Assembly: GCA_024655905.1 (NCBI GenBank)
Contig: JANLFP010000004.1
Span: 83,643 to 147,642, forward strand
From: Tepidanaerobacteraceae bacterium
GTDB lineage: Bacteria > Bacillota > Thermosediminibacteria > Thermosediminibacterales > Tepidanaerobacteraceae
Length of the DNA stretch: 64,000 nucleotides
Direction: 5' to 3'
The position numbers and the translations under genes were made by a program. Below the pieces are notes generated by a model that searched no databases, was not told the DNA's origin, and worked only from the letters and a program-made list of their open reading frames with translations. This document shows positions 1-64,000 of the stretch, piece after piece. Each line of letters starts with the position of its first letter. Within the stretch, counting starts at the first letter, position 1.

Positions 1-93
1 AAAAAGCTGTCCAGATGTCCTACTTGTTTAAATCCGATTGATGAAATTACTGCTCAGAAAATTATTGTGGAAATGCTCAAAGAAGGCAAATAA
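1..93 (+). CDS. C-terminal fragment of an unidentified protein with a CPTC motif
   Basis: The first 30 codons of the window are open in frame 1 and end at TAA 91-93, so this is the end of a gene that starts upstream. The visible tail carries one CPTC pair, compatible with half of a zinc-binding knuckle. It sits 14 bp before a coiled-coil gene and close to an ATPase-head gene, all on the same strand, so it is probably part of the same operon. It could be the N-terminal half or a partner of that ATPase, but too little is visible to assign a function. Confidence 0.6.
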   Translation, partial: KKLSRCPTCLNPIDEITAQKIIVEMLKEGK

Positions 94-107
94 AGGAGTG
101 CAGCGTA

Positions 108-344
108 ATGGAACCAGAAAAAGAAATACAGGAACTTAAAGAAAAAATAGATAAGGCAAAAGCAATGCGTTATAAAGCTGAAGCGCGACTTGAAGAACTT
201 CAAAAACAAAAGCAACAACTCTTGGATGAACTGTCAAAAATGAATGTAAAGCCTGAGGAGCTGGATTTTGAAATCGAAAAGTTGAACATAGAATTAAAAC
301 AGCTGATAGAAAAAGCTAAAAAGTTATTACCTCAAGATATATAA
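108..344 (+). CDS. small coiled-coil protein of the split ATPase operon
   Basis: A 78-residue, highly charged protein made almost entirely of Lys/Glu-rich heptad-like sequence, predicted to be one long coiled coil with no catalytic motif. A ribosome site (AAAGGAGTG) lies just before the ATG. It lies between a CPTC-ending gene and the ATPase-head gene at 356, with gaps of 14 and 11 bp, so the three are very likely co-transcribed. In SMC/Rad50 proteins a coiled coil joins two ATPase half-heads, so this may be a separately encoded arm. That role is inferred from context; the protein is not recognised as a known family. Confidence 0.7.
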   Translation: MEPEKEIQELKEKIDKAKAMRYKAEARLEELQKQKQQLLDELSKMNVKPEELDFEIEKLNIELKQLIEKAKKLLPQDI

Positions 345-355
345 GGAGTGAAAGA

Positions 356-1021
356 ATGCGTGATCAATTTGAAGAAACCGTTGAAGCGCTTGAAAAATAT
401 TATGATGATTTTGCATTAAAATTTGCTATGAAAAAAAATCTTAAGCGCAATCTCGAAATCAAACTGAAAAGTAAAGAAGAAGAGCTCGGCAAAATCGAAA
501 AGAAGATTGATATACTTGAACAGGTGCGGATATTATTGCAGAGAGCTTCCGAATATGCCAGAGAACAGATAAAGCAACAAATAGAGATGCTGGTAACACA
601 TTGTTTGCAATTTGTTTTTGGCCCCGCCCTGGAATTTAAAATAGAATTAAATGAAATAAGAGGTAAAGCGGATGCAGAATTTTATGTTATTTCAACTTTT
701 GGCGATGTTCAAGTAAAAACAAAACCACAGGATGCCAGAGGTGGAGGAATAGTCGATGTGATAGCATTGGCATTAAGAATCGCTGTCATTCAAAGTACAA
801 ATTTTTACAGCGATGGTCCTCTAATATTGGATGAACCAGCCAAGCATGTGAGCAGTGAATATATTGGGAATGTAGCGCAATTCTTAAAACAGATTAGCGA
901 AGTATTTCACAGACAGATAATTATGATTACCCATAATCAGTATCTGAGCGAAATTGCTGATATTGCGTACCGGGTGGAATTAAAGGAAGGTACTAGTGTT
1001 GTAACATTATATAATCCATAA
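356..1021 (+). CDS. Rad50/SMC-like ATPase, C-terminal head half
   Basis: A 221-residue protein. Residues about 1-75 are coiled coil. The rest resembles the C-terminal lobe of an ABC-type SMC/Rad50 ATPase: an ARGGG-containing signature-like segment near residue 125, a Walker B (LILDEP) near residue 157 and an H-loop-like ITHN near residue 191. No Walker A P-loop is visible, so it cannot be a complete ATPase alone and presumably pairs with a P-loop half encoded upstream. SMC/Rad50 ATPases act in DNA repair and chromosome handling. An SD (AAGGAGTG) precedes the ATG. A separate promoter follows the gene, so the downstream rny is not simply part of this operon. Confidence 0.75.
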   Translation: MRDQFEETVEALEKYYDDFALKFAMKKNLKRNLEIKLKSKEEELGKIEKKIDILEQVRILLQRASEYAREQIKQQIEMLVTHCLQFVFGPALEFKIELNEIRGKADAEFYVISTFGDVQVKTKPQDARGGGIVDVIALALRIAVIQSTNFYSDGPLILDEPAKHVSSEYIGNVAQFLKQISEVFHRQIIMITHNQYLSEIADIAYRVELKEGTSVVTLYNP

Positions 1022-1040
1022 TTTCCATAATTCGTTTTTC

Positions 1041-1069
1041 TTGACATGATTATTAAAAAAGTATAAAAT
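1041..1069 (+). promoter_or_regulatory. sigma-A type promoter of the rny leader
   Basis: TTGACA (1041-1046), a 17-bp spacer and TAAAAT (1064-1069) form a near-consensus vegetative promoter right after the ATPase gene. Transcription would start near 1076, giving a leader of about 130 nt before rny. Confidence 0.75.
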
Positions 1070-1102
1070 TAGATTGTAGTAATTTTTTCAAGGAGTAGTT
1101 TA

Positions 1103-1126
1103 GTGGATTCGGGGGCCGAACTTTAA
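1103..1126 (+). CDS. putative 7-codon leader peptide upstream of rny
   Basis: A GTG at 1103 follows a good SD (AAGGAG, 1090-1095) at 7-nt spacing and opens a frame of seven codons (M-D-S-G-A-E-L) ending at TAA 1124-1126. A small hairpin (TTCGG/CCGAA, 1108-1120) overlaps the ORF. A Rho-independent terminator follows 30 nt later. Promoter, translatable mini-ORF, terminator and main gene is the layout of an attenuator. The codons are not enriched for one amino acid, so a ribosome-stalling signal is not obvious. Translation is not proven. Confidence 0.4.
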   Translation: MDSGAEL

Positions 1127-1155
1127 ATTAAATTAGAGTTATCTCTATTTAATAT

Positions 1156-1182
1156 AAAACCGAGTTCCCCTCGGTTTTATTG
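1156..1182 (+). terminator. Rho-independent terminator between leader ORF and rny
   Basis: AAAACCGAG (1156-1164) pairs with CTCGGTTTT (1170-1178) around a TTCCC loop, followed by ATTGTTTT. Because a promoter lies upstream and rny downstream, it could act as an attenuator as well as ending the preceding operon. An imperfect hairpin at about 1127-1152 lies just before it and could be part of an alternative fold. Confidence 0.75.
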
Positions 1183-1208
1183 TTTTATACAGAAGGAGGT
1201 GAAGAGAT

Positions 1209-2747
1209 ATTAGGTTTTTTAGTATTATAGTAACCGCAATTACCGGATTAATAACATTGACCGCAGGTTATTTAATCAGGAAATATATAGCCGAGGCAAA
1301 GATAAATTCCGCGGAAGAATCAGCAAAAAAGATATTGGAAGAAGCAGAGAAAAAAGCCGAATCCATGAAAAGAGAAGCTCTAGTCGAAGCAAAAGAGGAG
1401 ATTCTTAAATTAAAGAATGAATCCGAAAAAGAACTCCGTGAAAGAAGAAATGAGCTTCAGCGTTCTGAAAGGCGTTTGGTTCAAAAGGAAGAATCTTTAG
1501 ACCGCAAAATGGAAGCAATTGAAAAGAAGGAAGAATTGATTGCCAGGAGAGAAGCTGAAATTAATCAGCTTCATGAAAGGATTAATGACTTGTATTCTCA
1601 GCAATTGGCAGAACTTGAGCGTATTTCAGGCATGACTACGGATGAAGCTAAAGAATTTTTATTGAATAAAATTAAAGACGATATACGCCATGATGCTGCA
1701 ATGATGATAAAGGAAATAGAAACCCAGGCAAAAGAAGAAGCTCAAAAGAGGGCAAGAGAAATAATATCGTATGCCATTCAAAAATGTGCTGCGGACCAGG
1801 TGGCTGAAACTACCGTATCAGTAGTAACATTACCCAATGATGAAATGAAGGGTCGCATTATCGGCAGAGAGGGTCGAAATATAAGAGCCTTGGAAACCTT
1901 AACGGGGATAGATTTGATAATAGATGATACCCCGGAAGCCGTTATTCTTTCGGGTTTTGACCCCATAAGGCGTCAAGTCGCTAAAATAGCTCTTGAAAAA
2001 TTGATTCTTGATGGTAGAATTCATCCCGCCAGAATCGAAGAAATGGTGGAAAAAGCACAAAAAGAAGTGGAAAATCTCATAAGAGAAGATGGAGAAAAGG
2101 CTACCTTTGACACGGGAATACACGGCCTTCATAGCGATTTGATTAGATATATCGGAAAACTGAGATTCAGGACGAGTTACGGTCAGAATGTGCTTCATCA
2201 TTCTATCGAAGTTGCACATTTGGCTGCAGCTATGGCTGCTGAATTGGGAGTTGATGTTCAACTTACTAAGCGGGCTGGCTTGCTCCATGATATAGGAAAG
2301 AGCATCGACCAGGATATGGAAGGACCGCATGCAATAGTTGGTGCAGAAATCGCCAAAAAATATGGAGAATCTCCAGATGTGGTCAATGCAATAGCGGCTC
2401 ATCATAACGACGTAGAACCGGAAACCGTTGAAGCTATATTAGTTCAGGCAGCCGATGCAATTTCAGCAGCAAGGCCTGGCGCCAGACGCGAAACCCTTGA
2501 AGCATATATTAAGAGACTGGAAAAATTAGAAGAGATAGCCAACTCTTTTGAAGGTGTAGAAAAATCTTATGCCATTCAAGCGGGAAGAGAGATTAGAATA
2601 ATGGTTAAACCCGAATATGTTGATGACCTTGGAACTATTGAAATGGCCAGAAATATAGCTAAAAAAGTTGAGGAGGAATTGGAATACCCCGGTCAGATTA
2701 AGGTAAATGTAATTAGGGAAACAAGAGCTACAGAATATGCAAAATAG
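1209..2747 (+). CDS. rny: RNase Y (endoribonuclease Y)
   Basis: Membrane-anchored endoribonuclease that starts mRNA decay in Firmicutes. Order of parts: an N-terminal membrane helix (about residues 3-22, ending [13 protein letters not shown]), a long coiled coil to about residue 180, a KH domain ([10 protein letters not shown] near 214) and an HD domain with LLHDIGK near 358. The first conventional start, TTG 1257, would cut off most of the membrane helix and has no SD. The strong SD AAGGAGGT (1193-1200) stands 8 nt before an in-frame ATT at 1209, with an in-frame stop at 1200-1202. AUU is therefore the likely start, giving 512 residues, normal for the family. AUU starts are rare and sensitive to IF3. 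A sequencing error cannot be excluded. Confidence 0.95.
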
Positions 2748-2772
2748 AATAAGCCGTTATTTTTAAAATTAT

Positions 2773-2799
2773 AAGTGCGCAACTTGGCGCACTTTTTTT
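2773..2799 (+). terminator. Rho-independent terminator after rny
   Basis: AAGTGCGC (2773-2780) pairs with GCGCACTT (2787-2794), followed by a run of T. It lies 25 bp after the rny stop codon and separates rny from ymdB. Confidence 0.85.
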
Positions 2800-2845
2800 G
2801 CAAAATACTTAGTGAAAATAAAAATAATGGACAGGGAGTGATAGG

Positions 2846-3625
2846 GTGGTTTTAATGATGATAGGTGATATAGTAGGAAGACCTGGAAGAACCATTATAA
2901 GAGAAAAACTTCCACTTTTAAGAAAAGAATTTGAATTGGATCTAGTAATTGCTAACGGCGAAAATGCGGCAGGGGGAAATGGAATTACGCAAAAAATAGC
3001 GCAGGAATTGTTTATAAGCGGTATTGATTTCCTTACAATGGGAAATCATATATGGGATAATAAAGATATCTTCAATTTTATTGAAGAAGAGACAAGGATG
3101 ATTAGGCCTGCCAATTATCCCAAGGGAACACCCGGCTGTGGATATAGAGTCTTAAAAACGGAAAACGGTATAGAAGTAGCGATTATAAATATTTCCGGAA
3201 GAACATTTATGAACGCCCTGGATTGTCCGTTTAAAACAATTGATGAAATTCTTGACAAACTAAAAAATATTGACACAGTAATTGTTGATTTTCACGCCGA
3301 AGCTACTTCAGAAAAAAAAGCTATGGGATGGTATCTCGATGGTCGCGTAACCCTTGTGGCGGGGACACACACACACGTTCAGACTGCTGATGAAAGAATT
3401 CTTCCCAACGGAACTGCTTATATCACTGACATAGGTATGACTGGCCCGGTAAATTCTGTGCTGGGTATAGACAAAGATTTGGTTATTAAAAAATTTATCA
3501 ATCAACTTCCTGTAAGATTTGAAGTCGCAAAAGGCCCTTCGCAGATTAATGGAGTGATTGTTAATATTGATACACGAACAGGTAAAGCTCAAAAAATTCA
3601 GCGTATAGACATTAAAGAAATTTAA
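2846..3625 (+). CDS. ymdB: YmdB-family metallophosphoesterase
   Basis: A 259-residue protein of the YmdB family, metal-dependent phosphodiesterases that hydrolyse 2',3'-cyclic nucleotides and interact functionally with RNase Y in Bacillus. Metal-ligand motifs are visible in order: GDIVG near the N-terminus, NGENAAGGNG, GNHIWD, DFHAEATSEK and GTHTHVQTADE. Length matches the family. The start is GTG 2846, preceded by GGGAGTG. It follows rny in the usual Firmicute order, behind its own intergenic terminator, so the two genes may be transcribed separately here. Confidence 0.93.
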   Translation: MVLMMIGDIVGRPGRTIIREKLPLLRKEFELDLVIANGENAAGGNGITQKIAQELFISGIDFLTMGNHIWDNKDIFNFIEEETRMIRPANYPKGTPGCGYRVLKTENGIEVAIINISGRTFMNALDCPFKTIDEILDKLKNIDTVIVDFHAEATSEKKAMGWYLDGRVTLVAGTHTHVQTADERILPNGTAYITDIGMTGPVNSVLGIDKDLVIKKFINQLPVRFEVAKGPSQINGVIVNIDTRTGKAQKIQRIDIKEI

Positions 3626-3652
3626 AAAAAAGATAAAAAATTTTTTCTAGAA

Positions 3653-3680
3653 CAAGGACTTTTCCTCAAAACATAGAATA
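3653..3680 (+). promoter_or_regulatory. candidate SigH promoter of spoVS
   Basis: AGGACTT (3655-3661), then 11 bp, then ATAGAAT (3673-3679) fits the sigma-H pattern AGGA-www / RnnGAAT. The site ends 43 bp before the spoVS start. In Bacillus spoVS is known to be SigH-dependent, which supports the reading. This is a pattern match only. Confidence 0.5.
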
Positions 3681-3722
3681 AGATATTTTATAAAGCAAAT
3701 TATGCAGGGAGGAATCGAAAAA

Positions 3723-3983
3723 ATGGAAGTGTTAAAAGTATCGGCCAAATCCAATCCAAATTCTGTAGCGGGTGCATTGGCAGGCGTTTTAAGAGAAAAG
3801 GGAGGAGCCGAAATTCAGGCTATTGGTGCGGGAGCATTAAATCAGGCAGTTAAAGCTGTTGCTATTGCCAGAGGTTTTGTGGCACCAAGCGGAGTGGATC
3901 TGATATGTATTCCTGCTTTTACCGATATTGAAATTGACGGCCAGGAGAGGACTGCTATGAAGCTTATTGTCGAACCAAGATAA
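3723..3983 (+). CDS. spoVS: stage V sporulation protein S
   Basis: An 86-residue protein matching SpoVS almost end to end: it opens MEVLKVSAKSNPNSVAGALA and ends MKLIVEPR. SpoVS is a small Alba-like fold protein that affects septation and coat assembly during sporulation. The ATG at 3723 is chosen over an upstream in-frame ATG at 3702 because it gives exactly the family length and has the SD AGGGAGG (3706-3712) in place. Its presence supports a spore-forming Firmicute. A candidate SigH promoter lies upstream and a strong terminator downstream, so it is probably monocistronic. Confidence 0.96.
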   Translation: MEVLKVSAKSNPNSVAGALAGVLREKGGAEIQAIGAGALNQAVKAVAIARGFVAPSGVDLICIPAFTDIEIDGQERTAMKLIVEPR

Positions 3984-4032
3984 TGTTGATGGAATATTAT
4001 TGTTTTATAATATTGCTTTCCTATGCATTTTA

Positions 4033-4066
4033 AAAAGCCTGTTAATATTACACAGGCTTTTATTGA
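4033..4066 (+). terminator. Rho-independent terminator after spoVS
   Basis: AAAAGCCTGT (4033-4042) pairs with ACAGGCTTTT (4052-4061) around a 9-nt loop, followed by a T-rich stretch. Confidence 0.85.
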
Positions 4067-4096
4067 TTTTTAAAGAAGTTTTTGGGAGGGATAACG

Positions 4097-4918
4097 TTGA
4101 AGATAGACTTACATATACACACAACATTTTCTGATGGAAGACTTACACCGGTCGAAGTAGTGCAGACATCACGAATCTTAGGCCTGAAAGCAATTGCCAT
4201 AACAGACCATGATACTGTAGATGGGATTCAATTAGCCGTAGATGAAGCGGAAAAATATAAAGATATAGAAGTTGTCCCTGGGATAGAAATTAATACATAT
4301 TATAAGGAGCAGGATGTTCATATTTTAGGATATTATATAGACTATAAATCAACCGAGCTTAGAAACATTTTATCTAACATTTTGCAAAAAAGATTGGCCC
4401 GTGTGTTAAAAATTGCTGAAAAGCTAAAACAGCTCGGAATCGATATCGGCTTTGATGAGATAAACAAAAAAGCTGCGGGGCCATCTTTGGGTCGGCCGCA
4501 TATTGCTCAAGTATTGATAGAAAAAGGATATGCTGCATCTATGGAAGAGGCATTTGTAAAATTCCTGAATCCTGATAGACCTGCTTTTGTTCCAAGATAC
4601 AAATTAACACCATTTAATGCCGTAGATATAATAAAGAAAAGTAAAGGCATTCCGGTTCTCGCTCATCCGGGTTTGCTATATGAGATGCAGATAATAAAAG
4701 ACCTTGTTGATTACGGAATCATGGGAATTGAAGTGTACCATAAAAATCATACCCCTTCACAAGTTGATTTTTTGATTGATTTTGCAACCAGAAAAAACTT
4801 GTTAATGACAGGTGGCTCCGATAGCCATGGTGAATATCCTCTCTTATTGGGGACACTAGATGTTCCCTGGGGGTTTCTTCAAAGATTAAAATATAAAAAA
4901 TCAGAAGGTTGTTTATAA
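4097..4918 (+). CDS. PHP-domain phosphoesterase (RNase AM / nucleoside bisphosphatase type)
   Basis: A 273-residue PHP metal-dependent phosphoesterase of the YciV/RNase AM type. These remove phosphate from 3',5'-nucleotides and degrade short RNA 5' to 3'. Trinuclear-metal motifs appear in order: DLHIHTTFSDG at the N-terminus, ITDHDT, PGIEINT, GRPHIA, LAHPG and GGSDSHG near the C-terminus. The likely start is TTG 4097, six bases after GGGAGGG (4084-4090); an in-frame TTG at 4082 lies before that SD. The exact substrate cannot be fixed from sequence. It stands alone between two terminators. Confidence 0.88.
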   Translation: MKIDLHIHTTFSDGRLTPVEVVQTSRILGLKAIAITDHDTVDGIQLAVDEAEKYKDIEVVPGIEINTYYKEQDVHILGYYIDYKSTELRNILSNILQKRLARVLKIAEKLKQLGIDIGFDEINKKAAGPSLGRPHIAQVLIEKGYAASMEEAFVKFLNPDRPAFVPRYKLTPFNAVDIIKKSKGIPVLAHPGLLYEMQIIKDLVDYGIMGIEVYHKNHTPSQVDFLIDFATRKNLLMTGGSDSHGEYPLLLGTLDVPWGFLQRLKYKKSEGCL

Positions 4919-4949
4919 GTTTATTTTTGTATATAAGATTATCTGTATA

Positions 4950-4982
4950 CAAAAAGCCAATTTTTATAATTGGCTTTTTGTA
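4950..4982 (+). terminator. Rho-independent terminator after PHP gene
   Basis: AAAAAGCCAATT pairs with AATTGGCTTTTT (4951-4979) around a short A/T loop, ending in a T run. The symmetrical A and T runs could make it work on both strands. Confidence 0.8.
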
Positions 4983-5055
4983 TTTATGTTTTTTTCTAAA
5001 AACTGAAGGATTTTTAAGATTATTGTAGAATATATATAGCAAAAGAAAACGGTAT

Positions 5056-5077
5056 ATTGGAATACTAAAGAACCAAT
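5056..5077 (+). promoter_or_regulatory. inverted repeat before the GntR gene (possible operator)
   Basis: ATTGG (5056-5060) and CCAAT (5073-5077) form an inverted repeat with a 12-bp spacer about 17 bp before the regulator start. GntR proteins bind palindromes and often regulate themselves. The arms are short, so this is a weak suggestion. Confidence 0.25.
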
Positions 5078-5094
5078 TTGCAAGGGGAGTTTTA

Positions 5095-6078
5095 ATGATT
5101 CAATTTAAAGCTCAAAAAATACCATTATATTTACAGGTAAAACAATATATAAAAAGCAACATTGATGAGAATAAATGGCCTGTCGGGCATAAGCTTCCGA
5201 CAGAAAGAGAACTCGCAAAATCTTTGGAGGTCAGCAGAAAAACCGTCAGTCTAGCTTATAAAGAACTGGAAAAAGAAGGAGTGATAACTTCTCATCAGGG
5301 CAGAGGCACTTTTGTTACAAATAATTGTCCATTACAGAAAACTTCTGAACCTAGCAACATTAATATTAATATTAATACTATTGAGAAATTAGATTTTTTC
5401 ATAAGAGAATCAATAAAAGCAGGAATTGAGCCTGAGGAGTTCTTGGATTTATGCAAAAAAAGAGTGTATAGATATATTCAGGAATATAAAAAGATAAAAA
5501 TTGTTTTTATAGAGTGCAACCAGGAACAATTGGACTACTTTTGTAAAGAACTCGAACTGGGGGCTGGTGTTGCAACTACGCCTGTTTTACTTCAGGATTT
5601 TAAAAAAAATATAAAAGACATTAAAAAGAAAATACAATACCATGATTTTATAGTTACTACTTTCTTTCATATTGAAGAAGTTAAAAATCTGATAAATGAC
5701 GATAACGTGGAAATCCTACCGTTGGCTTTGAATCCCAAACTTGAGAGCATAATAAAGATTGCCAGAATAAATAAAAATAGCAGGGTGGGGTTGCTGACAA
5801 TATCACAGAATTTTGCCGAAAAAGTTAAAAATGCTATATATAATATCGGTTTGGATTTTGATAATATTCACAGTGAAATATTTACTGATTCCGGTATGAT
5901 AAAAAAATTTGTTGAAAGTTCGGATGTAGTTATAGTTTCACCGGGTAGAAAAAAAGATGTATTGCCGTTTAAAGATGAAAAAGATATCATTGAGTTTATT
6001 TTTGTTCCCGATATGGGTTCAATAAATTTGCTTAAATCTGCCATATTTAAAAAAATAAATAGAAGAATAGAGGTGTGA
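5095..6078 (+). CDS. GntR-family transcriptional regulator
   Basis: A 327-residue regulator with an N-terminal GntR winged helix (about residues 8-75; KLPTERELAKSLEVSRKTVS is typical). The C-terminal region of about 240 residues is not an aminotransferase domain. It looks like an alpha/beta ligand-binding region, with repeated hydrophobic strands such as RVGLLTISQNF and DVVIVSPG, but its family is not recognised. It lies 1 bp before the ferredoxin subunit of the oxidoreductase, with no room for a separate promoter, so it is the first gene of that operon and probably controls it. The effector is unknown. Confidence 0.85.
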   Translation: MIQFKAQKIPLYLQVKQYIKSNIDENKWPVGHKLPTERELAKSLEVSRKTVSLAYKELEKEGVITSHQGRGTFVTNNCPLQKTSEPSNINININTIEKLDFFIRESIKAGIEPEEFLDLCKKRVYRYIQEYKKIKIVFIECNQEQLDYFCKELELGAGVATTPVLLQDFKKNIKDIKKKIQYHDFIVTTFFHIEEVKNLINDDNVEILPLALNPKLESIIKIARINKNSRVGLLTISQNFAEKVKNAIYNIGLDFDNIHSEIFTDSGMIKKFVESSDVVIVSPGRKKDVLPFKDEKDIIEFIFVPDMGSINLLKSAIFKKINRRIEV

Positions 6079-6079
6079 T

Positions 6080-6289
6080 ATGATGGCGGAAAAAACCTTC
6101 AGTATCCATGTCAATGATAGGGCATGTAAAAGATGCGGCATTTGTATAGCTTTTTGTCCGAAGAAAGTTTTTTCATCTGAAAACGGAAAACCTGTGGTGA
6201 CAAATCTGGAAGCATGCATAAAATGTAAATTATGTGAACTGAGATGCCCCGATTACGCCATTGTTGTGGGAGGTGAAGAGAATGAATAG
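6080..6289 (+). CDS. korD: 2-oxoacid:ferredoxin oxidoreductase, ferredoxin-like (delta) subunit
   Basis: A 69-residue protein with two 4Fe-4S cluster motifs, CKRCGICIAFCP and CIKCKLCELRCP, typical of the small electron-transfer subunit of four-subunit 2-oxoacid:ferredoxin oxidoreductases. It would carry electrons from the TPP site on the beta subunit to free ferredoxin in the cytoplasm. It overlaps the alpha gene by 8 bp. Gene order delta-alpha-beta-gamma is that of 2-oxoglutarate- or branched-chain 2-oxoacid-specific enzymes. The symbol rests on context (glutamate dehydrogenase and methylmalonyl-CoA mutase next door), not on a substrate motif. Confidence 0.85.
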   Translation: MMAEKTFSIHVNDRACKRCGICIAFCPKKVFSSENGKPVVTNLEACIKCKLCELRCPDYAIVVGGEENE

Positions 6290-7427
6290 TAAAGCAATAT
6301 TAATGCAGGGGAATGAAGCGTGCGTGGAAGGAGCAATTGCAGCCGGAATGAGATTTTATGCAGGATATCCCATAACCCCTTCTACGGAAATAGCGGAACT
6401 TTCAGCCGAAAAATTGCCAAAAGTTGGAGGCAAATTTATTCAAATGGAAGACGAAATTGCCAGTATGGGTGCTGTTATAGGAGCGTCGCTTGCTGGATTG
6501 AAAGCAATGACAGCCACAAGTGGCCCTGGGTTTTCCCTGAAGCAGGAAAACATTGGCTTTGCCTGTTTGACTGAAGTGCCCTGCGTTATAGTAAATGTTC
6601 AACGCGGGGGACCAAGTACAGGCTTGCCAACATTGCCTGCCCAGGGAGATGTGATGCAGGCAAGATGGGGAACTCATGGCGATCACCCTATTATAGTTGT
6701 TTCGCCTTCATATGTCAAGGAAGTATATGAGCTGACTATAAGAGCTTTTAACCTTTCGGAAAAATATCGAGTTCCATGCATTCTTCTGATGGATGAGGTT
6801 GTGGCTCATATGAGAGAAAAGGTAGAACTTCCCGATCCATCAAGTATAAAAATCATTAACAGGAAAAAACCTGATCCCACAATAAAGGAATATGAGCCTT
6901 ACAAAGATTGCGACGGAGACGGGATTCCACCGATGGCCAATTTCGGAGAGGGAATACCGTTCCATGTTACAGGGCTTATTCATGATATTACCGGTTTTCC
7001 ATCTACCAGCGCAACAGTTACCGAAGCACTTATAACGAGATTGATGAAAAAAATATATGACAATCTGGATGACATTCTGGATTATGAAAGCATTTTTACC
7101 AATGATGCGGACACAGTGATAATTTCTTTTGGCTCTACAGCCCGTTCAGTAATGAGGGCAGTCCAAATAATGAGACGCGAAGGACAAAAAATCGGCATGT
7201 TGAGATTAAAAACAATCTGGCCTTTTGCGCATAGGGCAATACAAGAACTATCATCTCAAGTAAAGAATTTAATTGTGGCGGAGATGAATTTTGGGCAGCT
7301 GGTGGAGATGGTGAAGGCTTCAGCCGAAGGAAGATTTTATGTCGCAGGTATAAATAAATTTAATGGGGAATTAATTGCCCCAAACGAAATCATATCCAGA
7401 ACCAGGGAGGTGAGGAGCCGTGCGTAA
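6282..7427 (+). CDS. korA: 2-oxoacid:ferredoxin oxidoreductase, alpha subunit (probably 2-oxoglutarate)
   Basis: A 381-residue alpha subunit (pyrimidine-binding domain plus domain II) of a 2-oxoacid:ferredoxin oxidoreductase. Family features include QGNEACVEGAIAAG, YAGYPITPSTEIAE, ATSGPGFSLKQE and ARWGTHGDH. The start is ATG 6282 (SD GGAGGTGA), inside the end of the ferredoxin gene. The enzyme oxidatively decarboxylates a 2-oxoacid to an acyl-CoA with reduction of ferredoxin. Substrate is inferred as 2-oxoglutarate because glutamate dehydrogenase and methylmalonyl-CoA mutase follow. A branched-chain 2-oxoacid enzyme (Vor) remains possible. A paralogous operon lies at 41596-44328. Confidence 0.87.
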   Translation: MNSKAILMQGNEACVEGAIAAGMRFYAGYPITPSTEIAELSAEKLPKVGGKFIQMEDEIASMGAVIGASLAGLKAMTATSGPGFSLKQENIGFACLTEVPCVIVNVQRGGPSTGLPTLPAQGDVMQARWGTHGDHPIIVVSPSYVKEVYELTIRAFNLSEKYRVPCILLMDEVVAHMREKVELPDPSSIKIINRKKPDPTIKEYEPYKDCDGDGIPPMANFGEGIPFHVTGLIHDITGFPSTSATVTEALITRLMKKIYDNLDDILDYESIFTNDADTVIISFGSTARSVMRAVQIMRREGQKIGMLRLKTIWPFAHRAIQELSSQVKNLIVAEMNFGQLVEMVKASAEGRFYVAGINKFNGELIAPNEIISRTREVRSRA

Positions 7428-8238
7428 AGAGCTGGAAAAGTACTTTAGAACAGAAAAGTTGCCGCATATATGGTGCCCGGGATGCGGTCATGGGATTCTT
7501 ACTGGAGCGGTTGTTCGAGCTATAGACAATCTAAAATTAGACCAGGGCAAAATATGCATAGTTTCAGGAATCGGATGTTCGTCACGAGCCCCCGGATATT
7601 TGAATTTTAATACTCTGCATACGACTCATGGTCGGGCGTTGGCTTTTGCTACTGGCATAAAACTTGCAAAACCCGAATTAAAGGTGATAGTGCTAACTGG
7701 AGACGGCGACTGTGCTGCAATAGGAGGAAATCATTTCATCCACGCATGCAGGAGAAATATAGATATAACTACTGTTGTATTCAATAATAATATTTACGGA
7801 ATGACCAGCGGTCAGTATTCTCCTATGACTCCGCAAGGAGCATTTGCCACTACTGCGCCTTACGGCAATATTGATAGGAGCTTTGACCTTTGTAAACTGG
7901 CACAATCGGCTGGCGCTACTTATGTAGCGAGAGGTACTGTATACCACATTCCACAACTTATAAAATTGATTGAAAAAGCCCTTTTGCATAAAGGTTTTTC
8001 ACTTATCGATGCGATCAGCATATGTCCCACATATTTTGGAAGAAAAAACAAAATGAGCTCACCAGTAAGGATGATGGAGTTTATCAAAGATGCATGCATC
8101 CCGGCTAAAAATGCTGAAAAACTAACAAAGGAAGAACTGGCCGGTAAAATAGTGATTGGTGAGTTTTATGAGGAATTTGCCCCGGAATATACTGAAGAAT
8201 ATGCAAAAGTCATAGAAAAGGCTCGGGAGGGAAAGTAA
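7420..8238 (+). CDS. korB: 2-oxoacid:ferredoxin oxidoreductase, beta (TPP) subunit
   Basis: A 272-residue TPP-binding subunit. Visible motifs are HIWCPGCGHGI near the N-terminus, GIGCSSRAPGY, and the TPP/Mg2+ segment GDGDCAAIGGNHFIHA with NNNIYGMTSGQYS. The CPGC motif suits a cluster ligand near the active site. The start is GTG 7420, overlapping korA by 8 bp behind GGGAGGTGAGGAG, so translation is coupled. With alpha it forms the catalytic core that decarboxylates the 2-oxoacid and transfers the acyl group to CoA. Confidence 0.88.
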   Translation: MRKELEKYFRTEKLPHIWCPGCGHGILTGAVVRAIDNLKLDQGKICIVSGIGCSSRAPGYLNFNTLHTTHGRALAFATGIKLAKPELKVIVLTGDGDCAAIGGNHFIHACRRNIDITTVVFNNNIYGMTSGQYSPMTPQGAFATTAPYGNIDRSFDLCKLAQSAGATYVARGTVYHIPQLIKLIEKALLHKGFSLIDAISICPTYFGRKNKMSSPVRMMEFIKDACIPAKNAEKLTKEELAGKIVIGEFYEEFAPEYTEEYAKVIEKAREGK

Positions 8239-8239
8239 T

Positions 8240-8794
8240 ATGGGGGAACGAACTGAAATACGCTTGAGCGGTTCTGGCGGTCAGGGCCTGATACTGGCTG
8301 GAATTATACTTGCCGAAGCAGCGATTCTGGATGGAAAAAATGCTGTTCAATCCCAATCTTATGGACCGGAAGCGAGGGGAGGAGCCAGTAGAGCGGAAGT
8401 TATAATAAGCGATTCTCCAATTGATTATCCCAAAGTGATGCAACCAGATATTCTGCTAACTTTAACGGAAGAAGCATTTGTAAAGTATAAAGACAATATT
8501 AAATCTAACGGAATTATTATAATAGATTCCAGCATAAGAAAATCGGAACCGCCCGTAAAAATAGTAAGTTTGCCAATAATTGAAACAGCCAATAAAAGCG
8601 TCGGTAAAGTCATTGTTGCAAATATAGTCTCGCTGGGCGCTCTTATAGCCGTTACAAAAATAGTGTCAAAAAAATCTATCGAGGAGGCTGTTATGGATCG
8701 AGTTCCTAAAGGAACGGAGGAATTAAATAGAAAGGCATTATATGCGGGATTTGAACTGGGAGAATTTCAGCAAAAACAATATAAAAATAAATAA
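8240..8794 (+). CDS. korC: 2-oxoacid:ferredoxin oxidoreductase, gamma subunit
   Basis: A 184-residue gamma subunit, starting RLSGSGGQGLILAGIILAEA and containing QSQSYGPEARGG, both characteristic of the CoA-interacting gamma domain. It follows korB by 1 bp and completes the four-subunit enzyme. No clear terminator follows. About 145 bp separate it from glutamate dehydrogenase, so the two could be linked by read-through or transcribed separately. Confidence 0.87.
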   Translation: MGERTEIRLSGSGGQGLILAGIILAEAAILDGKNAVQSQSYGPEARGGASRAEVIISDSPIDYPKVMQPDILLTLTEEAFVKYKDNIKSNGIIIIDSSIRKSEPPVKIVSLPIIETANKSVGKVIVANIVSLGALIAVTKIVSKKSIEEAVMDRVPKGTEELNRKALYAGFELGEFQQKQYKNK

Positions 8795-8939
8795 TATGGG
8801 AGTTAATCAATAAAAAAATTTCTTCAGCCTGTTATGCATCAAGTTGTTTACATTTTTTTAAGAAAGGGTGATTAAAAAAAGTTATTAAAATTATCTTATG
8901 TTTTTTGGGAAGAGATTTAAAAATTGGAGGGAGTTAAAC

Positions 8940-10187
8940 ATGTCAGAAACATTGAATCCATTCGAAATTGTTCAAAAGGAAATTAAATCCGCTTGTGAAA
9001 AACTCGGTTTGGATAATTCGGTTTATGAAATTCTAAAAGAACCGGAGAGGGTTCTAGTTGTATCTATACCTGTAAAAATGGATGACGGAACAACAAAAAC
9101 ATTTATAGGTTTTCGCTCGCAACATAATACAGCCATTGGTCCGGCTAAGGGCGGAGTAAGATTCCATCCCAATGTCACGCTGGATGAGGTGAAAGCTTTA
9201 TCTACATGGATGACTTTTAAATGTGCGGTTGTGGGTATCCCTTATGGAGGAGGCAAGGGTGGAGTTGTCTGCAACCCAAAAGAACTATCAAAAGGAGAGC
9301 TTGAAAGACTTAGCCGTGGTTTTTTCAAAGCAATAAGCCCTATCATTGGTCCTGAAAAGGATATACCGGCCCCCGATGTGTACACCAATGCTCAGATTAT
9401 GGCCTGGTTTATGGATGAGTTCAGCACTTTAAGAGGATATAATACACCGGGAGTAGTGACTGGCAAACCAATTATAATAGGCGGATCTCTCGGCCGAAAT
9501 GAGGCTACGGCAAGAGGAGCTACTTTCACTATAAGAGAAGCGGCCAGCAGCATAGGTCTTGATTTGGCAAAAGCAACTGTCGCCGTTCAGGGTTATGGCA
9601 ATGCAGGCAGCATAGCGGCCAGGTTGCTGAGCGAACTCGGTTGCAAAATAGTTGCAGTGAACGATTCTCAAGGAGGTGCGTATAATCCTGAAGGATTGAA
9701 TCCGAATGCTGTTCTTGAATTTAAGGAAAAAAATAAGACAGTAAAGGGTTTTCCGGGAAGTAAGGATATAAGCGGCGAAGAATTATTAGAATTGAATGTT
9801 GATATACTAGTGCCAGCGGCCCTTGAAAATGTCATAACCAGCAAAAACGCAGCAAAAATAAAAGCCAGGATAGTAGGCGAATGCGCCAATGGGCCCACAA
9901 CGCCTGAAGCCGACGAAATTCTTTATAGAAATGGCGTGTTGGTTATTCCGGACATTCTCTGCAATGCCGGCGGCGTCACAGTGTCTTATTTTGAATGGGT
10001 ACAGAATTTAATGAATTTCTACTGGACGGAAGAGGAAGTTAATACGCGTCTTGAGCACATTATGGTAAAAGCCTTTAATGAAGTATACAACATGCATAAA
10101 GATTACAAAGTCAACATGAGAGAAGCTGCCTACATGGTTTCAGTAAAGAGGATAGCTGACGCTATGAAAGTAAGAGGCTGGATCTGA
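8940..10187 (+). CDS. gdhA: glutamate dehydrogenase (NAD(P)+-dependent)
   Basis: A 415-residue Glu/Leu/Phe/Val dehydrogenase of the hexameric type. Recognisable parts are GPAKGGVRFHPNV and the lysine motif PYGGGKGGVVCNP, then the Rossmann motif VQGYGNAGSIAA and the C-terminal NAGGVTVSYFEW. The start is ATG 8940 after GGAGGGAG; an in-frame upstream ATG at 8898 lacks an SD and would add 14 unusual residues. It deaminates glutamate to 2-oxoglutarate, the presumed substrate of the adjacent oxidoreductase. Cofactor preference is not clear from inspection. A very strong terminator follows. Confidence 0.94.
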   Translation: MSETLNPFEIVQKEIKSACEKLGLDNSVYEILKEPERVLVVSIPVKMDDGTTKTFIGFRSQHNTAIGPAKGGVRFHPNVTLDEVKALSTWMTFKCAVVGIPYGGGKGGVVCNPKELSKGELERLSRGFFKAISPIIGPEKDIPAPDVYTNAQIMAWFMDEFSTLRGYNTPGVVTGKPIIIGGSLGRNEATARGATFTIREAASSIGLDLAKATVAVQGYGNAGSIAARLLSELGCKIVAVNDSQGGAYNPEGLNPNAVLEFKEKNKTVKGFPGSKDISGEELLELNVDILVPAALENVITSKNAAKIKARIVGECANGPTTPEADEILYRNGVLVIPDILCNAGGVTVSYFEWVQNLMNFYWTEEEVNTRLEHIMVKAFNEVYNMHKDYKVNMREAAYMVSVKRIADAMKVRGWI

Positions 10188-10194
10188 AAAAGTT

Positions 10195-10231
10195 AAAATC
10201 CCTCCCTGAGATTCAGGGAGGGATTTTAAAA
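10195..10231 (+). terminator. strong Rho-independent terminator after gdhA
   Basis: A 15-bp perfect stem (10195-10209 with 10213-10227) around a GAT loop, beginning AAAATCCC and ending GGGATTTT. It begins 7 bp after the gdhA stop and separates the kor-gdh block from the mutase operon. Confidence 0.92.
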
Positions 10232-10441
10232 AAATACATGTTCAAGATTTTTGATTCAGAAGTTAAAATACAATATAGTTAAAATCAATATAAATGCATG
10301 CAAAATTCATTCTAAATAAATTGTTTTCATTGAATTGTTTTGTTTTTATTAAAAGCTTTTTATTTTGTTTATACACTCATCATGCAAAATGCCTCAGCAT
10401 CAGATAATGAAAATGTTGCTTTATATTTTCGGGATAGGTTA

Positions 10442-10470
10442 TTGCCTTTGAATAAAAAATATTATATTAT
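10442..10470 (+). promoter_or_regulatory. promoter of the methylmalonyl-CoA operon
   Basis: TTGCCT (10442-10447), a 17-bp spacer and TATTAT (10465-10470) lie 43 bp before the mutase start. The rest of the 280-bp gap is AT-rich with no recognisable riboswitch; in particular no B12-box was seen, although the operon encodes a B12 enzyme. Confidence 0.6.
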
Positions 10471-10513
10471 ATTCAAAAGACCTGTATAAATATTTCCAGG
10501 GAGGAAAAAAGTT

Positions 10514-12193
10514 ATGAGCGATAAGAATTCCCTTGAAAAACTAAGAAAAGAGAAAACACTTTGGGAAGAAACCAAGCTAAGAAAAATTTTGGAAAAGCAT
10601 CCCGAACGATTTGAAAAGTTTTATACAAATTCGAATATAGAAGTTGAACCCGTGTATACAGAATTAAATGTACAGGATTTGGATTATCTTAATGATTTGG
10701 GATTCCCCGGAGAATATCCGTATACCCGCGGAGTACAGCCAAACATGTATCGAGGAAAGCTATGGACAATGAGACAGTATGCCGGATTCGGAACAGCCGA
10801 AGAGTCCAATCAGAGATACAAATTTCTCCTTTCTCAGGGTCAATCCGGCTTGTCCGTGGCTTTTGATCTTCCCACACAGATAGGTTATGACTCAGACCAT
10901 CCTCTTTCCAGAGGAGAAGTGGGAAAAGTCGGTGTGGCTATAGATTCGTTAAAAGACATGGAAATTCTATTTGATGGCATCCCCCTGGATAAAGTGAGCA
11001 CATCAATGACTATAAACGCACCAGCTTCGGTATTGCTTTCCATGTATATAGCGGTGGCCGAAAAGCAAGGCGTGGCGCCGGATAAATTATCAGGCACCAT
11101 CCAGAATGATATATTGAAAGAATATGTGGCCAGAGGCACATATATTTTTCCACCGTCTCCTTCCATGAGACTTATCACAAATATATTTGAATTCTGTTCA
11201 AAAAATATGCCCAAGTGGAATACCATAAGCATCAGCGGATATCATATCCGCGAAGCCGGAGCAACAGCAGTTCAAGAAGTGGCATTTACTCTGGCTGATG
11301 GGATAGCGTATGTTGAAGCCGCCATCAATGCAGGGCTTTCAGTAGATGAATTTGCTCCGAGGCTTTCATTCTTTTTTAACGCTCATAACGATCTTCTGGA
11401 AGAAGTGGCAAAATTCAGAGCGGCTAGGAGACTATGGGCGAAAATAATGAAAGAAAGATTTTATGCAAAGGATCCAAGGTCTATGATGTTGAGATTTCAT
11501 ACTCAAACCGGTGGGTCGACACTTACAGCCCAGCAGCCCGACAATAATATAATAAGGGTAACTATACAGGCACTTGCAGCAGTGCTTGGCGGAACCCAAT
11601 CCCTTCATACAAATTCAAGAGATGAAGCACTGGCCCTACCTTCAGAGGATTCAGTGAGAATCGCATTGAGAACTCAGCAGATAATAGCCTATGAAAGCGG
11701 CGTCACTGAAACCGTAGATCCCCTGGCAGGATCTTACTATATAGAATATCTTACAAATACTATAGAACAGAAAGCTCGTGAATATATTGACAAAATTGAT
11801 AAATTAGGAGGGGCGGTAAAAGCCATAGAAAAGGGGTTCATGCAGCAGGAAATTCAGGATAGTGCCTATCGCTACCAGATGGAAATCGAATCTGGCCGGA
11901 GAATTGTAGTGGGTGTAAACAAGTTTCAGATTGAAGAAGAACCGCCCAAAGGCTTGCTTAAAGTAGACCCTGAAGTTGGAAGGACTCAAGAAATTAAACT
12001 AAAAGAATTGAAATCCAGCAGAGACAACCTTGCAGTAAGGGAGGCTCTGAAGGAACTCCATAGTCAAGCCAAAACAGATGCAAATTTAATGCCTGTCATT
12101 TTAAAATGTGTTAAATGTTATTGTACGCTCGGGGAAATATGCGATACTTTACGAAAAGTTTTCGGTGAATATAAAGCTTCTATCACCATATAG
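10514..12193 (+). CDS. mcmA1: methylmalonyl-CoA mutase, large (substrate-binding) subunit
   Basis: A 559-residue catalytic subunit (TIM-barrel domain) of B12-dependent methylmalonyl-CoA mutase. Family motifs include [48 protein letters not shown] and [11 protein letters not shown]. It lacks the B12-binding domain, which is a separate small gene 16 bp downstream, the archaeal/Clostridial split arrangement. In this setting it converts succinyl-CoA to (R)-methylmalonyl-CoA on the way to propionate. It is the first gene of an operon running to about 19011. Confidence 0.94.
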
Positions 12194-12209
12194 AAGGGAG
12201 AGGGCAGCA

Positions 12210-12608
12210 ATGGAAGATACAAAAAAAATACGTGTGCTTATTGCAAAACCCGGTCTGGATGGGCATGACAGAGGGGCAAAAGTCATTGCAAGAGCTCTTA
12301 GAGATTCTGGCATGGAAGTAATTTATACGGGGTTGAGGCAGACCCCAGAACAAATAGTAGAAACCGCTATACAGGAAGATGTAAATGTAATAGGGTTGTC
12401 CATTTTATCGGGAGCACACAACTTTCTCCTTCCAAAGGTAATCCAACTGTTGAAAGAAAAAAATGCAGAGGATATTCTTGTTATAAGTGGTGGAGTGATT
12501 CCGGAGGAGGACATTCTGGGACTTAAAGAAGCGGGCATAGCCGAAGTATTTACTCCTGGCACCCCAACATCCGAGATAATTGATTTTATAAAGACTCATG
12601 TCAAATAA
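12210..12608 (+). CDS. mcmA2: methylmalonyl-CoA mutase, small (B12-binding) subunit
   Basis: A 132-residue cobalamin-binding domain protein. It has the DGHDRGAK motif supplying the lower axial histidine to B12, followed by LSILSGAH and VISGGVIP segments of the Rossmann-like fold. The true start is ATG 12210 (SD AGAAGGGAGAGGG); the longer in-frame reading from 12108 overlaps the large-subunit gene. It assembles with the large subunit to form the active mutase. Confidence 0.94.
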
Positions 12609-12630
12609 AACCCGAAAGGTGCTATTTTTG

Positions 12631-13563
12631 ATGGATACTATTGAGGCTGTTCTAAATGGTAATAAAAGAAGTATTGCCAAACTGATAACTTTAATCGAAG
12701 AAAAATCGCATGATGCCAAAGAAATATTGAAGAAAATATATACTCATACAGGTAAAGCCAGGATTATTGGAATTACGGGCGCTCCGGGCAGTGGAAAAAG
12801 CAGCCTGGTGGATAAGCTCGCCAAGATATTAAGGAGTAAAAATAAAAAAATTGGAATAATTGCTGTGGACCCTACCAGCCCATTTACCGGTGGAGCCATA
12901 TTGGGCGATAGAATCCGCATGCAGGATTTAGCATTGGATGAAGGAGTGTTTATTCGCAGCATGGGTACCCGAGGCGCTCTTGGAGGTCTTTCCAAGGCCT
13001 GTTATGATGCGGCAAAGGTTCTGGATGCTTCGGGCATGGATTATATATTAATCGAAACCGTAGGAGTGGGCCAATCGGAAATAGATATTGCAAAACTGGC
13101 AGACATTGTTTTGCTTGTTATGGTGCCTGGAATGGGCGATGATGTCCAAGCAATAAAAGCGGGAATAATGGAAATTGGAGATATCTTTGTAATCAACAAA
13201 TCCGATAAAGATGGTGCCGATAGACTCGTGACAGAGATAGAGACAGCTTTGGGACTTTGTTTTGAAAAAAAAGAGTTAAAGCCTCCCGTAATAAAAACCA
13301 TAGCAACAGAAGGCTATGGAATTGAGGAACTTGTTGAAACAATTGATGTTTTATGGGAATATCTTACAAAAAAAGACTATTTAAAAATAAAAAGGACAAA
13401 CAGGATTAGACAAGAAATAATCGGTTTGTTAACAGAAAGTGTTTTAAATAACATAATGACTACTTATTCTGAGAAGATTGAATTTCTTGTAGAAAAAGCT
13501 GTGAAAAGGCAAATTGATCCATATTCCGCCGCGGAAATTATTATAAAAGAAAAAAGCTTGTGA
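12631..13563 (+). CDS. meaB: MeaB/ArgK-type GTPase, mutase chaperone
   Basis: A 310-residue G3E-family P-loop GTPase. It has Walker A GAPGSGKSSLVDKL, the family segment VDPTSPFTGGAILGDR, the TVGVGQSE segment and the G4 motif NKSDKDG. MeaB protects methylmalonyl-CoA mutase and controls B12 cofactor loading, which fits its place directly after the two mutase genes. ATG 12631 gives a typical N-terminus with an AAAGGTG SD; an ATG at 12598 overlapping the upstream gene is the alternative. The name ArgK reflects an older annotation of this family as an arginine-transport kinase, which does not fit here. Confidence 0.92.
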   Translation: MDTIEAVLNGNKRSIAKLITLIEEKSHDAKEILKKIYTHTGKARIIGITGAPGSGKSSLVDKLAKILRSKNKKIGIIAVDPTSPFTGGAILGDRIRMQDLALDEGVFIRSMGTRGALGGLSKACYDAAKVLDASGMDYILIETVGVGQSEIDIAKLADIVLLVMVPGMGDDVQAIKAGIMEIGDIFVINKSDKDGADRLVTEIETALGLCFEKKELKPPVIKTIATEGYGIEELVETIDVLWEYLTKKDYLKIKRTNRIRQEIIGLLTESVLNNIMTTYSEKIEFLVEKAVKRQIDPYSAAEIIIKEKSL

Positions 13564-13575
13564 GGAGGTTATGAG

Positions 13576-13977
13576 ATGGTGGAAAAAATAGATCATATCG
13601 GAATTGCAGTAAAAAATCTTAATGAATCTTTAAGGGTGTTTGAAGAAATTCTCGGTTTAAAATCAATCGGCCTGGAAACCGTTACAGATCAAAAAGTAAA
13701 GGTGGCATTTATTCCCGTAGGCGAAAGCGAAATTGAGCTTTTAGAATCAACTGAGCCGGATGGTGCCATAGCAAAGTTTATTGAAAAAAATGGAGAAGGC
13801 ATCCAGCACATAGCATTTAGAGTTGACAACATAGAAAAAGTCCTGGAAGATTTAAAAGCTCAGAAAGTAAGGCTGATTGATGAAAAACCGAGGAAGGGCG
13901 CCGGAGGTGCCAGAATAGCATTTATTCATCCCAAAGCAACTAATGGAGTTTTGATTGAATTATGCGAAAGAACATGA
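13576..13977 (+). CDS. mce: methylmalonyl-CoA epimerase
   Basis: A 133-residue glyoxalase/VOC-fold protein with two beta-alpha-beta-beta-beta modules. [18 protein letters not shown] and the terminal GVLIELCE supply the usual His/Glu metal ligands. It interconverts (R)- and (S)-methylmalonyl-CoA, linking the mutase to the biotin-dependent decarboxylase encoded next. SD GAGGAGG precedes the ATG, and the gap to meaB is 12 bp. Confidence 0.93.
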
Positions 13978-14007
13978 TTTACAATAAAGACAAGGAGGGC
14001 AACATCA

Positions 14008-15561
14008 TTGGAGACCATTGAACAGAAGCTTAAAAATTTGCAACAAAAACGAAAAATTGTTGAGCAGGGCGGAGGTGAAAAGCGAATACAAAAACAGCAC
14101 GAGAGCGGTAAGCTCACTGCAAGGGAACGTATAGAAAAACTCCTGGACGAAGGAAGCTTTGTAGAAATCGACACCTTTGTGGAGCACCGCTGCATACAGT
14201 TCGACATGGCAGAAACAAAAGCCCCCGGAGAAGGCGTGGTTACAGGCTACGGTACCATAAACGGCAAACTAGTTTTTGTTTTTGCTCAGGATTTTACCGT
14301 CATCGGCGGATCCCTTGGCGAAATGCACGCGGCAAAGATAGTGAAAGTTATGGATATGGCGATGAAAATGGGTGCTCCTTTAATAGGATTGAACGATTCC
14401 GGTGGAGCCAGGATACAGGAAGGTGTTGACGCTTTAAAGGGCTATGGGGAAATCTTTTATAGAAATACACTCTCATCCGGAGTAATACCTCAAATTTCGG
14501 TCATCCTTGGCCCTTGCGCCGGTGGAGCAGTGTATTCCCCTGCGCTTACCGATTTTGTATTCATGGTATCAGGTACAAGCAAAATGTTCATCACCGGTCC
14601 TCAGGTAATCAAAGCGGTTACGGGAGAGGAAGTTACTCCCGAAGATCTGGGTGGAGCCAGAGCCCACAATCAGACCAGCGGGGTAGCCCACTTCATGAGT
14701 GAAAACGAAGAGGAATGCTTTGACCAGATAAAAAAACTGCTTTCATATTTGCCGTCAAACAATCTTGAAGACCCACCCTTTGAAGAAACTGAAGACACCA
14801 ATATAAAAATATTGCCCGAACTTGACAATATAGTACCTGCGGATCCCAACAAACCGTATGACATGAAAGATATAATAAAAATGGTTGTGGATAAAGGCGA
14901 TTTCTTCGAAGTTCAATCCCTTTACGCCCAGAACATGATAACGGGATTTGCGAGACTTGCCGGCCACACCGTGGGAATCCTGGCAAATCAACCAAGAGCA
15001 CTTGCGGGTTGCCTTGACATAAACGCTTCTGATAAAGCTGCCAGATTCATTCGGTTTTGCGATGCCTTCAATATACCGCTTATTACCTTTACCGACACTC
15101 CTGGATATCTTCCCGGAGTGGCACAGGAACACGGAGGAATAATCCGACACGGAGCAAAATTACTGTATGCCTATTCCGAAGCCACTGTCCCGAAAATAAC
15201 AGTTATCACACGCAAGGCATATGGCGGAGCATATATAGCCATGTGTTCAAGACACCTGGGCGCTGACCAGGTATTCGCTTGGCCCACAGCCGAAATAGCC
15301 GTCATGGGGCCGGAAGGTGCAGCCAACATAATATTCAGAAAAGAAATAGAAGAGTCCAGTGACCCTATAGCCACGAGAAATGAAAAAATAGAAGAATATA
15401 GGGACAAATTTGCCAATCCCTATCAGGCCGCAGCCAGGGGCTATGTAGACGATGTAATAGAACCATCCACCACCAGAGTAAAACTCGTTTCAGCTATGGA
15501 AATGCTGATGTCGAAGCGCGAAACAAGACCTGCCAAAAAGCACGGCAACATTCCGTTATAA
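14008..15561 (+). CDS. mmdA: methylmalonyl-CoA decarboxylase alpha subunit (carboxyltransferase)
   Basis: A 517-residue acyl-CoA carboxyltransferase of the crotonase-like fold, related to propionyl-CoA carboxylase beta and transcarboxylase 12S. Motifs include [34 protein letters not shown] and [21 protein letters not shown]. It starts at TTG 14008 behind AAGGAGG. With the membrane subunits that follow, it would move the carboxyl group from (S)-methylmalonyl-CoA to biotin, releasing propionyl-CoA. A role as propionyl-CoA carboxylase beta is less likely because no biotin carboxylase gene is nearby. Confidence 0.9.
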
Positions 15562-15582
15562 AAATAAAAGAGGTGAACCAGA

Positions 15583-15972
15583 TTGAACAGTATAATGCAA
15601 GATCTTATCGGATCACTTAAAACGGGTCTTCTGGGTATGGGGATAGTAATGGTTGCACTGTATCTTCTTTCATTGATTCTTGATTTAATGAGGCATATGT
15701 TCTATCCCCAGGCTAGACAGGTAAAAAAAAATGAATCAATAGCGAAACCCGAAATAGCTGAACATGATGTTGACATGGATGTCCAAACCATTCAAGATTC
15801 AGCTGATATGCAAAACAGCAGCGAACTAGTAGCGGTGATCGCTGCAGCACTTAGCGAATATATTCAAAAACCAATAACAAACATAAAAATAGGTTACATC
15901 CGCCGGATTCATAAAACTACCCCAGAATGGGGAATGGCGGCGAGATATGAAAATGTTCACAACAATCTTTAA
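15583..15972 (+). CDS. mmdD: decarboxylase delta/gamma (OadG-like) small membrane subunit
   Basis: A 129-residue protein with one N-terminal membrane helix (about residues 12-34, GLLGMGIVMVALYLLSLILD) and a polar, poorly conserved tail. This is the layout of OadG/MmdD, which hold the soluble carboxyltransferase and the membrane beta subunit together. Start TTG 15583 (SD AAGAGGTG). It lies between mmdA and the biotin carrier gene, the expected place. Sequence similarity alone is weak, so the call leans on topology and neighbours. Confidence 0.75.
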   Translation: MNSIMQDLIGSLKTGLLGMGIVMVALYLLSLILDLMRHMFYPQARQVKKNESIAKPEIAEHDVDMDVQTIQDSADMQNSSELVAVIAAALSEYIQKPITNIKIGYIRRIHKTTPEWGMAARYENVHNNL

Positions 15973-15999
15973 TCAAAATCCATGAAAGGAGAAAATATT

Positions 16000-16401
16000 A
16001 TGAAAAAATACAAAATAACAGTAAATGGACAGACTTATGAAGTAGAGGTGGAAGAAATAGGCAGCGCTGAACCGATTTATGATGCAATTAATATATCTAC
16101 TCAAGAAAAACCGAAAGAACCGCCGAAAAGGGAAGTTTCCAAGCCCTCTCAAGCCGCACCGGCGTCTAAAAAAGCTCCATCGGCAGGTAAAATATCCATT
16201 GCCGCGCCAATGCCGGGAACCATACTTTCCGTAAAAGTAAAAGAAGGCTCAAAAGTATCCAAGGGCGATGTTATTATGATACTGGAAGCCATGAAAATGG
16301 AAAATGAAATCCTTGCTCCACAAGACGGGACAATATCATCAATAGCTATATCTGAAGGAGCATCCGTAAACACAGGCGATTTGCTGGCTACTATGGAATA
16401 A
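16000..16401 (+). CDS. mmdC: biotin carboxyl carrier subunit
   Basis: A 133-residue biotin carrier. It has an N-terminal stretch resembling other biotinyl subunits, a Pro/Ala/Lys-rich flexible linker (about residues 38-62) and a C-terminal biotinyl domain with EAMKMEN; the biotin-accepting lysine is residue 99. The start is ATG 16000 behind AAAGGAG; an upstream in-frame ATG at 15982 lies before that SD. It carries CO2 between the carboxyltransferase and the Na+-pumping beta subunit. Confidence 0.92.
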
Positions 16402-16427
16402 ATAATATAAAACGGGAGTGGAGAGCC

Positions 16428-17543
16428 TTGCTAGACCAAATAGCTAATTTTATCAAAACTACAGGGTTTGTAAATATTACCATACAGCAACTCATTATGA
16501 TAGCAATATCCTGTATTCTGATTTATCTCGCCGTAGTAAAAAAATATGAACCCTTGCTTCTTGTGCCCATAAGCTTCGGTATGCTCCTGGCCAATATTCC
16601 GCTGGCCAATCTCATGCAAAAGGGAGGCTTTTTATACTGGATATATCAAGGCGTAGAGCTTGATATTTATCCACCTCTCATCTTTTTGGGAGTAGGCGCC
16701 ATGACGGATTTCGGCCCTCTAATCGCCTATCCTAAAAGCTTGCTTTTGGGAGCTGCAGCTCAGTTTGGCGTTTTTACCACCTTTCTTGGAGCAACCTTGC
16801 TCGGTTTTAATTTCAAAGAAGCGGCATCCATAGGTATAATTGGGGGAGCCGACGGCCCTACCGCCATTTTTCTATCAAGCAAACTTGCACCGCACCTTCT
16901 GGGAGCTATAGCCGTATCCGCATATTCATACATGGCTTTGGTGCCAATAATTCAACCGCCAATTATGCGCCTGTTGACCACAAAGAAAGAGCGGATGGTG
17001 AGCATGGAACAATTAAGACCTGTTTCCAAAACTGAAAAAATAATATTTCCTATTATAGTTACCGTGCTGGCAAGTTTCCTTGTACCACCAGCCACTGCAC
17101 TCATCGGCTGCCTAATGCTGGGCAATCTCTTCAGGGAATGCGGAGTTGTTGAAAGACTTTCAAAAACTGCCCAGAATGAGCTCATCAATATTATCACAAT
17201 ATTCCTAGGCACCACAGTCGGGGCTACGGCCAGTGCCGAGAACTTCCTAAGAATACAGACCATTGAGATATTGTTTCTGGGGCTTGCGGCCTTTGCCATG
17301 GGCACGGCAGGGGGAGTGCTGCTGGGCAAACTAATGTATGTGCTATCAGGCGGCAAGGTCAATCCCCTTATCGGTTCTGCCGGAGTTTCTGCGGTACCAA
17401 TGGCTGCCAGGGTTTCACAGGTAGTAGCCCAGGAGGAAAAACCAGGCAACTTTATCCTGATGCATGCCATGGGGCCCAATGTTGCAGGAGTCATAGGGAC
17501 TGCCATAGTTGCAGGTGTTTTACTGTCCATGTATGGTGGTTGA
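16428..17543 (+). CDS. mmdB: Na+-transporting decarboxylase beta subunit
   Basis: A 371-residue polytopic membrane protein of the OadB/MmdB/GcdB family. Family motifs are [45 protein letters not shown] and the C-terminal [12 protein letters not shown]; the conserved Asp in GGADGPT is on the Na+ path. It decarboxylates carboxybiotin and uses the energy to pump Na+ out. Start TTG 16428 with SD GGGAGTGG. Together with mmdA, mmdD and mmdC this is a complete membrane decarboxylase. Confidence 0.93.
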
Positions 17544-17613
17544 AAAGAATAAGTGCCTGCTGAAAATGACAAATAATATGTTAAATATAATTTAATTAAG
17601 AAAGGAGAATTTG

Positions 17614-19011
17614 ATGTTGCAACAAAAAAAAGTTGGCATCACCGATACAATTTTGAGAGATGCACATCAATCCCTTATAGCAACACGGATGAAGCTTGAT
17701 GAAATGCTACCGGTAGCCGAAAAGCTGGATGAAGTAGGATTTCATTCATTAGAAATGTGGGGCGGAGCTACATTTGATAGCTGTATCCGTTTTTTAAACG
17801 AAGATCCATGGGAAAGATTAAGGATATTGAGGCAAAAAATTAAGAAAACCCCCCTTCAAATGCTTCTTAGAGGCCAGAATCTTTTGGGATATCATCACTA
17901 CCCCGACGATGTAGTGGATTTATTCGTAAAAAAATCCATAGAAAATGGAATTGACATTATAAGGATTTTCGATGCACTGAACGATGTCAGAAATATGGAA
18001 AAAGCCATAGAAGCCACCAAAAAATATAATGGCCACGCTCAGGGTACGGTTGTCTATACCATAAGCCCGGTTCACAATAATGATTATTATGTTTCTATAG
18101 CAAAAAGGCTGGTGGAAATGGGAATTGATTCGCTTTGCATAAAGGATATGGCAGGCCTTCTTTCGCCATATGACGCATACGAATTAATATCCAGATTAAA
18201 ACAAGAGATTACTATACCGATACAGCTTCACAGCCATTATACCAGCGGCATGGCTTCCATGACCTATTTGAAAGCCATTGAAGCAGGCGTAGATGCAATT
18301 GACACAGCACTGTCGCCCTTTGCTTTGGGAACATCTCAGCCGCCTACCGAAACCATGGTGGCTGTACTGAAAAATACTCCTTATGACACAAATCTGGATT
18401 TGGGGCTCATCTCAGAAATAACAGAACACTTTAAACAGGTTCGGACCCATTATAAGATAGAGAGTATTATAACCATGGTGGATACTATGGTCTTAAACTA
18501 CCAGATTCCCGGCGGAATGTTGTCAAATCTAGCCAGTCAATTGCAGCAGCAAAATGCGCTGGACAAACTTCCCGAAGTTTTGAAGGAAGTCCCGAAAGTT
18601 CGAGAAGATTTAGGATATCCGCCCCTTGTAACACCTACCAGTCAGATAGTAGGGACACAGGCAGTAATGAATGTCATTACAGGCGAAAGATACAAAATGG
18701 TTATCAATGAAGTTAAGAATTATGTAAAAGGTTTATACGGCAAGCCGCCTGCACCGATTTCTCCTGATATCAAGAAAAAAATAATCGGCGATGAAGATGT
18801 AATTACCTGCCGCCCGGCGGATTTACTGGAGCCTGAACTGGAAAAAGACGCAAAAGAAATCGCCTATTATATGGAACAAGAAGAAGATGTGCTTACCTAT
18901 GCACTCTTCCCGCAAATAGCTATAAAATTTTTTCAAGAGCGCCAGGCAAGAAAATATAAGTTGGATAATAGTTTAATTCAAAAAGACAAATTTGATGTTT
19001 ATCCTTCTTAA
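17614..19011 (+). CDS. oadA: OadA/5S-type biotin-dependent carboxyltransferase
   Basis: A 465-residue HMGL-like carboxyltransferase of the oxaloacetate decarboxylase alpha / pyruvate carboxylase B / transcarboxylase 5S family. Visible features are ITDTILRDAHQSLIATRMK, the metal-binding HSHYTSG, the carbamylated-lysine region LCIKDMAGL, and the PPTETMV segment. It has no biotin domain of its own, so it must use the carrier at 16000-16401. It could decarboxylate oxaloacetate, or swap carboxyl groups between methylmalonyl-CoA and pyruvate together with MmdA. SD AAAGGAGA lies 5-6 bases before ATG 17614. Confidence 0.88.
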   Translation: MLQQKKVGITDTILRDAHQSLIATRMKLDEMLPVAEKLDEVGFHSLEMWGGATFDSCIRFLNEDPWERLRILRQKIKKTPLQMLLRGQNLLGYHHYPDDVVDLFVKKSIENGIDIIRIFDALNDVRNMEKAIEATKKYNGHAQGTVVYTISPVHNNDYYVSIAKRLVEMGIDSLCIKDMAGLLSPYDAYELISRLKQEITIPIQLHSHYTSGMASMTYLKAIEAGVDAIDTALSPFALGTSQPPTETMVAVLKNTPYDTNLDLGLISEITEHFKQVRTHYKIESIITMVDTMVLNYQIPGGMLSNLASQLQQQNALDKLPEVLKEVPKVREDLGYPPLVTPTSQIVGTQAVMNVITGERYKMVINEVKNYVKGLYGKPPAPISPDIKKKIIGDEDVITCRPADLLEPELEKDAKEIAYYMEQEEDVLTYALFPQIAIKFFQERQARKYKLDNSLIQKDKFDVYPS

Positions 19012-19034
19012 ATACCCTGAAAAGGGTATTTTTT
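19011..19034 (+). terminator. terminator of the methylmalonyl-CoA operon
   Basis: AATACCCT (19011-19018) and AGGGTATT (19023-19030) pair around a GAAA tetraloop, followed by TTTT. The stem starts on the last base of the oadA stop codon. Confidence 0.85.
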
Positions 19035-19127
19035 ATTGCGATGGCGAATATTACATAAAGGATTTTTTTGATTTAAGTTGAATTTTTATTATACGGAGTA
19101 TCAATATATCAATTGGGATGTGTGGTT

Positions 19128-19634
19128 ATGAAAATTGAAGGAGAAAAAATAAATCTCAGGAAAGTGGGTGTTGATGATTTTGAAAAGATTATAAAGTGGC
19201 ATCAAAACAAAATACTTATATATTTGGCCGGCAATAGACTCCCAAAAAACAAGGAGGAATGCAAAGACCGATATTTAAAAAACAATTTATTGCACTACAT
19301 TCTGGCTATTGAAGACAAAAGCGGTAATTTTGTAGGAGAAATTGAAATCAACCATATTCAATGGAAGGAAAAAATTGCGGAATTGTTCATGTACATAGGG
19401 GAAGAAAATCTATGGGGGAAAGGGTATGGCACAGAAGCTTTATCCATGTTTATCGATTATATATTTAAAGTTATGGGATTTAAAACCATATATCTGAGGG
19501 TATATAAAAGCAACAAAAGGGCCATAAGGTGTTATGAAAAATGCGGTTTTAAGAAAAAAGGAATACTTAAATTAAAAAATCATAAGTCGCTAGGTGATGA
19601 TTTGATTTTAATGGAGAAAAAAGTTGACGTATAA
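19128..19634 (+). CDS. GNAT acetyltransferase (RimJ/RimL type)
   Basis: A 168-residue GNAT-fold N-acetyltransferase. It has the acetyl-CoA loop EENLWGKGYGTEAL and the C-terminal VYKSNKRAIRCYEKCGF, both typical of the RimJ/RimL group. Substrates in this group range from ribosomal proteins to antibiotics and polyamines, and nothing here fixes the target. ATG 19128 is preferred, though its SD is weak; TTG 19113 in frame is an alternative. A short imperfect hairpin (19641-19655) follows. Confidence 0.8.
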   Translation: MKIEGEKINLRKVGVDDFEKIIKWHQNKILIYLAGNRLPKNKEECKDRYLKNNLLHYILAIEDKSGNFVGEIEINHIQWKEKIAELFMYIGEENLWGKGYGTEALSMFIDYIFKVMGFKTIYLRVYKSNKRAIRCYEKCGFKKKGILKLKNHKSLGDDLILMEKKVDV

Positions 19635-19713
19635 AATAATAATGCTTGAGGCATTTTCACCGATATTCTTGATTATAAATAAGAGTAGGATATTTTTATA
19701 AAGGGTGAGATTT

Positions 19714-21072
19714 ATGTCAAAAAAAACAGCTCTCATTCTGACAATCCTGCTCTTATTTTTAGTTTTGGCGATATTTTATGTTTTTTTGGAAACAAAACAC
19801 TATAATTCGAAGATATTTCCCGGCATATACATAGCCGATTTTTATGTTGGAGGGCTTTCAAAGGAACAGGCCGAAACAAAACTTTATGCGCATATTATGA
19901 AGTGTTTGAAAGAACCTGTGATTATTTTGTATAATGATAAAAAATGGTTTTTTTATCCTGAGAATCATATTAGATTCGACTTAAAAAAAAGTATAGATCA
20001 GGCTTTTTCATCAGGGAGAAAAAGATTTTTTCTATACAATTACATTGCAATTACTAACTACAGAAACAATCCATTGCGACTACCGCTCTATGCAGAGTTT
20101 ATAAACAATGCATCTGAAGATGTTTTAAACAAAATACAAGAATATGTTTTTACCAAGCCTAAAGATGCATATTTTGAAATAATCGGCGACAGTGTAAACA
20201 TCGTAAATGAAACACAAGGCAAGGAAGTCGATTTGGAGAATTTAAAAAGAAGTATTATTGATACACTTTGTAAAAAGTATAAGGTTGTCAATATTAAAAC
20301 AAAACCGATTCAAGCGGCTAAAACACGAAATGACCTTTTAGCAATGAATATAAAGGTGAAGATGGCTGAATTCTCCACTAAATTTAATAAGTCATTGAAA
20401 GAAAGGACACAAAACATCCGTCTCGCAGCTAATAAACTAAATGGTTATATTATTGCGCCGGGTCAAATTTTTTCGTTTAATGATGCTGTAGGTGAACGCA
20501 CAGGAGAAAAAGGCTACAAGGCTGCCCCTATTTTTTTTCAAAATGAAACTGTTCCAGGCATAGGCGGAGGAGTATGTCAGCTATCGAGCACAATATACAA
20601 TCTAGCACTCATTGCCGGTATGGAAATAATTGAGAGATCGAATCACTCGCTTCCTGTAACTTATGTGCCCTTAGGCAGAGATGCAACCGTAAATTACAAT
20701 TATATCGATTTAAAATTTAAAAACAATACCAAAAGCTATATATTGCTGTATACAGAAGTTAATGACGACACATTAACTGTAAGATTTTATGGAGAAAAAA
20801 AAGTCGAAGAAAATATAAAATTTTATTCAGAAGTAATAAGGAAGATCCCTCCACTTCTAACGATAAAAAAAGATATAAACTTGGAAAAAGGTAAAACACG
20901 GTTTAAGGAAGGGAGTCCTGGATACCAGGTAAGGGTATGGAAAATATATAGCATCAATGGCAAGGAAGAAAAAAAGATTATTTCTGAAGATATATATAAA
21001 CCAACCCCTTCAATATTGTATGTGGGAGAAAAAGAGAAAAATGACGAAAATTCAATCCAAGGTGAATCATAG
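19714..21072 (+). CDS. VanW family protein, membrane-anchored
   Basis: A 452-residue protein with an N-terminal membrane anchor (about residues 5-24, ALILTILLLFLVLAIFYVF). A region resembling the YoaR/PG_binding_4 domain follows to about residue 200. Then comes a VanW domain with GQIFSFNDAVGERTGEKGY, IGGGVCQLSSTIYN and ERSNHSLPVTYVPLGRDA. VanW proteins occur beside glycopeptide-resistance genes in some species but are common in Clostridia without them. A cell-envelope role outside the membrane is likely; the biochemical function is unknown. ATG 19714 follows AAGGGTGA. Confidence 0.87.
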   Translation: MSKKTALILTILLLFLVLAIFYVFLETKHYNSKIFPGIYIADFYVGGLSKEQAETKLYAHIMKCLKEPVIILYNDKKWFFYPENHIRFDLKKSIDQAFSSGRKRFFLYNYIAITNYRNNPLRLPLYAEFINNASEDVLNKIQEYVFTKPKDAYFEIIGDSVNIVNETQGKEVDLENLKRSIIDTLCKKYKVVNIKTKPIQAAKTRNDLLAMNIKVKMAEFSTKFNKSLKERTQNIRLAANKLNGYIIAPGQIFSFNDAVGERTGEKGYKAAPIFFQNETVPGIGGGVCQLSSTIYNLALIAGMEIIERSNHSLPVTYVPLGRDATVNYNYIDLKFKNNTKSYILLYTEVNDDTLTVRFYGEKKVEENIKFYSEVIRKIPPLLTIKKDINLEKGKTRFKEGSPGYQVRVWKIYSINGKEEKKIISEDIYKPTPSILYVGEKEKNDENSIQGES

Positions 21073-21110
21073 ATTCGATATCTTCAGTGAATAAAACCTT
21101 ATCCATTTTT

Positions 21111-21138
21111 TTGCCCATTATTTAAAAGGGCAATTTTT
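21111..21138 (+). terminator. probable terminator after vanW gene
   Basis: TTGCCC (21111-21116) pairs with GGGCAA (21128-21133) around an 11-nt loop, followed by TTTTT. Short stem, moderate strength. Confidence 0.55.
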
Positions 21139-21168
21139 ATATTGATTACAAGGAAATAAATCTTATAT

Positions 21169-21196
21169 TTGGCTTTAAATAGGATTATGTTATAAT
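21169..21196 (+). promoter_or_regulatory. promoter of the uracil-DNA glycosylase gene
   Basis: TTGGCT (21169-21174), a 16-bp spacer and a consensus TATAAT (21191-21196), 25 bp before the start codon. Transcription would start within a few bases of GGAGGAGG. Confidence 0.7.
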
Positions 21197-21221
21197 AGAC
21201 AATGGGTGGAGGAGGAACACT

Positions 21222-21983
21222 ATGGCAGAATTAGATAATTTTTTAATAGATTTTGAGCCAGAGGAAACACAATTGCCTTATAAAATTAAACTCATGTTTG
21301 AACTTAAGAAAGAATTCAATTTAAGTGAAATTCATTATGGCAAGCTAATAGATATAATAAAAGCCGAAAATGCTGAATCCGATAATATAAGGGAATATTT
21401 ATATGACAAAATAAAGGAATATTTAAATTCATGCATAGAATGTTCCCTTCATTCTTCAGATAGCTGTACCAAAAAGGTGCCGGGAGAAGGCTGCATGCAG
21501 TCGCCACTTATGCTGATTGGAGAAGGCCCAGGCTTTGATGAGGACAGATTGGGCAGACCTTTTGTGGGACGGGCTGGACAGCTTTTAACAACGATTTTGG
21601 AAAAATTGAATATAAACCGTCAAAGACTATATATTTCGAATGTAGTAAAATGCCGACCACCGAAGAACAGGACACCCTTTGCAAATGAAATAAAAGCCTG
21701 TTCTCGGAACCTGGAACTGGAACTCTCATTTATTTCTCCAAAAGTAATCATTGCCCTTGGTTCCGTGCCGTTAAACTATTTCAAACCCCATAGCAGCATA
21801 ATTCAAGAAAGAGGAAAATGGATATATACCAGGAATCTATGGATAATGCCAACGTTTCATCCGGCGTATATTCTTCGACAGCAGGGAAAAGCTTTAAATA
21901 AAACCAAGTGGGATGTATGGCTTGACTTTAATAATGCCCTGGCTAAGGTAAAGGAATTATGCCCCGATTATAGTTTTAAATGA
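21222..21983 (+). CDS. family 4 uracil-DNA glycosylase
   Basis: A 253-residue protein whose residues about 65-250 form a family-4 (thermophile-type, Fe-S) uracil-DNA glycosylase. It has GEGPGFDEDRLGRPFVGRAG (motif 1) and PTFHPAYILRQ (motif 2), with cysteines CIEC, KC and AC positioned for a 4Fe-4S cluster. It removes uracil from DNA in base-excision repair. The first 65 residues are an extra acidic extension of unknown role. Family 4 enzymes are common in thermophiles, in line with the suggested lifestyle. SD GGAGGAGG. Confidence 0.9.
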   Translation: MAELDNFLIDFEPEETQLPYKIKLMFELKKEFNLSEIHYGKLIDIIKAENAESDNIREYLYDKIKEYLNSCIECSLHSSDSCTKKVPGEGCMQSPLMLIGEGPGFDEDRLGRPFVGRAGQLLTTILEKLNINRQRLYISNVVKCRPPKNRTPFANEIKACSRNLELELSFISPKVIIALGSVPLNYFKPHSSIIQERGKWIYTRNLWIMPTFHPAYILRQQGKALNKTKWDVWLDFNNALAKVKELCPDYSFK

Positions 21984-22110
21984 AAATGGACAATGGTTTT
22001 CTAGTATTTGACAATAAATGAGTTAAGGGATTTACGGGCAGGAAATATTCCCAACATATTGAGGTTTAATGTTTAAAAAAATGCGAAATAAAGGAAGTGA
22101 TCTTTGAAAA

Positions 22111-23433
22111 ATGTTAAAATACAAGATAATTACCTGGGGTTGTCAGATGAATATTCATGACAGTGAAGTAATTTCAGGCGTCCTGCATCGGTCAGGCTAT
22201 TGTCCTGCCGCTTCGCTAAAAGAGGCTGATGTCATAGTTTTGAATACCTGTTGTGTGAGGGAAAATGCCGAAAGGAAAGTTTATGGAAGAATAGCGCAGT
22301 TAAAACAGTTTAAACAAAAAAATCCAAATCTTATAATAGCCGTTTCAGGGTGCATGATTCAGCAGCCCCACGTAAACGAATATATTTTTCGAAAACTTCC
22401 ATATGTAGATTTGGTGTTTGGAATACACAATGTCCACAGATTACCGGAGCTGATTGAAAATGCAAAACAGGCCAGCATGCCGTTAATTGAGGTGACCGGT
22501 AGAAATACCGATTTGGAGGAAAACTTGCCTATTGTGAGAAATGAAGGAGTAAAGGCGTGGGTCACCATAACATATGGCTGCAATAATTTTTGCAGCTATT
22601 GTATAGTTCCGTATGTCAGAGGGCGGGAAAAAAGCAGAATGCCCGAAGATATCCTTAGGGAAGTGGAGGAATTATCAAAACAGGGTTATTATGAAATAAA
22701 TCTCTTGGGCCAGAATGTAAATTCTTATGGACAAGATCTGAAAAATTCAATTACTTTCCCCGATCTTTTAAGAAAAGTCAATTCCATAGATGGCATTGAA
22801 AGGATAAGATTTATCACATCCCATCCCAAGGATTTGTCTGATGAACTCATAATAGCAATGAGAGATTGTAAAAAAGTGTGTGAACATATACACCTGCCGG
22901 TGCAGTCAGGAAGTAACCGCATACTGGAAAAGATGAACCGCAGGTATACCCGGGAACACTATATCAACCTGGTGGAAAAGTTGAGGAAAGCCATCCCGGA
23001 AATAGCAATAACTACTGATATTATAGTAGGCTTTCCGGGTGAAACTGAGGAGGATTTTCAGGATACAATTGACCTGATAAATACAGTGAAATTCGATTCG
23101 GCGTTTACTTTTATGTATTCCAGGCGAAAAGGCACTCCTGCTGCAGAAATGGAGGACCAGGTAGATGAGGATATAAAGAGCGATAGGCTTGAGAGATTGA
23201 TGAAGGTGCAAGATTCCATAACTGCAAAAAAGAATATGGATTTACATGGCAAGATATTGGAGATTCTTGTTGAAGGAGTAAGCAAAGGCAATCAAAATAG
23301 GTTGGCCGGCAGGAGCAGAACCAATAAGCTTGTAAATTTTGAAGGTCCAAAACGACTAATAGGGAAACTGGTCAAAGTTGAAATAACGCAGACTCATACA
23401 TGGTCACTTCTTGGAAGATATGTAGAGGGATAA
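22111..23433 (+). CDS. miaB: tRNA-2-methylthio-N6-dimethylallyladenosine synthase
   Basis: A 440-residue radical-SAM methylthiotransferase. It has an N-terminal UPF0004 domain with cysteines in WGCQMN, TCCVREN and SGCMIQ binding one 4Fe-4S cluster. The radical-SAM motif CNNFCSYC follows near residue 160, and a C-terminal TRAM domain. It adds a methylthio group to i6A37 in tRNAs reading UNN codons. miaA, which makes i6A37, lies in the same cluster after mutS and mutL. SD AAGGAAGTGA lies 11 nt before ATG 22111. Confidence 0.95.
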   Translation: MLKYKIITWGCQMNIHDSEVISGVLHRSGYCPAASLKEADVIVLNTCCVRENAERKVYGRIAQLKQFKQKNPNLIIAVSGCMIQQPHVNEYIFRKLPYVDLVFGIHNVHRLPELIENAKQASMPLIEVTGRNTDLEENLPIVRNEGVKAWVTITYGCNNFCSYCIVPYVRGREKSRMPEDILREVEELSKQGYYEINLLGQNVNSYGQDLKNSITFPDLLRKVNSIDGIERIRFITSHPKDLSDELIIAMRDCKKVCEHIHLPVQSGSNRILEKMNRRYTREHYINLVEKLRKAIPEIAITTDIIVGFPGETEEDFQDTIDLINTVKFDSAFTFMYSRRKGTPAAEMEDQVDEDIKSDRLERLMKVQDSITAKKNMDLHGKILEILVEGVSKGNQNRLAGRSRTNKLVNFEGPKRLIGKLVKVEITQTHTWSLLGRYVEG

Positions 23434-23566
23434 TATTTGTCTAAATTTGATTTTTTATAGACTGTTTTTATTGACTGACAATCACATGATACAATACGGG
23501 AAGCTTTGAATTTAGTGATTTGTAAATAGTTGAGGCAATATGTTGAGGAGGTTTATCAAACCAGCT

Positions 23567-26167
23567 ATGGAGACTCCGATGATAAAACAATATAGAGAGA
23601 TTAAGCAAAAATATAAAGATTATATCATTTTTTTCAGGCTTGGTGATTTTTATGAAATGTTTTTTGAAGATGCGGAAATTGGTTCGAAGGAATTGGAGAT
23701 TACACTAACATCGAGAGATTCTGAAAACAGGGTTCCAATGGCGGGAGTGCCGTACCATGCAGCTGACCAATACATTGCCCGGCTTGTAACAAAAGGGTAT
23801 AAAGTTGCTATTTGTGAACAGATGGAGGACCCAAAGCTTGCAAAGGACATAGTAAAACGCGATGTTGTGAAAATAATAACTCCGGGAACAATTACAGATA
23901 TAAACGCCCTTGAAGATAAAAAAAATAACTTTTTAGCATGTGTTTTCAAAGATGGAGATAAGTTTGGATTGTGCTTTGCCGATTTACTTACCGGAGAATT
24001 TATGGTAACACAGATTTCCTCTATTCATCCATATCAGGAAGTGATAAACGAGATTGCAAAATTTCAGCCGCGGGAATGTATTGTGAATATGGAAATCCAT
24101 GGGAATCAAATTTTAAGAAAAAGGTTGGATGAGGTTTTAGGGGTATTTATAACATTAAAAGACAGTGATTATTTTAATGAAAATGATGCCCGCGAATTAT
24201 TAATCTCTCAATTCAGCGAGGAACAATTAAAAAGCATAATAGATAATAATGCTGCTTTTTTTGCAGCAGGCGGATGCATAAAATATTTAAATGAGACTCA
24301 AAAGTTAGCACTAAGCCATATTAATTCATTAAAATTTTATGAAAACAACAACTTCATGGTCCTTGATATATCATGCCGCAGAAATCTGGAGTTGACCGAA
24401 TCTTTAAAAGATAAAAGCAAGAATGGTACTCTTTTCTGGGTGCTTGACAATACATTGACTTCCATGGGAGGTCGGCTATTGAGAAGCTGGATAGAGCAAC
24501 CTTTGCTCAATATAATTAAAATTCAGGAAAGGCAGGATGCTATAGAAGAGTTAATTGAAAATTTCTTTTTAAGAGAAGAATTGAAGGAACAATTAAAAAA
24601 CATATATGATATAGAACGACTTGCTGGTAAGCTGGTATGCGGGAATTGCAACGCGCGAGACTTCATAGCAATAAAAAACACAATACAAAAGTTTCCAGCT
24701 ATAAAAAAGATTTTGAGCAAATTCAAATCAAAATTAATTATAGATATATACAACCATATGGATGCGCTAGAAGATATGCACTCTTTACTGGAAAGTTCGA
24801 TTGAAGATGATCCGCCGCTAACTGTAAAAGAAGGTGGAATTATAAAAAACGGATACGATCCAGATATTGACAGATTAAGAAAAGCGTCTTACGAGGGAAA
24901 AACCTGGATTGCTGATTTGGAAAAAAAAGAGAAGGAAAGAACGGGTATTAAATCTTTGAAGGTTGGGTTTAACAAAGTTTTCGGTTATTATATTGAGATT
25001 ACGAAATCAAACCTATCCATGGTTCCGGAAAATTACATACGTAAACAAACTTTAGCCGGTGGGGAACGTTATATTACAGAAGAATTAAAGGAATATGAAA
25101 GTCTAATTATAAATGCAGAAGAAAGGCTTAGGGATTTGGAATATCAGACTTTTTGCCGCATCAGAGAAGAATTGATAAAGCATATATCACGACTTAAGCA
25201 GAGTGCATATTGTGTATCGGTAATCGATTCCTTGCTATCTTTGGCTGAGGTTTCGGTAAAAAACAACTATGTCAAACCGGAGATAACTTTAAAAGATGAA
25301 ATACACATTATAGATGGACGGCATCCGGTGGTTGAAAAATCTTTAGATGGAGAATTATTCATACCAAATGATACCTATATTAATAATTCCGACTCAATGA
25401 TTTCAGTAATAACGGGGCCTAACATGGCAGGAAAATCCACATATATGAGACAGGTTGCTTTAATTGTACTGATGGCTCAAATAGGCTCTTTTGTACCGGC
25501 AAAAAGTGCGAAAATAGGGTTGGTGGATAAAATATTTACGCGTATAGGAGCTTCAGATAACCTATCATCAGGCCAGAGCACATTTATGGTGGAAATGTGC
25601 GAAATGGCTTACATACTTAAAAATGCAACTTCGAAAAGCCTTTTGATATTGGATGAAGTGGGAAGAGGTACCAGTACATTTGATGGCCTTTCAATAGCAT
25701 GGGCAGTCATAGAATATATACAAAAAAAAATAAAAGCAAAGACGCTTTTTGCTACGCATTATCATGAACTTACAGCATTAAAAAAACTTTATGGTATTAA
25801 AAATTATAAAATCACAGTAAAAGAACGTGGAGAAGATATTATATTTTTGAGAAAAATTGTATTCGGCGAAGCAGATAAAAGCTACGGCATTCAGGTGGCA
25901 AAGCTAGCTGGGCTCCCTGGCGGTGTGATCAAAAGAGCTAAAGAACTTCTTGAACTAATGGAGAAAAAAGATGATAAAGAAAAAAATTCGGTTGCGGTAA
26001 CTATTGAAAATGTCAAAAAGAATGACGTTTATAGCAACAATCAAATAAGCCTTGACAATTTGAAAGAAAGGAGTATCCTTGATATGATTAAATCCATTGA
26101 CATAAATACAATAACCCCTCTGGAAGCTCTAAATATACTTCATTTAATGAAACAAAAATTGCAGTGA
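23567..26167 (+). CDS. mutS: DNA mismatch repair protein MutS
   Basis: A full-length MutS (866 residues from ATG 23567, or 875 from ATG 23540). It has the mismatch-contact motif in RLGDFYEMFFEDA near the N-terminus, then connector and core domains. The C-terminal ABC ATPase shows GPNMAGKSTYMRQ (Walker A), ILDEVGRGTSTFDGL (Walker B) and ATHYHELTAL. It recognises mismatches and recruits MutL. Similarity to other MutS N-termini (TPMIKQY) favours 23567, but the AGGAGG at 23546-23551 lies unusually far from it, so 23540 stays possible. Confidence 0.96.
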   Translation: METPMIKQYREIKQKYKDYIIFFRLGDFYEMFFEDAEIGSKELEITLTSRDSENRVPMAGVPYHAADQYIARLVTKGYKVAICEQMEDPKLAKDIVKRDVVKIITPGTITDINALEDKKNNFLACVFKDGDKFGLCFADLLTGEFMVTQISSIHPYQEVINEIAKFQPRECIVNMEIHGNQILRKRLDEVLGVFITLKDSDYFNENDARELLISQFSEEQLKSIIDNNAAFFAAGGCIKYLNETQKLALSHINSLKFYENNNFMVLDISCRRNLELTESLKDKSKNGTLFWVLDNTLTSMGGRLLRSWIEQPLLNIIKIQERQDAIEELIENFFLREELKEQLKNIYDIERLAGKLVCGNCNARDFIAIKNTIQKFPAIKKILSKFKSKLIIDIYNHMDALEDMHSLLESSIEDDPPLTVKEGGIIKNGYDPDIDRLRKASYEGKTWIADLEKKEKERTGIKSLKVGFNKVFGYYIEITKSNLSMVPENYIRKQTLAGGERYITEELKEYESLIINAEERLRDLEYQTFCRIREELIKHISRLKQSAYCVSVIDSLLSLAEVSVKNNYVKPEITLKDEIHIIDGRHPVVEKSLDGELFIPNDTYINNSDSMISVITGPNMAGKSTYMRQVALIVLMAQIGSFVPAKSAKIGLVDKIFTRIGASDNLSSGQSTFMVEMCEMAYILKNATSKSLLILDEVGRGTSTFDGLSIAWAVIEYIQKKIKAKTLFATHYHELTALKKLYGIKNYKITVKERGEDIIFLRKIVFGEADKSYGIQVAKLAGLPGGVIKRAKELLELMEKKDDKEKNSVAVTIENVKKNDVYSNNQISLDNLKERSILDMIKSIDINTITPLEALNILHLMKQKLQ

Positions 26168-26177
26168 GGTATGGATT

Positions 26178-28007
26178 ATGGGAAAAATCTCAAAACTGGA
26201 TGATAGCATTTCATCAAAAATAGCTGCTGGCGAAGTTATAGAAAGACCAGCTTCTGTGGTTAAGGAACTGGTGGAAAATTCAATAGATGCAGGAAGCAGA
26301 CATATAAAAATAGAAATTGAAAAGGGGGGTAAAAAATTAATTCGTGTTATTGATGACGGGGAAGGCATATCCAGAGAAGATGTAGTACTTGCTTTTGAAA
26401 GACATGCTACAAGCAAAATACATAAAGTCGAAGATATTTTTAATATAAACACCTTAGGGTTTAGGGGCGAAGCCCTTCCTAGCATCGCCTGTGTATCGGA
26501 AATAATGTTAATGACCAAAACCAAAGAAGAGCGGGAAGGCACGAGATGCGAAATCAAAGAAGGGATTATAAAATGCATAGAGGAAACTCCGGCGAATGAT
26601 GGATGTTATTTTGAGATAAAAAATCTGTTTTACAATACTCCAGCAAGATTAAAATTTCTCGGCAGCGATACCATGGAGGCTTCACAGATTATTGATTACA
26701 TTTTGAAAATTGCCATGGGAAATCCTGATATTTCATTTTGTCTGTTAAGCGATGGGAAGGAGATATTTTACACAAGCGGCAGTGGAGATTATAGAGAAGT
26801 TATTGCAAGAGCATATGGTAAAGATGTGGCAGTTCAAATGATAAGCATTGAAAAATCTTTCCTCAATGGTTCGATCAAGGGATTTATATCGACTCCTCAA
26901 TTTAGTAGAGGAAATCGGACAGGAGAAACATTTTTTGTAAATCGACGCCTGATAAAAGACAAAGGTCTTTCCTTTGCCGTGGAAAGGGCTTATAAAACAA
27001 TTCTTCCAACGAGTAGATTTCCTATAGCGTTAGTATTGATAAATGTTGATAATTCGCAAGTAGATGTAAACGTTCATCCCACGAAACTGGAAATAAAATT
27101 CAGAAGCGAACATGAAATTCATAAAGCTTTATATGATGCAGCCGTTACTGGCTTGAAAACAAATATTTTAGTTTCAAGGGAAAAGTTCAATGACAATAAT
27201 ATTTTTTCTGATTTTCGGAAAGCGCTACCGCAAACATTTGAAGAACAACGTTCTTTTAACTATGATGAATATAAAAATGATGAAAAAAGATATGAAAATG
27301 ACTTGTCAAATTCAAATAATGTATATTTTCCCACCTCCAATGATATAATAAGTAAAAAGCTTGCAATTCGAGAGAGCGGCGGAAATAATACATATCCATC
27401 AAAAAAAATGGTTAGTGAACCTGAAATATCTGAAAAAATCAATATAAAAAAGATAATCGGTCAATTATTCGATACATATATCATTGCAGAGGGTGAAGGA
27501 GAGTTTTACATAATTGATCAGCATGCGGCCCATGAAAGAGTGCTTTTTGATATATATTCCAAGAGATACGGCCAAAACCCGATTTCCCAAGAATTAATTG
27601 AGCCTTATGCTTTACAACTTTCAATCCAAGATATTGGAGTTATACAAGAATTTTTTGAAGATATAAGAGCTATGGGATTTGATTTATCTCCTTTCGGAAA
27701 GGATACAGTTCTGATTCGCTCGGTTCCTTACTTTTTTGATAAGGCTTTAAAACCTGAAATTCTGAAAGAAGTAATCGATAATTTCAGAGGTGAGGAATAC
27801 AATGTTTTAAGCCAAAGGGAGAAATTTATAGCATCAATGGCATGTCATACTGCCATTAAAGCGGGAGATGTATTGAACTCCACACATATGATAGAATTGA
27901 TCAATCAGCTGAAAGAAACGGAAACCCCCTTTACATGTCCTCATGGCAGGCCTACAATTATATCAATGACTATGTATGAACTTGAGAAGAAATTTAAGAG
28001 GGTATAA
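26178..28007 (+). CDS. mutL: DNA mismatch repair endonuclease MutL
   Basis: A 609-residue MutL. It has an N-terminal GHKL ATPase (IAAGEVIERPASVVKELVEN, DDGEGI, GFRGEALPSIA), a transducer domain, and a linker rich in Asn/Ser/Asp (about residues 340-410). The C-terminal endonuclease motif IDQHAAHERVLFD, ACHTAIKAGD and CPHGRP mark the nicking, metal-dependent form found in bacteria without MutH. It follows mutS by 10 bp and is translationally linked. Confidence 0.96.
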   Translation: MGKISKLDDSISSKIAAGEVIERPASVVKELVENSIDAGSRHIKIEIEKGGKKLIRVIDDGEGISREDVVLAFERHATSKIHKVEDIFNINTLGFRGEALPSIACVSEIMLMTKTKEEREGTRCEIKEGIIKCIEETPANDGCYFEIKNLFYNTPARLKFLGSDTMEASQIIDYILKIAMGNPDISFCLLSDGKEIFYTSGSGDYREVIARAYGKDVAVQMISIEKSFLNGSIKGFISTPQFSRGNRTGETFFVNRRLIKDKGLSFAVERAYKTILPTSRFPIALVLINVDNSQVDVNVHPTKLEIKFRSEHEIHKALYDAAVTGLKTNILVSREKFNDNNIFSDFRKALPQTFEEQRSFNYDEYKNDEKRYENDLSNSNNVYFPTSNDIISKKLAIRESGGNNTYPSKKMVSEPEISEKINIKKIIGQLFDTYIIAEGEGEFYIIDQHAAHERVLFDIYSKRYGQNPISQELIEPYALQLSIQDIGVIQEFFEDIRAMGFDLSPFGKDTVLIRSVPYFFDKALKPEILKEVIDNFRGEEYNVLSQREKFIASMACHTAIKAGDVLNSTHMIELINQLKETETPFTCPHGRPTIISMTMYELEKKFKRV

Positions 28008-28952
28008 ATGAAAAAAAAACCTCTGATAGTAATTGTAGGTCCAACTGCTGTGGGGAAAACAGAAATAGCTATAGAAGTAGCAAAAAAACTTAATTGCGAA
28101 ATAATTTCGGCTGACTCGATGCAAATTTACAGGTACATGGATATAGGCACCGCCAAACCTTCCCGTGCAGAACAAAGGGAAATAAAACACCACATGATTG
28201 ATATAATAGACCCGGATCAGGGATTCAGTGCAGCCGATTTTCAAGTTATGGCTAAAGAATGCATAGAAGATATTTTTAGTCGCAACAAACTGCCGTTGAT
28301 GTCAGGAGGGACAGGGCTATATATAAATTCGGTTTGTTATAATTATATATTTTCTGAAATTGATAAAGATATTTCATTAAGAGAACAGTTAAAAAAACAG
28401 GCTTTAGAATATGGCAACGATTTTCTGTACAAAAAGTTGGAAAAACTAGATCCGCAAGCTGCTAAAAAAATTCACCCGAATAATCTTAAGAGAATAATAA
28501 GGGCTCTAGAAGTTTGTATAAAGACAGGTCATACTTTTTCATCATATGAAGAAAAAACAAAAAAGCAGAAAAATCCATATGACTTATTTATGTTCGGTCT
28601 TACAAGACCCAGGGAAGAACTTTACCATAGAATCAATGAACGTGTTTTGCACATGATCAATACCGGACTTGTGGAAGAAGTAAAAAAACTTCTTGCAATG
28701 GGATACTCCAGGAATTTAAATTCCATGCAAGGTCTGGGATATAGACAGATAATTGATTATCTAGACGGCAAATCAACTCTTGAAGAAGCCATATATCTCA
28801 TTTCAAGGGATACGCGCCATTATGCAAAAAGACAATATACATGGTTTTTAAAGGATAAAAACATTATTTGGATGGATATATCAAAAGAAGGAATGAAAAA
28901 AGTCACAGAAAATATTATTAAAACTGTAGAAGGAAAATTAAAAAATTCCTAG
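28008..28952 (+). CDS. miaA: tRNA dimethylallyltransferase
   Basis: A 314-residue P-loop enzyme with GPTAVGKTEIAIE, ADSMQIYRYMDIGTAKPS and SGGTGLYI. It transfers dimethylallyl from DMAPP to A37 of tRNAs, the step before MiaB. The ATG immediately follows the mutL stop (TAA-ATG). The order mutS-mutL-miaA-hfq is widely conserved. Confidence 0.96.
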   Translation: MKKKPLIVIVGPTAVGKTEIAIEVAKKLNCEIISADSMQIYRYMDIGTAKPSRAEQREIKHHMIDIIDPDQGFSAADFQVMAKECIEDIFSRNKLPLMSGGTGLYINSVCYNYIFSEIDKDISLREQLKKQALEYGNDFLYKKLEKLDPQAAKKIHPNNLKRIIRALEVCIKTGHTFSSYEEKTKKQKNPYDLFMFGLTRPREELYHRINERVLHMINTGLVEEVKKLLAMGYSRNLNSMQGLGYRQIIDYLDGKSTLEEAIYLISRDTRHYAKRQYTWFLKDKNIIWMDISKEGMKKVTENIIKTVEGKLKNS

Positions 28953-28989
28953 AATATAAATGTAAACGATAATATAAGGGGGACGAAGA

Positions 28990-29256
28990 ATGACAAAAGT
29001 TCAAATTAATCTGCAGGACAGTTTTTTGAATCAGGTTAGAAAGGATAATATACCTGTAACTATTTATCTTATAAACGGTTTTCAACTGAAAGGCCATGTT
29101 CGTGGATTTGACAATTTTACAGTGGTTTTGGATTCTGACGGCAGACAGCAACTAGTTTACAAACATGCCGTTTCAACCATATCTCCTTTCAAACCTGTAA
29201 ATTTTAATTCAAATGCATATTTGGAGCAGAAAAAACTTGAAGAAACAGAGAACTAA
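28990..29256 (+). CDS. hfq: RNA chaperone Hfq
   Basis: An 88-residue Sm-like protein: Sm1 motif ([20 protein letters not shown]) and Sm2-type motif [11 protein letters not shown]. It forms a hexameric ring that binds AU-rich RNA and small RNAs. The C-terminal tail is short, as in other Firmicutes. SD AAGGGGGA. Two strong terminators in a row end the miaB-hfq cluster. Confidence 0.96.
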
Positions 29257-29277
29257 GCAATTATTTTAGACAAGATT

Positions 29278-29312
29278 AAAACCCCCGGATTTTATCATAC
29301 CGGGGGTTTTTA
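29278..29312 (+). terminator. first of two tandem terminators after hfq
   Basis: AAAACCCCCGG (29278-29288) pairs with CCGGGGGTTTT (29300-29310), an 11-bp stem followed by T. Confidence 0.92.
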
Positions 29313-29313
29313 G

Positions 29314-29343
29314 GGCGCCTTTTTTATACTGGCGCCTTTTTTT
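29314..29343 (+). terminator. second tandem terminator after hfq
   Basis: GGCGCC (29314-29319) pairs with GGCGCC (29331-29336), followed by TTTTTTT. It starts only 3 bp after the first stem. Confidence 0.8.
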
Positions 29344-29396
29344 ATGAAGTTGCATATAATAAATTGATATAGACTTTTTACGGGGTGCCGAAAATC

Positions 29397-30368
29397 ATGA
29401 ACGAAAATTCAAACAACTACGTAAATAACGATGACAATGTGATAGAATTATTGATAAATGGTAAAATAACTCCTGTAGAAGCCATTATATTTTTTAGAGA
29501 AATTGAACGCCACAAGAACTCGGTTGTAAAAAAAGCAAATGATGAGGAACAGCTTGAAGATATTATGATGGAATTGGATGAATTGATAGGCCTTGATAAA
29601 GTGAAGCAACTTGTAAAAGAATTACAAGCCTTTGTATCAATACAAAAAAAGAGGCAGGAAGAAAATCTTTTAACCGAACCCCAAGTCTTGCACATGATCT
29701 TTAAAGGCAATCCAGGCACAGGAAAAACAACCGTAGCAAGAATCCTGGGAAAAATGTTCAAAGCTATGAAGATACTTCAAAAGGGGCATACAGTAGAGGT
29801 TGAAAGAGCTGATCTAGTAGGAGAATATATAGGTCACACTGCGCAGAAGACGAGAGAACAGATTAAACGAGCTATTGGAGGGATATTATTCATTGATGAA
29901 GCATATTCTTTAGCAAGGGGCGGAGAAAAAGATTTTGGCAAAGAAGCTATAGACACACTTGTAAAAGCGATGGAAGATTATAAAGAAAATCTCGTGGTGA
30001 TACTTGCTGGATATAAAGATGAGATGGAATGGTTTTTACAAGCAAATCCAGGCCTTCGCTCAAGATTTCCTATCAGAATGGAGTTTAATGATTATACAAT
30101 TGAAGAGCTAATGCAAATCGCGAAAAAAATGGTTGAAAAGAGGCAATACCAATTTAGTTTGGATGCTATTTTAAAATTCGAAAAATTATTAATCAACAAT
30201 AAAAATGGTCCACATTATGACAAAATGGGAAATGCAAGAATGGTTAGAAATATGATAGAGAAAGCTATACGTCGCCAAGCTGTTAGATTGGTCAATCAAA
30301 AAAAGATTACTAGAGACGACCTTTTGTATATAAAATCAGAAGACATTGCGGAGGTAGATGAAATTTGA
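29397..30368 (+). CDS. SpoVK-like AAA+ ATPase (CbbX family)
   Basis: A 323-residue AAA+ ATPase of the SpoVK/CbbX family. Walker A is KGNPGTGKTTVARI, Walker B GGILFIDEAYSLARGG, with sensor VILAGYKDEM and arginine-finger region NPGLRSRFP. The N-terminal 65 residues are family-specific. In Bacillus, spoVK lies next to hfq and is needed for spore maturation, so the position supports that link. ATG 29397 is preferred over GTG 29385 because CGGGGTG can serve as its SD. The gene overlaps the next by 4 bp (TTGA). Confidence 0.87.
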   Translation: MNENSNNYVNNDDNVIELLINGKITPVEAIIFFREIERHKNSVVKKANDEEQLEDIMMELDELIGLDKVKQLVKELQAFVSIQKKRQEENLLTEPQVLHMIFKGNPGTGKTTVARILGKMFKAMKILQKGHTVEVERADLVGEYIGHTAQKTREQIKRAIGGILFIDEAYSLARGGEKDFGKEAIDTLVKAMEDYKENLVVILAGYKDEMEWFLQANPGLRSRFPIRMEFNDYTIEELMQIAKKMVEKRQYQFSLDAILKFEKLLINNKNGPHYDKMGNARMVRNMIEKAIRRQAVRLVNQKKITRDDLLYIKSEDIAEVDEI

Positions 30369-30973
30369 AGAAATGTATAATAATCGGTAAAACCAATGTA
30401 GGCAAAACTGCATTTTTTATAAATTTTGCCGAATATCTGGGCATCAAAACCTTTGAATTAGAAAAAAAATTCCCGGATGGAATAGAAGAATATGCAAAAT
30501 TGAGCTCCAGAGCGGCATTTGCAGCTCTTGTAGACGAAAAATATCATAAGACCAAAAACATTCAATCAATTGTTGTAACAGTCCCTATTGGAAAGGGCAA
30601 AAAAAAAATTCAACTGATTGATACGGCAGGATTGACAGATGATATACATCCAGAGATTGATGTGCGAAAAGCTATTTCCCAAACATTATCAATAATAAGG
30701 GAATCAGAATTGATTCTTCATATTTTAGATGCATCTGCAGCAGAAAAAAAAGAGCTTCCTAGTGCTTTTGGCATGGTAGATTACCAAGTTGCACAATTTG
30801 CACAATTGAAGAGAGGTTATGTAATCCTCGCAAATAAAATAGACTTACCAGATTCTAGTTATGGATTAAAAAAAATAAAACAAGAATTTTCAGGTAATCT
30901 AATAATACCTATTTCTGCTCTTAATAAAACTGGTTTTAAAGAGGTGAAAACTTTTGTCATTCATAATTTATAA
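30365..30973 (+). CDS. Era/Der-like small GTPase
   Basis: A 202-residue single-domain P-loop GTPase: G1 GKTNVGKTA, G3 DTAGL, G4 NKID, G5 SAL. It lacks the KH domain of Era and the tandem G domains of Der, so it is not either of them. It starts at TTG 30365 inside the SpoVK-like stop (GGAGGTAGATG upstream) and its end overlaps the next gene by 20 bp. This tight coupling suggests the SpoVK-like ATPase, this GTPase and the UbiA-like protein work in one process, probably sporulation-related. The target is unknown. Confidence 0.75.
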   Translation: MKKCIIIGKTNVGKTAFFINFAEYLGIKTFELEKKFPDGIEEYAKLSSRAAFAALVDEKYHKTKNIQSIVVTVPIGKGKKKIQLIDTAGLTDDIHPEIDVRKAISQTLSIIRESELILHILDASAAEKKELPSAFGMVDYQVAQFAQLKRGYVILANKIDLPDSSYGLKKIKQEFSGNLIIPISALNKTGFKEVKTFVIHNL

Positions 30974-31565
30974 TACTTTTATAATAAAAAAATTTATAAG
31001 CATTTTTCTAACAGGAATTGTGATAAAACTAATGGACGACTATATGGATAGCGAGTTCGATGATCTCATTAAAAATATTAATTTGGCCAAATTTTTAGGC
31101 AAGGGTGTAGTGCCATATACCTTGTTTGTTTTTTCTCTCGCAAGTATGTTGAATTATTCTGCAGCTATAACATTATTTTTTGCAAGTTATATTACCGGAA
31201 TGACGACAAATTTCGATGAAAAAATGCCATCGGGTTTATTCGGTTATCAGGAAATGATTATAATATTTTTATTTGGATGTATAGTATTTGGAACTGCAGA
31301 AATGTTTTCGTCGTTATTTTTAATTATTGCAATTCAATTATGGGATGACTATGTTGATTATCATTCGGATAAATATTCAATAAAAAATTTGGCATTTGTT
31401 CTGGGTAGAAATGAAAGTTTATTGCTGGGAATAATCTTTTTAATTTCATCTATGTATATCGATTGTTTAAAAACTTTATCAGGAATAGCTTCAATGTTGA
31501 TTATTGTTTACATAATAAATTTACGGTCTATAAAATATTTCAAATTCGAAAATCCAGAGAGGTGA
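30954..31565 (+). CDS. UbiA-like polytopic membrane protein
   Basis: A 203-residue, strongly hydrophobic protein with about six to seven membrane segments. Two aspartate-rich loops stand out: DDYMDSEFDD near residue 27 and WDDYVDYHSD near residue 130. They resemble the two Mg2+-pyrophosphate-binding motifs (NDxxDxxxD and DxxxD) of UbiA prenyltransferases, though the protein is about 80 residues shorter than usual. It could be a compact UbiA-type transferase acting on an isoprenoid lipid. Starts at TTG 30954 behind GAGGTGAAAA. No firm family assignment. Confidence 0.6.
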   Translation: MSFIIYNTFIIKKFISIFLTGIVIKLMDDYMDSEFDDLIKNINLAKFLGKGVVPYTLFVFSLASMLNYSAAITLFFASYITGMTTNFDEKMPSGLFGYQEMIIIFLFGCIVFGTAEMFSSLFLIIAIQLWDDYVDYHSDKYSIKNLAFVLGRNESLLLGIIFLISSMYIDCLKTLSGIASMLIIVYIINLRSIKYFKFENPER

Positions 31566-31573
31566 ATTAAATC

Positions 31574-31786
31574 ATGATTTACAAAAATATTTTATTATAT
31601 ATAATTCTTTTTCTTTCAATATTTTCAATGGGTTACGCTATCGGAAGAAGGATAGGGAAAAAAGAAGGTTATTGTGAAAGTGAAATTATAATTCCAATAA
31701 AACTAAAACAAAATATGATGCAGTCTTCTTTTTGTCCAATATGTTGCCGAAAGTTGAATGAAATTAACGTATGTGATAAAATTTAA
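31574..31786 (+). CDS. small membrane protein with C-terminal cysteine cluster
   Basis: A 70-residue protein. Residues 4-22 form one membrane helix, followed by a short basic segment (GRRIGKKEG). The C-terminal tail has four cysteines (CPICC and a final C), which could bind a metal. SD GAGAGGTG, 8 bp after the UbiA-like gene, so probably in the same operon. Not a recognised family. Confidence 0.6.
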   Translation: MIYKNILLYIILFLSIFSMGYAIGRRIGKKEGYCESEIIIPIKLKQNMMQSSFCPICCRKLNEINVCDKI

Positions 31787-31820
31787 CAAATATCTGATTG
31801 AATGAAAGGAAGATTTTATT

Positions 31821-33116
31821 TTGAATACAATTGAGACTTTCTTAAAAAAATATTATGGCTTGAATCAGAATGTAATAGAACTGGCTTATAAAGCACAAAA
31901 AGATATTGAACCATATTTGAAAAAAATAAATCTTATAGCAGAATACAACCAGTTAAAAGTAATAAAAGCCATGAATGATGCTGGTCTCAGCGACTATCAT
32001 CTTACCGATTCAACAGGATACGGATATAATGATGAAGGCAGAGATACTATAGAAAAAATCTACAAAAGCGTCTTTAAAGCCGAAGATGCACTTGTAAGGC
32101 CACAAATCATATCTGGCACTCATGCCATTGCGTTGTGCCTTTTTGGAGTTTTAAGACCTCATGATGAGCTTTTAAGCGTGACAGGAACTCCATACGATAC
32201 TTTGAAAGACGTTATATTCGGTAAAAATTGTTCTTCTCTGGCCGATTTTGGTATAAAGTATTCTGAAGTAGATTTAAAGGATGAAAAGCCCGACTATGAA
32301 CAAATAACTTCAAAAATAAATCGGAATACTCGCATGGTTTTGATCCAGCGATCAAGAGGTTATGGTCTAAGGCCTTCTCTCACTCCGGATGAAATAGGAA
32401 AATTAATAAACCATATAAAAGCTATCAAGAGGGATATAATTTGTATGGTGGATAATTGTTATGGGGAATTTGTAGACATAAAAGAACCAATAGAAGTCGG
32501 AGCAGATCTATGCGCCGGTTCCTTAATAAAAAATCCCGGAGGAGGAATAGCTCCGACAGGTGGTTATGTAGTAGGAAAAGAAAAATTGATAAAACAATGT
32601 TCCTATCGTCTTTCAGCACCTGGCATTGGGAAAAAATGCGGCCCTTCGCTTGCTGTAAATCGCCTTATGATACAAGGGCTATTTTTTGCTCCTCTCGTGG
32701 TTAAAGAAGCGCTTAAAGGAGCTATTTTTACGTCAAGGTTCATGGAATTGGCAGGGTTTAGAGTGCTCCCAAAATATGAGGAAAAAAGGGGAGACATAGT
32801 TACAGCAGTGGTTTTTGGAGATAAAAACCTTTTAATTAATTTTTGCCGCGGAATTCAAAAAGCAGGGCCAGTAGATTCGCACATTTCTCCCGAACCATGG
32901 GATATGCCGGGTTATAATCATCAAGTAATAATGGCCGGCGGAAGCTTTATCCAGGGCTCATCCATAGAATTAAGCGTTGATGCGCCTATCCGGGAACCTT
33001 ATGTGGCTTATATTCAGGGAGGAATCAACTATACTCACGTGAAGCTGGGTGTAATGAAAGCTTTCCAAGAGTTACTCGATCGAAATCTAATGAATATGAA
33101 GAAATTATCTCCTTAA
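31821..33116 (+). CDS. ynbB: YnbB/aluminium-resistance family PLP-dependent enzyme
   Basis: A 431-residue fold-type I PLP enzyme of the aluminium-resistance / cystathionine-beta-lyase-like family (YnbB in Bacillus). Typical parts are STGYGYNDEGRDTIEKIY, RPQIISGTHAIALCLFG, and the lysine region CAGSLIKNPGGGIAPTGGY, where the PLP lysine is expected. The reaction is not established; carbon-sulfur lyase activity is usual for relatives. ynbB often lies near hfq/miaA in Firmicutes, as here. TTG 31821, SD AAAGGAAG. It converges with lexA. Confidence 0.88.
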   Translation: MNTIETFLKKYYGLNQNVIELAYKAQKDIEPYLKKINLIAEYNQLKVIKAMNDAGLSDYHLTDSTGYGYNDEGRDTIEKIYKSVFKAEDALVRPQIISGTHAIALCLFGVLRPHDELLSVTGTPYDTLKDVIFGKNCSSLADFGIKYSEVDLKDEKPDYEQITSKINRNTRMVLIQRSRGYGLRPSLTPDEIGKLINHIKAIKRDIICMVDNCYGEFVDIKEPIEVGADLCAGSLIKNPGGGIAPTGGYVVGKEKLIKQCSYRLSAPGIGKKCGPSLAVNRLMIQGLFFAPLVVKEALKGAIFTSRFMELAGFRVLPKYEEKRGDIVTAVVFGDKNLLINFCRGIQKAGPVDSHISPEPWDMPGYNHQVIMAGGSFIQGSSIELSVDAPIREPYVAYIQGGINYTHVKLGVMKAFQELLDRNLMNMKKLSP

Positions 33117-33140
33117 ATTTATATCCGGGATTTTTATTTC

Positions 33141-33746
33141 CTATTTTATTTTTCGATATAGTCCCACCACTTTACCGAGAATCTTTAAATCTTGTACAAT
33201 GATTGGATCCATAAAGCGGTTTTCCGGTTGAAGACGGAAATGATCGGCTTCTTTATAAAACCTCTTAATAGTAGCTTCGTCATCTATTAAAGCTACAATA
33301 ATATCACCATTTTCAGCAGTATCTGCAGACCTTACAATTACATAATCACCATCCAGGATACCGGCTTCTATCATGCTGTTGCCTTTGACAGAAAGCATAA
33401 AAACATCGGCATCTGGAACCAATTCTTTAGGAAGGTTAAAAACCGCTTCAATGTTTTCTTGAGCAAGTATGGGTTGACCTGCGGTCACCCTTCCAACTAA
33501 AGGAACCTTTACAACTCCAGGAACAAAATTTTTGTTAAGAACACCTATAGCTCTAGGTTTTTGCGGGTCTCTACTAAAATATCCCTTTTTTTCAAGCTGT
33601 ACCAAATATCCGTGAACGGTGGCTGTAGACTTTAGATTGGTAGCGGCACAGATTTCCCGAACCGAAGGGGGATAACCATGAGTACTGCTGAAACTATAGA
33701 TGTAATCAAGAATCTGCTTTTGTCTTGGAGTTAAATCTTGATTCAT
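33141..33746 (-). CDS. lexA: LexA repressor
   Basis: A 201-residue SOS repressor. The N-terminal winged helix has [20 protein letters not shown]. The C-terminal S24 self-cleaving domain has its cleavage site at Ala89-Gly90 (RVTAGQP), the catalytic Ser124 (KGNSMIEAG) and Lys161 (EATIKRFYK). RecA-stimulated self-cleavage turns on DNA-damage genes. All catalytic positions are intact. A possible LexA-type box lies 56 bp upstream of its start. Confidence 0.96.
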
Positions 33747-33801
33747 ATTATCACGACTCCGTTTTTTTATTTTGTATTATACCATACTTATATTATTTTT
33801 T

Positions 33802-33813
33802 AAACAAATGTTT
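33802..33813 (-). promoter_or_regulatory. possible LexA box upstream of lexA
   Basis: AAAC-AAAT-GTTT is a perfect palindrome of the form xAACN4GTTx, one base per half-site away from the Gram-positive box GAACN4GTTC. Its place just upstream of lexA suits autoregulation, but AT-rich DNA makes such palindromes common. Confidence 0.35.
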
Positions 33814-33842
33814 GCAAATAAAATTTATTTTGCCAATAATAT

Positions 33843-33900
33843 TTGGTAGAGTAGCGGTCTCCAAAACCGTTGGTTGCGGGTTCGAGTCCCGTCTCCCCTG
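33843..33900 (+). pseudogene. truncated tRNA-Trp copy
   Basis: These 58 bp match positions 34170-34227 of the intact tRNA-Trp with a single difference (CCCGT here, CCTGT in the intact gene, in the T stem). The copy starts inside the D loop, has no 5' acceptor strand and ends without CCA (TTT instead). It also lacks the good promoter of the intact gene, so it cannot yield a functional tRNA. The 250 bp between the two copies (33901-34154) hold no gene I can recognise apart from the tRNA-Trp promoter at the right end. Confidence 0.85.
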
Positions 33901-34114
33901 TTTGTGAATACTTTGTAAATACTATAATTTGCCGACTGTCAACATCAACCTTACCGGACCAATGTTCTTAAAAAAAGCGATTTATAACGTCCGATAATAT
34001 ATCTTATGTTAACTAATTATTTTGAAACCTTTATAAGCGTATAGTTTTATTATATAAGCCAAAAAATATCTTTATAAAAAAACTAAAAAAATATAATGAC
34101 AATTAAAATAACCC

Positions 34115-34143
34115 TTTACATAAATGTTAAGATATTATATAAT
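34115..34143 (+). promoter_or_regulatory. promoter of tRNA-Trp
   Basis: TTTACA (34115-34120), a 17-bp spacer and consensus TATAAT (34138-34143), ending 11 bp before the mature tRNA. Confidence 0.8.
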
Positions 34144-34154
34144 AATATCGTTGC

Positions 34155-34230
34155 AGGGGAGTAGCTCAATTGGTAGAGTAGCGGTCTCCAAAACCGTTGG
34201 TTGCGGGTTCGAGTCCTGTCTCCCCTGCCA
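34155..34230 (+). tRNA. tRNA-Trp (CCA)
   Basis: A 76-nt cloverleaf. Acceptor AGGGGAG pairs with CTCCCCT, discriminator G and encoded CCA follow, and the anticodon loop CTCCAAA has anticodon CCA. The T stem GCGGG/CCTGT includes G-T wobbles; the truncated upstream copy has the better-paired CCCGT. Own promoter and terminator. Confidence 0.95.
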
Positions 34231-34280
34231 GATATAAATTTTTAAAAAACTTTTATAAAAAAATAAAAATAAATATGAAC

Positions 34281-34312
34281 AAATAAGGCCCTTGTTTTTA
34301 GGGCCTATTTTA
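34281..34312 (+). terminator. terminator after tRNA-Trp
   Basis: AGGCCC (34286-34291) pairs with GGGCCT, extended by A/T pairs with one bulge, followed by ATTTTATTTTTT. It may also serve the converging minus-strand gene at 34325. Confidence 0.75.
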
Positions 34313-34324
34313 TTTTTTATATAT

Positions 34325-34570
34325 TTATTTGTTTATTAACGCCTCCACAAAATTGTTGCAACTTGTGCAAAAGCCCCAGACCTTTTTATATTCGCCGTAA
34401 TCGTCCATGTATTTGTTGTGAAATATCAAAAACAACTGACCGCATTTGGGACAGCGAACCCCAATCGTGCTTTCGTTCCATCCATTGCAACTTATTGCAT
34501 CTTCATATGTCTCAATACCTTCTACATAATAAAATTTTAATATGTTTTTTGTTCCCGCTAAAATATGCAA
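34325..34570 (-). CDS. small zinc-ribbon protein, unknown function
   Basis: A protein of 81 residues (92 if translation begins at ATG 34603). Two CxxC pairs, CPKC and CTSC, about 30 residues apart in the C-terminal half form a probable zinc ribbon. TTG 34570 is preferred because GGGAGGG stands 8 nt before it, whereas ATG 34603 has no SD. Family not recognised. Confidence 0.6.
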   Translation of the reverse strand: MHILAGTKNILKFYYVEGIETYEDAISCNGWNESTIGVRCPKCGQLFLIFHNKYMDDYGEYKKVWGFCTSCNNFVEALINK

Positions 34571-34686
34571 AATATTTCCCTCCCAGTTATATTTTTTATC
34601 CATAAAGGCTTTTAGCTTTTAATAGACTATCGGGAAGGATGTTAAAATATTTTCTCTTGTTTATAATATTCATTTTTTATGTTATT

Positions 34687-36114
34687 TTATACCTTTAGAA
34701 AAGCTTTTTCTCCCAATAAATTCTTATATTTGTCTAATATTGGATTGACATATTCATTTAAAAATTCTGTAACCTGACCCGTACTGCGGCCAATAAAATT
34801 TTCTGGTTGTAGCATTTGTTTTATCTCATCTTCAGTCAATTTGAATCTCTCATCCTTAATAATTTTTTCAATTAACATATTTTTTTTGCCTTCCTTTACA
34901 TCTCTTGCCGCTTCCATCGAATATATCCGAATAACTTCATGTAGTTCTTGTCGGTCAGCTCCTTTTTTCACAGCTTCCATTAATATATTTTCCGTAGCAA
35001 TATATGGTAACTCTTCCTCGATATGCTTTTGAATTATTTTGGTGTTTACAACCATTTCCTGGCTTACATTCATAAATATATTCAAGATACCATCCACAGC
35101 TAGAAAACATTCTGGAATCACTATTCTTCTATTTGCCGAATCATCCAATGTTCTTTCAAACCACTGATTGGCAGCAGTAATATAAGCATTCAATCCGTTA
35201 ACAATAACATATCTGCTGAGTGCGGTAATCCTTTCACATCTCATAGGATTGCGTTTATATGCCATAGCTGAAGAGCCTATCTGCTTTTCCTCGAAGGGTT
35301 CTTCAATTTCTTTTAAACTTGCTAAAAGCCTTAAGTCGACTGCAAATTTATGGGCGCTTTCAGCAATGGATTGAAGCACTTGCACTACCCTACTGTCAAG
35401 TTTACGCGGGTATGTCTGTCCGGTTACTGGAAAAGTCTTAGCAAAACCCATTTTTGAAGCTATAAGGCTATCAAGTTTTTTCACTTTTTCTTCATCATTA
35501 TTAAAAAGTTTCATAAAACTTGCCTGACTGCCAGTTGTACCCTTAGCTCCTCTAAGCATTAGATTTTGTTCCTGATATTCCAAGTCCCTTATGTCTGTAA
35601 TAAGGTCCTGAATCCAGAGACACGCTCTTTTCCCCACAGTTGTGAGCTGTGCCGGTTGAAAGTGAGTAAAGCCAAGAGTTGGAAGGTTTTTATATTTTAA
35701 TGCGAATTCCTTTAAATTGTTTATGACGTTAACCAGCTTTTTCTTTATAATTCCAAGGCCGTCTTTTATTAAAATAATATCAGTATTATCTCCTACAAAT
35801 GCACTGGTAGCGCCGAGATGAATAATGCCCTTGGCCTTGGGGCACTGTTTTCCAAAAGCTAGGACATGAGCCATTACATCATGCCTGGTGATTTTTTCAA
35901 ATTCCTCAGCATCTTTAAAGTTGATGTCACTTACATGAGTTTTCATTTCTTCTATCTGTTCTTGAGTTATTGGAAGCCCCAGTTCTTTTTCCGCTTCAGC
36001 GAGTGCTATCCATAATTTTCGCCATGTTTCAAATTTTTTTTGGGGAGAAAAATTGGCAAGCATTTCTTCGCTGGAATATCTTTCTATTAAGGGGTTTTCA
36101 TAATGTAGCTTCAT
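34687..36114 (-). CDS. purB: adenylosuccinate lyase
   Basis: A 475-residue fumarase/aspartase-superfamily lyase with the signature SSAMAYKRNPMRCERI, plus HLGATSAFVGDNTD and TLGFTHFQPAQLTTVGKR. It splits adenylosuccinate to AMP and SAICAR to AICAR, each with release of fumarate, in purine synthesis. Its length and the T-H-F-Q-P-A-Q segment resemble the longer PurB subfamily. ATG 36114 behind GCGGGAGTG. Confidence 0.93.
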   Translation of the reverse strand: MKLHYENPLIERYSSEEMLANFSPQKKFETWRKLWIALAEAEKELGLPITQEQIEEMKTHVSDINFKDAEEFEKITRHDVMAHVLAFGKQCPKAKGIIHLGATSAFVGDNTDIILIKDGLGIIKKKLVNVINNLKEFALKYKNLPTLGFTHFQPAQLTTVGKRACLWIQDLITDIRDLEYQEQNLMLRGAKGTTGSQASFMKLFNNDEEKVKKLDSLIASKMGFAKTFPVTGQTYPRKLDSRVVQVLQSIAESAHKFAVDLRLLASLKEIEEPFEEKQIGSSAMAYKRNPMRCERITALSRYVIVNGLNAYITAANQWFERTLDDSANRRIVIPECFLAVDGILNIFMNVSQEMVVNTKIIQKHIEEELPYIATENILMEAVKKGADRQELHEVIRIYSMEAARDVKEGKKNMLIEKIIKDERFKLTEDEIKQMLQPENFIGRSTGQVTEFLNEYVNPILDKYKNLLGEKAFLKV

Positions 36115-36142
36115 ATTATATCACTCCCGCTAGCTAATATGA

Positions 36143-36166
36143 AATAGCAGGGGAAACCCTGCTATT
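36143..36166 (-). terminator. hairpin between aspartate aminotransferase and purB
   Basis: AATAGCAGGG and CCCTGCTATT form a perfect 10-bp stem with a 4-base loop directly after the aminotransferase stop. The minus-strand sequence beyond it is only moderately T-rich, so it may terminate weakly or attenuate read-through into purB. Confidence 0.55.
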
Positions 36167-36167
36167 G

Positions 36168-37367
36168 TTATTTTAAAACACTGACGAACTCTTGAATCCG
36201 GTCTAGACCTTTGATTATGTTCTCCATGGAAGTAGCGTAGGACAACCTTACATAATCCTCTGTTCCAAAAGCAACACCGGGAACTACCGCAACCTTGTAT
36301 TTTTCTAATAGCATTTCAGCAAAGCTTGATGAGTCGGTTATTATTTTACCATTCAGTTGTTTTCCAAAAGTAGCTTTAATATTCATCATTACATAGAAGG
36401 CACCTTTAGGCAAACGGCAGGAAAGATCAGGAATTTTGTTTATTCTATCTACCATATATGTTCTTCTTGCCGAAAACTCCTCTACCATTTTAGCGATAGT
36501 TTCGCATCTCTCGGGGTTTTTTAATGCCTCTAGACTGGCCTTTTGAGCGATTGAATTAGGATTTGATGTAGAGTGACTTTGCAGGTCTGTCATGGCTTTT
36601 ATCAGTTTATCATGGCCTGCTGCAAATCCAATCCTCCATCCTGTCATGGCAAATGTCTTCGACACGCCGTTTACTACTAAAGTGCGTTCTTTCATTCGAT
36701 CATCGGCTGCTACTATGCTTGAATGCTTTTCTCCATCATATATAAGTTTCTCGTAAATTTCATCGGATATGATAAAAATGTCTCTTTCAATTGCGATTTT
36801 GGCTATTTCTTTTAAATCTTCTTTTGAATAGACGCTACCGGTAGGATTATTGGGGCTGTTGATAATGAGCACTTTTGTTTTATTATCTATAAGATGTTCC
36901 AGACTTTCAGCTTTTAGCTTAAAATCTTCTTCTTCTCGTGTTTCTACAAAAACCGGTTCTCCACCGCAGAGCTTAACCAGTTCGGGATAGCTCACCCAAT
37001 AAGGACTTGGAATAAGGACTTTATCTCCCGGATCAAGCAAACAATACAGCGCATTAAAAAGGCACTGCTTTGCACCATTTGATACGATTATCTGGCTTTG
37101 TTTATAAGAAATACCGGTGCTTTCTTCCAGATACTTCGAAATTGCATCTAGTAACTCTGGAATTCCACCCACCGGCGTATATTTTGTAAATCCCTGATTT
37201 ATAGAAGTCATAGCTGCTGACTTAATGTAATCGGGGGTATCAAAATCAGGTTCGCCGGCTCCAAAGCCAATGATATCATGCCCCTCTTTTTTCATTTGCT
37301 TTGCTTTGGCATCCACTGCAAGTGTTGGTGACGGGCTTATTCCTGCTACTTTTTCAGACAATTTCAT
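36168..37367 (-). CDS. aspB: aspartate-type aminotransferase (class I)
   Basis: A 399-residue class I aminotransferase, AspB type. Visible are the PLP-binding NGAKQCLFNAL region, the substrate/PLP motif NSPNNPTGSVY, SDEIYEKLIYDG and the Schiff-base lysine in VSKTFAMTGWRIG. It interconverts aspartate and oxaloacetate with glutamate/2-oxoglutarate and may accept other amino acids. Start ATG 37367 has a clear SD (AAAGGAGAG). The YpmA-like gene upstream recalls the ypmA-ypmB-aspB order of Bacillus. The 288 bp upstream (37368-37655) show no other feature. Confidence 0.9.
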   Translation of the reverse strand: MKLSEKVAGISPSPTLAVDAKAKQMKKEGHDIIGFGAGEPDFDTPDYIKSAAMTSINQGFTKYTPVGGIPELLDAISKYLEESTGISYKQSQIIVSNGAKQCLFNALYCLLDPGDKVLIPSPYWVSYPELVKLCGGEPVFVETREEEDFKLKAESLEHLIDNKTKVLIINSPNNPTGSVYSKEDLKEIAKIAIERDIFIISDEIYEKLIYDGEKHSSIVAADDRMKERTLVVNGVSKTFAMTGWRIGFAAGHDKLIKAMTDLQSHSTSNPNSIAQKASLEALKNPERCETIAKMVEEFSARRTYMVDRINKIPDLSCRLPKGAFYVMMNIKATFGKQLNGKIITDSSSFAEMLLEKYKVAVVPGVAFGTEDYVRLSYATSMENIIKGLDRIQEFVSVLK

Positions 37368-37655
37368 AAGACAATCTCTCCTTTCGTTTATTAAAGCATT
37401 AAAGAGCAAGCAACAACTAAAACAAATTTTATTATGTCTTTATATGATTTAGCTACAATATCCTGCTACCGAAGCGTTTCCCCAAAAAACTTTACATCAC
37501 GAAGTAAAATAATGTTATTATTCTCCAAAAAATTTCAATCTCCTTCTATTTTTATATAATTATATAAAAACAATAATAAAAAAGATATCTTTGTTCTTTC
37601 AATGATTAAATATTTCAATTAAATATTGTGGATATAGCATTTATTTATGTATTAT

Positions 37656-37820
37656 TTATATTTCGTAGATTGAAACTATAGCTCTTTCACCTTCTTTGGA
37701 AATACCAAAAATCACTCCTCTATTTTTCAGATTCTTATTTAAAAAATCTACCAATTGATACAATTCGTCACTATAACGGAGTTCTTTTTTTGCAATAAGT
37801 TCAAGCTTATTTTCTTTCAT
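37656..37820 (-). CDS. YpmA-like (DUF4264) small protein
   Basis: A 54-codon ORF (ATG 37820 to TAA 37656), SD GAAGGGAT about 10 nt before it. The product opens MKENKLELIAKKELRYSDEL and ends ISKEGERAIVSIYEI. Length, the region around DELYQLVDFLNKNLKNRG and the VSIYE ending resemble Bacillus YpmA, which lies between dinG and aspB. Here too it lies close to an aspB-like gene. Function of the family is unknown. The gene is easily missed because of its size. Confidence 0.75.
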   Translation of the reverse strand: MKENKLELIAKKELRYSDELYQLVDFLNKNLKNRGVIFGISKEGERAIVSIYEI

Positions 37821-37858
37821 TTTTCATAATCCCTTCAAGTTTTAATTTTAGTGATAAT

Positions 37859-38620
37859 TCATGGTTGGATATTCCATTTTTTAATATAATCAATTATATC
37901 ATATCTAGTCAAATCAAAGTGTATAGGTGTAATTGAAACACAGTTGTTCCTGATTGCCCACACGTCAGAGCCTGAATCTTCTACATCCTCAATAACTTCG
38001 CCGGCTAACCAATAATAAGTTCTTCCCCTAGGATCCTTGCGTTTGTCAAAAGTATTGCGGTACCGCCTTATTCCCAGATGCGTTATACATACTCCGCAAA
38101 TAGCTTTTTCTTTAAGAGGTGGTATATTCACATTTAACAGGAATTCCTTTGGGAAATCACGATTTGCCAACTGCCTGCAAAGTTTTTTTGCAAAACATGA
38201 AGGGTAATCATAGTCTATATTCTCATAAGCGGTTATGGAAAACGCAATAGCTGGCACACCCAAGATCGTGGCTTCTATCGCTGCAGAAACGGTACCTGAA
38301 TATATAACGTCCGTCCCCAGATTTGGTCCTTTGTTTATACCGGATAAAACCATATCGGGTTTTATGTCAAGCAACGATTCCAGTGCAAGTTTCACACAAT
38401 CCGAAGGCGTTCCATTGACCATCCAGCTGGTAGATTCACAGTGCGGGATACGAACCTGTTCAACTCTCAATGGTTTATGCATAGTAATTGCATGAGCCGT
38501 AGCACTTCGTTCTCGATCTGGCGCTACTATGAACACATTGGCTATTTCCGATATTTTTTCGGCAAGTGCAATCAAACCTTCAGAATATATTCCGTCGTCA
38601 TTAGTTAGAAGGATATTCAC
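37859..38620 (-). CDS. surE: 5'/3'-nucleotidase SurE
   Basis: A 253-residue SurE nucleotidase. It opens NILLTNDDGIYSEGL, with the metal-binding DD, then APDRERSATAHAIT, VNGTPSDCVKLAL, SGINKGPNLGTDVIYSGTV and the H-x-D region near the end. It removes phosphate from nucleoside monophosphates during stress. GTG 38620 gives the usual N-terminus and has SD GAGGTG six bases upstream; ATG 38641, overlapping the TPR gene, is the alternative. Confidence 0.93.
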   Translation of the reverse strand: MNILLTNDDGIYSEGLIALAEKISEIANVFIVAPDRERSATAHAITMHKPLRVEQVRIPHCESTSWMVNGTPSDCVKLALESLLDIKPDMVLSGINKGPNLGTDVIYSGTVSAAIEATILGVPAIAFSITAYENIDYDYPSCFAKKLCRQLANRDFPKEFLLNVNIPPLKEKAICGVCITHLGIRRYRNTFDKRKDPRGRTYYWLAGEVIEDVEDSGSDVWAIRNNCVSITPIHFDLTRYDIIDYIKKWNIQP

Positions 38621-38633
38621 ATAAAACACCTCA

Positions 38634-39815
38634 CTATGCATTAAAAGATTTATTGTAGTTCTCTATTGCCTTTTCATTATCTCCCAGTTTTTCGAAGCAT
38701 ATTCCCTTTAGCGTATAAAGTTCAAATCCTCTTTCGGCTTTGCCCACTACTCCATCCAGACATGTCAAAGCATCTTCATATAGTTCTTTTTTAATCAAAC
38801 AATGAGCTTTATTTATTAATATATCATCGCTTCTTTGTTTATTCAAAACTCTGTTAAAAAGTTGGAGAGCTTCATCATAACATTCCATAGCCATCAGACA
38901 TAATGCCTTGTTGTTCAATAATATTATATCATCTTTTGCATATTTTTCAGCTTGATTTAAACAATCCAGTGCATTTTTATAATCATTTAATTTGTAATGG
39001 CAATATCCTTTATTCCCTAAAATATCTACATTTATTGGATCTATCTCAAGACCCTTGTCACAATACTCCATAGCCTGCCTGTAATTGCCCATAGTTGCAA
39101 GACATAAGCTCATATTGTTTATTGCAGTCAAATCATATGGATTTTTTAACAAATATTCTTTATATATTTCAGCAGCTTTCGTATAATTCCCCAGTTTGCT
39201 TAAAGTTAGAGCCAAATTTAATCTAATAGAATCGTTGTTAGGTAAAATTTTTAAACACTCTTCAAAACAGGATAATGCGCCTTCATAATTTTCTTGAGTT
39301 AATAAACACAAACCTCTCTTATTCAATATTTGAACCTTAAAATCATGTTTTGCGCATTCCAGTGCTCTATTGAAAAAACCTATAGCTTCGTCAGGTCTAT
39401 CTTTTTTCATGAGACAGCAACCTGTCCCATATAAGCCCAAGCTGCTGAGTTCATTGCAACCAATTAAAGTCCTGTATTTTGATTCAGCTCTTTCAATTTC
39501 TGAAAGTATAAATAATGTTTCAGCCAAAAAATATTTTATTTCAGCGCTTTGCGGATTAATCGTTTCGGCCTTTTCGAATGCTTTGGATGACTTCATATAA
39601 TCTTTTAAAAAATAGTACATTACACCTTTCCAGCAATAAACTTCATCATAAGATCTGTTTTCATAAAAAATATTAACATAATCTAAAGCTTTCCTATATC
39701 TGCCAGCCCAAAACAATATACTAATCCAAATTAAAAATATATCCAATTTGGTTTGACCTGAATTTTTTGATTTTATCAGCTTCAATATCATGTTATACGC
39801 TTCCATTTTGTTCAT
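38634..39815 (-). CDS. TPR-repeat protein
   Basis: A 393-residue protein of about ten tetratricopeptide repeats. Examples are YKEYLLKNPYDLTAINNMSL and CDKGLEIDPINVDILGNKGY, each with the A-x-x-x-x-x-x-A/P spacing. No catalytic domain or signal peptide is seen, so it is a cytoplasmic scaffold. ATG 39815 has the SD GGGGGG; a longer frame from 39830 starts before it. It directly precedes surE. Confidence 0.82.
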   Translation of the reverse strand: MNKMEAYNMILKLIKSKNSGQTKLDIFLIWISILFWAGRYRKALDYVNIFYENRSYDEVYCWKGVMYYFLKDYMKSSKAFEKAETINPQSAEIKYFLAETLFILSEIERAESKYRTLIGCNELSSLGLYGTGCCLMKKDRPDEAIGFFNRALECAKHDFKVQILNKRGLCLLTQENYEGALSCFEECLKILPNNDSIRLNLALTLSKLGNYTKAAEIYKEYLLKNPYDLTAINNMSLCLATMGNYRQAMEYCDKGLEIDPINVDILGNKGYCHYKLNDYKNALDCLNQAEKYAKDDIILLNNKALCLMAMECYDEALQLFNRVLNKQRSDDILINKAHCLIKKELYEDALTCLDGVVGKAERGFELYTLKGICFEKLGDNEKAIENYNKSFNA

Positions 39816-39932
39816 ATTTATCCCCCCCATTTTTTATTGCTAACATAATATTCTATTTTTACCCTATTTTTCCTTCATAATTCAAAAAAAAAAAATACAA
39901 AAAAGCACCATGAATACCATCATAATTTATAA

Positions 39933-40238
39933 TTATTCATAAAGTTTACAGTTCAACTGGCAGAAATCTCCTGAGCTATCCATTTCCATATTTAACAATT
40001 CACAGCTTAGCCATGTTTTGCTCGAACCTCTTATTAAAAATATTTTATGCGGTTTTAAATAGCTGCAGGTTATTTTTTTTACTATCCGTGGAATTTGACA
40101 CCCTTTACATGCCCATCTTTCTTTTAAATCGCCAGATTTTAACAAAACATTTCCGACGGTACATTTAAAAATTGTTCCTGATGTATATAAATATTTGAAA
40201 TCTTTATATTTTATTAAAAAAGGGCATTTTATTATCAT
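39933..40238 (-). CDS. cysteine-rich small protein, unknown
   Basis: A 101-residue protein with eight cysteines (KCPF, FKCTVG, ACKGCQIP, ITCSYL, LSCEL, FCQLNC) spread along its length, suggesting an Fe-S or zinc site. ATG 40238 follows GGGGGGCT; a longer frame from 40295 precedes that SD. It lies between an aminotransferase and a TPR gene on the same strand. Family not recognised. Confidence 0.6.
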   Translation of the reverse strand: MIIKCPFLIKYKDFKYLYTSGTIFKCTVGNVLLKSGDLKERWACKGCQIPRIVKKITCSYLKPHKIFLIRGSSKTWLSCELLNMEMDSSGDFCQLNCKLYE

Positions 40239-40298
40239 TATAATGGAGCCCCCCTTATACAAATAAATTATGAAGGGCCCCGGGATATAGTGCATGAC

Positions 40299-41492
40299 TT
40301 ATTCATAAAAAACTTCTGCAAGCAATTGTATTCCCTTTTTAATGTTTTCATTGCTTACTGTCGCAAATGACAATCTCATGCTGTTTTTATTGCTGCCATC
40401 AACACAGAAAGACGAACCTGGCACATATATCACGCCTTTTTCTACAGCTTTAGAGAATAATTCAGTAGTATCAACATTCTTATTTAGCGTCATCCATACA
40501 AAAAATCCTCCGAGAGGTTTTGTCCATATGGCTAAACCTTTAAAATACTTTTCTACGGATTCAAGCATGATATTTCGTTTTATTTTGTAGTATGATACAA
40601 CATCTTTCAAGTGATTTTCCATATGGTTATTCTTGCAGTATTCCGCCACTATTGCCTGGGTCAGGCTACTGGTATGCAGATCCGCACCTTGCTTACTTAT
40701 AACCATTTTTCGAATCAGGTCTTTTTGCCCTATGGTCCAGGCTACGCGGACCCCCGGGCAAAATGTCTTTGAAAAGGAACTCATATAGACGACATGTTCG
40801 TCATGATCCATAGCCTTTATCGGCTTTATATTTTCACCCTCATACCGTAACGCATTGTAAGGATCATCTTCTACTATTATTAAGCCATATTTTTCGGCAA
40901 GTTTTATCAGAGTTCTTCTTCTGTTTTCAGACAGGGTGGTACCAGAAGGATTTTGAAATGTGGGTATAACATAAATAAATTTGGGCAATTTGCCGGTTTT
41001 CTGTCGTTGCTTTAAAATATTTTCTAAAATGTCGGTATCGATGCCTTCATTATCTAACGGCACACCGGTCAACTTTGCCTGATACGATTTCAATGTGTGA
41101 ATACTCCCTGGATAACTGGGAAGTTCTACTATGACTTCATCTTTCGGATTAAGGAGCGTCCTGCAGACTAGATCCATCCCCTGTTGTGACCCTGACGTTA
41201 TGAGGATGTTTTCCGTTTCACAATTAATTCCCTGTTTTATAGAATGCTGTTTTATTATATCGATTAAGTCCACATTTCCTTCGGTAGGACTGTATTGCAA
41301 GATTCGTTTCCAATCTCTTTCAATTACACTCATAAAACAATCTCTTAATTCCTTTACAGGAAAAGTATCAGGGGATGGGTTTCCTCCTGCAAGAGAAATA
41401 ATTCCTGGTTTTGCTGCAATCTTTAAAAGTTCCCTGATGGGTGAAGGTGAAAGTTGCTTTATGCCATCGGAATAAAGCGATTCAATATTCAT
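40299..41492 (-). CDS. PLP aminotransferase (2-aminoadipate/MocR-like class I)
   Basis: A 397-residue class I aminotransferase of the LysN/2-aminoadipate type, without the GntR domain of MocR regulators. It has SLAGGNPSPDTFP, LQYSPTEGNVDL, PTFQNPSGTTLS and the lysine motif SSFSKTFCPGVRVAW. Relatives use aromatic, branched-chain or 2-aminoadipate substrates with 2-oxoglutarate. It lies just downstream of the second oxidoreductase operon on the same strand, so it may supply 2-oxoacids to that enzyme. ATG 41492, SD AGGGAGAAAGG. Confidence 0.87.
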   Translation of the reverse strand: MNIESLYSDGIKQLSPSPIRELLKIAAKPGIISLAGGNPSPDTFPVKELRDCFMSVIERDWKRILQYSPTEGNVDLIDIIKQHSIKQGINCETENILITSGSQQGMDLVCRTLLNPKDEVIVELPSYPGSIHTLKSYQAKLTGVPLDNEGIDTDILENILKQRQKTGKLPKFIYVIPTFQNPSGTTLSENRRRTLIKLAEKYGLIIVEDDPYNALRYEGENIKPIKAMDHDEHVVYMSSFSKTFCPGVRVAWTIGQKDLIRKMVISKQGADLHTSSLTQAIVAEYCKNNHMENHLKDVVSYYKIKRNIMLESVEKYFKGLAIWTKPLGGFFVWMTLNKNVDTTELFSKAVEKGVIYVPGSSFCVDGSNKNSMRLSFATVSNENIKKGIQLLAEVFYE

Positions 41493-41525
41493 TATACCTT
41501 TCTCCCTTCGAATAATTTTCGTAAC

Positions 41526-41539
41526 TGCGGAATACCGCA
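41526..41539 (-). promoter_or_regulatory. perfect palindrome before the aminotransferase gene
   Basis: TGCGG-AATA-CCGCA, GC-rich within an AT-rich gap, 34 bp before the aminotransferase start. It could be an operator or a short hairpin in the leader. No T run follows, so it is not a terminator. Confidence 0.4.
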
Positions 41540-41595
41540 AAAAGTTTCAAATGAATTACTAATTATAATGCGAGCGAGGAGTTAGATTTAAATAT

Positions 41596-42147
41596 TTAAG
41601 GCAACTTAAAACCGTGTTCAAAAGCTTCCAGATTTTGATGTCTATATTGGGATGGAGAATTTTGTTCTAGGGATTTTCTTATACTATCATAGGATGGAAA
41701 ACCGGTGATGAAAATATCTCTGGAAGTGGTTAATCCAGATAAAATCCCAAGAGCAATCATGTTTAAATTTTTCAAACTGTGGAGTTCTACCGCAGCACTG
41801 GTCATTGGATATCCCATGGCTTTTCCGGAACATTCACCCGAATCTACGGTATCACTGTCAAAAATAAGCAAACAGTTTTTCCCTATTTTATTGCGATACA
41901 TATCATATGACTGCTGGGATAGGGCAAGCACAAGATCCGGTTCCATCACTTCCGGATATGCTATCTCTTCATCGGAAATCACCAATTCCGATTTTGAAAA
42001 ACCTCCACGTGAAGCAACTCCATAGGATTGAGTTTGAACCGCATTTTTACCTTCATACAAAGCTGCAGCTTCGCCTATTATTTTGCCAATTAAAATCAAC
42101 CCTTGACCGCCAACTCCCGCCAGAACTATTTCTGTTCTTGTTTTCAA
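41596..42147 (-). CDS. second 2-oxoacid:ferredoxin oxidoreductase, gamma subunit
   Basis: A 183-residue gamma subunit, paralogous to the one at 8240-8794. It shares VLAGVGGQGLILIGKIIGEA and NAVQTQSYGVASRGG. It is the last gene of a delta-alpha-beta-gamma operon. The substrate is unknown. The nearby peptidases and aminotransferase suggest a 2-oxoacid from amino acids, for example branched-chain or aromatic. Confidence 0.87.
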   Translation of the reverse strand: MKTRTEIVLAGVGGQGLILIGKIIGEAAALYEGKNAVQTQSYGVASRGGFSKSELVISDEEIAYPEVMEPDLVLALSQQSYDMYRNKIGKNCLLIFDSDTVDSGECSGKAMGYPMTSAAVELHSLKNLNMIALGILSGLTTSRDIFITGFPSYDSIRKSLEQNSPSQYRHQNLEAFEHGFKLP

Positions 42148-42158
42148 AACAATCCCTC

Positions 42159-42995
42159 CTATTTGCCGCTTAAATCTTGTTCCAGTTGCACTGACAGCTT
42201 GCGCGCGTTGTTCTGCAACTGGGCATACTTTGTGGAAAAATCAAGTTTATCTTCATTAACGAATTCGCCTATGGCAAACCTGTTATTATAAATGTTTCCA
42301 TCTTCAAGCTTCATGGTTGAATTGTCTCTAAGCCAACTCATCATTTCTACCGGAGATTTCAACTTATTGAACCTCCCGTAATAGGTGGGGCATATGTTGA
42401 TAACATCCACCACTGAAAACCCCTTCTTTTGAATTGCATTTTTGATATATCTTTCTAATAAATTTACATGATAAACCGTAGCCCTGGCAACATAGGGCGC
42501 TCCGGCTGCTTTAGCTAACGCGCAAATATCAAAGGGAGGTTCAACAGAACCATATCGTGATGTGGCGGTGAAACTCGGCTCTGGCGTTGTACCTGAATAT
42601 TGGCCGCCGGTCATTCCGTAGTTAAAATTGTTGGATATTATTGCCGTTATGTCCATGTTTCTGCGGGCTGCATGGATGAAATGGTTGCCTCCTATTGTTA
42701 CTCCATCTCCATCTCCCATTAGCGCAACAACCTTAAGATTTGGATTAACCGCCTTCACGCCTGTAGCCGCCGCCAATGCGCGCCCATGGGTAACATGCAG
42801 GCTGTTGGTGGAAAGATAGTCATCGGCCTTTCCCCAGCAACCTATACCGGTTACAACAACAATATTTTTTGGTTCCAGTTCAAGGTCTGCAAAAGCCTGG
42901 GCTATGGATTTCAAAATTATTCCGTTTCCGCATCCCTCGCACCAGAAAAATGGCAATCTATCTTCAATAATATAATCAAATATATTCTTAGGCAT
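42159..42995 (-). CDS. second 2-oxoacid:ferredoxin oxidoreductase, beta (TPP) subunit
   Basis: A 278-residue TPP subunit with FFWCEGCGNGI, GIGCWGKADDY, GDGDGVTIGGNHFIHA and NNFNYGMTGGQYS. Compared with the first operon, CPGCG becomes CEGCG and SSRAPG becomes WGKADD, changes close to the active site that could reflect a different 2-oxoacid. It overlaps the alpha gene by 8 bp. Confidence 0.88.
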   Translation of the reverse strand: MPKNIFDYIIEDRLPFFWCEGCGNGIILKSIAQAFADLELEPKNIVVVTGIGCWGKADDYLSTNSLHVTHGRALAAATGVKAVNPNLKVVALMGDGDGVTIGGNHFIHAARRNMDITAIISNNFNYGMTGGQYSGTTPEPSFTATSRYGSVEPPFDICALAKAAGAPYVARATVYHVNLLERYIKNAIQKKGFSVVDVINICPTYYGRFNKLKSPVEMMSWLRDNSTMKLEDGNIYNNRFAIGEFVNEDKLDFSTKYAQLQNNARKLSVQLEQDLSGK

Positions 42996-44121
42996 TTTGC
43001 AAAACCTCCTTAGCTTTATTCACGATTTCCAGAGGTGTAATTATTGTGCTGTCTACTTTATTTATACCAAACACCGGAGTTCCGCAGGAAAATTTTATTA
43101 CTTCGTTTATTATTTGTCCGAGATTCATCTCAGGCACCAGAACTACTTTTGCCCGCAAGGCCAGTCTCTTTACTTTTTCGTCCGGGAAGGGCCAAATTGT
43201 ATTGATTTGCAACAAACCGGCTTTTATGCTGCCGCTTCTCAACATTTTCACTGCTTCTCTTGCACTGCGTGCTGCAGCTCCAAAGGATATAAAAAGTACA
43301 TCAGCATCTTCTGTCTCAAATTCCTTTGTTATGGATATTTCATCACGATGATCATATATTTTTTCATATAATCTTCTTATTACCTTATCGGCATTTTGTG
43401 AGGTGTTGTTCGGATAACCCGTTTCATCGTGCATTGAACTGGATGCATGAAAAATAAATTCACTCCCAAAGTAAGCCATTGGAGGAACCTTGTCATCCCC
43501 GGCTTTATATGGTTTATATTGGTTTGGTTCACATTGCGGAAAAGCTCTGTCTACTACCGGTATATCATCTCTCAAAACCACTTTTTCTCTCATATGGCCC
43601 ACAATCTCGTCCGATAAAAAGATTACTGGAGTTCTAAATCTTTCAGAAAAATTGAAAGCATAGATCATAAGATCATAACATTCCTGTACCGATGTTGGGC
43701 ATAAGGTTATTATAGCGTGATCACCATGTGTTCCCCAGCGAGCTTGCATTACATCCGCCTGTGCCGGTTTTGTGGCAAGCCCTGTACTTGGACCACTCCT
43801 CTGAACATTTATAACCACGCAAGGAGCTTCAGTCATTATAGCCAACCCCAGGTTTTCCTGCATCAGTGAAAAACCCGGGCCGCTGGTTGCCGTAAAAGCT
43901 TTAGCCCCTGCCATTGAAGCTCCCACTAAAGCAGCCATGCTACCCAACTCGTCTTCCATCTGTATAAAAACTCCACCAATAGCAGGCAGCCTTTGAGATG
44001 CCATTTCCGCTATTTCGGATGAAGGAGTGATAGGATAACCTGCATAAAATCTGGCACCGGCTTTTAAAGCTCCCTCCAAACAGGCTTCATTTCCTTGTAA
44101 AAATTTAATTTCTTGCGTCAA
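42988..44121 (-). CDS. second 2-oxoacid:ferredoxin oxidoreductase, alpha subunit
   Basis: A 377-residue alpha subunit, clearly a paralog of the one at 6282-7427: QGNEACLEGALKAGARFYAG, PITPSSEIAE, TATSGPGFSLMQE and ARWGTHGDHAI. It begins directly after the ferredoxin gene's stop. Having two such operons in one window, each with its own type of regulator, indicates at least two 2-oxoacid oxidation routes. Confidence 0.88.
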   Translation of the reverse strand: MTQEIKFLQGNEACLEGALKAGARFYAGYPITPSSEIAEMASQRLPAIGGVFIQMEDELGSMAALVGASMAGAKAFTATSGPGFSLMQENLGLAIMTEAPCVVINVQRSGPSTGLATKPAQADVMQARWGTHGDHAIITLCPTSVQECYDLMIYAFNFSERFRTPVIFLSDEIVGHMREKVVLRDDIPVVDRAFPQCEPNQYKPYKAGDDKVPPMAYFGSEFIFHASSSMHDETGYPNNTSQNADKVIRRLYEKIYDHRDEISITKEFETEDADVLFISFGAAARSAREAVKMLRSGSIKAGLLQINTIWPFPDEKVKRLALRAKVVLVPEMNLGQIINEVIKFSCGTPVFGINKVDSTIITPLEIVNKAKEVLQNA

Positions 44122-44328
44122 TTAAACCGCCTCCTTCTTCTCTACAAAAATTGCAATTTCGGGGCATCTGAGATAGCACCATCTACATCCGATACATGCT
44201 TCAGGAAAAGCAACTTTTGGAACGGTGTTTATACCTATTTCAAGTACGTTTTTCGGACAGAAAGCGACGCATATTCCGCATTTTTTACATCTTTGTTCGT
44301 CCACTGATATTTCGTATTGTTTTTTCAT
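44122..44328 (-). CDS. second 2-oxoacid:ferredoxin oxidoreductase, ferredoxin (delta) subunit
   Basis: A 68-residue protein with CKKCGICVAFCP and CIGCRWCYLRCP, each binding one 4Fe-4S cluster. ATG 44328 has the SD GGGAGG; a longer frame from 44373 would run through the sigma-54 promoter and is rejected. First gene of the operon. Confidence 0.86.
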   Translation of the reverse strand: MKKQYEISVDEQRCKKCGICVAFCPKNVLEIGINTVPKVAFPEACIGCRWCYLRCPEIAIFVEKKEAV

Positions 44329-44368
44329 AATATACCTCCCATTTCCCAAAATACCAGAAATTTGATAA

Positions 44369-44384
44369 TGCAAAAATCATACCA
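44369..44384 (-). promoter_or_regulatory. sigma-54 (-24/-12) promoter of the second oxidoreductase operon
   Basis: On the minus strand the sequence reads TGGTATGATTTTTGCA: TGG at -24, exactly 10 bases, then GC at -12 within TTGCA. It lies in the 58-bp gap between the sigma-54 activator gene and the ferredoxin-subunit gene, 41 bp before the start codon. The match to TGGYAY-N5-TTGCA and the adjacent activator make it convincing. Confidence 0.72.
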
Positions 44385-44386
44385 TT

Positions 44387-46282
44387 CTAATTCTTTTTTT
44401 TCAATTTTTTCCATAAAGTTGTCCTGCTAATGCCGAGTTCTTTTGCTAACATGGCTTTATTGCCACCAAATTTTTTGCTCAATTGTTCAATAATTTGATT
44501 TTCCATTTCTTCAAAAGTGCTTATATTTATAGAAATTTTATTATTTTCGGTTTGTCCATCATATTCTTCCGACTCGTCTAATAGATTTTTTATCAATAGA
44601 TTTATTTCTTGTTTTTCTGTAAGAACAACACATTTTTCCATCAAGTTTTTTAATTCTCTCACATTTCCTGGCCAGCTGTAAGATTGAAGAAGTTCTATAA
44701 CAGGTTTAGTAAAATTACTATTAATCGTTTTATTATAAATTTTAGAAAAATAATCAATAAAATATTTTGCCAATACTATAATATCTTCAGGTCTAGCTCT
44801 GAGAGGCGGAATGTTGAGAGTCAATATATTTAACCTATAAAATAGATCTAGACGAAACTTCCCTTCCTGTATACGCTTCTTAAGGTCAATATTAGTGGCT
44901 GCAATTATTCTGACATCTACGGGAATTAATTTATTTCCACCTATTCGCATCACTTTTTTCTCTTGAATGACTCTTAACAATTGAGCCTGTAGTCCCAGCG
45001 GCATTTCGCCTATTTCGTCTAAAAACAAACTGCCTCCATGAGCCAATTCGAATAGCCCAATCTTACCACCTTTTTTGGCTCCAGTAAAAGCGCCTTCTTC
45101 ATATCCAAACAGTTCGCTTTCCAGTAAACTTTCAGGCAGTGCGGCACAGTTTACCGCTACAAAAGGACCTCTTGCTCTAGGACTTGCCGCATGGATGCTA
45201 TTGGCAAATAATTCCTTGCCGGTACCGCTTTCCCCTACTATAAGTACCGTGGAATTTGTCTTGCTGTATTTTTGGGCCATTTGAATTGTTTCTTTTAAAA
45301 GTACGCTATTGCCCAATATATCTTCAAAAGAACAAGATGGAGTAAGGCCTTTTTTATGAAGTTCCTTGCGAATATTTTTTTCAAGTTCTTGTATTTTTGA
45401 TACATCTTGAAAAGTGATAACGGTACCGTACTTTTGCCTATCTACATTTATCTGAGCTCTGTTTACTAGAAGTTTAGTTTTGTTTATATCAATAATTTTT
45501 TGAAACGCGGGTTCACCTTTTTCAAAAATCCGGATGATGTTTGAAAAATTAACATTCTGTATATTTTTGAACAATATTTTTTCTGCTGGAACGCCCAGCA
45601 ATTCTTCTGCTTTTGGATTGAACATGATTATCTTTTTATTTTCATCCAAAGCTATGATACCTTCATAAGAGCAATCAAGCAGCGTTTTCATCATCTGTTT
45701 TTGGGCGGCCTCTTTTTCCAGTACGGAACAAATATTTATGGCTGTATTTATGGCCTGCATCACAGAAGATCTGCTTGATTGTACAAGCTTTCCTTCCATA
45801 CCAAGTTTTAATGCTTCGGCAAGGATACAGGCGCCCGTTCCAACTGCTATTGTTATCCCCTGTTTGCTGGCATCTTCAAGCATTTTTTTTAACTCGAGAT
45901 CGTTTTTATAATAAAAATAACTGATCTTTTTATTAATTATTTTGGAAAATAAATCAAAATTAAAATGGCCTTTTTTATAATCATAACCAAAAAATCCGAT
46001 AGAATCATGTTCCAAGCTAGACTCATAAAGTGCGAGGAAAACATCAAAATCAGCTATTTCGACATTTACCACAGGTATATCCACATTTTTTTTAATTAAA
46101 GCTCCAGTTGCTCCCCGGCTTATTATTACCTTAATATCCCTGGCAAATTCTTTGGCCTTCGTTACACCATCCTCCAAAAAAGCTTCTAAAACAAGTATAT
46201 CTTCCCCTATTTCCTCCGAAACATTCTTTGCAATCTCGGTAAGCTCCGGATAAGGCGAGATAAAAACTATTTTGGAATCTAT
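44387..46282 (-). CDS. PrpR-type sigma-54-dependent transcriptional activator
   Basis: A sigma-54 enhancer-binding protein of about 631 residues. It has an N-terminal PrpR-like sensor domain ([18 protein letters not shown]...), a PAS domain (about 185-290), the AAA+ domain with GESGTGKE and the sigma-54-contact loop [10 protein letters not shown], and a C-terminal Fis-type helix-turn-helix ([15 protein letters not shown]). Conventional starts truncate the sensor domain: TTG 46177 has no SD. An in-frame stop and GAGGGGG (46291-46297) precede an in-frame ATA at 46282, 8 nt after the SD, so AUA seems to be the start. It probably activates the oxidoreductase operon downstream in response to a small acid or CoA-related ligand. 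Confidence 0.88.
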
Positions 46283-46309
46283 ATTATATTCCCCCTCACA
46301 GAAAAGATT

Positions 46310-47287
46310 TTATCCTTCAATAAATCCAATAAGCAATTCTACTGCCATTTCGAGATCTTTCAGATGTACCATTTCAGACGGAGAATGGACATATCTGGAA
46401 GGTATGGATAGGCCTCCTGATGGCACACCTGAACGGCTAAGATGAATTGCGCCTGAATCTGTGCCTCCGAATTCCAAGACTTCAAGTTGATACGGAAGCT
46501 TTTTTTGCTCTGCAGCAGATACAAGCGCGTCTTTTATCCTGGGATGACTAAGTATTGAATTGTCTTTTATTTTAACGGCGGGCCCCTTACCGAGCTCAAC
46601 AGCCATTTTTGGCGCTTCGGGCGTATCTCCTGTAAGGGTGACGTCCACGGCTATGGCCAGATCCGGATCCACTCCAAAAGCCGATGTTTTGGCACCTCTA
46701 AGGCCGACTTCTTCCTGAACGGTAAATACAAAAAACGTTTGAAAGCCGGGCTTCTTTAATCGTTCCATGACTTTTATCAGCACTGCACACCCTGCTCTAT
46801 CATCCAGAGCTTTGGAAATGATATAATCGCCTGAAATGCTGCATTCCCTGTAAAAAGTACCCATATCGCCGATTTCGACTTTTTGTTTTGCTTCTTCCCG
46901 GGAAGAGGCTCCTATATCGATAAACATTTTGTTTATCTTAAGGTCCTTCATATCATCCATTTTTTCCATACCGAAAACCCCTAGGGTCCCATTAGCAAAA
47001 ACTACTCTTTCTCCAATTAAAGTAAATGGCGAAAGGCCGCCAACATTTGAAAATCTCAAAAACCCCTTGTCGTCTATGCTCGTAACAATTACTCCGATTT
47101 CATCCATATGAGCCGCAATCATTAGTCTTTCTCCCGTAGTGCCTTTTTGAGCAATTATGTTACCCATTCTATCGACATTAATTGAATCAGCGAATGGTCT
47201 TATTTTTTCTATAATGGCTTTTCTTATTCCATCTTCATTGCCGGAAGGCCCAAAACTTTCAGTAAGCTCTTTTATTAATCGCTTCAT
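46310..47287 (-). CDS. M42 family aminopeptidase (1 of 3)
   Basis: A 325-residue M42 (TET/FrvX/glutamyl aminopeptidase) metallopeptidase. Metal ligands and catalytic acid are in place: AAHMDEIG, SKALDDRAG, VQEEVGLRGA, AVDVT and YVHSPSE. TET peptidases form 12-subunit tetrahedra that trim peptides from the N-terminus. It follows the second copy by a single boundary base and is followed after 27 bp by the sigma-54 activator gene, so all four are one operon. Confidence 0.9.
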   Translation of the reverse strand: MKRLIKELTESFGPSGNEDGIRKAIIEKIRPFADSINVDRMGNIIAQKGTTGERLMIAAHMDEIGVIVTSIDDKGFLRFSNVGGLSPFTLIGERVVFANGTLGVFGMEKMDDMKDLKINKMFIDIGASSREEAKQKVEIGDMGTFYRECSISGDYIISKALDDRAGCAVLIKVMERLKKPGFQTFFVFTVQEEVGLRGAKTSAFGVDPDLAIAVDVTLTGDTPEAPKMAVELGKGPAVKIKDNSILSHPRIKDALVSAAEQKKLPYQLEVLEFGGTDSGAIHLSRSGVPSGGLSIPSRYVHSPSEMVHLKDLEMAVELLIGFIEG

Positions 47288-48304
47288 CTATAATCCCCTT
47301 TCCTTCAAATCTAGAATAATAACTTCCAACAGATCCATAGCATGTTTAATGTCGGAGAGGCTAGCTATGCTTGCAGGCGAATGAATGTACCTGCATGGGA
47401 CAGAAATTATTATCGTTGGTATGCCTTCACCGGTGGTATGAATTCTTCCACCATCAGTCCCTCCAAAGGTTGAACGACGTAGCTGAATTGGAATACCTTT
47501 TCTACCGGCCAACTCCAATACCCTTCTCACAAGCTCCTTATTTGCTATATAAGTCATGTCCATCAAAGTGACAGCCGGCCCTTGCCCCACAGTGGTGCTG
47601 TAATTTTCTTCTTTGGTTTCAGGCACATCCGAAGCAAAAGTTCCTTCAATGACTATTGCCACATCAGGATTTACCCTGCAGGAAACTACCGCCGAACCTC
47701 TCACCCCGATCTCTTCCTGCACCGTAAAAGCACCGGTTATTGAATAATCAAGATTTTTTTTAAGCGTCTCAGCCACAATATAGCACCCAATCCTGTCATC
47801 TAAAGCTTTTCCCTTAATCATTCCGTTGCCAAACTCTTCAAAAACGGTATTGAAAGCAGCAAAATCGCCTATATTTACTTTGTTTTCGGCATCATCTTTA
47901 TCTTTTGCACCTATATCAATATAAAGGTTTTTTGATTTCAGGGGAACTTCCTTTTCGTTAGGTTCCTGAAGATGAATGGCTTTTGCACCTATGACCCCTT
48001 TTATTTTTTGCGTCCCGATTATCACCTGTTTGGAAACGAGTACCCTATCGTCAATGCCTCCGACTGTGTCAAATTTCAACCAGCCGTTTTTATCTATAGA
48101 CCTTATCATAAGGCCTACCTCATCCATATGCGCGCAAAGCATCAACTCGGGTTTTTTTTGCGCACCACGTGTCTTGCATATCAAATTCCCCAAAGAGTCT
48201 GTTTGCAAGCTGCAGATTTTTTCTAATTCTTTTTTCAGCAAGGCCCTTACTTCGTTTTCTGCACCAGATACTCCAAAAGCTTCAGAAAGTGATTTTAATA
48301 ACAT
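47288..48304 (-). CDS. M42 family aminopeptidase (2 of 3)
   Basis: A 338-residue M42 peptidase with CAHMDEVG, GKALDDRIG, VQEEIGVRGS and YIHSPAS. The metal ligand usually supplied as VDV is Glu here (AIVIEGTF), a variation seen in some TET subfamilies that may alter metal or substrate preference. It overlaps the third copy by 10 bp. The three paralogs are diverged in sequence, which suggests different specificities or mixed complexes. Confidence 0.9.
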   Translation of the reverse strand: MLLKSLSEAFGVSGAENEVRALLKKELEKICSLQTDSLGNLICKTRGAQKKPELMLCAHMDEVGLMIRSIDKNGWLKFDTVGGIDDRVLVSKQVIIGTQKIKGVIGAKAIHLQEPNEKEVPLKSKNLYIDIGAKDKDDAENKVNIGDFAAFNTVFEEFGNGMIKGKALDDRIGCYIVAETLKKNLDYSITGAFTVQEEIGVRGSAVVSCRVNPDVAIVIEGTFASDVPETKEENYSTTVGQGPAVTLMDMTYIANKELVRRVLELAGRKGIPIQLRRSTFGGTDGGRIHTTGEGIPTIIISVPCRYIHSPASIASLSDIKHAMDLLEVIILDLKERGL

Positions 48305-49344
48305 GTCAAGCCCTCCACGAATTCCTTATTTAATGAAGATATAAAAACAGCCAGCAAACGTCCAGCTTTTTTTATGTCTTCAAGGCACACGGTTTCCACA
48401 GTGGTATGCATGTAACGGAGGGGAATTGAAACAAGAGCTGTTGGGATTCCTTCTCTCGTAATCTGAATAGCCCAGGCATCAGTCCCCGTAGAGGAAGGCT
48501 CTGGATTTAACTGATATGGGATATAATAGTCTTCAGCGATTTGCTTTAATCTTTTAAAAAGCAGCGGATGAATGTTGGGGCCAAGAGATAGAACGGGGCC
48601 CTTTCCTAAAATTTGCGTTTCATCTTCAGGGACATCCATCACATTTCCGTGGCATACATCTATGGCAATGCCTATATGCGGAAATATATTAAAACTGCTG
48701 ACAACGGCCCCGCGCAAACCTACTTCTTCCTGTGCTGTGGCTACTGCATAAACGTTTACATCAAAACGCATCGAATCAAGTTCCTTCAATGTTTCGAGTA
48801 TAACCGCTATTCCTGCCCTATCATCCATAGCGCTGCATGAAAAACGAGAGTTGAGCAATTCTGAGGGTTTCTTTCTAAAACTAATAAAATTTCCAACTCT
48901 AATGCTTTTTTTTACATCATCAGCGCTAAGACCTGTATCAATAAAAAGGTCATCGTTTTTAATAGTCTTTTTTCTTTCTTCAGGTTCTTGAATATGAGGA
49001 GGTTTATTTCCGATAATACCCAAAATATCCCTGCTGCCATGGATAATCACTTCCTGAGCCGGCAGTATTCTAGGATCAACGCCTCCTATGAACGCAAATC
49101 TTATAAATCCTTTGTCATCGATCTGCTTGACTATAAGTCCAATTTCATCCATATGAGCGGCTAGCATTATATTGTAATTTGGATTTTGACCTTTTTTCAG
49201 GCTAATAACATTTCCCAACTTATCTTCCCTTACTTCATCACTGAGCTTTCGAAAACACTCTTTTATTGCGTTGCTATTGGCTACCTCATTGCCTGAAACA
49301 GCGTTGGATTTTAAAATGTCTAGTATATCCTGCTTTATACCCAA
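48295..49344 (-). CDS. M42 family aminopeptidase (3 of 3)
   Basis: A 349-residue M42 peptidase with AAHMDEIGLIV, CSAMDDRAG, AQEEVGLRGA, AIDVCHG and YMHTTVE. The TTG at 49344 is preferred because AAAGGGGG precedes it; a longer frame from 49425 starts before that SD and adds residues foreign to the family. First gene of the peptidase-activator operon. A -10-like TATAAT lies at 49409-49414 on the minus strand. Confidence 0.88.
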   Translation of the reverse strand: MGIKQDILDILKSNAVSGNEVANSNAIKECFRKLSDEVREDKLGNVISLKKGQNPNYNIMLAAHMDEIGLIVKQIDDKGFIRFAFIGGVDPRILPAQEVIIHGSRDILGIIGNKPPHIQEPEERKKTIKNDDLFIDTGLSADDVKKSIRVGNFISFRKKPSELLNSRFSCSAMDDRAGIAVILETLKELDSMRFDVNVYAVATAQEEVGLRGAVVSSFNIFPHIGIAIDVCHGNVMDVPEDETQILGKGPVLSLGPNIHPLLFKRLKQIAEDYYIPYQLNPEPSSTGTDAWAIQITREGIPTALVSIPLRYMHTTVETVCLEDIKKAGRLLAVFISSLNKEFVEGLTCY

Positions 49345-49451
49345 ATTAATCCCCCTTTCAATAAATATATTTCTACATTTTAAAGCGGTTTCCTTCCATA
49401 AATCTAAAATTATATTTCCCATCATACAAATAAAAATGAATTAAAAAGCAA

Positions 49452-49480
49452 AAAGGCATAGCACTAATAGCTATACCTTT
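49452..49480 (-). terminator. displaced terminator of the tRNA operon
   Basis: On the minus strand, AAAGGTATAGC pairs with GCTATGCCTTT (one mismatch) around TATTAGT, followed by TTGCTTTTT. It starts 11 bp beyond the left copy of the 50-bp repeat. Without the mobile element it would come directly after tRNA-Lys, so it was probably the original end of the tRNA transcript. Confidence 0.65.
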
Positions 49481-49490
49481 AATTCTGAAA

Positions 49491-49540
49491 TATTGGTGGG
49501 CCATCAGGGACTCGAACCCGGGACACCCTGATTAAGAGTC
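49491..49540. repeat. left attachment-site repeat
   Basis: Fifty bases identical to 61421-61470. They cover the 3' end of tRNA-Lys (CCA, acceptor, T arm, variable loop, anticodon arm) up to the anticodon loop, where identity stops. The tRNA 5' half is missing here, so this copy is not a tRNA gene. The crossover presumably lies in the anticodon loop region. Confidence 0.92.
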
Positions 49541-49634
49541 TTAAATTTTATTATTGTTAACTTTTCATATCTTGCTCTAAGCCTTTATATTATTGGGTTT
49601 TATGAATTGGATGTTTTATATTTTATCGTAATTT

Positions 49635-49676
49635 TTGTCTACTGTTTTTATTTTTAGTAGACAAACAGTAGACAAC
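49635..49676. repeat. left integrase arm-type sites
   Basis: TTGTCTACT (49635-49643, inverted) and two direct copies, AGTAGACAAAC (49656-49666) and AGTAGACAAC (49667-49676), with an 11-bp period. The same word occurs twice near the right end (61336-61357). Paired arm sites close to both attachment cores are typical of lambda-type integrases. A 15-bp palindrome TCCCCCCTGGGGGGA follows at 49689-49703. Confidence 0.7.
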
Positions 49677-49778
49677 TTTTTTTGCTCATCCCCCCTGGGG
49701 GGAGGGTGCCTGCCAGCCGCAAGAGTTCCCTCCCGAAAAAATTTTCCCGTACCAAGGGCACTAACCAAACACCTATAC

Positions 49779-49809
49779 AAAAAAAGGCAGAGACATTTTC
49801 TCCGCCTTT
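49779..49809 (-). terminator. terminator of the small-gene operon
   Basis: On the minus strand AAAGGC-GAGA pairs with TCTC-GCCTTT (one mismatch), followed by a run of T. It overlaps the stop codon of the gene at 49808. Confidence 0.75.
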
Positions 49810-50005
49810 ATTGTGGATTGTGGTTGTATTTCTCCCTCTCAACATCTATCATGCTTCGCATTATGGCATACTCAAAGCCATCGAAATAGCCTCTGTAATA
49901 ATCATCCTTGTAGTATTTCGCTTCATCGTAGGTGGTGCAGTGCTCTTCCAGCCGTTGAAACAGCATCCGCAGTATATCTTCCTTTACGTCGCTTGGATAA
50001 TTCAT
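49808..50005 (-). CDS. small acidic protein, paralog of its upstream neighbour
   Basis: A 65-residue protein that shares its plan with the 59-residue product of 50007-50186: both start M-(N/D)-YPS-x-VK and both have a KY-(Y/N)-KD-(D/E)-(Y/F)-YRGY-x-x-G-(F/Y)-E-x-AI core. SD GGGAGG lies inside the end of that gene, so translation is coupled. No known family; an element-borne tandem duplication. Confidence 0.7.
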   Translation of the reverse strand: MNYPSDVKEDILRMLFQRLEEHCTTYDEAKYYKDDYYRGYFDGFEYAIMRSMIDVEREKYNHNPQ

Positions 50006-50006
50006 T

Positions 50007-50186
50007 TCAAATTGCCTCCCTTAGTTTATTATTGATTTTTGCCATCAAGTGGAATATTGCTTCTTCATAGCCAGTGGAATAGCCTCTATAAAATTCATCT
50101 TTGTTGTATTTTTCCTTCTGAAAACAATTACGGTGGTCTTCAAGCAGTTCAGCTATACTGGTCTTAACTATGCTTGGATAATCCAT
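50007..50186 (-). CDS. small protein, first of a tandem paralogous pair
   Basis: A 59-codon ORF (ATG 50186, SD AGGAGG) opening MDYPSIVKTSIAELLEDHRN, with KYNKDEFYRGYSTGYEEAIF in the middle. It is clearly homologous to the 65-residue product downstream. Both are charged, soluble-looking and rich in Tyr/Asp/Glu. Not recognised; too short for most gene finders. Confidence 0.65.
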   Translation of the reverse strand: MDYPSIVKTSIAELLEDHRNCFQKEKYNKDEFYRGYSTGYEEAIFHLMAKINNKLREAI

Positions 50187-50197
50187 TTATGGGACCT

Positions 50198-50291
50198 CCT
50201 TCAATCAGAATTATACTTATGGGTGATCCCTGACTTCCCAAGTTAGAAAGTCACCTTTACACCTTCAATCGGAATTATATTTGTGGGTGAT
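50198..50291. repeat. 30-bp imperfect direct repeat around a gene end
   Basis: 50198-50227 and 50262-50291 match at 27 of 30 positions. The second copy covers the last codons and stop of the small gene at 50265-50435; the first is noncoding. A short duplication seems to have added a spare gene end together with an SD-like AGGAGG. Confidence 0.75.
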
Positions 50292-50435
50292 TAAATAATG
50301 CAGGTCCGCTTCAAGCTGCTGCAGTGTTGGAATATCAAGCCCCTGGGAATCTTTTCTTATACGCCTCAGCAGCTTTTGAACGCTCTTGATGTGGTCCTGC
50401 CTGGCAAGCTCTCTTGGGTTCTCAAGTGCCATCAT
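50265..50435 (-). CDS. small helical protein, unknown
   Basis: A 56-codon ORF (ATG 50435, SD AGGAGG nine bases before it), opening MMALENPRELARQDHIKSVQ and ending LEADLHYLITHKYNSD. Probably all alpha-helical. First of three small minus-strand genes at the left end of the element. Not recognised. Confidence 0.6.
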   Translation of the reverse strand: MMALENPRELARQDHIKSVQKLLRRIRKDSQGLDIPTLQQLEADLHYLITHKYNSD

Positions 50436-50521
50436 GCCTTATTGCCTCCTTTAATTATGTAAAATATTTAACTTTATTACAGTTTATTACACTTTAGTTC
50501 AGTTGTCAATAGTTAATTATA

Positions 50522-50550
50522 TTGATTTTTTGTGTAATCCATGATAATTT
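50522..50550 (+). promoter_or_regulatory. promoter of the excisionase-like gene
   Basis: TTGATT (50522-50527), 17 bp, TAATTT (50545-50550), 25 bp before the start codon. Confidence 0.5.
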
Positions 50551-50575
50551 AGTAATTGTAAGTGAGGTGTGCAGA

Positions 50576-50749
50576 ATGGAAAATTATTATACGCCACAAG
50601 AAGTGGCAGAAAAACTTAAATTAAACATCAGAACGCTGTATAAATGGATTCGAGAAGGCAACATTAAGGCTGTCAAAATAGGTGGAGTATGGCGCATTTC
50701 CGAATCGGAAATAAGCCGTTTATTGGAAGGAAATTCATTCGGTGAGTAG
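50576..50749 (+). CDS. excisionase-like helix-turn-helix protein
   Basis: A 57-residue MerR/excisionase-type DNA-binding protein: YYTPQEVAEKLKLNIRTLYK, then WIREGNIKAVKIGGVWRISE, the usual helix-turn-helix plus wing. SD GTGAGGTG, ATG 50576. Such proteins act as recombination directionality factors or small regulators. Its place near the left end and on the plus strand, apart from the main minus-strand operon, fits either. It is one of two AlpA/Xis-like proteins in the element. Confidence 0.75.
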   Translation: MENYYTPQEVAEKLKLNIRTLYKWIREGNIKAVKIGGVWRISESEISRLLEGNSFGE

Positions 50750-50770
50750 TTTTATACCTGAAAAGCTAAA

Positions 50771-50806
50771 AAAGCCCCGTATAACTCAAATACGGAGGCT
50801 TTCTTT
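50771..50806 (+). terminator. terminator after the excisionase-like gene
   Basis: AAAGCC-CCGTAT (50771-50782) pairs with ATACGG-A-GGCTTT (50790-50802), one bulged A, then CTTTT. A second perfect hairpin, CCTTTTCAGA/TCTGAAAAGG, follows at 50813-50834. Confidence 0.8.
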
Positions 50807-51103
50807 TGATAACCTTTTCAGAAATCTGAAAAGGCTTTGTAAATGACTTCTGCTATTAAAACAATAGTTCGTCTATTTTATATAATGCGGTTAATAACGC
50901 CAAAAAAGGCTTTATAGCAAGAGTTTTTGTGCTGGTAATAGTTTTAGCAAAACGCCTTTTATAATGCCAATTATGGCGGTGTTTTGTGAGGGTGTTCCAA
51001 AATAGAACGGCCTTTAATGCAAGAGGTATCCTCAAAATTGAGGAAACGCTGATTCGCTTTCTGGCAAAACAAATCAATGGCGGTGTTTTATATATTTCCT
51101 CCT

Positions 51104-51185
51104 GCTACAAAAGCTATAAAAGCTACAAAAGCCGTGTACCAAGGGTTTAAAGGTGCTGCAAAAGTGCTATAAAACTGCTACAAAA
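51104..51185. repeat. iteron-like family A (six copies of GCTRYAAAA)
   Basis: Three copies abut with a 9-bp period (51104, 51113, 51122) and three follow with an 11-bp period (51155, 51166, 51177). Sequences are GCTACAAAA, GCTATAAAA, GCTACAAAA, GCTGCAAAA, GCTATAAAA, GCTACAAAA. Regular spacing near one helical turn is typical of protein-binding iterons. Confidence 0.75.
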
Positions 51186-51278
51186 GGTCCTTGCCCTTAT
51201 AAGGGTAGTCGGTTAAACTGACATCCTTTGTTTCGGTCCTAACATTCATTTACCGTTTTGGTAAAATAAAATATCCCT

Positions 51279-51358
51279 AACGTATTTAACGTATTTAACG
51301 TAATTGCTTGTATATCAAGGCTTGGGGGATACGTAATAATTACGTATTAATTACGTAT
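51279..51358. repeat. iteron-like family B (ACGTA repeats)
   Basis: Three abutting 9-mers, AACGTATTT, AACGTATTT, AACGTAATT (51279-51305), then ATACGTAAT inverted (51329-51337) and two ATTACGTAT copies 11 bp apart (51339, 51350). All share the core ACGTA. The first inverted and direct pair form a near-perfect palindrome. Confidence 0.75.
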
Positions 51359-51674
51359 TTAATGCCACTATGGCTTCCATGATAGGTTCATATGGTGAAC
51401 TTATAAAAAAGCCTGCAATCCCTTGCGGCAGTAAGTATAGAAAGGTGTTTTTCGGTCCTGCGCCTCTCTCGCCTCTCTTATGCAACTCTGGCTGCATGAT
51501 TCCCGGTAGTCCTTTATCTATAAGGTATAGAAGTAATTCTGGACTGCACCCAAAAAGGTCACTGCCGGTCTATATAAGGCAATTTATATATCAAAATAGC
51601 TTCTAGCCGTCTAGTATCAAGGGCTGGAAGGCATTTTTGACCATAGTGATTTTTAAGGTCCACCCTAATTATAA

Positions 51675-51699
51675 AAGGGCAGGTGATATACCCGCCCTT
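51675..51699 (-). terminator. terminator of the element's main minus-strand operon
   Basis: AAGGGC (51694-51699 on the minus strand) pairs with GCCCTT (51675-51680); an inner GGT/ACC pair lengthens the stem, and TTTAT follows. It lies just after the stop of the gene at 51705. Confidence 0.75.
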
Positions 51700-51704
51700 A
51701 AGTA

Positions 51705-51899
51705 TTATGATTGTGTTTCCTTGCTTTTAGGCGTTTTACGCTTTGCTCTTTCCATACGTTTACCTAGTATAACGCCATATGAGAAAACTGCCATTAAACC
51801 AATATGTTCAGAAAATCTGGAAGCTATTTCCTTTATATCATCCGAATACTCATATGGCAAACGTTGTTGCCCAACAACAAATAAATCATGTGCCTTCAT
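51705..51899 (-). CDS. small protein with hydrophobic central segment
   Basis: A 64-residue protein (ATG 51899, SD GGGGG). Residues about 33-48 (HIGLMAVFSYGVILGK) are hydrophobic and followed by a very basic tail (KRMERAKRKTPKSK), which could anchor it at the membrane. Last gene of the minus-strand operon, after the tail-like gene. Phage genes at this position are often holin-like, but one weak segment does not establish that. Confidence 0.5.
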   Translation of the reverse strand: MKAHDLFVVGQQRLPYEYSDDIKEIASRFSEHIGLMAVFSYGVILGKRMERAKRKTPKSKETQS

Positions 51900-51958
51900 T
51901 ATATAATTACCCCCTTTTATTGTAATAAAAAAAAGAGGGCTTATAGCCCCCTCTTTCA

Positions 51959-53116
51959 TCAGTCGTAGACGTAAAACAAGCCGTATTTACCTAATTTGTC
52001 TAATATGCCGTTGATTTTGATTATCACCTGCGACAAAGTGGCGCTAGAAGGCAACAGTTGTGCCGACTGCTGAGAAACGGGAGTATTGCCGAAAAATCCG
52101 ATATTGTCATTAAAACACCAATCTCCATGAGTATAGGTGGTTCCACTACTAGAACCCAAAGTTAAATTACCGCCTGCTGTAGGATAAACCGATAATGTTG
52201 AATCAATGGCGGCTATTGTTCCGACCATATCACCATGATAAAAAAAGCCAAGCGCATTAACGCCCTCGCCGATGTCTATAACCAATCCATGCCATCGGTT
52301 ACTACTATCGTAAGAAAATAATCCATCATTGCTTATTTCTATCCTGTTATACCCATCTTTATCGGTTCTTATCAGACTACCTGTAATGGTCCCTCCATTT
52401 ATAATGCTGCCGTTTATTATAGGGCTTTCGATTTGTATTGTAGCGGTTATTTTCCCTGCCGTGATTTTCTGAACCGCATAAGAACTAATCCGGGCTGCTG
52501 GCGGTATCACGAAAATATTGTGCGCAGCCGATATTGATTTATCCATTTCCGAAGCTCTTTTAAAAATTCGGTTTATAAATTTTATCGGGTCGAAAAATCC
52601 TGATTTCTGCATCTTATCTGCAATCCGTTCAACCTCCGGCCATAATATTTCGGGTGTAATAGCTGATTTGATGCAGACAGCGCCCTCGTTCGATTGTATC
52701 CCTGGCTTAAAATCATCTTCGATATCGAACCGAATTAGTCGAGGTCCAAGGTCTGAATTCTCGGCAATTATTACCGATAAAACAAAATCCTTCAACCATG
52801 GAGAGTTTTTTAAGCTATCATCGACTTTCTGCATGAATGAATCATATTCCTGCCTGCATAGCTGCGTTATCCTGTCAAGGTCTTTTTGGTCTAGAATCGA
52901 TTTTCCTCCAAATTCTCTCAGAAATTTTGCTTTAAATGGCTGAGTGGCCTGAATTACTCCACCGCAAAACATGAGAATTTTATCCGATAACTGGGTTATC
53001 TTGCATGAGCCGTCATTGTACTGGCCGTTGCTTCCGTCAGGCTGTAATTCGGTTATGCGCATATCCGCCCCAAGGTAAACACGATTTCCGGCTATAAAGC
53101 CTATTCCGCAAGTCAT
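51959..53116 (-). CDS. Ntn-hydrolase (proteasome-like) domain fused to phage tail-fibre-like region
   Basis: A 385-residue protein. The N-terminus resembles a 20S proteasome beta/HslV fold: M-T-C-G-I-G, then YLGADMRIT, then SCKITQLSDKILMFCGG. If Met is removed, Thr1 would be the nucleophile, with Asp17 and Arg19 at the classic positions and Lys38 corresponding to proteasome Lys33. From about residue 215 the sequence becomes phage-structural: ESPIINGSIINGGTITGSL, EISNDGLFSYDSSN and a terminal TLSQVIIKINGILDKLGKYG, as in Firmicute tail-fibre proteins. No other structural gene is present. It may be a self-processing or host-directed tail protein, or cargo. ATG 53116, SD AAGGGTG. Confidence 0.7.
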   Translation of the reverse strand: MTCGIGFIAGNRVYLGADMRITELQPDGSNGQYNDGSCKITQLSDKILMFCGGVIQATQPFKAKFLREFGGKSILDQKDLDRITQLCRQEYDSFMQKVDDSLKNSPWLKDFVLSVIIAENSDLGPRLIRFDIEDDFKPGIQSNEGAVCIKSAITPEILWPEVERIADKMQKSGFFDPIKFINRIFKRASEMDKSISAAHNIFVIPPAARISSYAVQKITAGKITATIQIESPIINGSIINGGTITGSLIRTDKDGYNRIEISNDGLFSYDSSNRWHGLVIDIGEGVNALGFFYHGDMVGTIAAIDSTLSVYPTAGGNLTLGSSSGTTYTHGDWCFNDNIGFFGNTPVSQQSAQLLPSSATLSQVIIKINGILDKLGKYGLFYVYD

Positions 53117-53244
53117 CACTCCGTCACCCTTTCTTTAACATATTTTTGATGGACCGCTTTTGCAATCCAAGGAATAATCTTTTTGTGAAGTTGACCTACC
53201 TGTTTAAAATACCTTTTTTATGTGCTTGTACCAATCACCTTATA

Positions 53245-53490
53245 TTATTTTTTGAGGTTGATTTGCCTTCCACGTGTATTTATACCTCCGATATTAATTG
53301 ACCTGTTAAAAGGCTTAATCTTTATGCACTTTTTTTGGGTTATAAACGTCGCACCACAGGAATCTTCTGCTATTGGAGTCATTCCAGCTTTTTTGAGCCT
53401 GTTTATAACTTTTTTAGAGGCACTGTAAACTGTCGCTGTATTTTCTGATTCGTCGAAGCGGATTATTGTTTCCTGTTCTTCAGGAATCAT
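53245..53490 (-). CDS. conserved small phage-type protein
   Basis: An 81-residue protein opening MIPEEQETIIRFDESENTAT. This EEQETII-x-(F/W)-(D/N)-x-(S/A)-E-(N/D)-TA pattern recurs in small proteins of many Firmicute prophages, where the function is unknown. The basic C-terminus (INTRGRQINLKK) suggests nucleic-acid contact. ATG 53490. The 128 bp between it and the tail-like gene hold nothing I recognise. Confidence 0.6.
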   Translation of the reverse strand: MIPEEQETIIRFDESENTATVYSASKKVINRLKKAGMTPIAEDSCGATFITQKKCIKIKPFNRSINIGGINTRGRQINLKK

Positions 53491-53505
53491 TTTGTTGCCC
53501 TCCCT

Positions 53506-53844
53506 TTATTCTCGATATCCACGTATGGGGATGCCTCCCCAGCTATTTACGACGCCGATTTTATGCGCCAAATCAATCAGCATGGCCGGATCGCTTGCTG
53601 CCTGTTCTATGATGAAGTCCAGCAGCTTTTCTTTGTCAGTGAATTCTAGCAAACCTTCCTTTATGTTGTTGTATCGCTCAAGGTATTCTCTCAAGCATCT
53701 TGCGTAATTTTTCAGCCCTTCTTCACGTCTGGTCAGAATTCTGTCGCTGCCTGATAGCTCTAATTCTGTTTTTGCGGCTTCTGCCTTCTCGTATAGGCTT
53801 TTTAAAATATCGCATACCTTTCCCGGATTAAAGTGTTGAGTCAT
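53506..53844 (-). CDS. small helical protein with AAS-x-PA motif
   Basis: A 112-residue, mainly helical protein (ATG 53844, SD AAAGGATG). Residues 75-100 contain IIEQAASDPAMLIDLAHKI, which closely matches VFEYAASNPAILLTLSRKI in the product of 54913-55281. The two are therefore likely relatives sharing a C-terminal helical module. Function unknown. Confidence 0.6.
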   Translation of the reverse strand: MTQHFNPGKVCDILKSLYEKAEAAKTELELSGSDRILTRREEGLKNYARCLREYLERYNNIKEGLLEFTDKEKLLDFIIEQAASDPAMLIDLAHKIGVVNSWGGIPIRGYRE

Positions 53845-53857
53845 ACTCATCATCCTT

Positions 53858-54397
53858 TCAATTCAATAGTTTTATCGTTTGGTCGTATTGGGCTTTTGTA
53901 ATTCTGGCAACACGTACGAGCCTTTCGATTGCTTCACGCCGTATGTTTTGGGCCTGGTGTTTGCTGACGTATGTTTTTGCTTCGGCCAGTTTGTCTAATA
54001 CGGTATACCAGTCAAGGCGGAGGAAATACTTCGCTTCGATGATGGCCTTTTGCGTTTCCGACAGGGAGCTTAAGGCAATTTCCATTTTGTCGGATATAAG
54101 CTGCAGCAGGGTCAGCTCTTGGGTTATTTCATCTATCAGTGCTTTATGCTCGGCCTTAAGCTGCTTTTGGTAGGTGATAGCAATAGCGGCGGTCTTGTCC
54201 GTTGCGCTTCCCGTTGGGTGGTTCGGGATATCGCCAGGTGTGCTGTGATGCAGTGCCATTGAGAGTATGGCATCGTCTGTGTCAACTTCTTCCTCTGCTG
54301 CGTGTTCAAGCTCCTTCTTCAGAGTCATAATCATCCCCTGTATATCTTGGTATGATTTAAGCAGTGTCTCCATTTCATGATAGCCAATATATTCCAA
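53858..54397 (-). CDS. RinA/ArpU-like phage transcriptional regulator
   Basis: A 179-residue, largely helical protein starting at TTG 54397 behind AGGGAGGTGA. The C-terminal part, with LSETQKAIIEAKYFLRLDWY then VSKHQAQNIRREAIERLVRV, resembles the sigma-70 region-4-like helix-turn-helix of ArpU/RinA proteins, which switch on late phage genes. The first half is coiled-coil-like. In this element the genes after it are the tail-like ORF and small ORFs, its likely targets. Confidence 0.6.
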   Translation of the reverse strand: MEYIGYHEMETLLKSYQDIQGMIMTLKKELEHAAEEEVDTDDAILSMALHHSTPGDIPNHPTGSATDKTAAIAITYQKQLKAEHKALIDEITQELTLLQLISDKMEIALSSLSETQKAIIEAKYFLRLDWYTVLDKLAEAKTYVSKHQAQNIRREAIERLVRVARITKAQYDQTIKLLN

Positions 54398-54532
54398 TTT
54401 TTTCTCACCTCCCTTGCTATAATGTTTTTGGGAGAGGAAGGAAAACAACAGTTTGCCCTAGCCATAATAAACTTATCGATATATGCTAAATTTTCGGCAC
54501 TTCTTTATTACTAATAATAATCATTATTATTA

Positions 54533-54673
54533 TTAAGGATTTATCTTTTTTTTAAGATTTTGCTGGGCTTTATCCGAAAACTTACGCATAATCAAGGTGG
54601 TATCCCTGCATAGTTTTGCATATGGCGTGTGGTCATATGGCTTCAATCCTCCTTCTTGCCAGCAGGTATTCAA
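54533..54673 (-). CDS. possible 46-codon phage-type gene
   Basis: Open from TTG 54673 (SD AAGGAAGG five bases upstream) to TAA 54533. The product contains KPYDHTPYAKLCRDTTLIMR and a basic tail, which reads like real protein. It overlaps a 23-codon ORF in another frame (54633-54704, starting MDASEAKEGLIEYLLARRR) that is also protein-like. One of them, or both as overlapping genes, may be translated. Confidence 0.4.
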   Translation of the reverse strand: MNTCWQEGGLKPYDHTPYAKLCRDTTLIMRKFSDKAQQNLKKKINP

Positions 54674-54709
54674 TCAGTCCTTCCTTTGCTTCGCTGGCGT
54701 CCATCGCCT

Positions 54710-54910
54710 CTATGTTCCGAATAGTAGCATCGACGTTTCGCTTCTCGTAAAGGCTTTTCCCCTGCCTATGGCTTTAGCCCATAACTCCTGGTCTTTTGCC
54801 AGCAGGGATAAAAATTCCGTTTCAGTCATAAAAAGGGTATACCGTGACATTTTTATCTCTATCAACTTGGGTTTTGGTTCACCTGTCTTGCATATCGCTT
54901 GTTGTTTCAT
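54710..54910 (-). CDS. small phage-type protein, unknown
   Basis: A 66-residue protein starting at ATG 54910, eight bases after AGGAGG. It includes TETEFLSLLAKDQELWAKAI and GRGKAFTRSE. A TTG two codons earlier is too near the SD. Position in the early/middle operon; no recognised family. Confidence 0.6.
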   Translation of the reverse strand: MKQQAICKTGEPKPKLIEIKMSRYTLFMTETEFLSLLAKDQELWAKAIGRGKAFTRSETSMLLFGT

Positions 54911-54912
54911 AC

Positions 54913-55281
54913 TCAATTCCTCCTCTTGAAAAGATTTACTATGCCCTTTTCATTCGTCGAAAAATATCGTTCTGACAGTGGAGTGAGGTTTTCGCCAAAA
55001 ATCTTTCTTGACAAAGTCAGTAGGATTGCCGGATTGCTGGCAGCATACTCAAAAACCGTTTCAATAAAGGCTTGTGGCTCATCCTTCCAGGCAAATACAG
55101 TCTTTAGCTTTTCAGGCCACATCGATTTATAATCTTCCAGGTGCTTTTGATAAAGTATTACCTCAGCCTGTTTATCGTTCGGCTCCTGTTCCTCTTCAAT
55201 ACTCTTCCATTCGTCCCATAGGTTTGCTGCGCTTTCAGCTATTTGTTTAAACGCCACACGTGCTTCATCTAATTTTCCCAC
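54913..55281 (-). CDS. small helical protein related to the 53506 product
   Basis: A 122-residue protein. GTG 55281 is chosen because AAAGGAG lies 7 bases upstream; the in-frame ATG at 55287 is almost on top of that SD. Its C-terminal AASNPAILLTLSRKI segment matches the one in the protein at 53506-53844, indicating a duplicated module. The N-terminal half is helical. Function unknown. Confidence 0.6.
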   Translation of the reverse strand: MGKLDEARVAFKQIAESAANLWDEWKSIEEEQEPNDKQAEVILYQKHLEDYKSMWPEKLKTVFAWKDEPQAFIETVFEYAASNPAILLTLSRKIFGENLTPLSERYFSTNEKGIVNLFKRRN

Positions 55282-55318
55282 GTTCATTCTCCTTTCTGCC
55301 TTTTGACATAGAAATTTT

Positions 55319-55729
55319 TTATTGTTGACATATCCGCTGTCCCTTTTGAAACGCCTCCTTAATTCGCATGAGCGCTGTTTCATACCTTTGCAGGGCCGCC
55401 AGGAATTGTTCTCTAGTCCCGTCAAATGCGGCATCTACGGCATCGCTGACCTGTCGGTATGCCGTAAAAAGCGGTGTCCCCTGCGACGCTATCAATGCTC
55501 CCTGCGGCCAGTCAATCATTATGGCCTTTGTGTCGCCGATAAGCCACTGCTTGGCTTCTTTCTCATCAATGGGACCTTTGAGTAGCTCAATGATTTCCTG
55601 CTTATGCTGTTTTATCAAGGACTTTATTTCATCGGTAAGCCTTGAGGCAGGTCCCACGAAAAGTGTCCCGTCTCGTATCTCAAAGGTGAATCCCTTGCAA
55701 TGCAGGCTGTACAGATCCCTGGATGTCAT
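55319..55729 (-). CDS. protein with TubC-docking-like N-terminus
   Basis: A 136-residue protein. Residues 5-50 (GFTFEIRDGTLFVGPASRL, then DEIKSLIKQHKQEIIELLK) resemble the TubC docking domain, found at the start of many phage and plasmid replication proteins. The rest is unassigned. It directly follows the primase-helicase gene and may dock to it. SD AAAGGGG before ATG 55729. Confidence 0.6.
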   Translation of the reverse strand: MTSRDLYSLHCKGFTFEIRDGTLFVGPASRLTDEIKSLIKQHKQEIIELLKGPIDEKEAKQWLIGDTKAIMIDWPQGALIASQGTPLFTAYRQVSDAVDAAFDGTREQFLAALQRYETALMRIKEAFQKGQRICQQ

Positions 55730-55747
55730 GGTTATCCGTCCCCTTTC

Positions 55748-57592
55748 CTAAAATGGCACTGCTTCGTTGTCGCTACAAGAGACTAATTCAATATCTGGCG
55801 GCTCCCATGCGTCACCATGCATGTACTTTTTCCAGTTATATTCAATCTGTCTTAATTCCCCATTTTCAAGCTCAAGAAACCTTTTGGTGGCTTCCTGAAA
55901 CATCAGTTTTACTTCTGCATATTTGCCGTTTTCACGGTCTTTCAAAAGCCTTAAGAGTGCATCACAGTCCCGGTCTTCTCTAAATTGCCGCTCGATGGAT
56001 ACTATGATATCGGCCTTGTTGGAAATATTGGCGGAACCCGAAATATCCTCCTTTTCCAGCTTTTCGCCCTGCCTTTTGAGCTTATTCGGATGGCACACAA
56101 GCATTACATGGGTTTTATATGCTTCGGCAAAATCTTTACATTGCTGCGTAAAATTCGACTGATTGGCGTTTTGTGCGTCTGCTGAATCTTCCAGTGCCGA
56201 CATAAGGTTGTCAACAATCATGAGCTTACAACCGTACCGTTTGACAGCAATTTCCATCACTTCAAATAATGCGTTTGTATCTTTCCGAACGTTCAAAACG
56301 CTTTTATCGAAGGTGTAGAATTTTCCCGACATCCATTGCATTAGGGCTTTTACGGCTTCGGGTTTCACTTCTGATTTTAGCCTGTACTTGGTCTGCACAA
56401 ATTCCAAGTATTCCCGCTCATCCCCGATAGCCTGCCGGAATAGCCAGTTTAAAATCCTTTGCGTTCCCATCTCGCCTGAATACAGGAAAACCGGTATGTC
56501 GTGGTCAATAGCATTACATATCACTTGTGATACGATGGTACTTTTTCCCTCGCTATTCCGACCTACAAGTATACCTAATTGCCCCGGCTTCAAGTCCTCG
56601 ATTGCGCTGTCAAGCCCATAAAAGCCTGTCGGTATACCATCTTCGTCCTTTACGCCTTCATATGGGACCTTCGACATATCTATAATACCGGTTGGCGTGC
56701 GCTCGATAGCTTCATTTATGAGCCTCAAAATTTCATCCTTGCCCTGATGTATCAAAATTTCGCCGGCATCCTTATACTGATGTTCGACGACCTTTGTCCT
56801 GTGCTTCCCAAGCCGGATGCATAGTTCCTCAATCATTTTTCGCCCCGGTGCGTCGTTGTCGCCAAAAATTATAAATTCCTGGACCTTTTGCAGCCATTCC
56901 CAACAGTTATCTATCCACGAAAAGGAATTGCATCCAGAAGGGACACTTGTGGCGTTTTTGTAGCCTGCTTCCCATATCGCCATAGCGTCTATCTGGCCTT
57001 CGGTAATCACAACCGGCTTTGTCACGTCAATATGCCACATACCCCAGAGAATCTGCTTTGTATTTGGCTCACAACCGCCTTTTAAGCCGCCTTCCTTGAT
57101 TTCCCTATACGAAACATATTGAAGCTCGTTTTTGTCGTCAAAATACTGGAATACAAAAACATCCTTGCCCTTCCATGTCCCTTGTTTTACCTTCCAATCA
57201 TTCAGGGTTTGAAGGGATATTCCACGGCTCGCCATGTAGTCAATCGCCGCCCGGCTCAGGTCGGTCGTTTTTATATTCGGTTTTTTGTATGTTACAGGCT
57301 TATACGTCATGATATCTTCGCCTATCATTCGTCCCACTTCCTCAAGTGCTTCCCGAAATGTCATATGCTTGAATTCCTGCAAATACCGGTATATGTCCAT
57401 CGTTTCACCGCACCCGAAGCATTTCCACTGTAGCCTTGCTCTGTCCCATTTGAACGAAGGCGTTTTGTCGTCATGGAAAGGGCAGCAGGCTTCGTTTCGG
57501 TCGGGCCTGTATTTTTTCAAGCTCATAGCGGAAGCAATTATGTCCCGTGCTCGATCGCCCAATCTTTGCTTATATTCCTGCGCATTGCCCAC
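55748..57592 (-). CDS. phage primase-helicase (T7 gp4-like)
   Basis: A 614-residue bifunctional replication protein. The zinc-binding primase domain has CPFHDDKTPSFKW and CFGCGE (residues about 37-62). A Toprim domain follows with ITEGQIDAMAIWEAG and FGDNDAPGRK. The RecA-like hexameric helicase has Walker A VGRNSEGKST, Walker B LMIVDNLMS and VCHPNKLKRQG. It would prime and unwind DNA in element replication. Start GTG 57592, overlapping the preceding gene by 23 bp. Its presence shows the element can take part in its own replication. Confidence 0.9.
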   Translation of the reverse strand: MGNAQEYKQRLGDRARDIIASAMSLKKYRPDRNEACCPFHDDKTPSFKWDRARLQWKCFGCGETMDIYRYLQEFKHMTFREALEEVGRMIGEDIMTYKPVTYKKPNIKTTDLSRAAIDYMASRGISLQTLNDWKVKQGTWKGKDVFVFQYFDDKNELQYVSYREIKEGGLKGGCEPNTKQILWGMWHIDVTKPVVITEGQIDAMAIWEAGYKNATSVPSGCNSFSWIDNCWEWLQKVQEFIIFGDNDAPGRKMIEELCIRLGKHRTKVVEHQYKDAGEILIHQGKDEILRLINEAIERTPTGIIDMSKVPYEGVKDEDGIPTGFYGLDSAIEDLKPGQLGILVGRNSEGKSTIVSQVICNAIDHDIPVFLYSGEMGTQRILNWLFRQAIGDEREYLEFVQTKYRLKSEVKPEAVKALMQWMSGKFYTFDKSVLNVRKDTNALFEVMEIAVKRYGCKLMIVDNLMSALEDSADAQNANQSNFTQQCKDFAEAYKTHVMLVCHPNKLKRQGEKLEKEDISGSANISNKADIIVSIERQFREDRDCDALLRLLKDRENGKYAEVKLMFQEATKRFLELENGELRQIEYNWKKYMHGDAWEPPDIELVSCSDNEAVPF

Positions 57593-58328
57593 CGTTTACC
57601 ATCTCCTTCAGCCGGAGGTATTCTGCGTTGGGTTTTGGTTCAGTTTTATCCTTGTAGTTTGCGTCAAGGTAGTCCACGTATCCGCTGTTGAAAAATGTGC
57701 TGCCATGCATCACGTATTGTATATCTTTGCCCGCTGTTTCTTGCTTGTAGCGGTTAATAGCCCTTGTAAGCTCATCTAAGCCTATCCTGTATAGCTTTTC
57801 TTTCTGTGTTTTACTTACTTGCCCTTTACCACGCTTTTTAGGGTATAAAGCCCATACCTTTTCAAAAAAATCATTTACACGCTCATTCAGTGAATGAGCA
57901 TTATATTCTTTTCTATTCTTTTCTATTCTATTAGGAGTGAGTGTTCCATGAGTATTCAGTGAGTTATCAGTGAGTTCTTTTGAAATGCTCTCATCCGTTG
58001 GGGGAGGCAGTTTTGAAGGCGATGGACGATTGATGGTTTGATACTTTAGGAAATTCGGTAAGTAGTAAAAATCTTGTTCATTAACTTTATAAAGAATTAC
58101 CAGCCGTAGCTTTGCCAGATTTGCAAGCATGTTTTCAATGTCCTTGCTTTTCAGGTCTTCATCATATGGAAAAATGGTCGACTTTATCAGCTTAGGATTA
58201 GCCCTGCCTCTCCCTTCGTCGTCGGCACTAGATATTAATCCCATGAAAAGGAGCCGTTCGTCACGTTTACACTCTCCAAGTTTTTCATCATTCCAAAAAT
58301 CCGGGTCAATCATGCGTTTTCGCGCCAT
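57570..58328 (-). CDS. phage DnaD-like replication protein
   Basis: A 252-residue protein opening MARKRMIDPDFWNDEKLGEC, the usual start of phage replisome-organiser/DnaD-type proteins. These have an N-terminal winged helix (to about residue 110), a variable linker and a C-terminal conserved helical domain (here VWALYPKKRGKGQVSKTQKE onward). Such proteins bind the origin and load the helicase, consistent with the primase-helicase gene that follows. Confidence 0.8.
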   Translation of the reverse strand: MARKRMIDPDFWNDEKLGECKRDERLLFMGLISSADDEGRGRANPKLIKSTIFPYDEDLKSKDIENMLANLAKLRLVILYKVNEQDFYYLPNFLKYQTINRPSPSKLPPPTDESISKELTDNSLNTHGTLTPNRIEKNRKEYNAHSLNERVNDFFEKVWALYPKKRGKGQVSKTQKEKLYRIGLDELTRAINRYKQETAGKDIQYVMHGSTFFNSGYVDYLDANYKDKTEPKPNAEYLRLKEMVNGGQCAGI

Positions 58329-58330
58329 CG

Positions 58331-58543
58331 TCACCACCGCCCTAAAAGCCTTAGTTCATCTCGCCGGCAATGGAAGTCATCATGTTTCTGCTCGAGTTCT
58401 GCAGCAATGCCTTCCGGAACATCAAATTTGTTTACGAAAAATTTCAGCTTTCGCCAATCCGCCTTTTTCGGAAACGCTGGATGTCTTGCCCACCATTTGG
58501 CATCGGGGGAGCTATATCGTCGAACATATGTTCTGAAGTCCAT
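58331..58543 (-). CDS. small phage-type protein, unknown
   Basis: A 70-residue basic, aromatic-rich protein (MDFRTYVRRYSSPDAKWWAR...) with a clear SD (GGCGGTGAGG) before ATG 58543. It is co-transcribed between the AlpA-like and DnaD-like genes. No recognised family. Confidence 0.6.
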   Translation of the reverse strand: MDFRTYVRRYSSPDAKWWARHPAFPKKADWRKLKFFVNKFDVPEGIAAELEQKHDDFHCRRDELRLLGRW

Positions 58544-58554
58544 AGCCTCACCGC

Positions 58555-58785
58555 CTATCGTACAACCCGGAGTTTACCATATTCCTGCTTATCTGGCTGG
58601 CGGACGTTTTCAAGAGCTTTCTGCTTCAGAAAATCCTCAAGCTGCTCAATATCAAAAACGTATCGGCCATGCGGTCCGCCTATCCGAATGCAAGGGACCT
58701 CTCCCGCCCTTGCCAGTTGGTACAGGGCATTCTTTGTTAACCCAACCGCTGTCGCCGCTTCTTTCAAGAGTGCTTTTTGTCCCAT
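58555..58785 (-). CDS. AlpA-like helix-turn-helix regulator
   Basis: A 76-residue DNA-binding protein starting MGQKALLKEAATAVGLTKNA, with RYVFDIEQLEDFLKQKAL as wing and C-terminal helix, like AlpA/excisionase proteins. ATG 58785 has a near-perfect SD (AAGGAGGTGG). Directly downstream of the repressor gene, it probably controls early genes or excision. Confidence 0.8.
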   Translation of the reverse strand: MGQKALLKEAATAVGLTKNALYQLARAGEVPCIRIGGPHGRYVFDIEQLEDFLKQKALENVRQPDKQEYGKLRVVR

Positions 58786-58786
58786 A

Positions 58787-58978
58787 TTATTCCACCTCCT
58801 TGAAAAGCTCATCTCCTGGAATATTGAAAAACTTGGAAAGCCTTTCTATATATGCAGGAAAAGGCTTTGACATACCGTTTTCCATCCGTGAAATTTCGGC
58901 TGGCCCTATGCCTACCTTCTCCCCTAATTGCTTTTGGGTAAGCCCCCGTTTCCGTCTTTCTAATTCCAGTGTCAACAT
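58787..58978 (-). CDS. XRE-family repressor
   Basis: A 63-residue helix-turn-helix protein (LERRKRGLTQKQLGEKVGIG, then ISRMENGMSKPFPAYIERLS), essentially only an XRE domain. ATG 58978 is eight bases after AAAAGGAG. It is divergent from the gene at 59249, with three TTGCGACA boxes in between, the layout of a lysogeny switch. It lacks a peptidase domain, so induction would need another factor. Confidence 0.82.
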   Translation of the reverse strand: MLTLELERRKRGLTQKQLGEKVGIGPAEISRMENGMSKPFPAYIERLSKFFNIPGDELFKEVE

Positions 58979-59014
58979 CTTCATCACTCCTTTTAATAAT
59001 TTTTACAAAAACAT

Positions 59015-59043
59015 TTTATAGCAAAAATGTATCATTTGTCTAA
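59015..59043 (-). promoter_or_regulatory. promoter of the minus-strand early operon
   Basis: Minus strand: TTAGAC (59038-59043), 17 bp, TATAAA (59015-59020). The first TTGCGACA box begins 11 bp upstream of the -35. Confidence 0.65.
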
Positions 59044-59053
59044 TTTATAACTT

Positions 59054-59231
59054 TTGCGACATAATTGTGAGGCTTTTAATTGCCTTAGCTAAAAAAAATA
59101 TAAAAACATGATTTTTAAGTTCACCTTTGCGACAAAGTAATCAGGAAAAATATTTTTAAATCCTATTGATATATAAAAAAAACTTGTATATAATATATGT
59201 ATAAAGACTATGATGATGAATACTTGCGACA
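59054..59231. promoter_or_regulatory. three TTGCGACA operator-like boxes
   Basis: TTGCGACA occurs at 59054-59061, 59127-59134 and 59224-59231, all in the same orientation and each followed by A/T. They flank the minus-strand promoter and the plus-strand start, inside the 270-bp divergent region, which otherwise has no gene. Probable binding sites of the XRE or AlpA-like protein. Confidence 0.6.
59166..59194 (+). promoter_or_regulatory. promoter of the zinc-ribbon gene and integrase
   Basis: TTGATA (59166-59171), 17 bp, TATAAT (59189-59194), 55 bp before ATG 59249. The third TTGCGACA box lies about 25-30 bases downstream of the expected start site, where a bound repressor would block transcription. 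Confidence 0.75.
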
Positions 59232-59248
59232 TAAAGAAGGTGGGCTAT

Positions 59249-60001
59249 ATGAGTAAGGAAGATATTATATACTCATTAAACTGTGTTTACAAAAACGGGA
59301 ATATATATCGCTCAAGCATAGAAGTCAATGGCATCATGACCGATAAGCTGAAATGGAAAGGCCAATTAGTTACAAGCTTGATGAATACACTTAATTTGCA
59401 AGATTATATCCAAACATTAAACCAAATGCCTTTAGACGAACAAGTAAAAAAGCTTGCTCCACCTTTAAAAAGGTTATGTGAATTATTGAATCTTGATATA
59501 AGCAAGATTGACACCTTCGAATATATTATAAGAATTCATAATTTTGCAGTCTGGCTTATTGATTTAATTAATGCAAAAAACAATAACTTGGAATATATCA
59601 AGATAGATTTAACGAATGTTACTGTGGAATACTCATTATCGAAAGAATACGAAGGTTATTCAATAGTAAAATATAGTAGCGATAATATTTTTTTACTTGC
59701 CCAAATAGAGTTTATTGAATACTACAAATTGGGGACGCCTTATATCGTATGCAGTAAATGTAATACCGTCTATTTCACCCATAAAGTTAAATCAACGAAA
59801 ACATGCCCATTCTGTAAGTGCCCTTCGCTCGAAAAGGACAGAAGAAGTATAGATAAACAGGCCGAACGGTTGTTTGCAAAATACCCAAATAACTTTGAGA
59901 AAGAGTTTACAAACTATCTTATTAGGAAAAAAGGCTATTCGGAAGAAGACGCTCAAAAGGAATGTCTAAGGCAATTAAAGAAAAGGAACATAAATAAATA
60001 A
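59249..60001 (+). CDS. zinc-ribbon protein of the integrase operon, unknown
   Basis: A 250-residue protein. Most of it is helical with no motif I recognise. A C-terminal zinc ribbon (CSKCNTVYFTHKV, then CPFC, residues about 173-197) is followed by a basic helical tail. The overall form, helical domain plus zinc ribbon plus tail, is loosely like CGNR-type DNA-binding proteins. It is transcribed with the integrase (20-bp gap) from a regulated promoter, so it may be a regulator, a lysogenic-conversion gene or a defence gene. ATG 59249, SD AAGGTGG. Confidence 0.65.
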   Translation: MSKEDIIYSLNCVYKNGNIYRSSIEVNGIMTDKLKWKGQLVTSLMNTLNLQDYIQTLNQMPLDEQVKKLAPPLKRLCELLNLDISKIDTFEYIIRIHNFAVWLIDLINAKNNNLEYIKIDLTNVTVEYSLSKEYEGYSIVKYSSDNIFLLAQIEFIEYYKLGTPYIVCSKCNTVYFTHKVKSTKTCPFCKCPSLEKDRRSIDKQAERLFAKYPNNFEKEFTNYLIRKKGYSEEDAQKECLRQLKKRNINK

Positions 60002-60021
60002 TAAACAGGAGGCTGATTTAA

Positions 60022-61293
60022 ATGGCATCAATCAAAAAAAGAGGCCAAAATAGCTGGCTTGTTACTGTATCAAATGGGTATGATTCTGCTGGGAGAAAAA
60101 TCATCAAAACAAAGACTTTTAAAAAACCGCCTGAAATGACGGACAAGCAATGGGAGAAGGAGTTGCCAAAGCTGGCGCTCGAATTTGAAAGGCAGGTGGA
60201 AAAAGGGACCGTTTTAGACGGGAATGTCACGTTGAAGGAATTTGTTGATAGGTGGATGAAAGAATATGCCGAAAAGCAGCTTGAACCAAAGACGCTGGAA
60301 TCTTATAAGTATGAGCTTGATTCCAAAATCATCCCTGCCCTGGGTCATGTTCGTTTAGATAAGCTAACGCCGGTCCATATTTTGAGCTTTCTAAACAACT
60401 TGCTTGAGGATGGTGTGCGGCAAGACGGGAAACAAATACCTTATTCAAACCGTGTTATCAAATACCAGCACCAGATTCTATCCAGCATCCTTCAGACTGC
60501 CGTATACTGGCAGACCCTTGAAAGTAATCCATGCTCACGGGTGAAGTGCCCTAAGCGTGATGTCGTGGATAACAAACAAAAGTTCTTTGATGAGAACCAA
60601 GCGGCAATCTTCCTTGAAGCCGTTAAGGACGAACCTTTGAAATGGCAGGTGATGGTGAACCTTGCCTTGCTTGCAGGCTTGCGCAAAGGCGAATTACTAG
60701 CCCTTACATGGAATGATATAAACCTGGAAGAAGGCTGGCTTACGGTTAACAAGGCCATATCTGCCACAAAGGAATTAGGTACTTTCGTGAAGTCTCCTAA
60801 AACCGAAAGCTCAGTCAGGACTCTTGCAATGCCTAAAACTCTGGTTGCTCTTTTGAAGAAATATAAGGCATGGCAGAACGAACAAAAATTGAAATGCGGC
60901 AATCTTTGGGACAAAAATTGGGAGACGACCCCTTGGCTTTTCACAACGTGGAATGGCAAGGTGATGAATTACTATTCACCTCATGGGTGGTTTCGCAAAT
61001 TCATCAGGCGGTATAATGAGAAGGTTAGAAATGATGAGAGTATACCTGAAAATGAAAAAAGCAGCTACCTGCTGCCTGAAATATCTTTCCACGGTCTGCG
61101 GCATACTTCTGCAACCCTTTTGATAGGAGAAAAGGTTGATATAAGAACCGTATCCGCTAGACTGGGTCATAATCAAGTGTCAACTACTTTAAACATATAC
61201 GCACACAGCTTAAAAGCTGCGGACAGAAAGGCAGCAGATAGCCTTGAAAATCTATTGACCAAAAAGAATAAACCTAATATCAAACAGGCTTAA
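60022..61293 (+). CDS. int: tyrosine integrase
   Basis: A 423-residue tyrosine recombinase. The N-terminal arm-binding region opens KKRGQNSWLVTVSNGYDSAG, a SAM-like core-binding domain follows (about 70-165), and the catalytic domain has LAGLRKGELLAL (Arg), HGLRHTSATLL (His/Arg), ARLGHNQVSTTL (His) and nucleophile Tyr in IYAHS. All catalytic residues are present, so it should be active. It is transcribed towards the right att site and the tRNA-Lys. SD AGGAGG. Confidence 0.95.
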   Translation: MASIKKRGQNSWLVTVSNGYDSAGRKIIKTKTFKKPPEMTDKQWEKELPKLALEFERQVEKGTVLDGNVTLKEFVDRWMKEYAEKQLEPKTLESYKYELDSKIIPALGHVRLDKLTPVHILSFLNNLLEDGVRQDGKQIPYSNRVIKYQHQILSSILQTAVYWQTLESNPCSRVKCPKRDVVDNKQKFFDENQAAIFLEAVKDEPLKWQVMVNLALLAGLRKGELLALTWNDINLEEGWLTVNKAISATKELGTFVKSPKTESSVRTLAMPKTLVALLKKYKAWQNEQKLKCGNLWDKNWETTPWLFTTWNGKVMNYYSPHGWFRKFIRRYNEKVRNDESIPENEKSSYLLPEISFHGLRHTSATLLIGEKVDIRTVSARLGHNQVSTTLNIYAHSLKAADRKAADSLENLLTKKNKPNIKQA

Positions 61294-61307
61294 ATGCCTG
61301 TTTTTTT
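61282..61307 (+). terminator. terminator of the integrase gene
   Basis: AAACAGGC (61282-61289) pairs with GCCTGTTT (61296-61303) around TTAAAT, followed by T. The stem overlaps the stop codon of int. Confidence 0.85.
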
Positions 61308-61335
61308 ATATCCTTTGCTATCTTTTTATATCTGC

Positions 61336-61357
61336 AGTAGACAAATAGTAGACAAAA
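61336..61357. repeat. right integrase arm-type sites
   Basis: AGTAGACAAAT (61336-61346) and AGTAGACAAAA (61347-61357), two direct copies with an 11-bp period, matching the copies near the left end. Confidence 0.7.
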
Positions 61358-61390
61358 TTGTGTTATGTAAACTTATCAAATTTACAACAA

Positions 61391-61412
61391 ATCCCTCCGA
61401 TGCAGGAGGGAT
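61391..61412 (-). terminator. element-borne hairpin after tRNA-Lys
   Basis: ATCCCTCC pairs with GGAGGGAT around a 6-base loop, just inside the element and downstream of tRNA-Lys on the minus strand. It could replace the original tRNA terminator displaced to 49452-49480. Only TTGTTG follows, so it may be weak. Confidence 0.5.
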
Positions 61413-61420
61413 GTGGTTTC

Positions 61421-61470
61421 TATTGGTGGGCCATCAGGGACTCGAACCCGGGACACCCTGATTAAGAGTC
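61421..61470. repeat. right attachment-site repeat
   Basis: Second copy of the 50-bp repeat at 49491-49540, here as the 3' part of the intact tRNA-Lys. Integration restored the tRNA sequence, so the gene should stay functional. Confidence 0.92.
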
Positions 61471-61499
61471 AGGTGCTCTACCAACTGAGCTAATGGCCC
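61424..61499 (-). tRNA. tRNA-Lys (CTT)
   Basis: A 76-nt tRNA with acceptor GGGCCAT/ATGGCCC, discriminator A, encoded CCA and anticodon loop CTCTTAA (anticodon CTT). Last of four tRNAs in a minus-strand cluster and the integration target of the mobile element. Confidence 0.95.
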
Positions 61500-61512
61500 A
61501 TGGAAAACCATT

Positions 61513-61598
61513 TGGTGGAGAGAGGTGGATTCGAACCACCGAAGGCATCGCCAGCAGATTTACAGTCTGCCCCCTTTGGCCAGCTCGGGAATCTCTCC
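61513..61598 (-). tRNA. tRNA-Tyr (GTA)
   Basis: An 86-nt class II tRNA with a long variable arm; acceptor GGAGAGA/TCTCTCC, anticodon loop CTGTAAA (GTA), encoded CCA. Confidence 0.95.
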
Positions 61599-61615
61599 AT
61601 ATTTTCTAAATTATC

Positions 61616-61690
61616 TGGAGCCGACGATGGGACTCGAACCCGCAACCTGCTGATTACAAATCAGCTGCTCTGCCATTGAGCTACGTCGGC
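61616..61690 (-). tRNA. tRNA-Thr (TGT)
   Basis: A 75-nt tRNA; acceptor GCCGACG/CGTCGGC, discriminator T, encoded CCA, anticodon loop TTTGTAA (TGT). Confidence 0.95.
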
Positions 61691-61695
61691 AAAAT

Positions 61696-61772
61696 TGGTG
61701 GGCCCACTAGGACTCGAACCTAGGACCAGCCGGTTATGAGCCGGCTGCTCTAACCAACTGAGCTATGGGCCC
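61696..61772 (-). tRNA. tRNA-Met (CAT), elongator type
   Basis: A 77-nt tRNA; acceptor GGGCCCA/TGGGCCC fully paired (initiator tRNAs have a mismatch at 1-72), anticodon loop CTCATAA, encoded CCA. Elongator Met is most likely; a CAT tRNA that is modified to read Ile AUA cannot be fully excluded. First tRNA of the cluster. Confidence 0.9.
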
Positions 61773-61793
61773 TTATCCCTGAACGCAATTAAT

Positions 61794-61822
61794 AGTATAC
61801 AATAAAAATTTTTTTTCGTCAA
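61794..61822 (-). promoter_or_regulatory. promoter of the tRNA cluster
   Basis: Minus strand: TTGACG (61817-61822), 17 bp, TATACT (61794-61799), ending 21 bp before tRNA-Met. A strong stable-RNA-type promoter that drives all four tRNAs. Confidence 0.85.
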
Positions 61823-61872
61823 GGCCCTGGTGATATTAAAAAAATCACGATGTTTCAAAACATATTTATATT

Positions 61873-62652
61873 TTAATGTAATTTAACTTTTTTATAAAAA
61901 AAACTCTTTATTCCAACAAATCCATATTTCTGCGGTGTTATTATCTGTTCGGTGCTCCCCACAAAGAGTATACCTTCATCAAGCATTGCATCATAAAACT
62001 TTTTATATAATTTGTCTTTTGCTTCTTCAGTAAAATATATCATTACATTTCTGCATATAATAAGATCACAATCCCTGGGAAATTTATCGTTCAGCAAATT
62101 CAATACACTAAAACTTACTCTTTTTTTTATTTCTTCTTTTAAAATAAAAATATCATCTTTTCTTATGAAATATCTATCAAGTAATTGTGCAGGTATATTA
62201 ACCACGCTTTTTATGGGATATACCCCCGCACGAGCGTCTTCAAGAGCTCTTGTATCAATGTCTGTTGCTATAACATCTGCATTAGTAAGTATACCCATTT
62301 TAGCAAGCAATAGGGCCACAGAATAGGGTTCTTCTCCGGAAGCGCAAGCAGAACTCCATATTTTTAATTTTTTTTTCTTTGAAATAAGCGTTGGCAATAT
62401 TTCATTTTCCAGAACAATCCATTGCGTTGGATTTCTAAAAAATTCAGAAACATTTATGGTGATGTAATCCAAAAATTCTTTAAGATGGTTGTCACTATTT
62501 TTTAAAAGGTTAAAATATGAATTATAGTCGCTAAGACCATTTCTTTTTATTAGTGATTCAATACGTCTTTTCATCTGTTTTTCCTTGTATTCAGACAGGT
62601 CAATTTTACAAAGATCTTTTATTTGCCCAGTGAAGTCTTTGTATCCATCCAA
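61873..62652 (-). CDS. cheR: chemotaxis receptor methyltransferase CheR
   Basis: A 259-residue CheR. It has an N-terminal helical domain (MKRRIESLIKRNGLSDYNSY), then a SAM-dependent methyltransferase domain with IWSSACASGEEPYSVALLL and LIICRNVMIYF. It methylates glutamates of chemotaxis receptors. TTG 62652, SD GGGAGGG six bases upstream. No other chemotaxis gene is in the window. Confidence 0.93.
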   Translation of the reverse strand: MDGYKDFTGQIKDLCKIDLSEYKEKQMKRRIESLIKRNGLSDYNSYFNLLKNSDNHLKEFLDYITINVSEFFRNPTQWIVLENEILPTLISKKKKLKIWSSACASGEEPYSVALLLAKMGILTNADVIATDIDTRALEDARAGVYPIKSVVNIPAQLLDRYFIRKDDIFILKEEIKKRVSFSVLNLLNDKFPRDCDLIICRNVMIYFTEEAKDKLYKKFYDAMLDEGILFVGSTEQIITPQKYGFVGIKSFFYKKVKLH

Positions 62653-62707
62653 AGCAAACCCTCCCAAACATTTTCCCTGAGATATAATTATAACATAAAT
62701 TTTAATA

Positions 62708-62742
62708 AAAAAAATCCATGATACACATTTCGTGTATCATGG
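62708..62742 (-). terminator. terminator between speD and cheR
   Basis: CCATGATACAC and GTGTATCATGG form a perfect 11-bp stem (62716-62742), followed on the minus strand by ATTTTTTTT. Confidence 0.88.
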
Positions 62743-62824
62743 GGGCTAAATGTAAAGGGGGTCTTCGATATTTTAATATAACCATAATCCTTCTTTTTAT
62801 TCAAACAAAAACATATAAAAACAG

Positions 62825-62855
62825 AAAAATGCGCGATTTACGTTCACGCATTTTT
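62825..62855 (-). terminator. hairpin after speD
   Basis: AAAAATGCG and CGCATTTTT (62825-62833 with 62847-62855) pair around a 13-base loop and end in a T run on the minus strand. With the stem at 62716-62742 it forms a double stop after speD. The rest of the 260 bp between speD and cheR shows nothing else. Confidence 0.6.
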
Positions 62856-62914
62856 CCTGCTAAACATATTCAAATTTGAAGGATTTTTTAAAACTCAAAA
62901 AAAATCCCCTTTCT

Positions 62915-63289
62915 TTAAAAATTAACCACTTTTACAGGTTTTTCAAAGATACCCCTTTTTACTTCAGTAGCAGTCATATGGCCGGCATTAAATTTTTCTG
63001 AGATATAGTTACATGCATCCCAAGGGTTAACTCTTTCACCGCATGTAAATACGTCTACTGCGGCATATCCCAGTTCTGGCCAGGTGTGTATGGCAAGATG
63101 AGATTCAGAAATAACCACGACTCCGCTAACGCCCTGGGGACTAAATTTATGAAATGCAACTTCTCTTACTTCCGCTCCGGCTTCCAATGCTGCTTTAACC
63201 AGAATTTCTTCGATTAATTCTCTGTCGTTTAAAACATTTGAATCGCAATCATAAATCTCAGCCAAAATATGACGCCCCAAAGATTTCAT
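62915..63289 (-). CDS. speD: S-adenosylmethionine decarboxylase proenzyme
   Basis: A 124-residue prokaryotic (Thermotoga/Bacillus-type) AdoMet decarboxylase. It self-cleaves between Glu62 and Ser63 in the motif [13 protein letters not shown], converting Ser63 to the pyruvoyl group; His68 and Cys83 (DVFTCGE) are also in place. It supplies decarboxylated SAM for spermidine synthesis. ATG 63289. No other polyamine gene is in the window. Confidence 0.95.
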
Positions 63290-63418
63290 TTTTCCATCAA
63301 TACCCCCTCATTTAAAAATTAAATTCAATCAAATTACATTTTAGCAGATTATCCTTGTTTGTCAATAGATTCTCTAAAAATCTTTTGTATTTTATGATAG
63401 ACAAGGATTTATATTAGT

Positions 63419-64000
63419 TTATATGCTGATACCTCTGTTTTTCACCCAATTATATGTTTTTCCTTCAATTATTATTGGTCTTTTTCTAAGATCGCTAATG
63501 TTATTAGCTCCCAGCATAGCCATACATAAAATAAGTTCGTTTTTTATTTCTAAAATACGTTTTTTTAAAGCTTCTGACCCTTTTTCTAAAAGTATATAAA
63601 GAAACAATCCAGCAAAAGCAGCGGCTTTTGCGCCAATCGCAAGAGATTTTGCCACATCAAGGCCGTTTTTAAGTCCCCCTGAACAGATTATATCAGCCTT
63701 ATTTCCCACTTTATATACTACTTCCAATAAACTTGCAGGCGTTGGGATTCCCCAGTTCTGCAAATTATTTGATTTTTTTCTCCTTCTTTTGTTTTCAATG
63801 GTTATAAAATTTGTGCCTCCATATCCTCCAATATCTATGATTTTTACGCCGTTTGCTACTAAAATCTCTGCCTCTTCCATGGCTATTCCAAAACCTACTT
63901 CTTTTAAGATAACAGGTACATTTAAATATCGAATAATTTTTCTTATATTGTCCAGAGTTCCTTCGAAATTTTTTCGCCCTTCCCGCATTACGATTTCTTG
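63419..64000 (-). CDS. fni: type 2 isopentenyl-diphosphate isomerase, C-terminal part
   Basis: A gene cut by the window's right end; 193 codons are visible, reading Q-E-I-V before the internal Met at 63988. It has the FMN-dependent TIM-barrel features of Fni: VPVILKEVGFGIAMEEAEIL, DIGGYGGTNFITIEN, GIPTPASLLE and CSGGLKNGLDVAKSLAIGA. It interconverts IPP and DMAPP; DMAPP is also the donor for MiaA. Confidence 0.93.
   Translation of the reverse strand, partial: QEIVMREGRKNFEGTLDNIRKIIRYLNVPVILKEVGFGIAMEEAEILVANGVKIIDIGGYGGTNFITIENKRRRKKSNNLQNWGIPTPASLLEVVYKVGNKADIICSGGLKNGLDVAKSLAIGAKAAAFAGLFLYILLEKGSEALKKRILEIKNELILCMAMLGANNISDLRKRPIIIEGKTYNWVKNRGISI

Follow-up and report, generated by a model that had tools for sequence, protein, structure and literature searches.

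A probable proteasome-like hydrolase joined to a phage-tail-type domain in a small integrated element of a Tepidanaerobacteraceae bacterium

Why should a small integrated element carry a gene that appears to join a proteasome-like hydrolase to a piece of a phage tail, and what might the product of such a gene do? The question is raised by a gene at positions 51959..53116 of the window, by which we mean the whole 64,000-nucleotide stretch of Tepidanaerobacteraceae DNA analysed here. A preliminary description, made from the sequence alone, had placed an Ntn-hydrolase domain fused to a tail-fibre-like region at these coordinates, and they are right. On the minus strand the gene runs from an ATG at 53116 to a stop at 51959, and its frame is intact and open throughout (385 aa); the plus-strand reading of the same interval has 20 stops. 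The ATG is better spaced from an AGGGTGA motif than is a GTG one codon upstream, and the protein probably starts at the ATG. With that start, removal of the initiator methionine would expose a threonine as residue 1. Since the threonine directly follows the methionine there is no propeptide, and self-processing by removal of one is rejected, where the preliminary description had allowed that the protein could process itself; a survey of proteasome homologues confines propeptides to the proteasome beta subunits and HslV (PMC8665760). The stop codon shares one base with the ATG of an 84-aa open reading frame that matches no family (51705..51959, minus) and is possibly translationally coupled to the fusion gene.

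Counted from Thr2 (codon 53111..53113, the nucleophile position), the window protein has Thr1, Asp17 (residue 18, codon 53063..53065), Arg19 and Thr21, in the proteasome beta register that the preliminary description had assigned to them (beta-subunit numbering as in PMC8665760). Lys39 (53000..53002) is mature residue 38, or Lys33 plus five, and Gly53 (52958..52960), at the oxyanion-hole position, is mature residue 52, or Gly47 plus five. Because both are displaced by five, the Lys-to-Gly spacing of 14 is that of 20S beta subunits. The match to Lys33 across a five-residue insertion, also part of the first reading, gains from a fused relative, L083, in which Asp and Lys are again 21 residues apart, so that the insertion is common to both proteins. 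Asp17, Lys33 and Gly47 are invariant in 9/9 aligned members, made up of eight Paenibacillaceae relatives and the window protein, and Arg19 is kept in seven of the eight relatives (8/9 with the window protein). A check for homologues lacking the Thr, Asp or Lys positions found these kept in all eight, with Ser replacing Thr at residue 1 in each. Retention of the catalytic positions by proteins that are only about 20% identical to the window protein argues that it may well be an active enzyme. One alignment (A3) paired Asp17 of the family with Asp27 in the window protein; it was put aside because two others (A2 and A4) and L-INS-i give Asp18, as do the relatives with the same spacing, L083 and L094.

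The relatives lie at some distance from the window protein in sequence, and direct searches did not lead to them. The N-terminal half, which extends from residue 1 to about residue 210 (52487..53116, minus; supported by hhalign and HMMER), had no match in Pfam or NCBIfam and none among PDB sequences. No relative of it was found by tblastn of phages and plasmids or by pattern scans of IMG/VR and GTDB contigs, and none was kept from genomes of the host's family, its class and a sample of its phylum. Two weak matches from the phylum were rejected, one because it falls in an apparent EF-Ts gene (L005) and the other because it lies in a 4723-aa frame (L004). When the Pfam Proteasome profile PF00227 was run against 151 Paenibacillaceae, the matches listed included strong HslV-type proteins only; a rerun on selected genomes of that family gave a weak second tier, from which an intermediate family was built and later extended. 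Members were found in few of the Paenibacillaceae genomes searched. Further weak matches (L088, L096-L099 and L101) were left aside or looked like chance.

This intermediate family bridges the gap between the window protein and the proteasomes because it matches both. In HMMER, a family profile built without the window protein gives that protein 23.7 bits, while the highest score among 5000 shuffles is 8.9. Among the open reading frames of the window the fusion protein is the only one of note, with 21.6 bits and the next at 3.1, and its 21.6 bits also exceed the 9.6 bits of HslV proteins. Alignment of the window protein to the Paenibacillus family with hhalign covers 167 columns with a probability of 83 and a pairwise E-value of 9e-6. 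On the proteasome side one relative (L079) passes PF00227 with 24.5 bits against a cut-off of 22.4, and three others (L080, L085 and L086) fall under it at 17.5-20.1 bits. A PDB search with the family profile, the window protein excluded, returned almost solely proteasome and HslV chains (best E 0.0028); with the window protein included the best E was 4.6e-5, a value that depends on a forced alignment and is supportive only. Residues 105-210 of the domain are very divergent, and towards its end the window protein has ISA in place of a VGG motif.

Structure prediction gave models of low confidence only. The one from AlphaFold2 with a four-sequence alignment (pLDDT 43.6, pTM 0.42) has an order of elements, strand-strand-helix-helix-strand-strand-helix-helix, that fits the topology of proteasomes, whose fold is a four-layer sandwich of strands S1-S11 with helices H1-H4; proteasome and Anbu subunits were frequent among its PDB matches, with PP2C phosphatases intermixed and none significant. 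The whole protein, predicted from its single sequence, reached a pLDDT of 34.8. At the level of sequence the N-terminal half is supported as a homologue of proteasome-like Ntn hydrolases, and it is homology through the intermediate family that carries the case.

The other end of the protein has a direct match. Residues 222-339 (52100..52453, minus) match phrog_32308 with an E-value of 4e-9, and the C-terminus scores 45.2 bits against the tail-like partners found in Paenibacillus, where shuffles reach 9.6; the tail-like style first noticed in the last 170 or so residues is borne out by both comparisons. Those residues also hold a GFFG.TPV-type segment of a kind that we take to be typical of tail fibres. 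The phrog_32308 family covers in addition the C-terminal part of two proteins (L006 and L007) that begin with Prophage_tail PF06605, which relates the C-terminus of the window protein to the end of tail-tip proteins. These profile matches make the C-terminal half a homologue of the end of prophage-endopeptidase tail proteins. That the gene encodes a proteasome-like domain followed by a tail-type domain is, in our estimation, very probable.

Such an arrangement is not new in kind. Fuchs, Alva & Lupas 2021 described 22 families of proteasome homologues, among them Firmicute Cluster 4 (FC4), which has phage-tail-like C-terminal domains, occurs in Firmicutes only and comprises 62 sequences at nr90, with WP_076223917.1 as an example; that paper reports no function for FC4 and no genomic context that would suggest one for the families (PMC8665760). 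The initial proposal that a hydrolase had been joined to a structural part stands as regards the Ntn homology and the tail-type fusion; as a kind, the architecture is already that of FC4. In all likelihood the window protein is a new member of the FC4-like group, an assignment that rests on architecture and host range: it shares a tail-protein-like C-terminal domain with its relatives, and its host and the Paenibacillus genomes that carry them fall in one phylum, in keeping with the Firmicutes-only distribution given for FC4 in that paper. It has Thr1 where the relatives found here have Ser1. What is new, set against the part of the FC4 paper available, is the setting of these genes in small integrated elements, the existence of split and fused forms, and an element with head genes but no recognised tail genes.

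Other proteasome-type proteins resemble the window protein less closely. With HslV, Anbu and the 20S beta subunits it shares the nucleophile, Asp17, Lys33 and Gly47 positions and the profile similarity that runs through the intermediate family; unlike them it has no propeptide, carries a tail-type C-terminus and is too dissimilar for a direct match. PPH and AAH are likewise proteasome-like enzymes borne by phages and prophages, but they belong to group I and are compact (PPH has about 140 residues), whereas FC4, a member of group II, bears the tail-type extension (PMC8665760). A text search of the literature found no paper joining an Ntn hydrolase and a tail fibre.

The fusion gene lies in an element of 11.9 kb between exact 50-bp att repeats (49491..49540 on the left and 61421..61470 on the right), the right copy being in the 3' end of a tRNA-Lys gene (61424-61499, minus). 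Its G+C content is 41%, as against 32-36% in the surroundings. A tyrosine integrase is encoded near the right end (60022..61293, plus; phrog_1, E 5e-76) and an excisionase-like HTH protein near the left (50522..50746, plus; phrog_66, E 5e-11). Between them, on the minus strand, are genes for an XRE-type repressor-like regulator (58790..58987; phrog_8, E 2e-13), an excisionase/AlpA-like HTH protein (58558..58812; phrog_66, E 3e-6), a replication initiation protein (57570..58337; phrog_16167, E 6e-31), a primase-helicase (55748..57592; phrog_239, E 2e-94) and, upstream of the fusion gene, an ArpU-like late-gene regulator (53858..54448; phrog_36). Several small open reading frames have no match of any kind. 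As far as PHROGs scans of its main open reading frames show, the element lacks genes for heads, for packaging and for tails, the C-terminus of the fusion being the sole exception, and to that extent the early remark that it lacks other structural genes holds. PHROGs recognised no packaging-hijack gene (terS, ppi, rpp, cpm or the like) and no AAA+ partner was recognised in the element; no large terminase gene of the phrog_2 type was found in the host genome.

With its length of about 12 kb, its integrase, repressor, primase and replication initiator, its att repeats and its lack of virion genes, the element resembles the PICIs. It differs from them in that no packaging or interference gene was identified in it and no helper is known; since no packaging-hijack gene was recognised, we call it satellite-like rather than a PICI. 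Some of its other genes deserve brief mention. Two element proteins (53506-53853 and 54913-55434) have C-termini that look paralogous (AASDPAMLIDLAHKIG and AASNPAILLTLSRKIF). A small protein encoded beside the primase-helicase gene (55319-55729) has a TubC_N-like docking domain (27.5 bits, above the Pfam cut-off). At the left end, two tandem paralogous open reading frames of about 60 aa (49808-50186) reflect a DNA repeat that is 77% identical.

The preliminary description had proposed a search for the same fusion in other prophages, and the fusion does recur. Two more fused members were found, one of 473 aa (L083) and one of 386 aa (L102/L094), the latter matching the same phrog_32308 with its C-terminus (64.3 bits, E 1e-17). 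Elsewhere the cassette consists of two genes: the end of the hydrolase gene overlaps the start of the tail-like gene at an ATGA in L078, L079 and L082, the overlap is larger in L080 and L085, and in L081 and L103 the two genes lie side by side. In L082 a frameshift splits the hydrolase gene (L082:9193-9806), while the tail-like gene is intact. L079-L083 and L102 also encode an integrase close to the cassette. The gene order in L102 is primase-helicase, ArpU-like gene and fusion gene, the last two overlapping, so that an ArpU-like gene stands directly upstream of the cassette there; in the window, too, primase-helicase and ArpU-like genes lie upstream. L103 looks alike except that hydrolase and tail-like part are encoded separately, its ArpU-like and primase genes being assigned by similarity to L102 only.

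The cassette thus recurs in small integrated elements, most of them showing no virion genes and one of 16 kb with head genes. This last (L083:2130-18464) measures 16.2 kb between 139-bp direct repeats and has genes for a major capsid protein, a scaffold, a terminase and a portal together with the Ntn-tail fusion, apart from which no tail gene was recognisable; it resembles the capsid-forming PICIs and is possibly a capsid-forming satellite. A recombinase is present in the smaller Paenibacillus elements, several of which also carry a large gene that neither Pfam nor PHROGs identified and that may serve replication. Their ends were looked for and not found, and the label of satellite is accordingly provisional for them.

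We favour a reading in which an FC4-like hydrolase is brought to the tail of a helper phage by its tail-like part, and give this mechanism as a whole a probability of roughly 0.4. The putative Ntn hydrolase, with its Thr1, Asp17, Lys33 and Gly47, would be tethered to a C-terminal piece related to the tail tip, of the kind found in prophage-endopeptidase tail proteins, and the fusion gene would be cargo of the 11.9-kb tRNA-Lys element. Since this element has replication and regulation genes of its own and no recognisable virion genes, it probably spreads in helper-phage particles, and from the ArpU-type regulator upstream we infer that the cargo is expressed late. The tail-like part would co-assemble with, or bind, the tail-tip or fibre proteins of the helper and so bring the hydrolase there, and the enzyme would cleave or modify a tail-tip protein as its presumed substrate, either steering or limiting assembly of the helper's tail or fitting out satellite particles. 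That the hydrolase is coupled to a tail-tip piece, and this in elements expected to depend on a helper for their tails, speaks for the tail as the place of action. On the other side weigh the low-confidence AlphaFold2 model with its mixed PDB matches, the divergence of residues 105-210 and of the VGG motif, the lack of a recognised packaging gene in the element and of a phrog_2-type large terminase gene in the host genome, and the small share of searched genomes in which Paenibacillaceae members turned up.

There are precedents for both tail interference and a satellite-borne tail fibre. The Tai tail-assembly-inhibition systems, carried by satellites and prophages, target the central tail fibre (PMC11364771), and MiniFlayer, a satellite with a tail-fibre protein of its own, binds the neck of its helper with its fibres (PMC10690885). 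Tai is alike in that element-borne genes act on the phage tail tip, as we infer for the window protein; it differs in that a text search of the Tai paper found no mention of a protease (PMC11364771). A wider proposal, which we regard as speculative and rather doubtful, is that there exists in the Bacillota a class of satellites with a tail-targeted protease, a proteasome-type Ntn hydrolase which, guided by a copied tail-tip domain to which it is fused or with which it is paired, edits the helper's tail, with the result that the satellite's particles acquire tails or those of rivals cease to function. Because the cassette recurs in small elements, including one in which head genes but no tail genes were recognised, action on helper tails becomes a role that can be tested. 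If it were true, proteolysis would join the ways in which satellites manipulate their helpers, and an orphan proteasome homologue would gain a biological role.

The protein might instead have a structural role, as a tail-tip or receptor-binding piece that the satellite contributes to borrowed helper tails, its Ntn domain serving as an oligomerising base in which catalysis is dispensable; it would then alter the range of cells bound. The homology of the C-terminus to tail-tip proteins fits this, as does the presence of a fused member in the element with head genes and no recognisable tail, and MiniFlayer again supplies the precedent (PMC10690885). We nevertheless hold it to be doubtful, because a nucleophile (Thr or Ser), Asp17, Lys33 and Gly47 kept in 9/9 members at about 20% identity argue for catalysis, and because many elements encode the hydrolase in a gene of its own. 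Defence or host takeover makes a different use of the same two parts: a tail-like decoy would recognise the tail proteins of incoming or helper phages, the Ntn domain would destroy them, and the host population would be protected. Tai lends this some plausibility, since these systems, carried by PICIs, prophages and P4-like satellites, have the central tail fibre as their point of action (PMC11364771), but the cassette stands behind a late-type regulator of the ArpU kind both in the window element and in L102, and it occupies no evident accessory hotspot, which makes a defensive function unlikely.

Finally, the gene could be a remnant with no present function, left when a prophage lost its virion genes and a tail gene was fused by chance to a neighbouring phage Ntn gene. 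One prophage region of the Paenibacillaceae (L089) does have an FC1-like Ntn gene beside tail-like genes, so that fusion by deletion could arise, and the frameshift in the cassette hydrolase gene of L082 would suit decay. Against this, the window gene is intact and open, and the pairing recurs in independent elements, as fused genes and as overlapping pairs, with the catalytic positions kept; we think a remnant very unlikely, and prefer the reading in which a tail-guided hydrolase would act on the tail of a helper.

Other Ntn-like genes were encountered in the Paenibacillaceae in the course of these searches. The FC1-like proteasome homologue of the prophage region (L089:1501-2163) matches PF00227 with 25.2 bits, above the cut-off, and lies just downstream of a tail-spike-like gene. 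Further Ntn-like open reading frames lie beside phage-type amidase or lysis-like genes (L063:1072-1887 and L065:427-1701).
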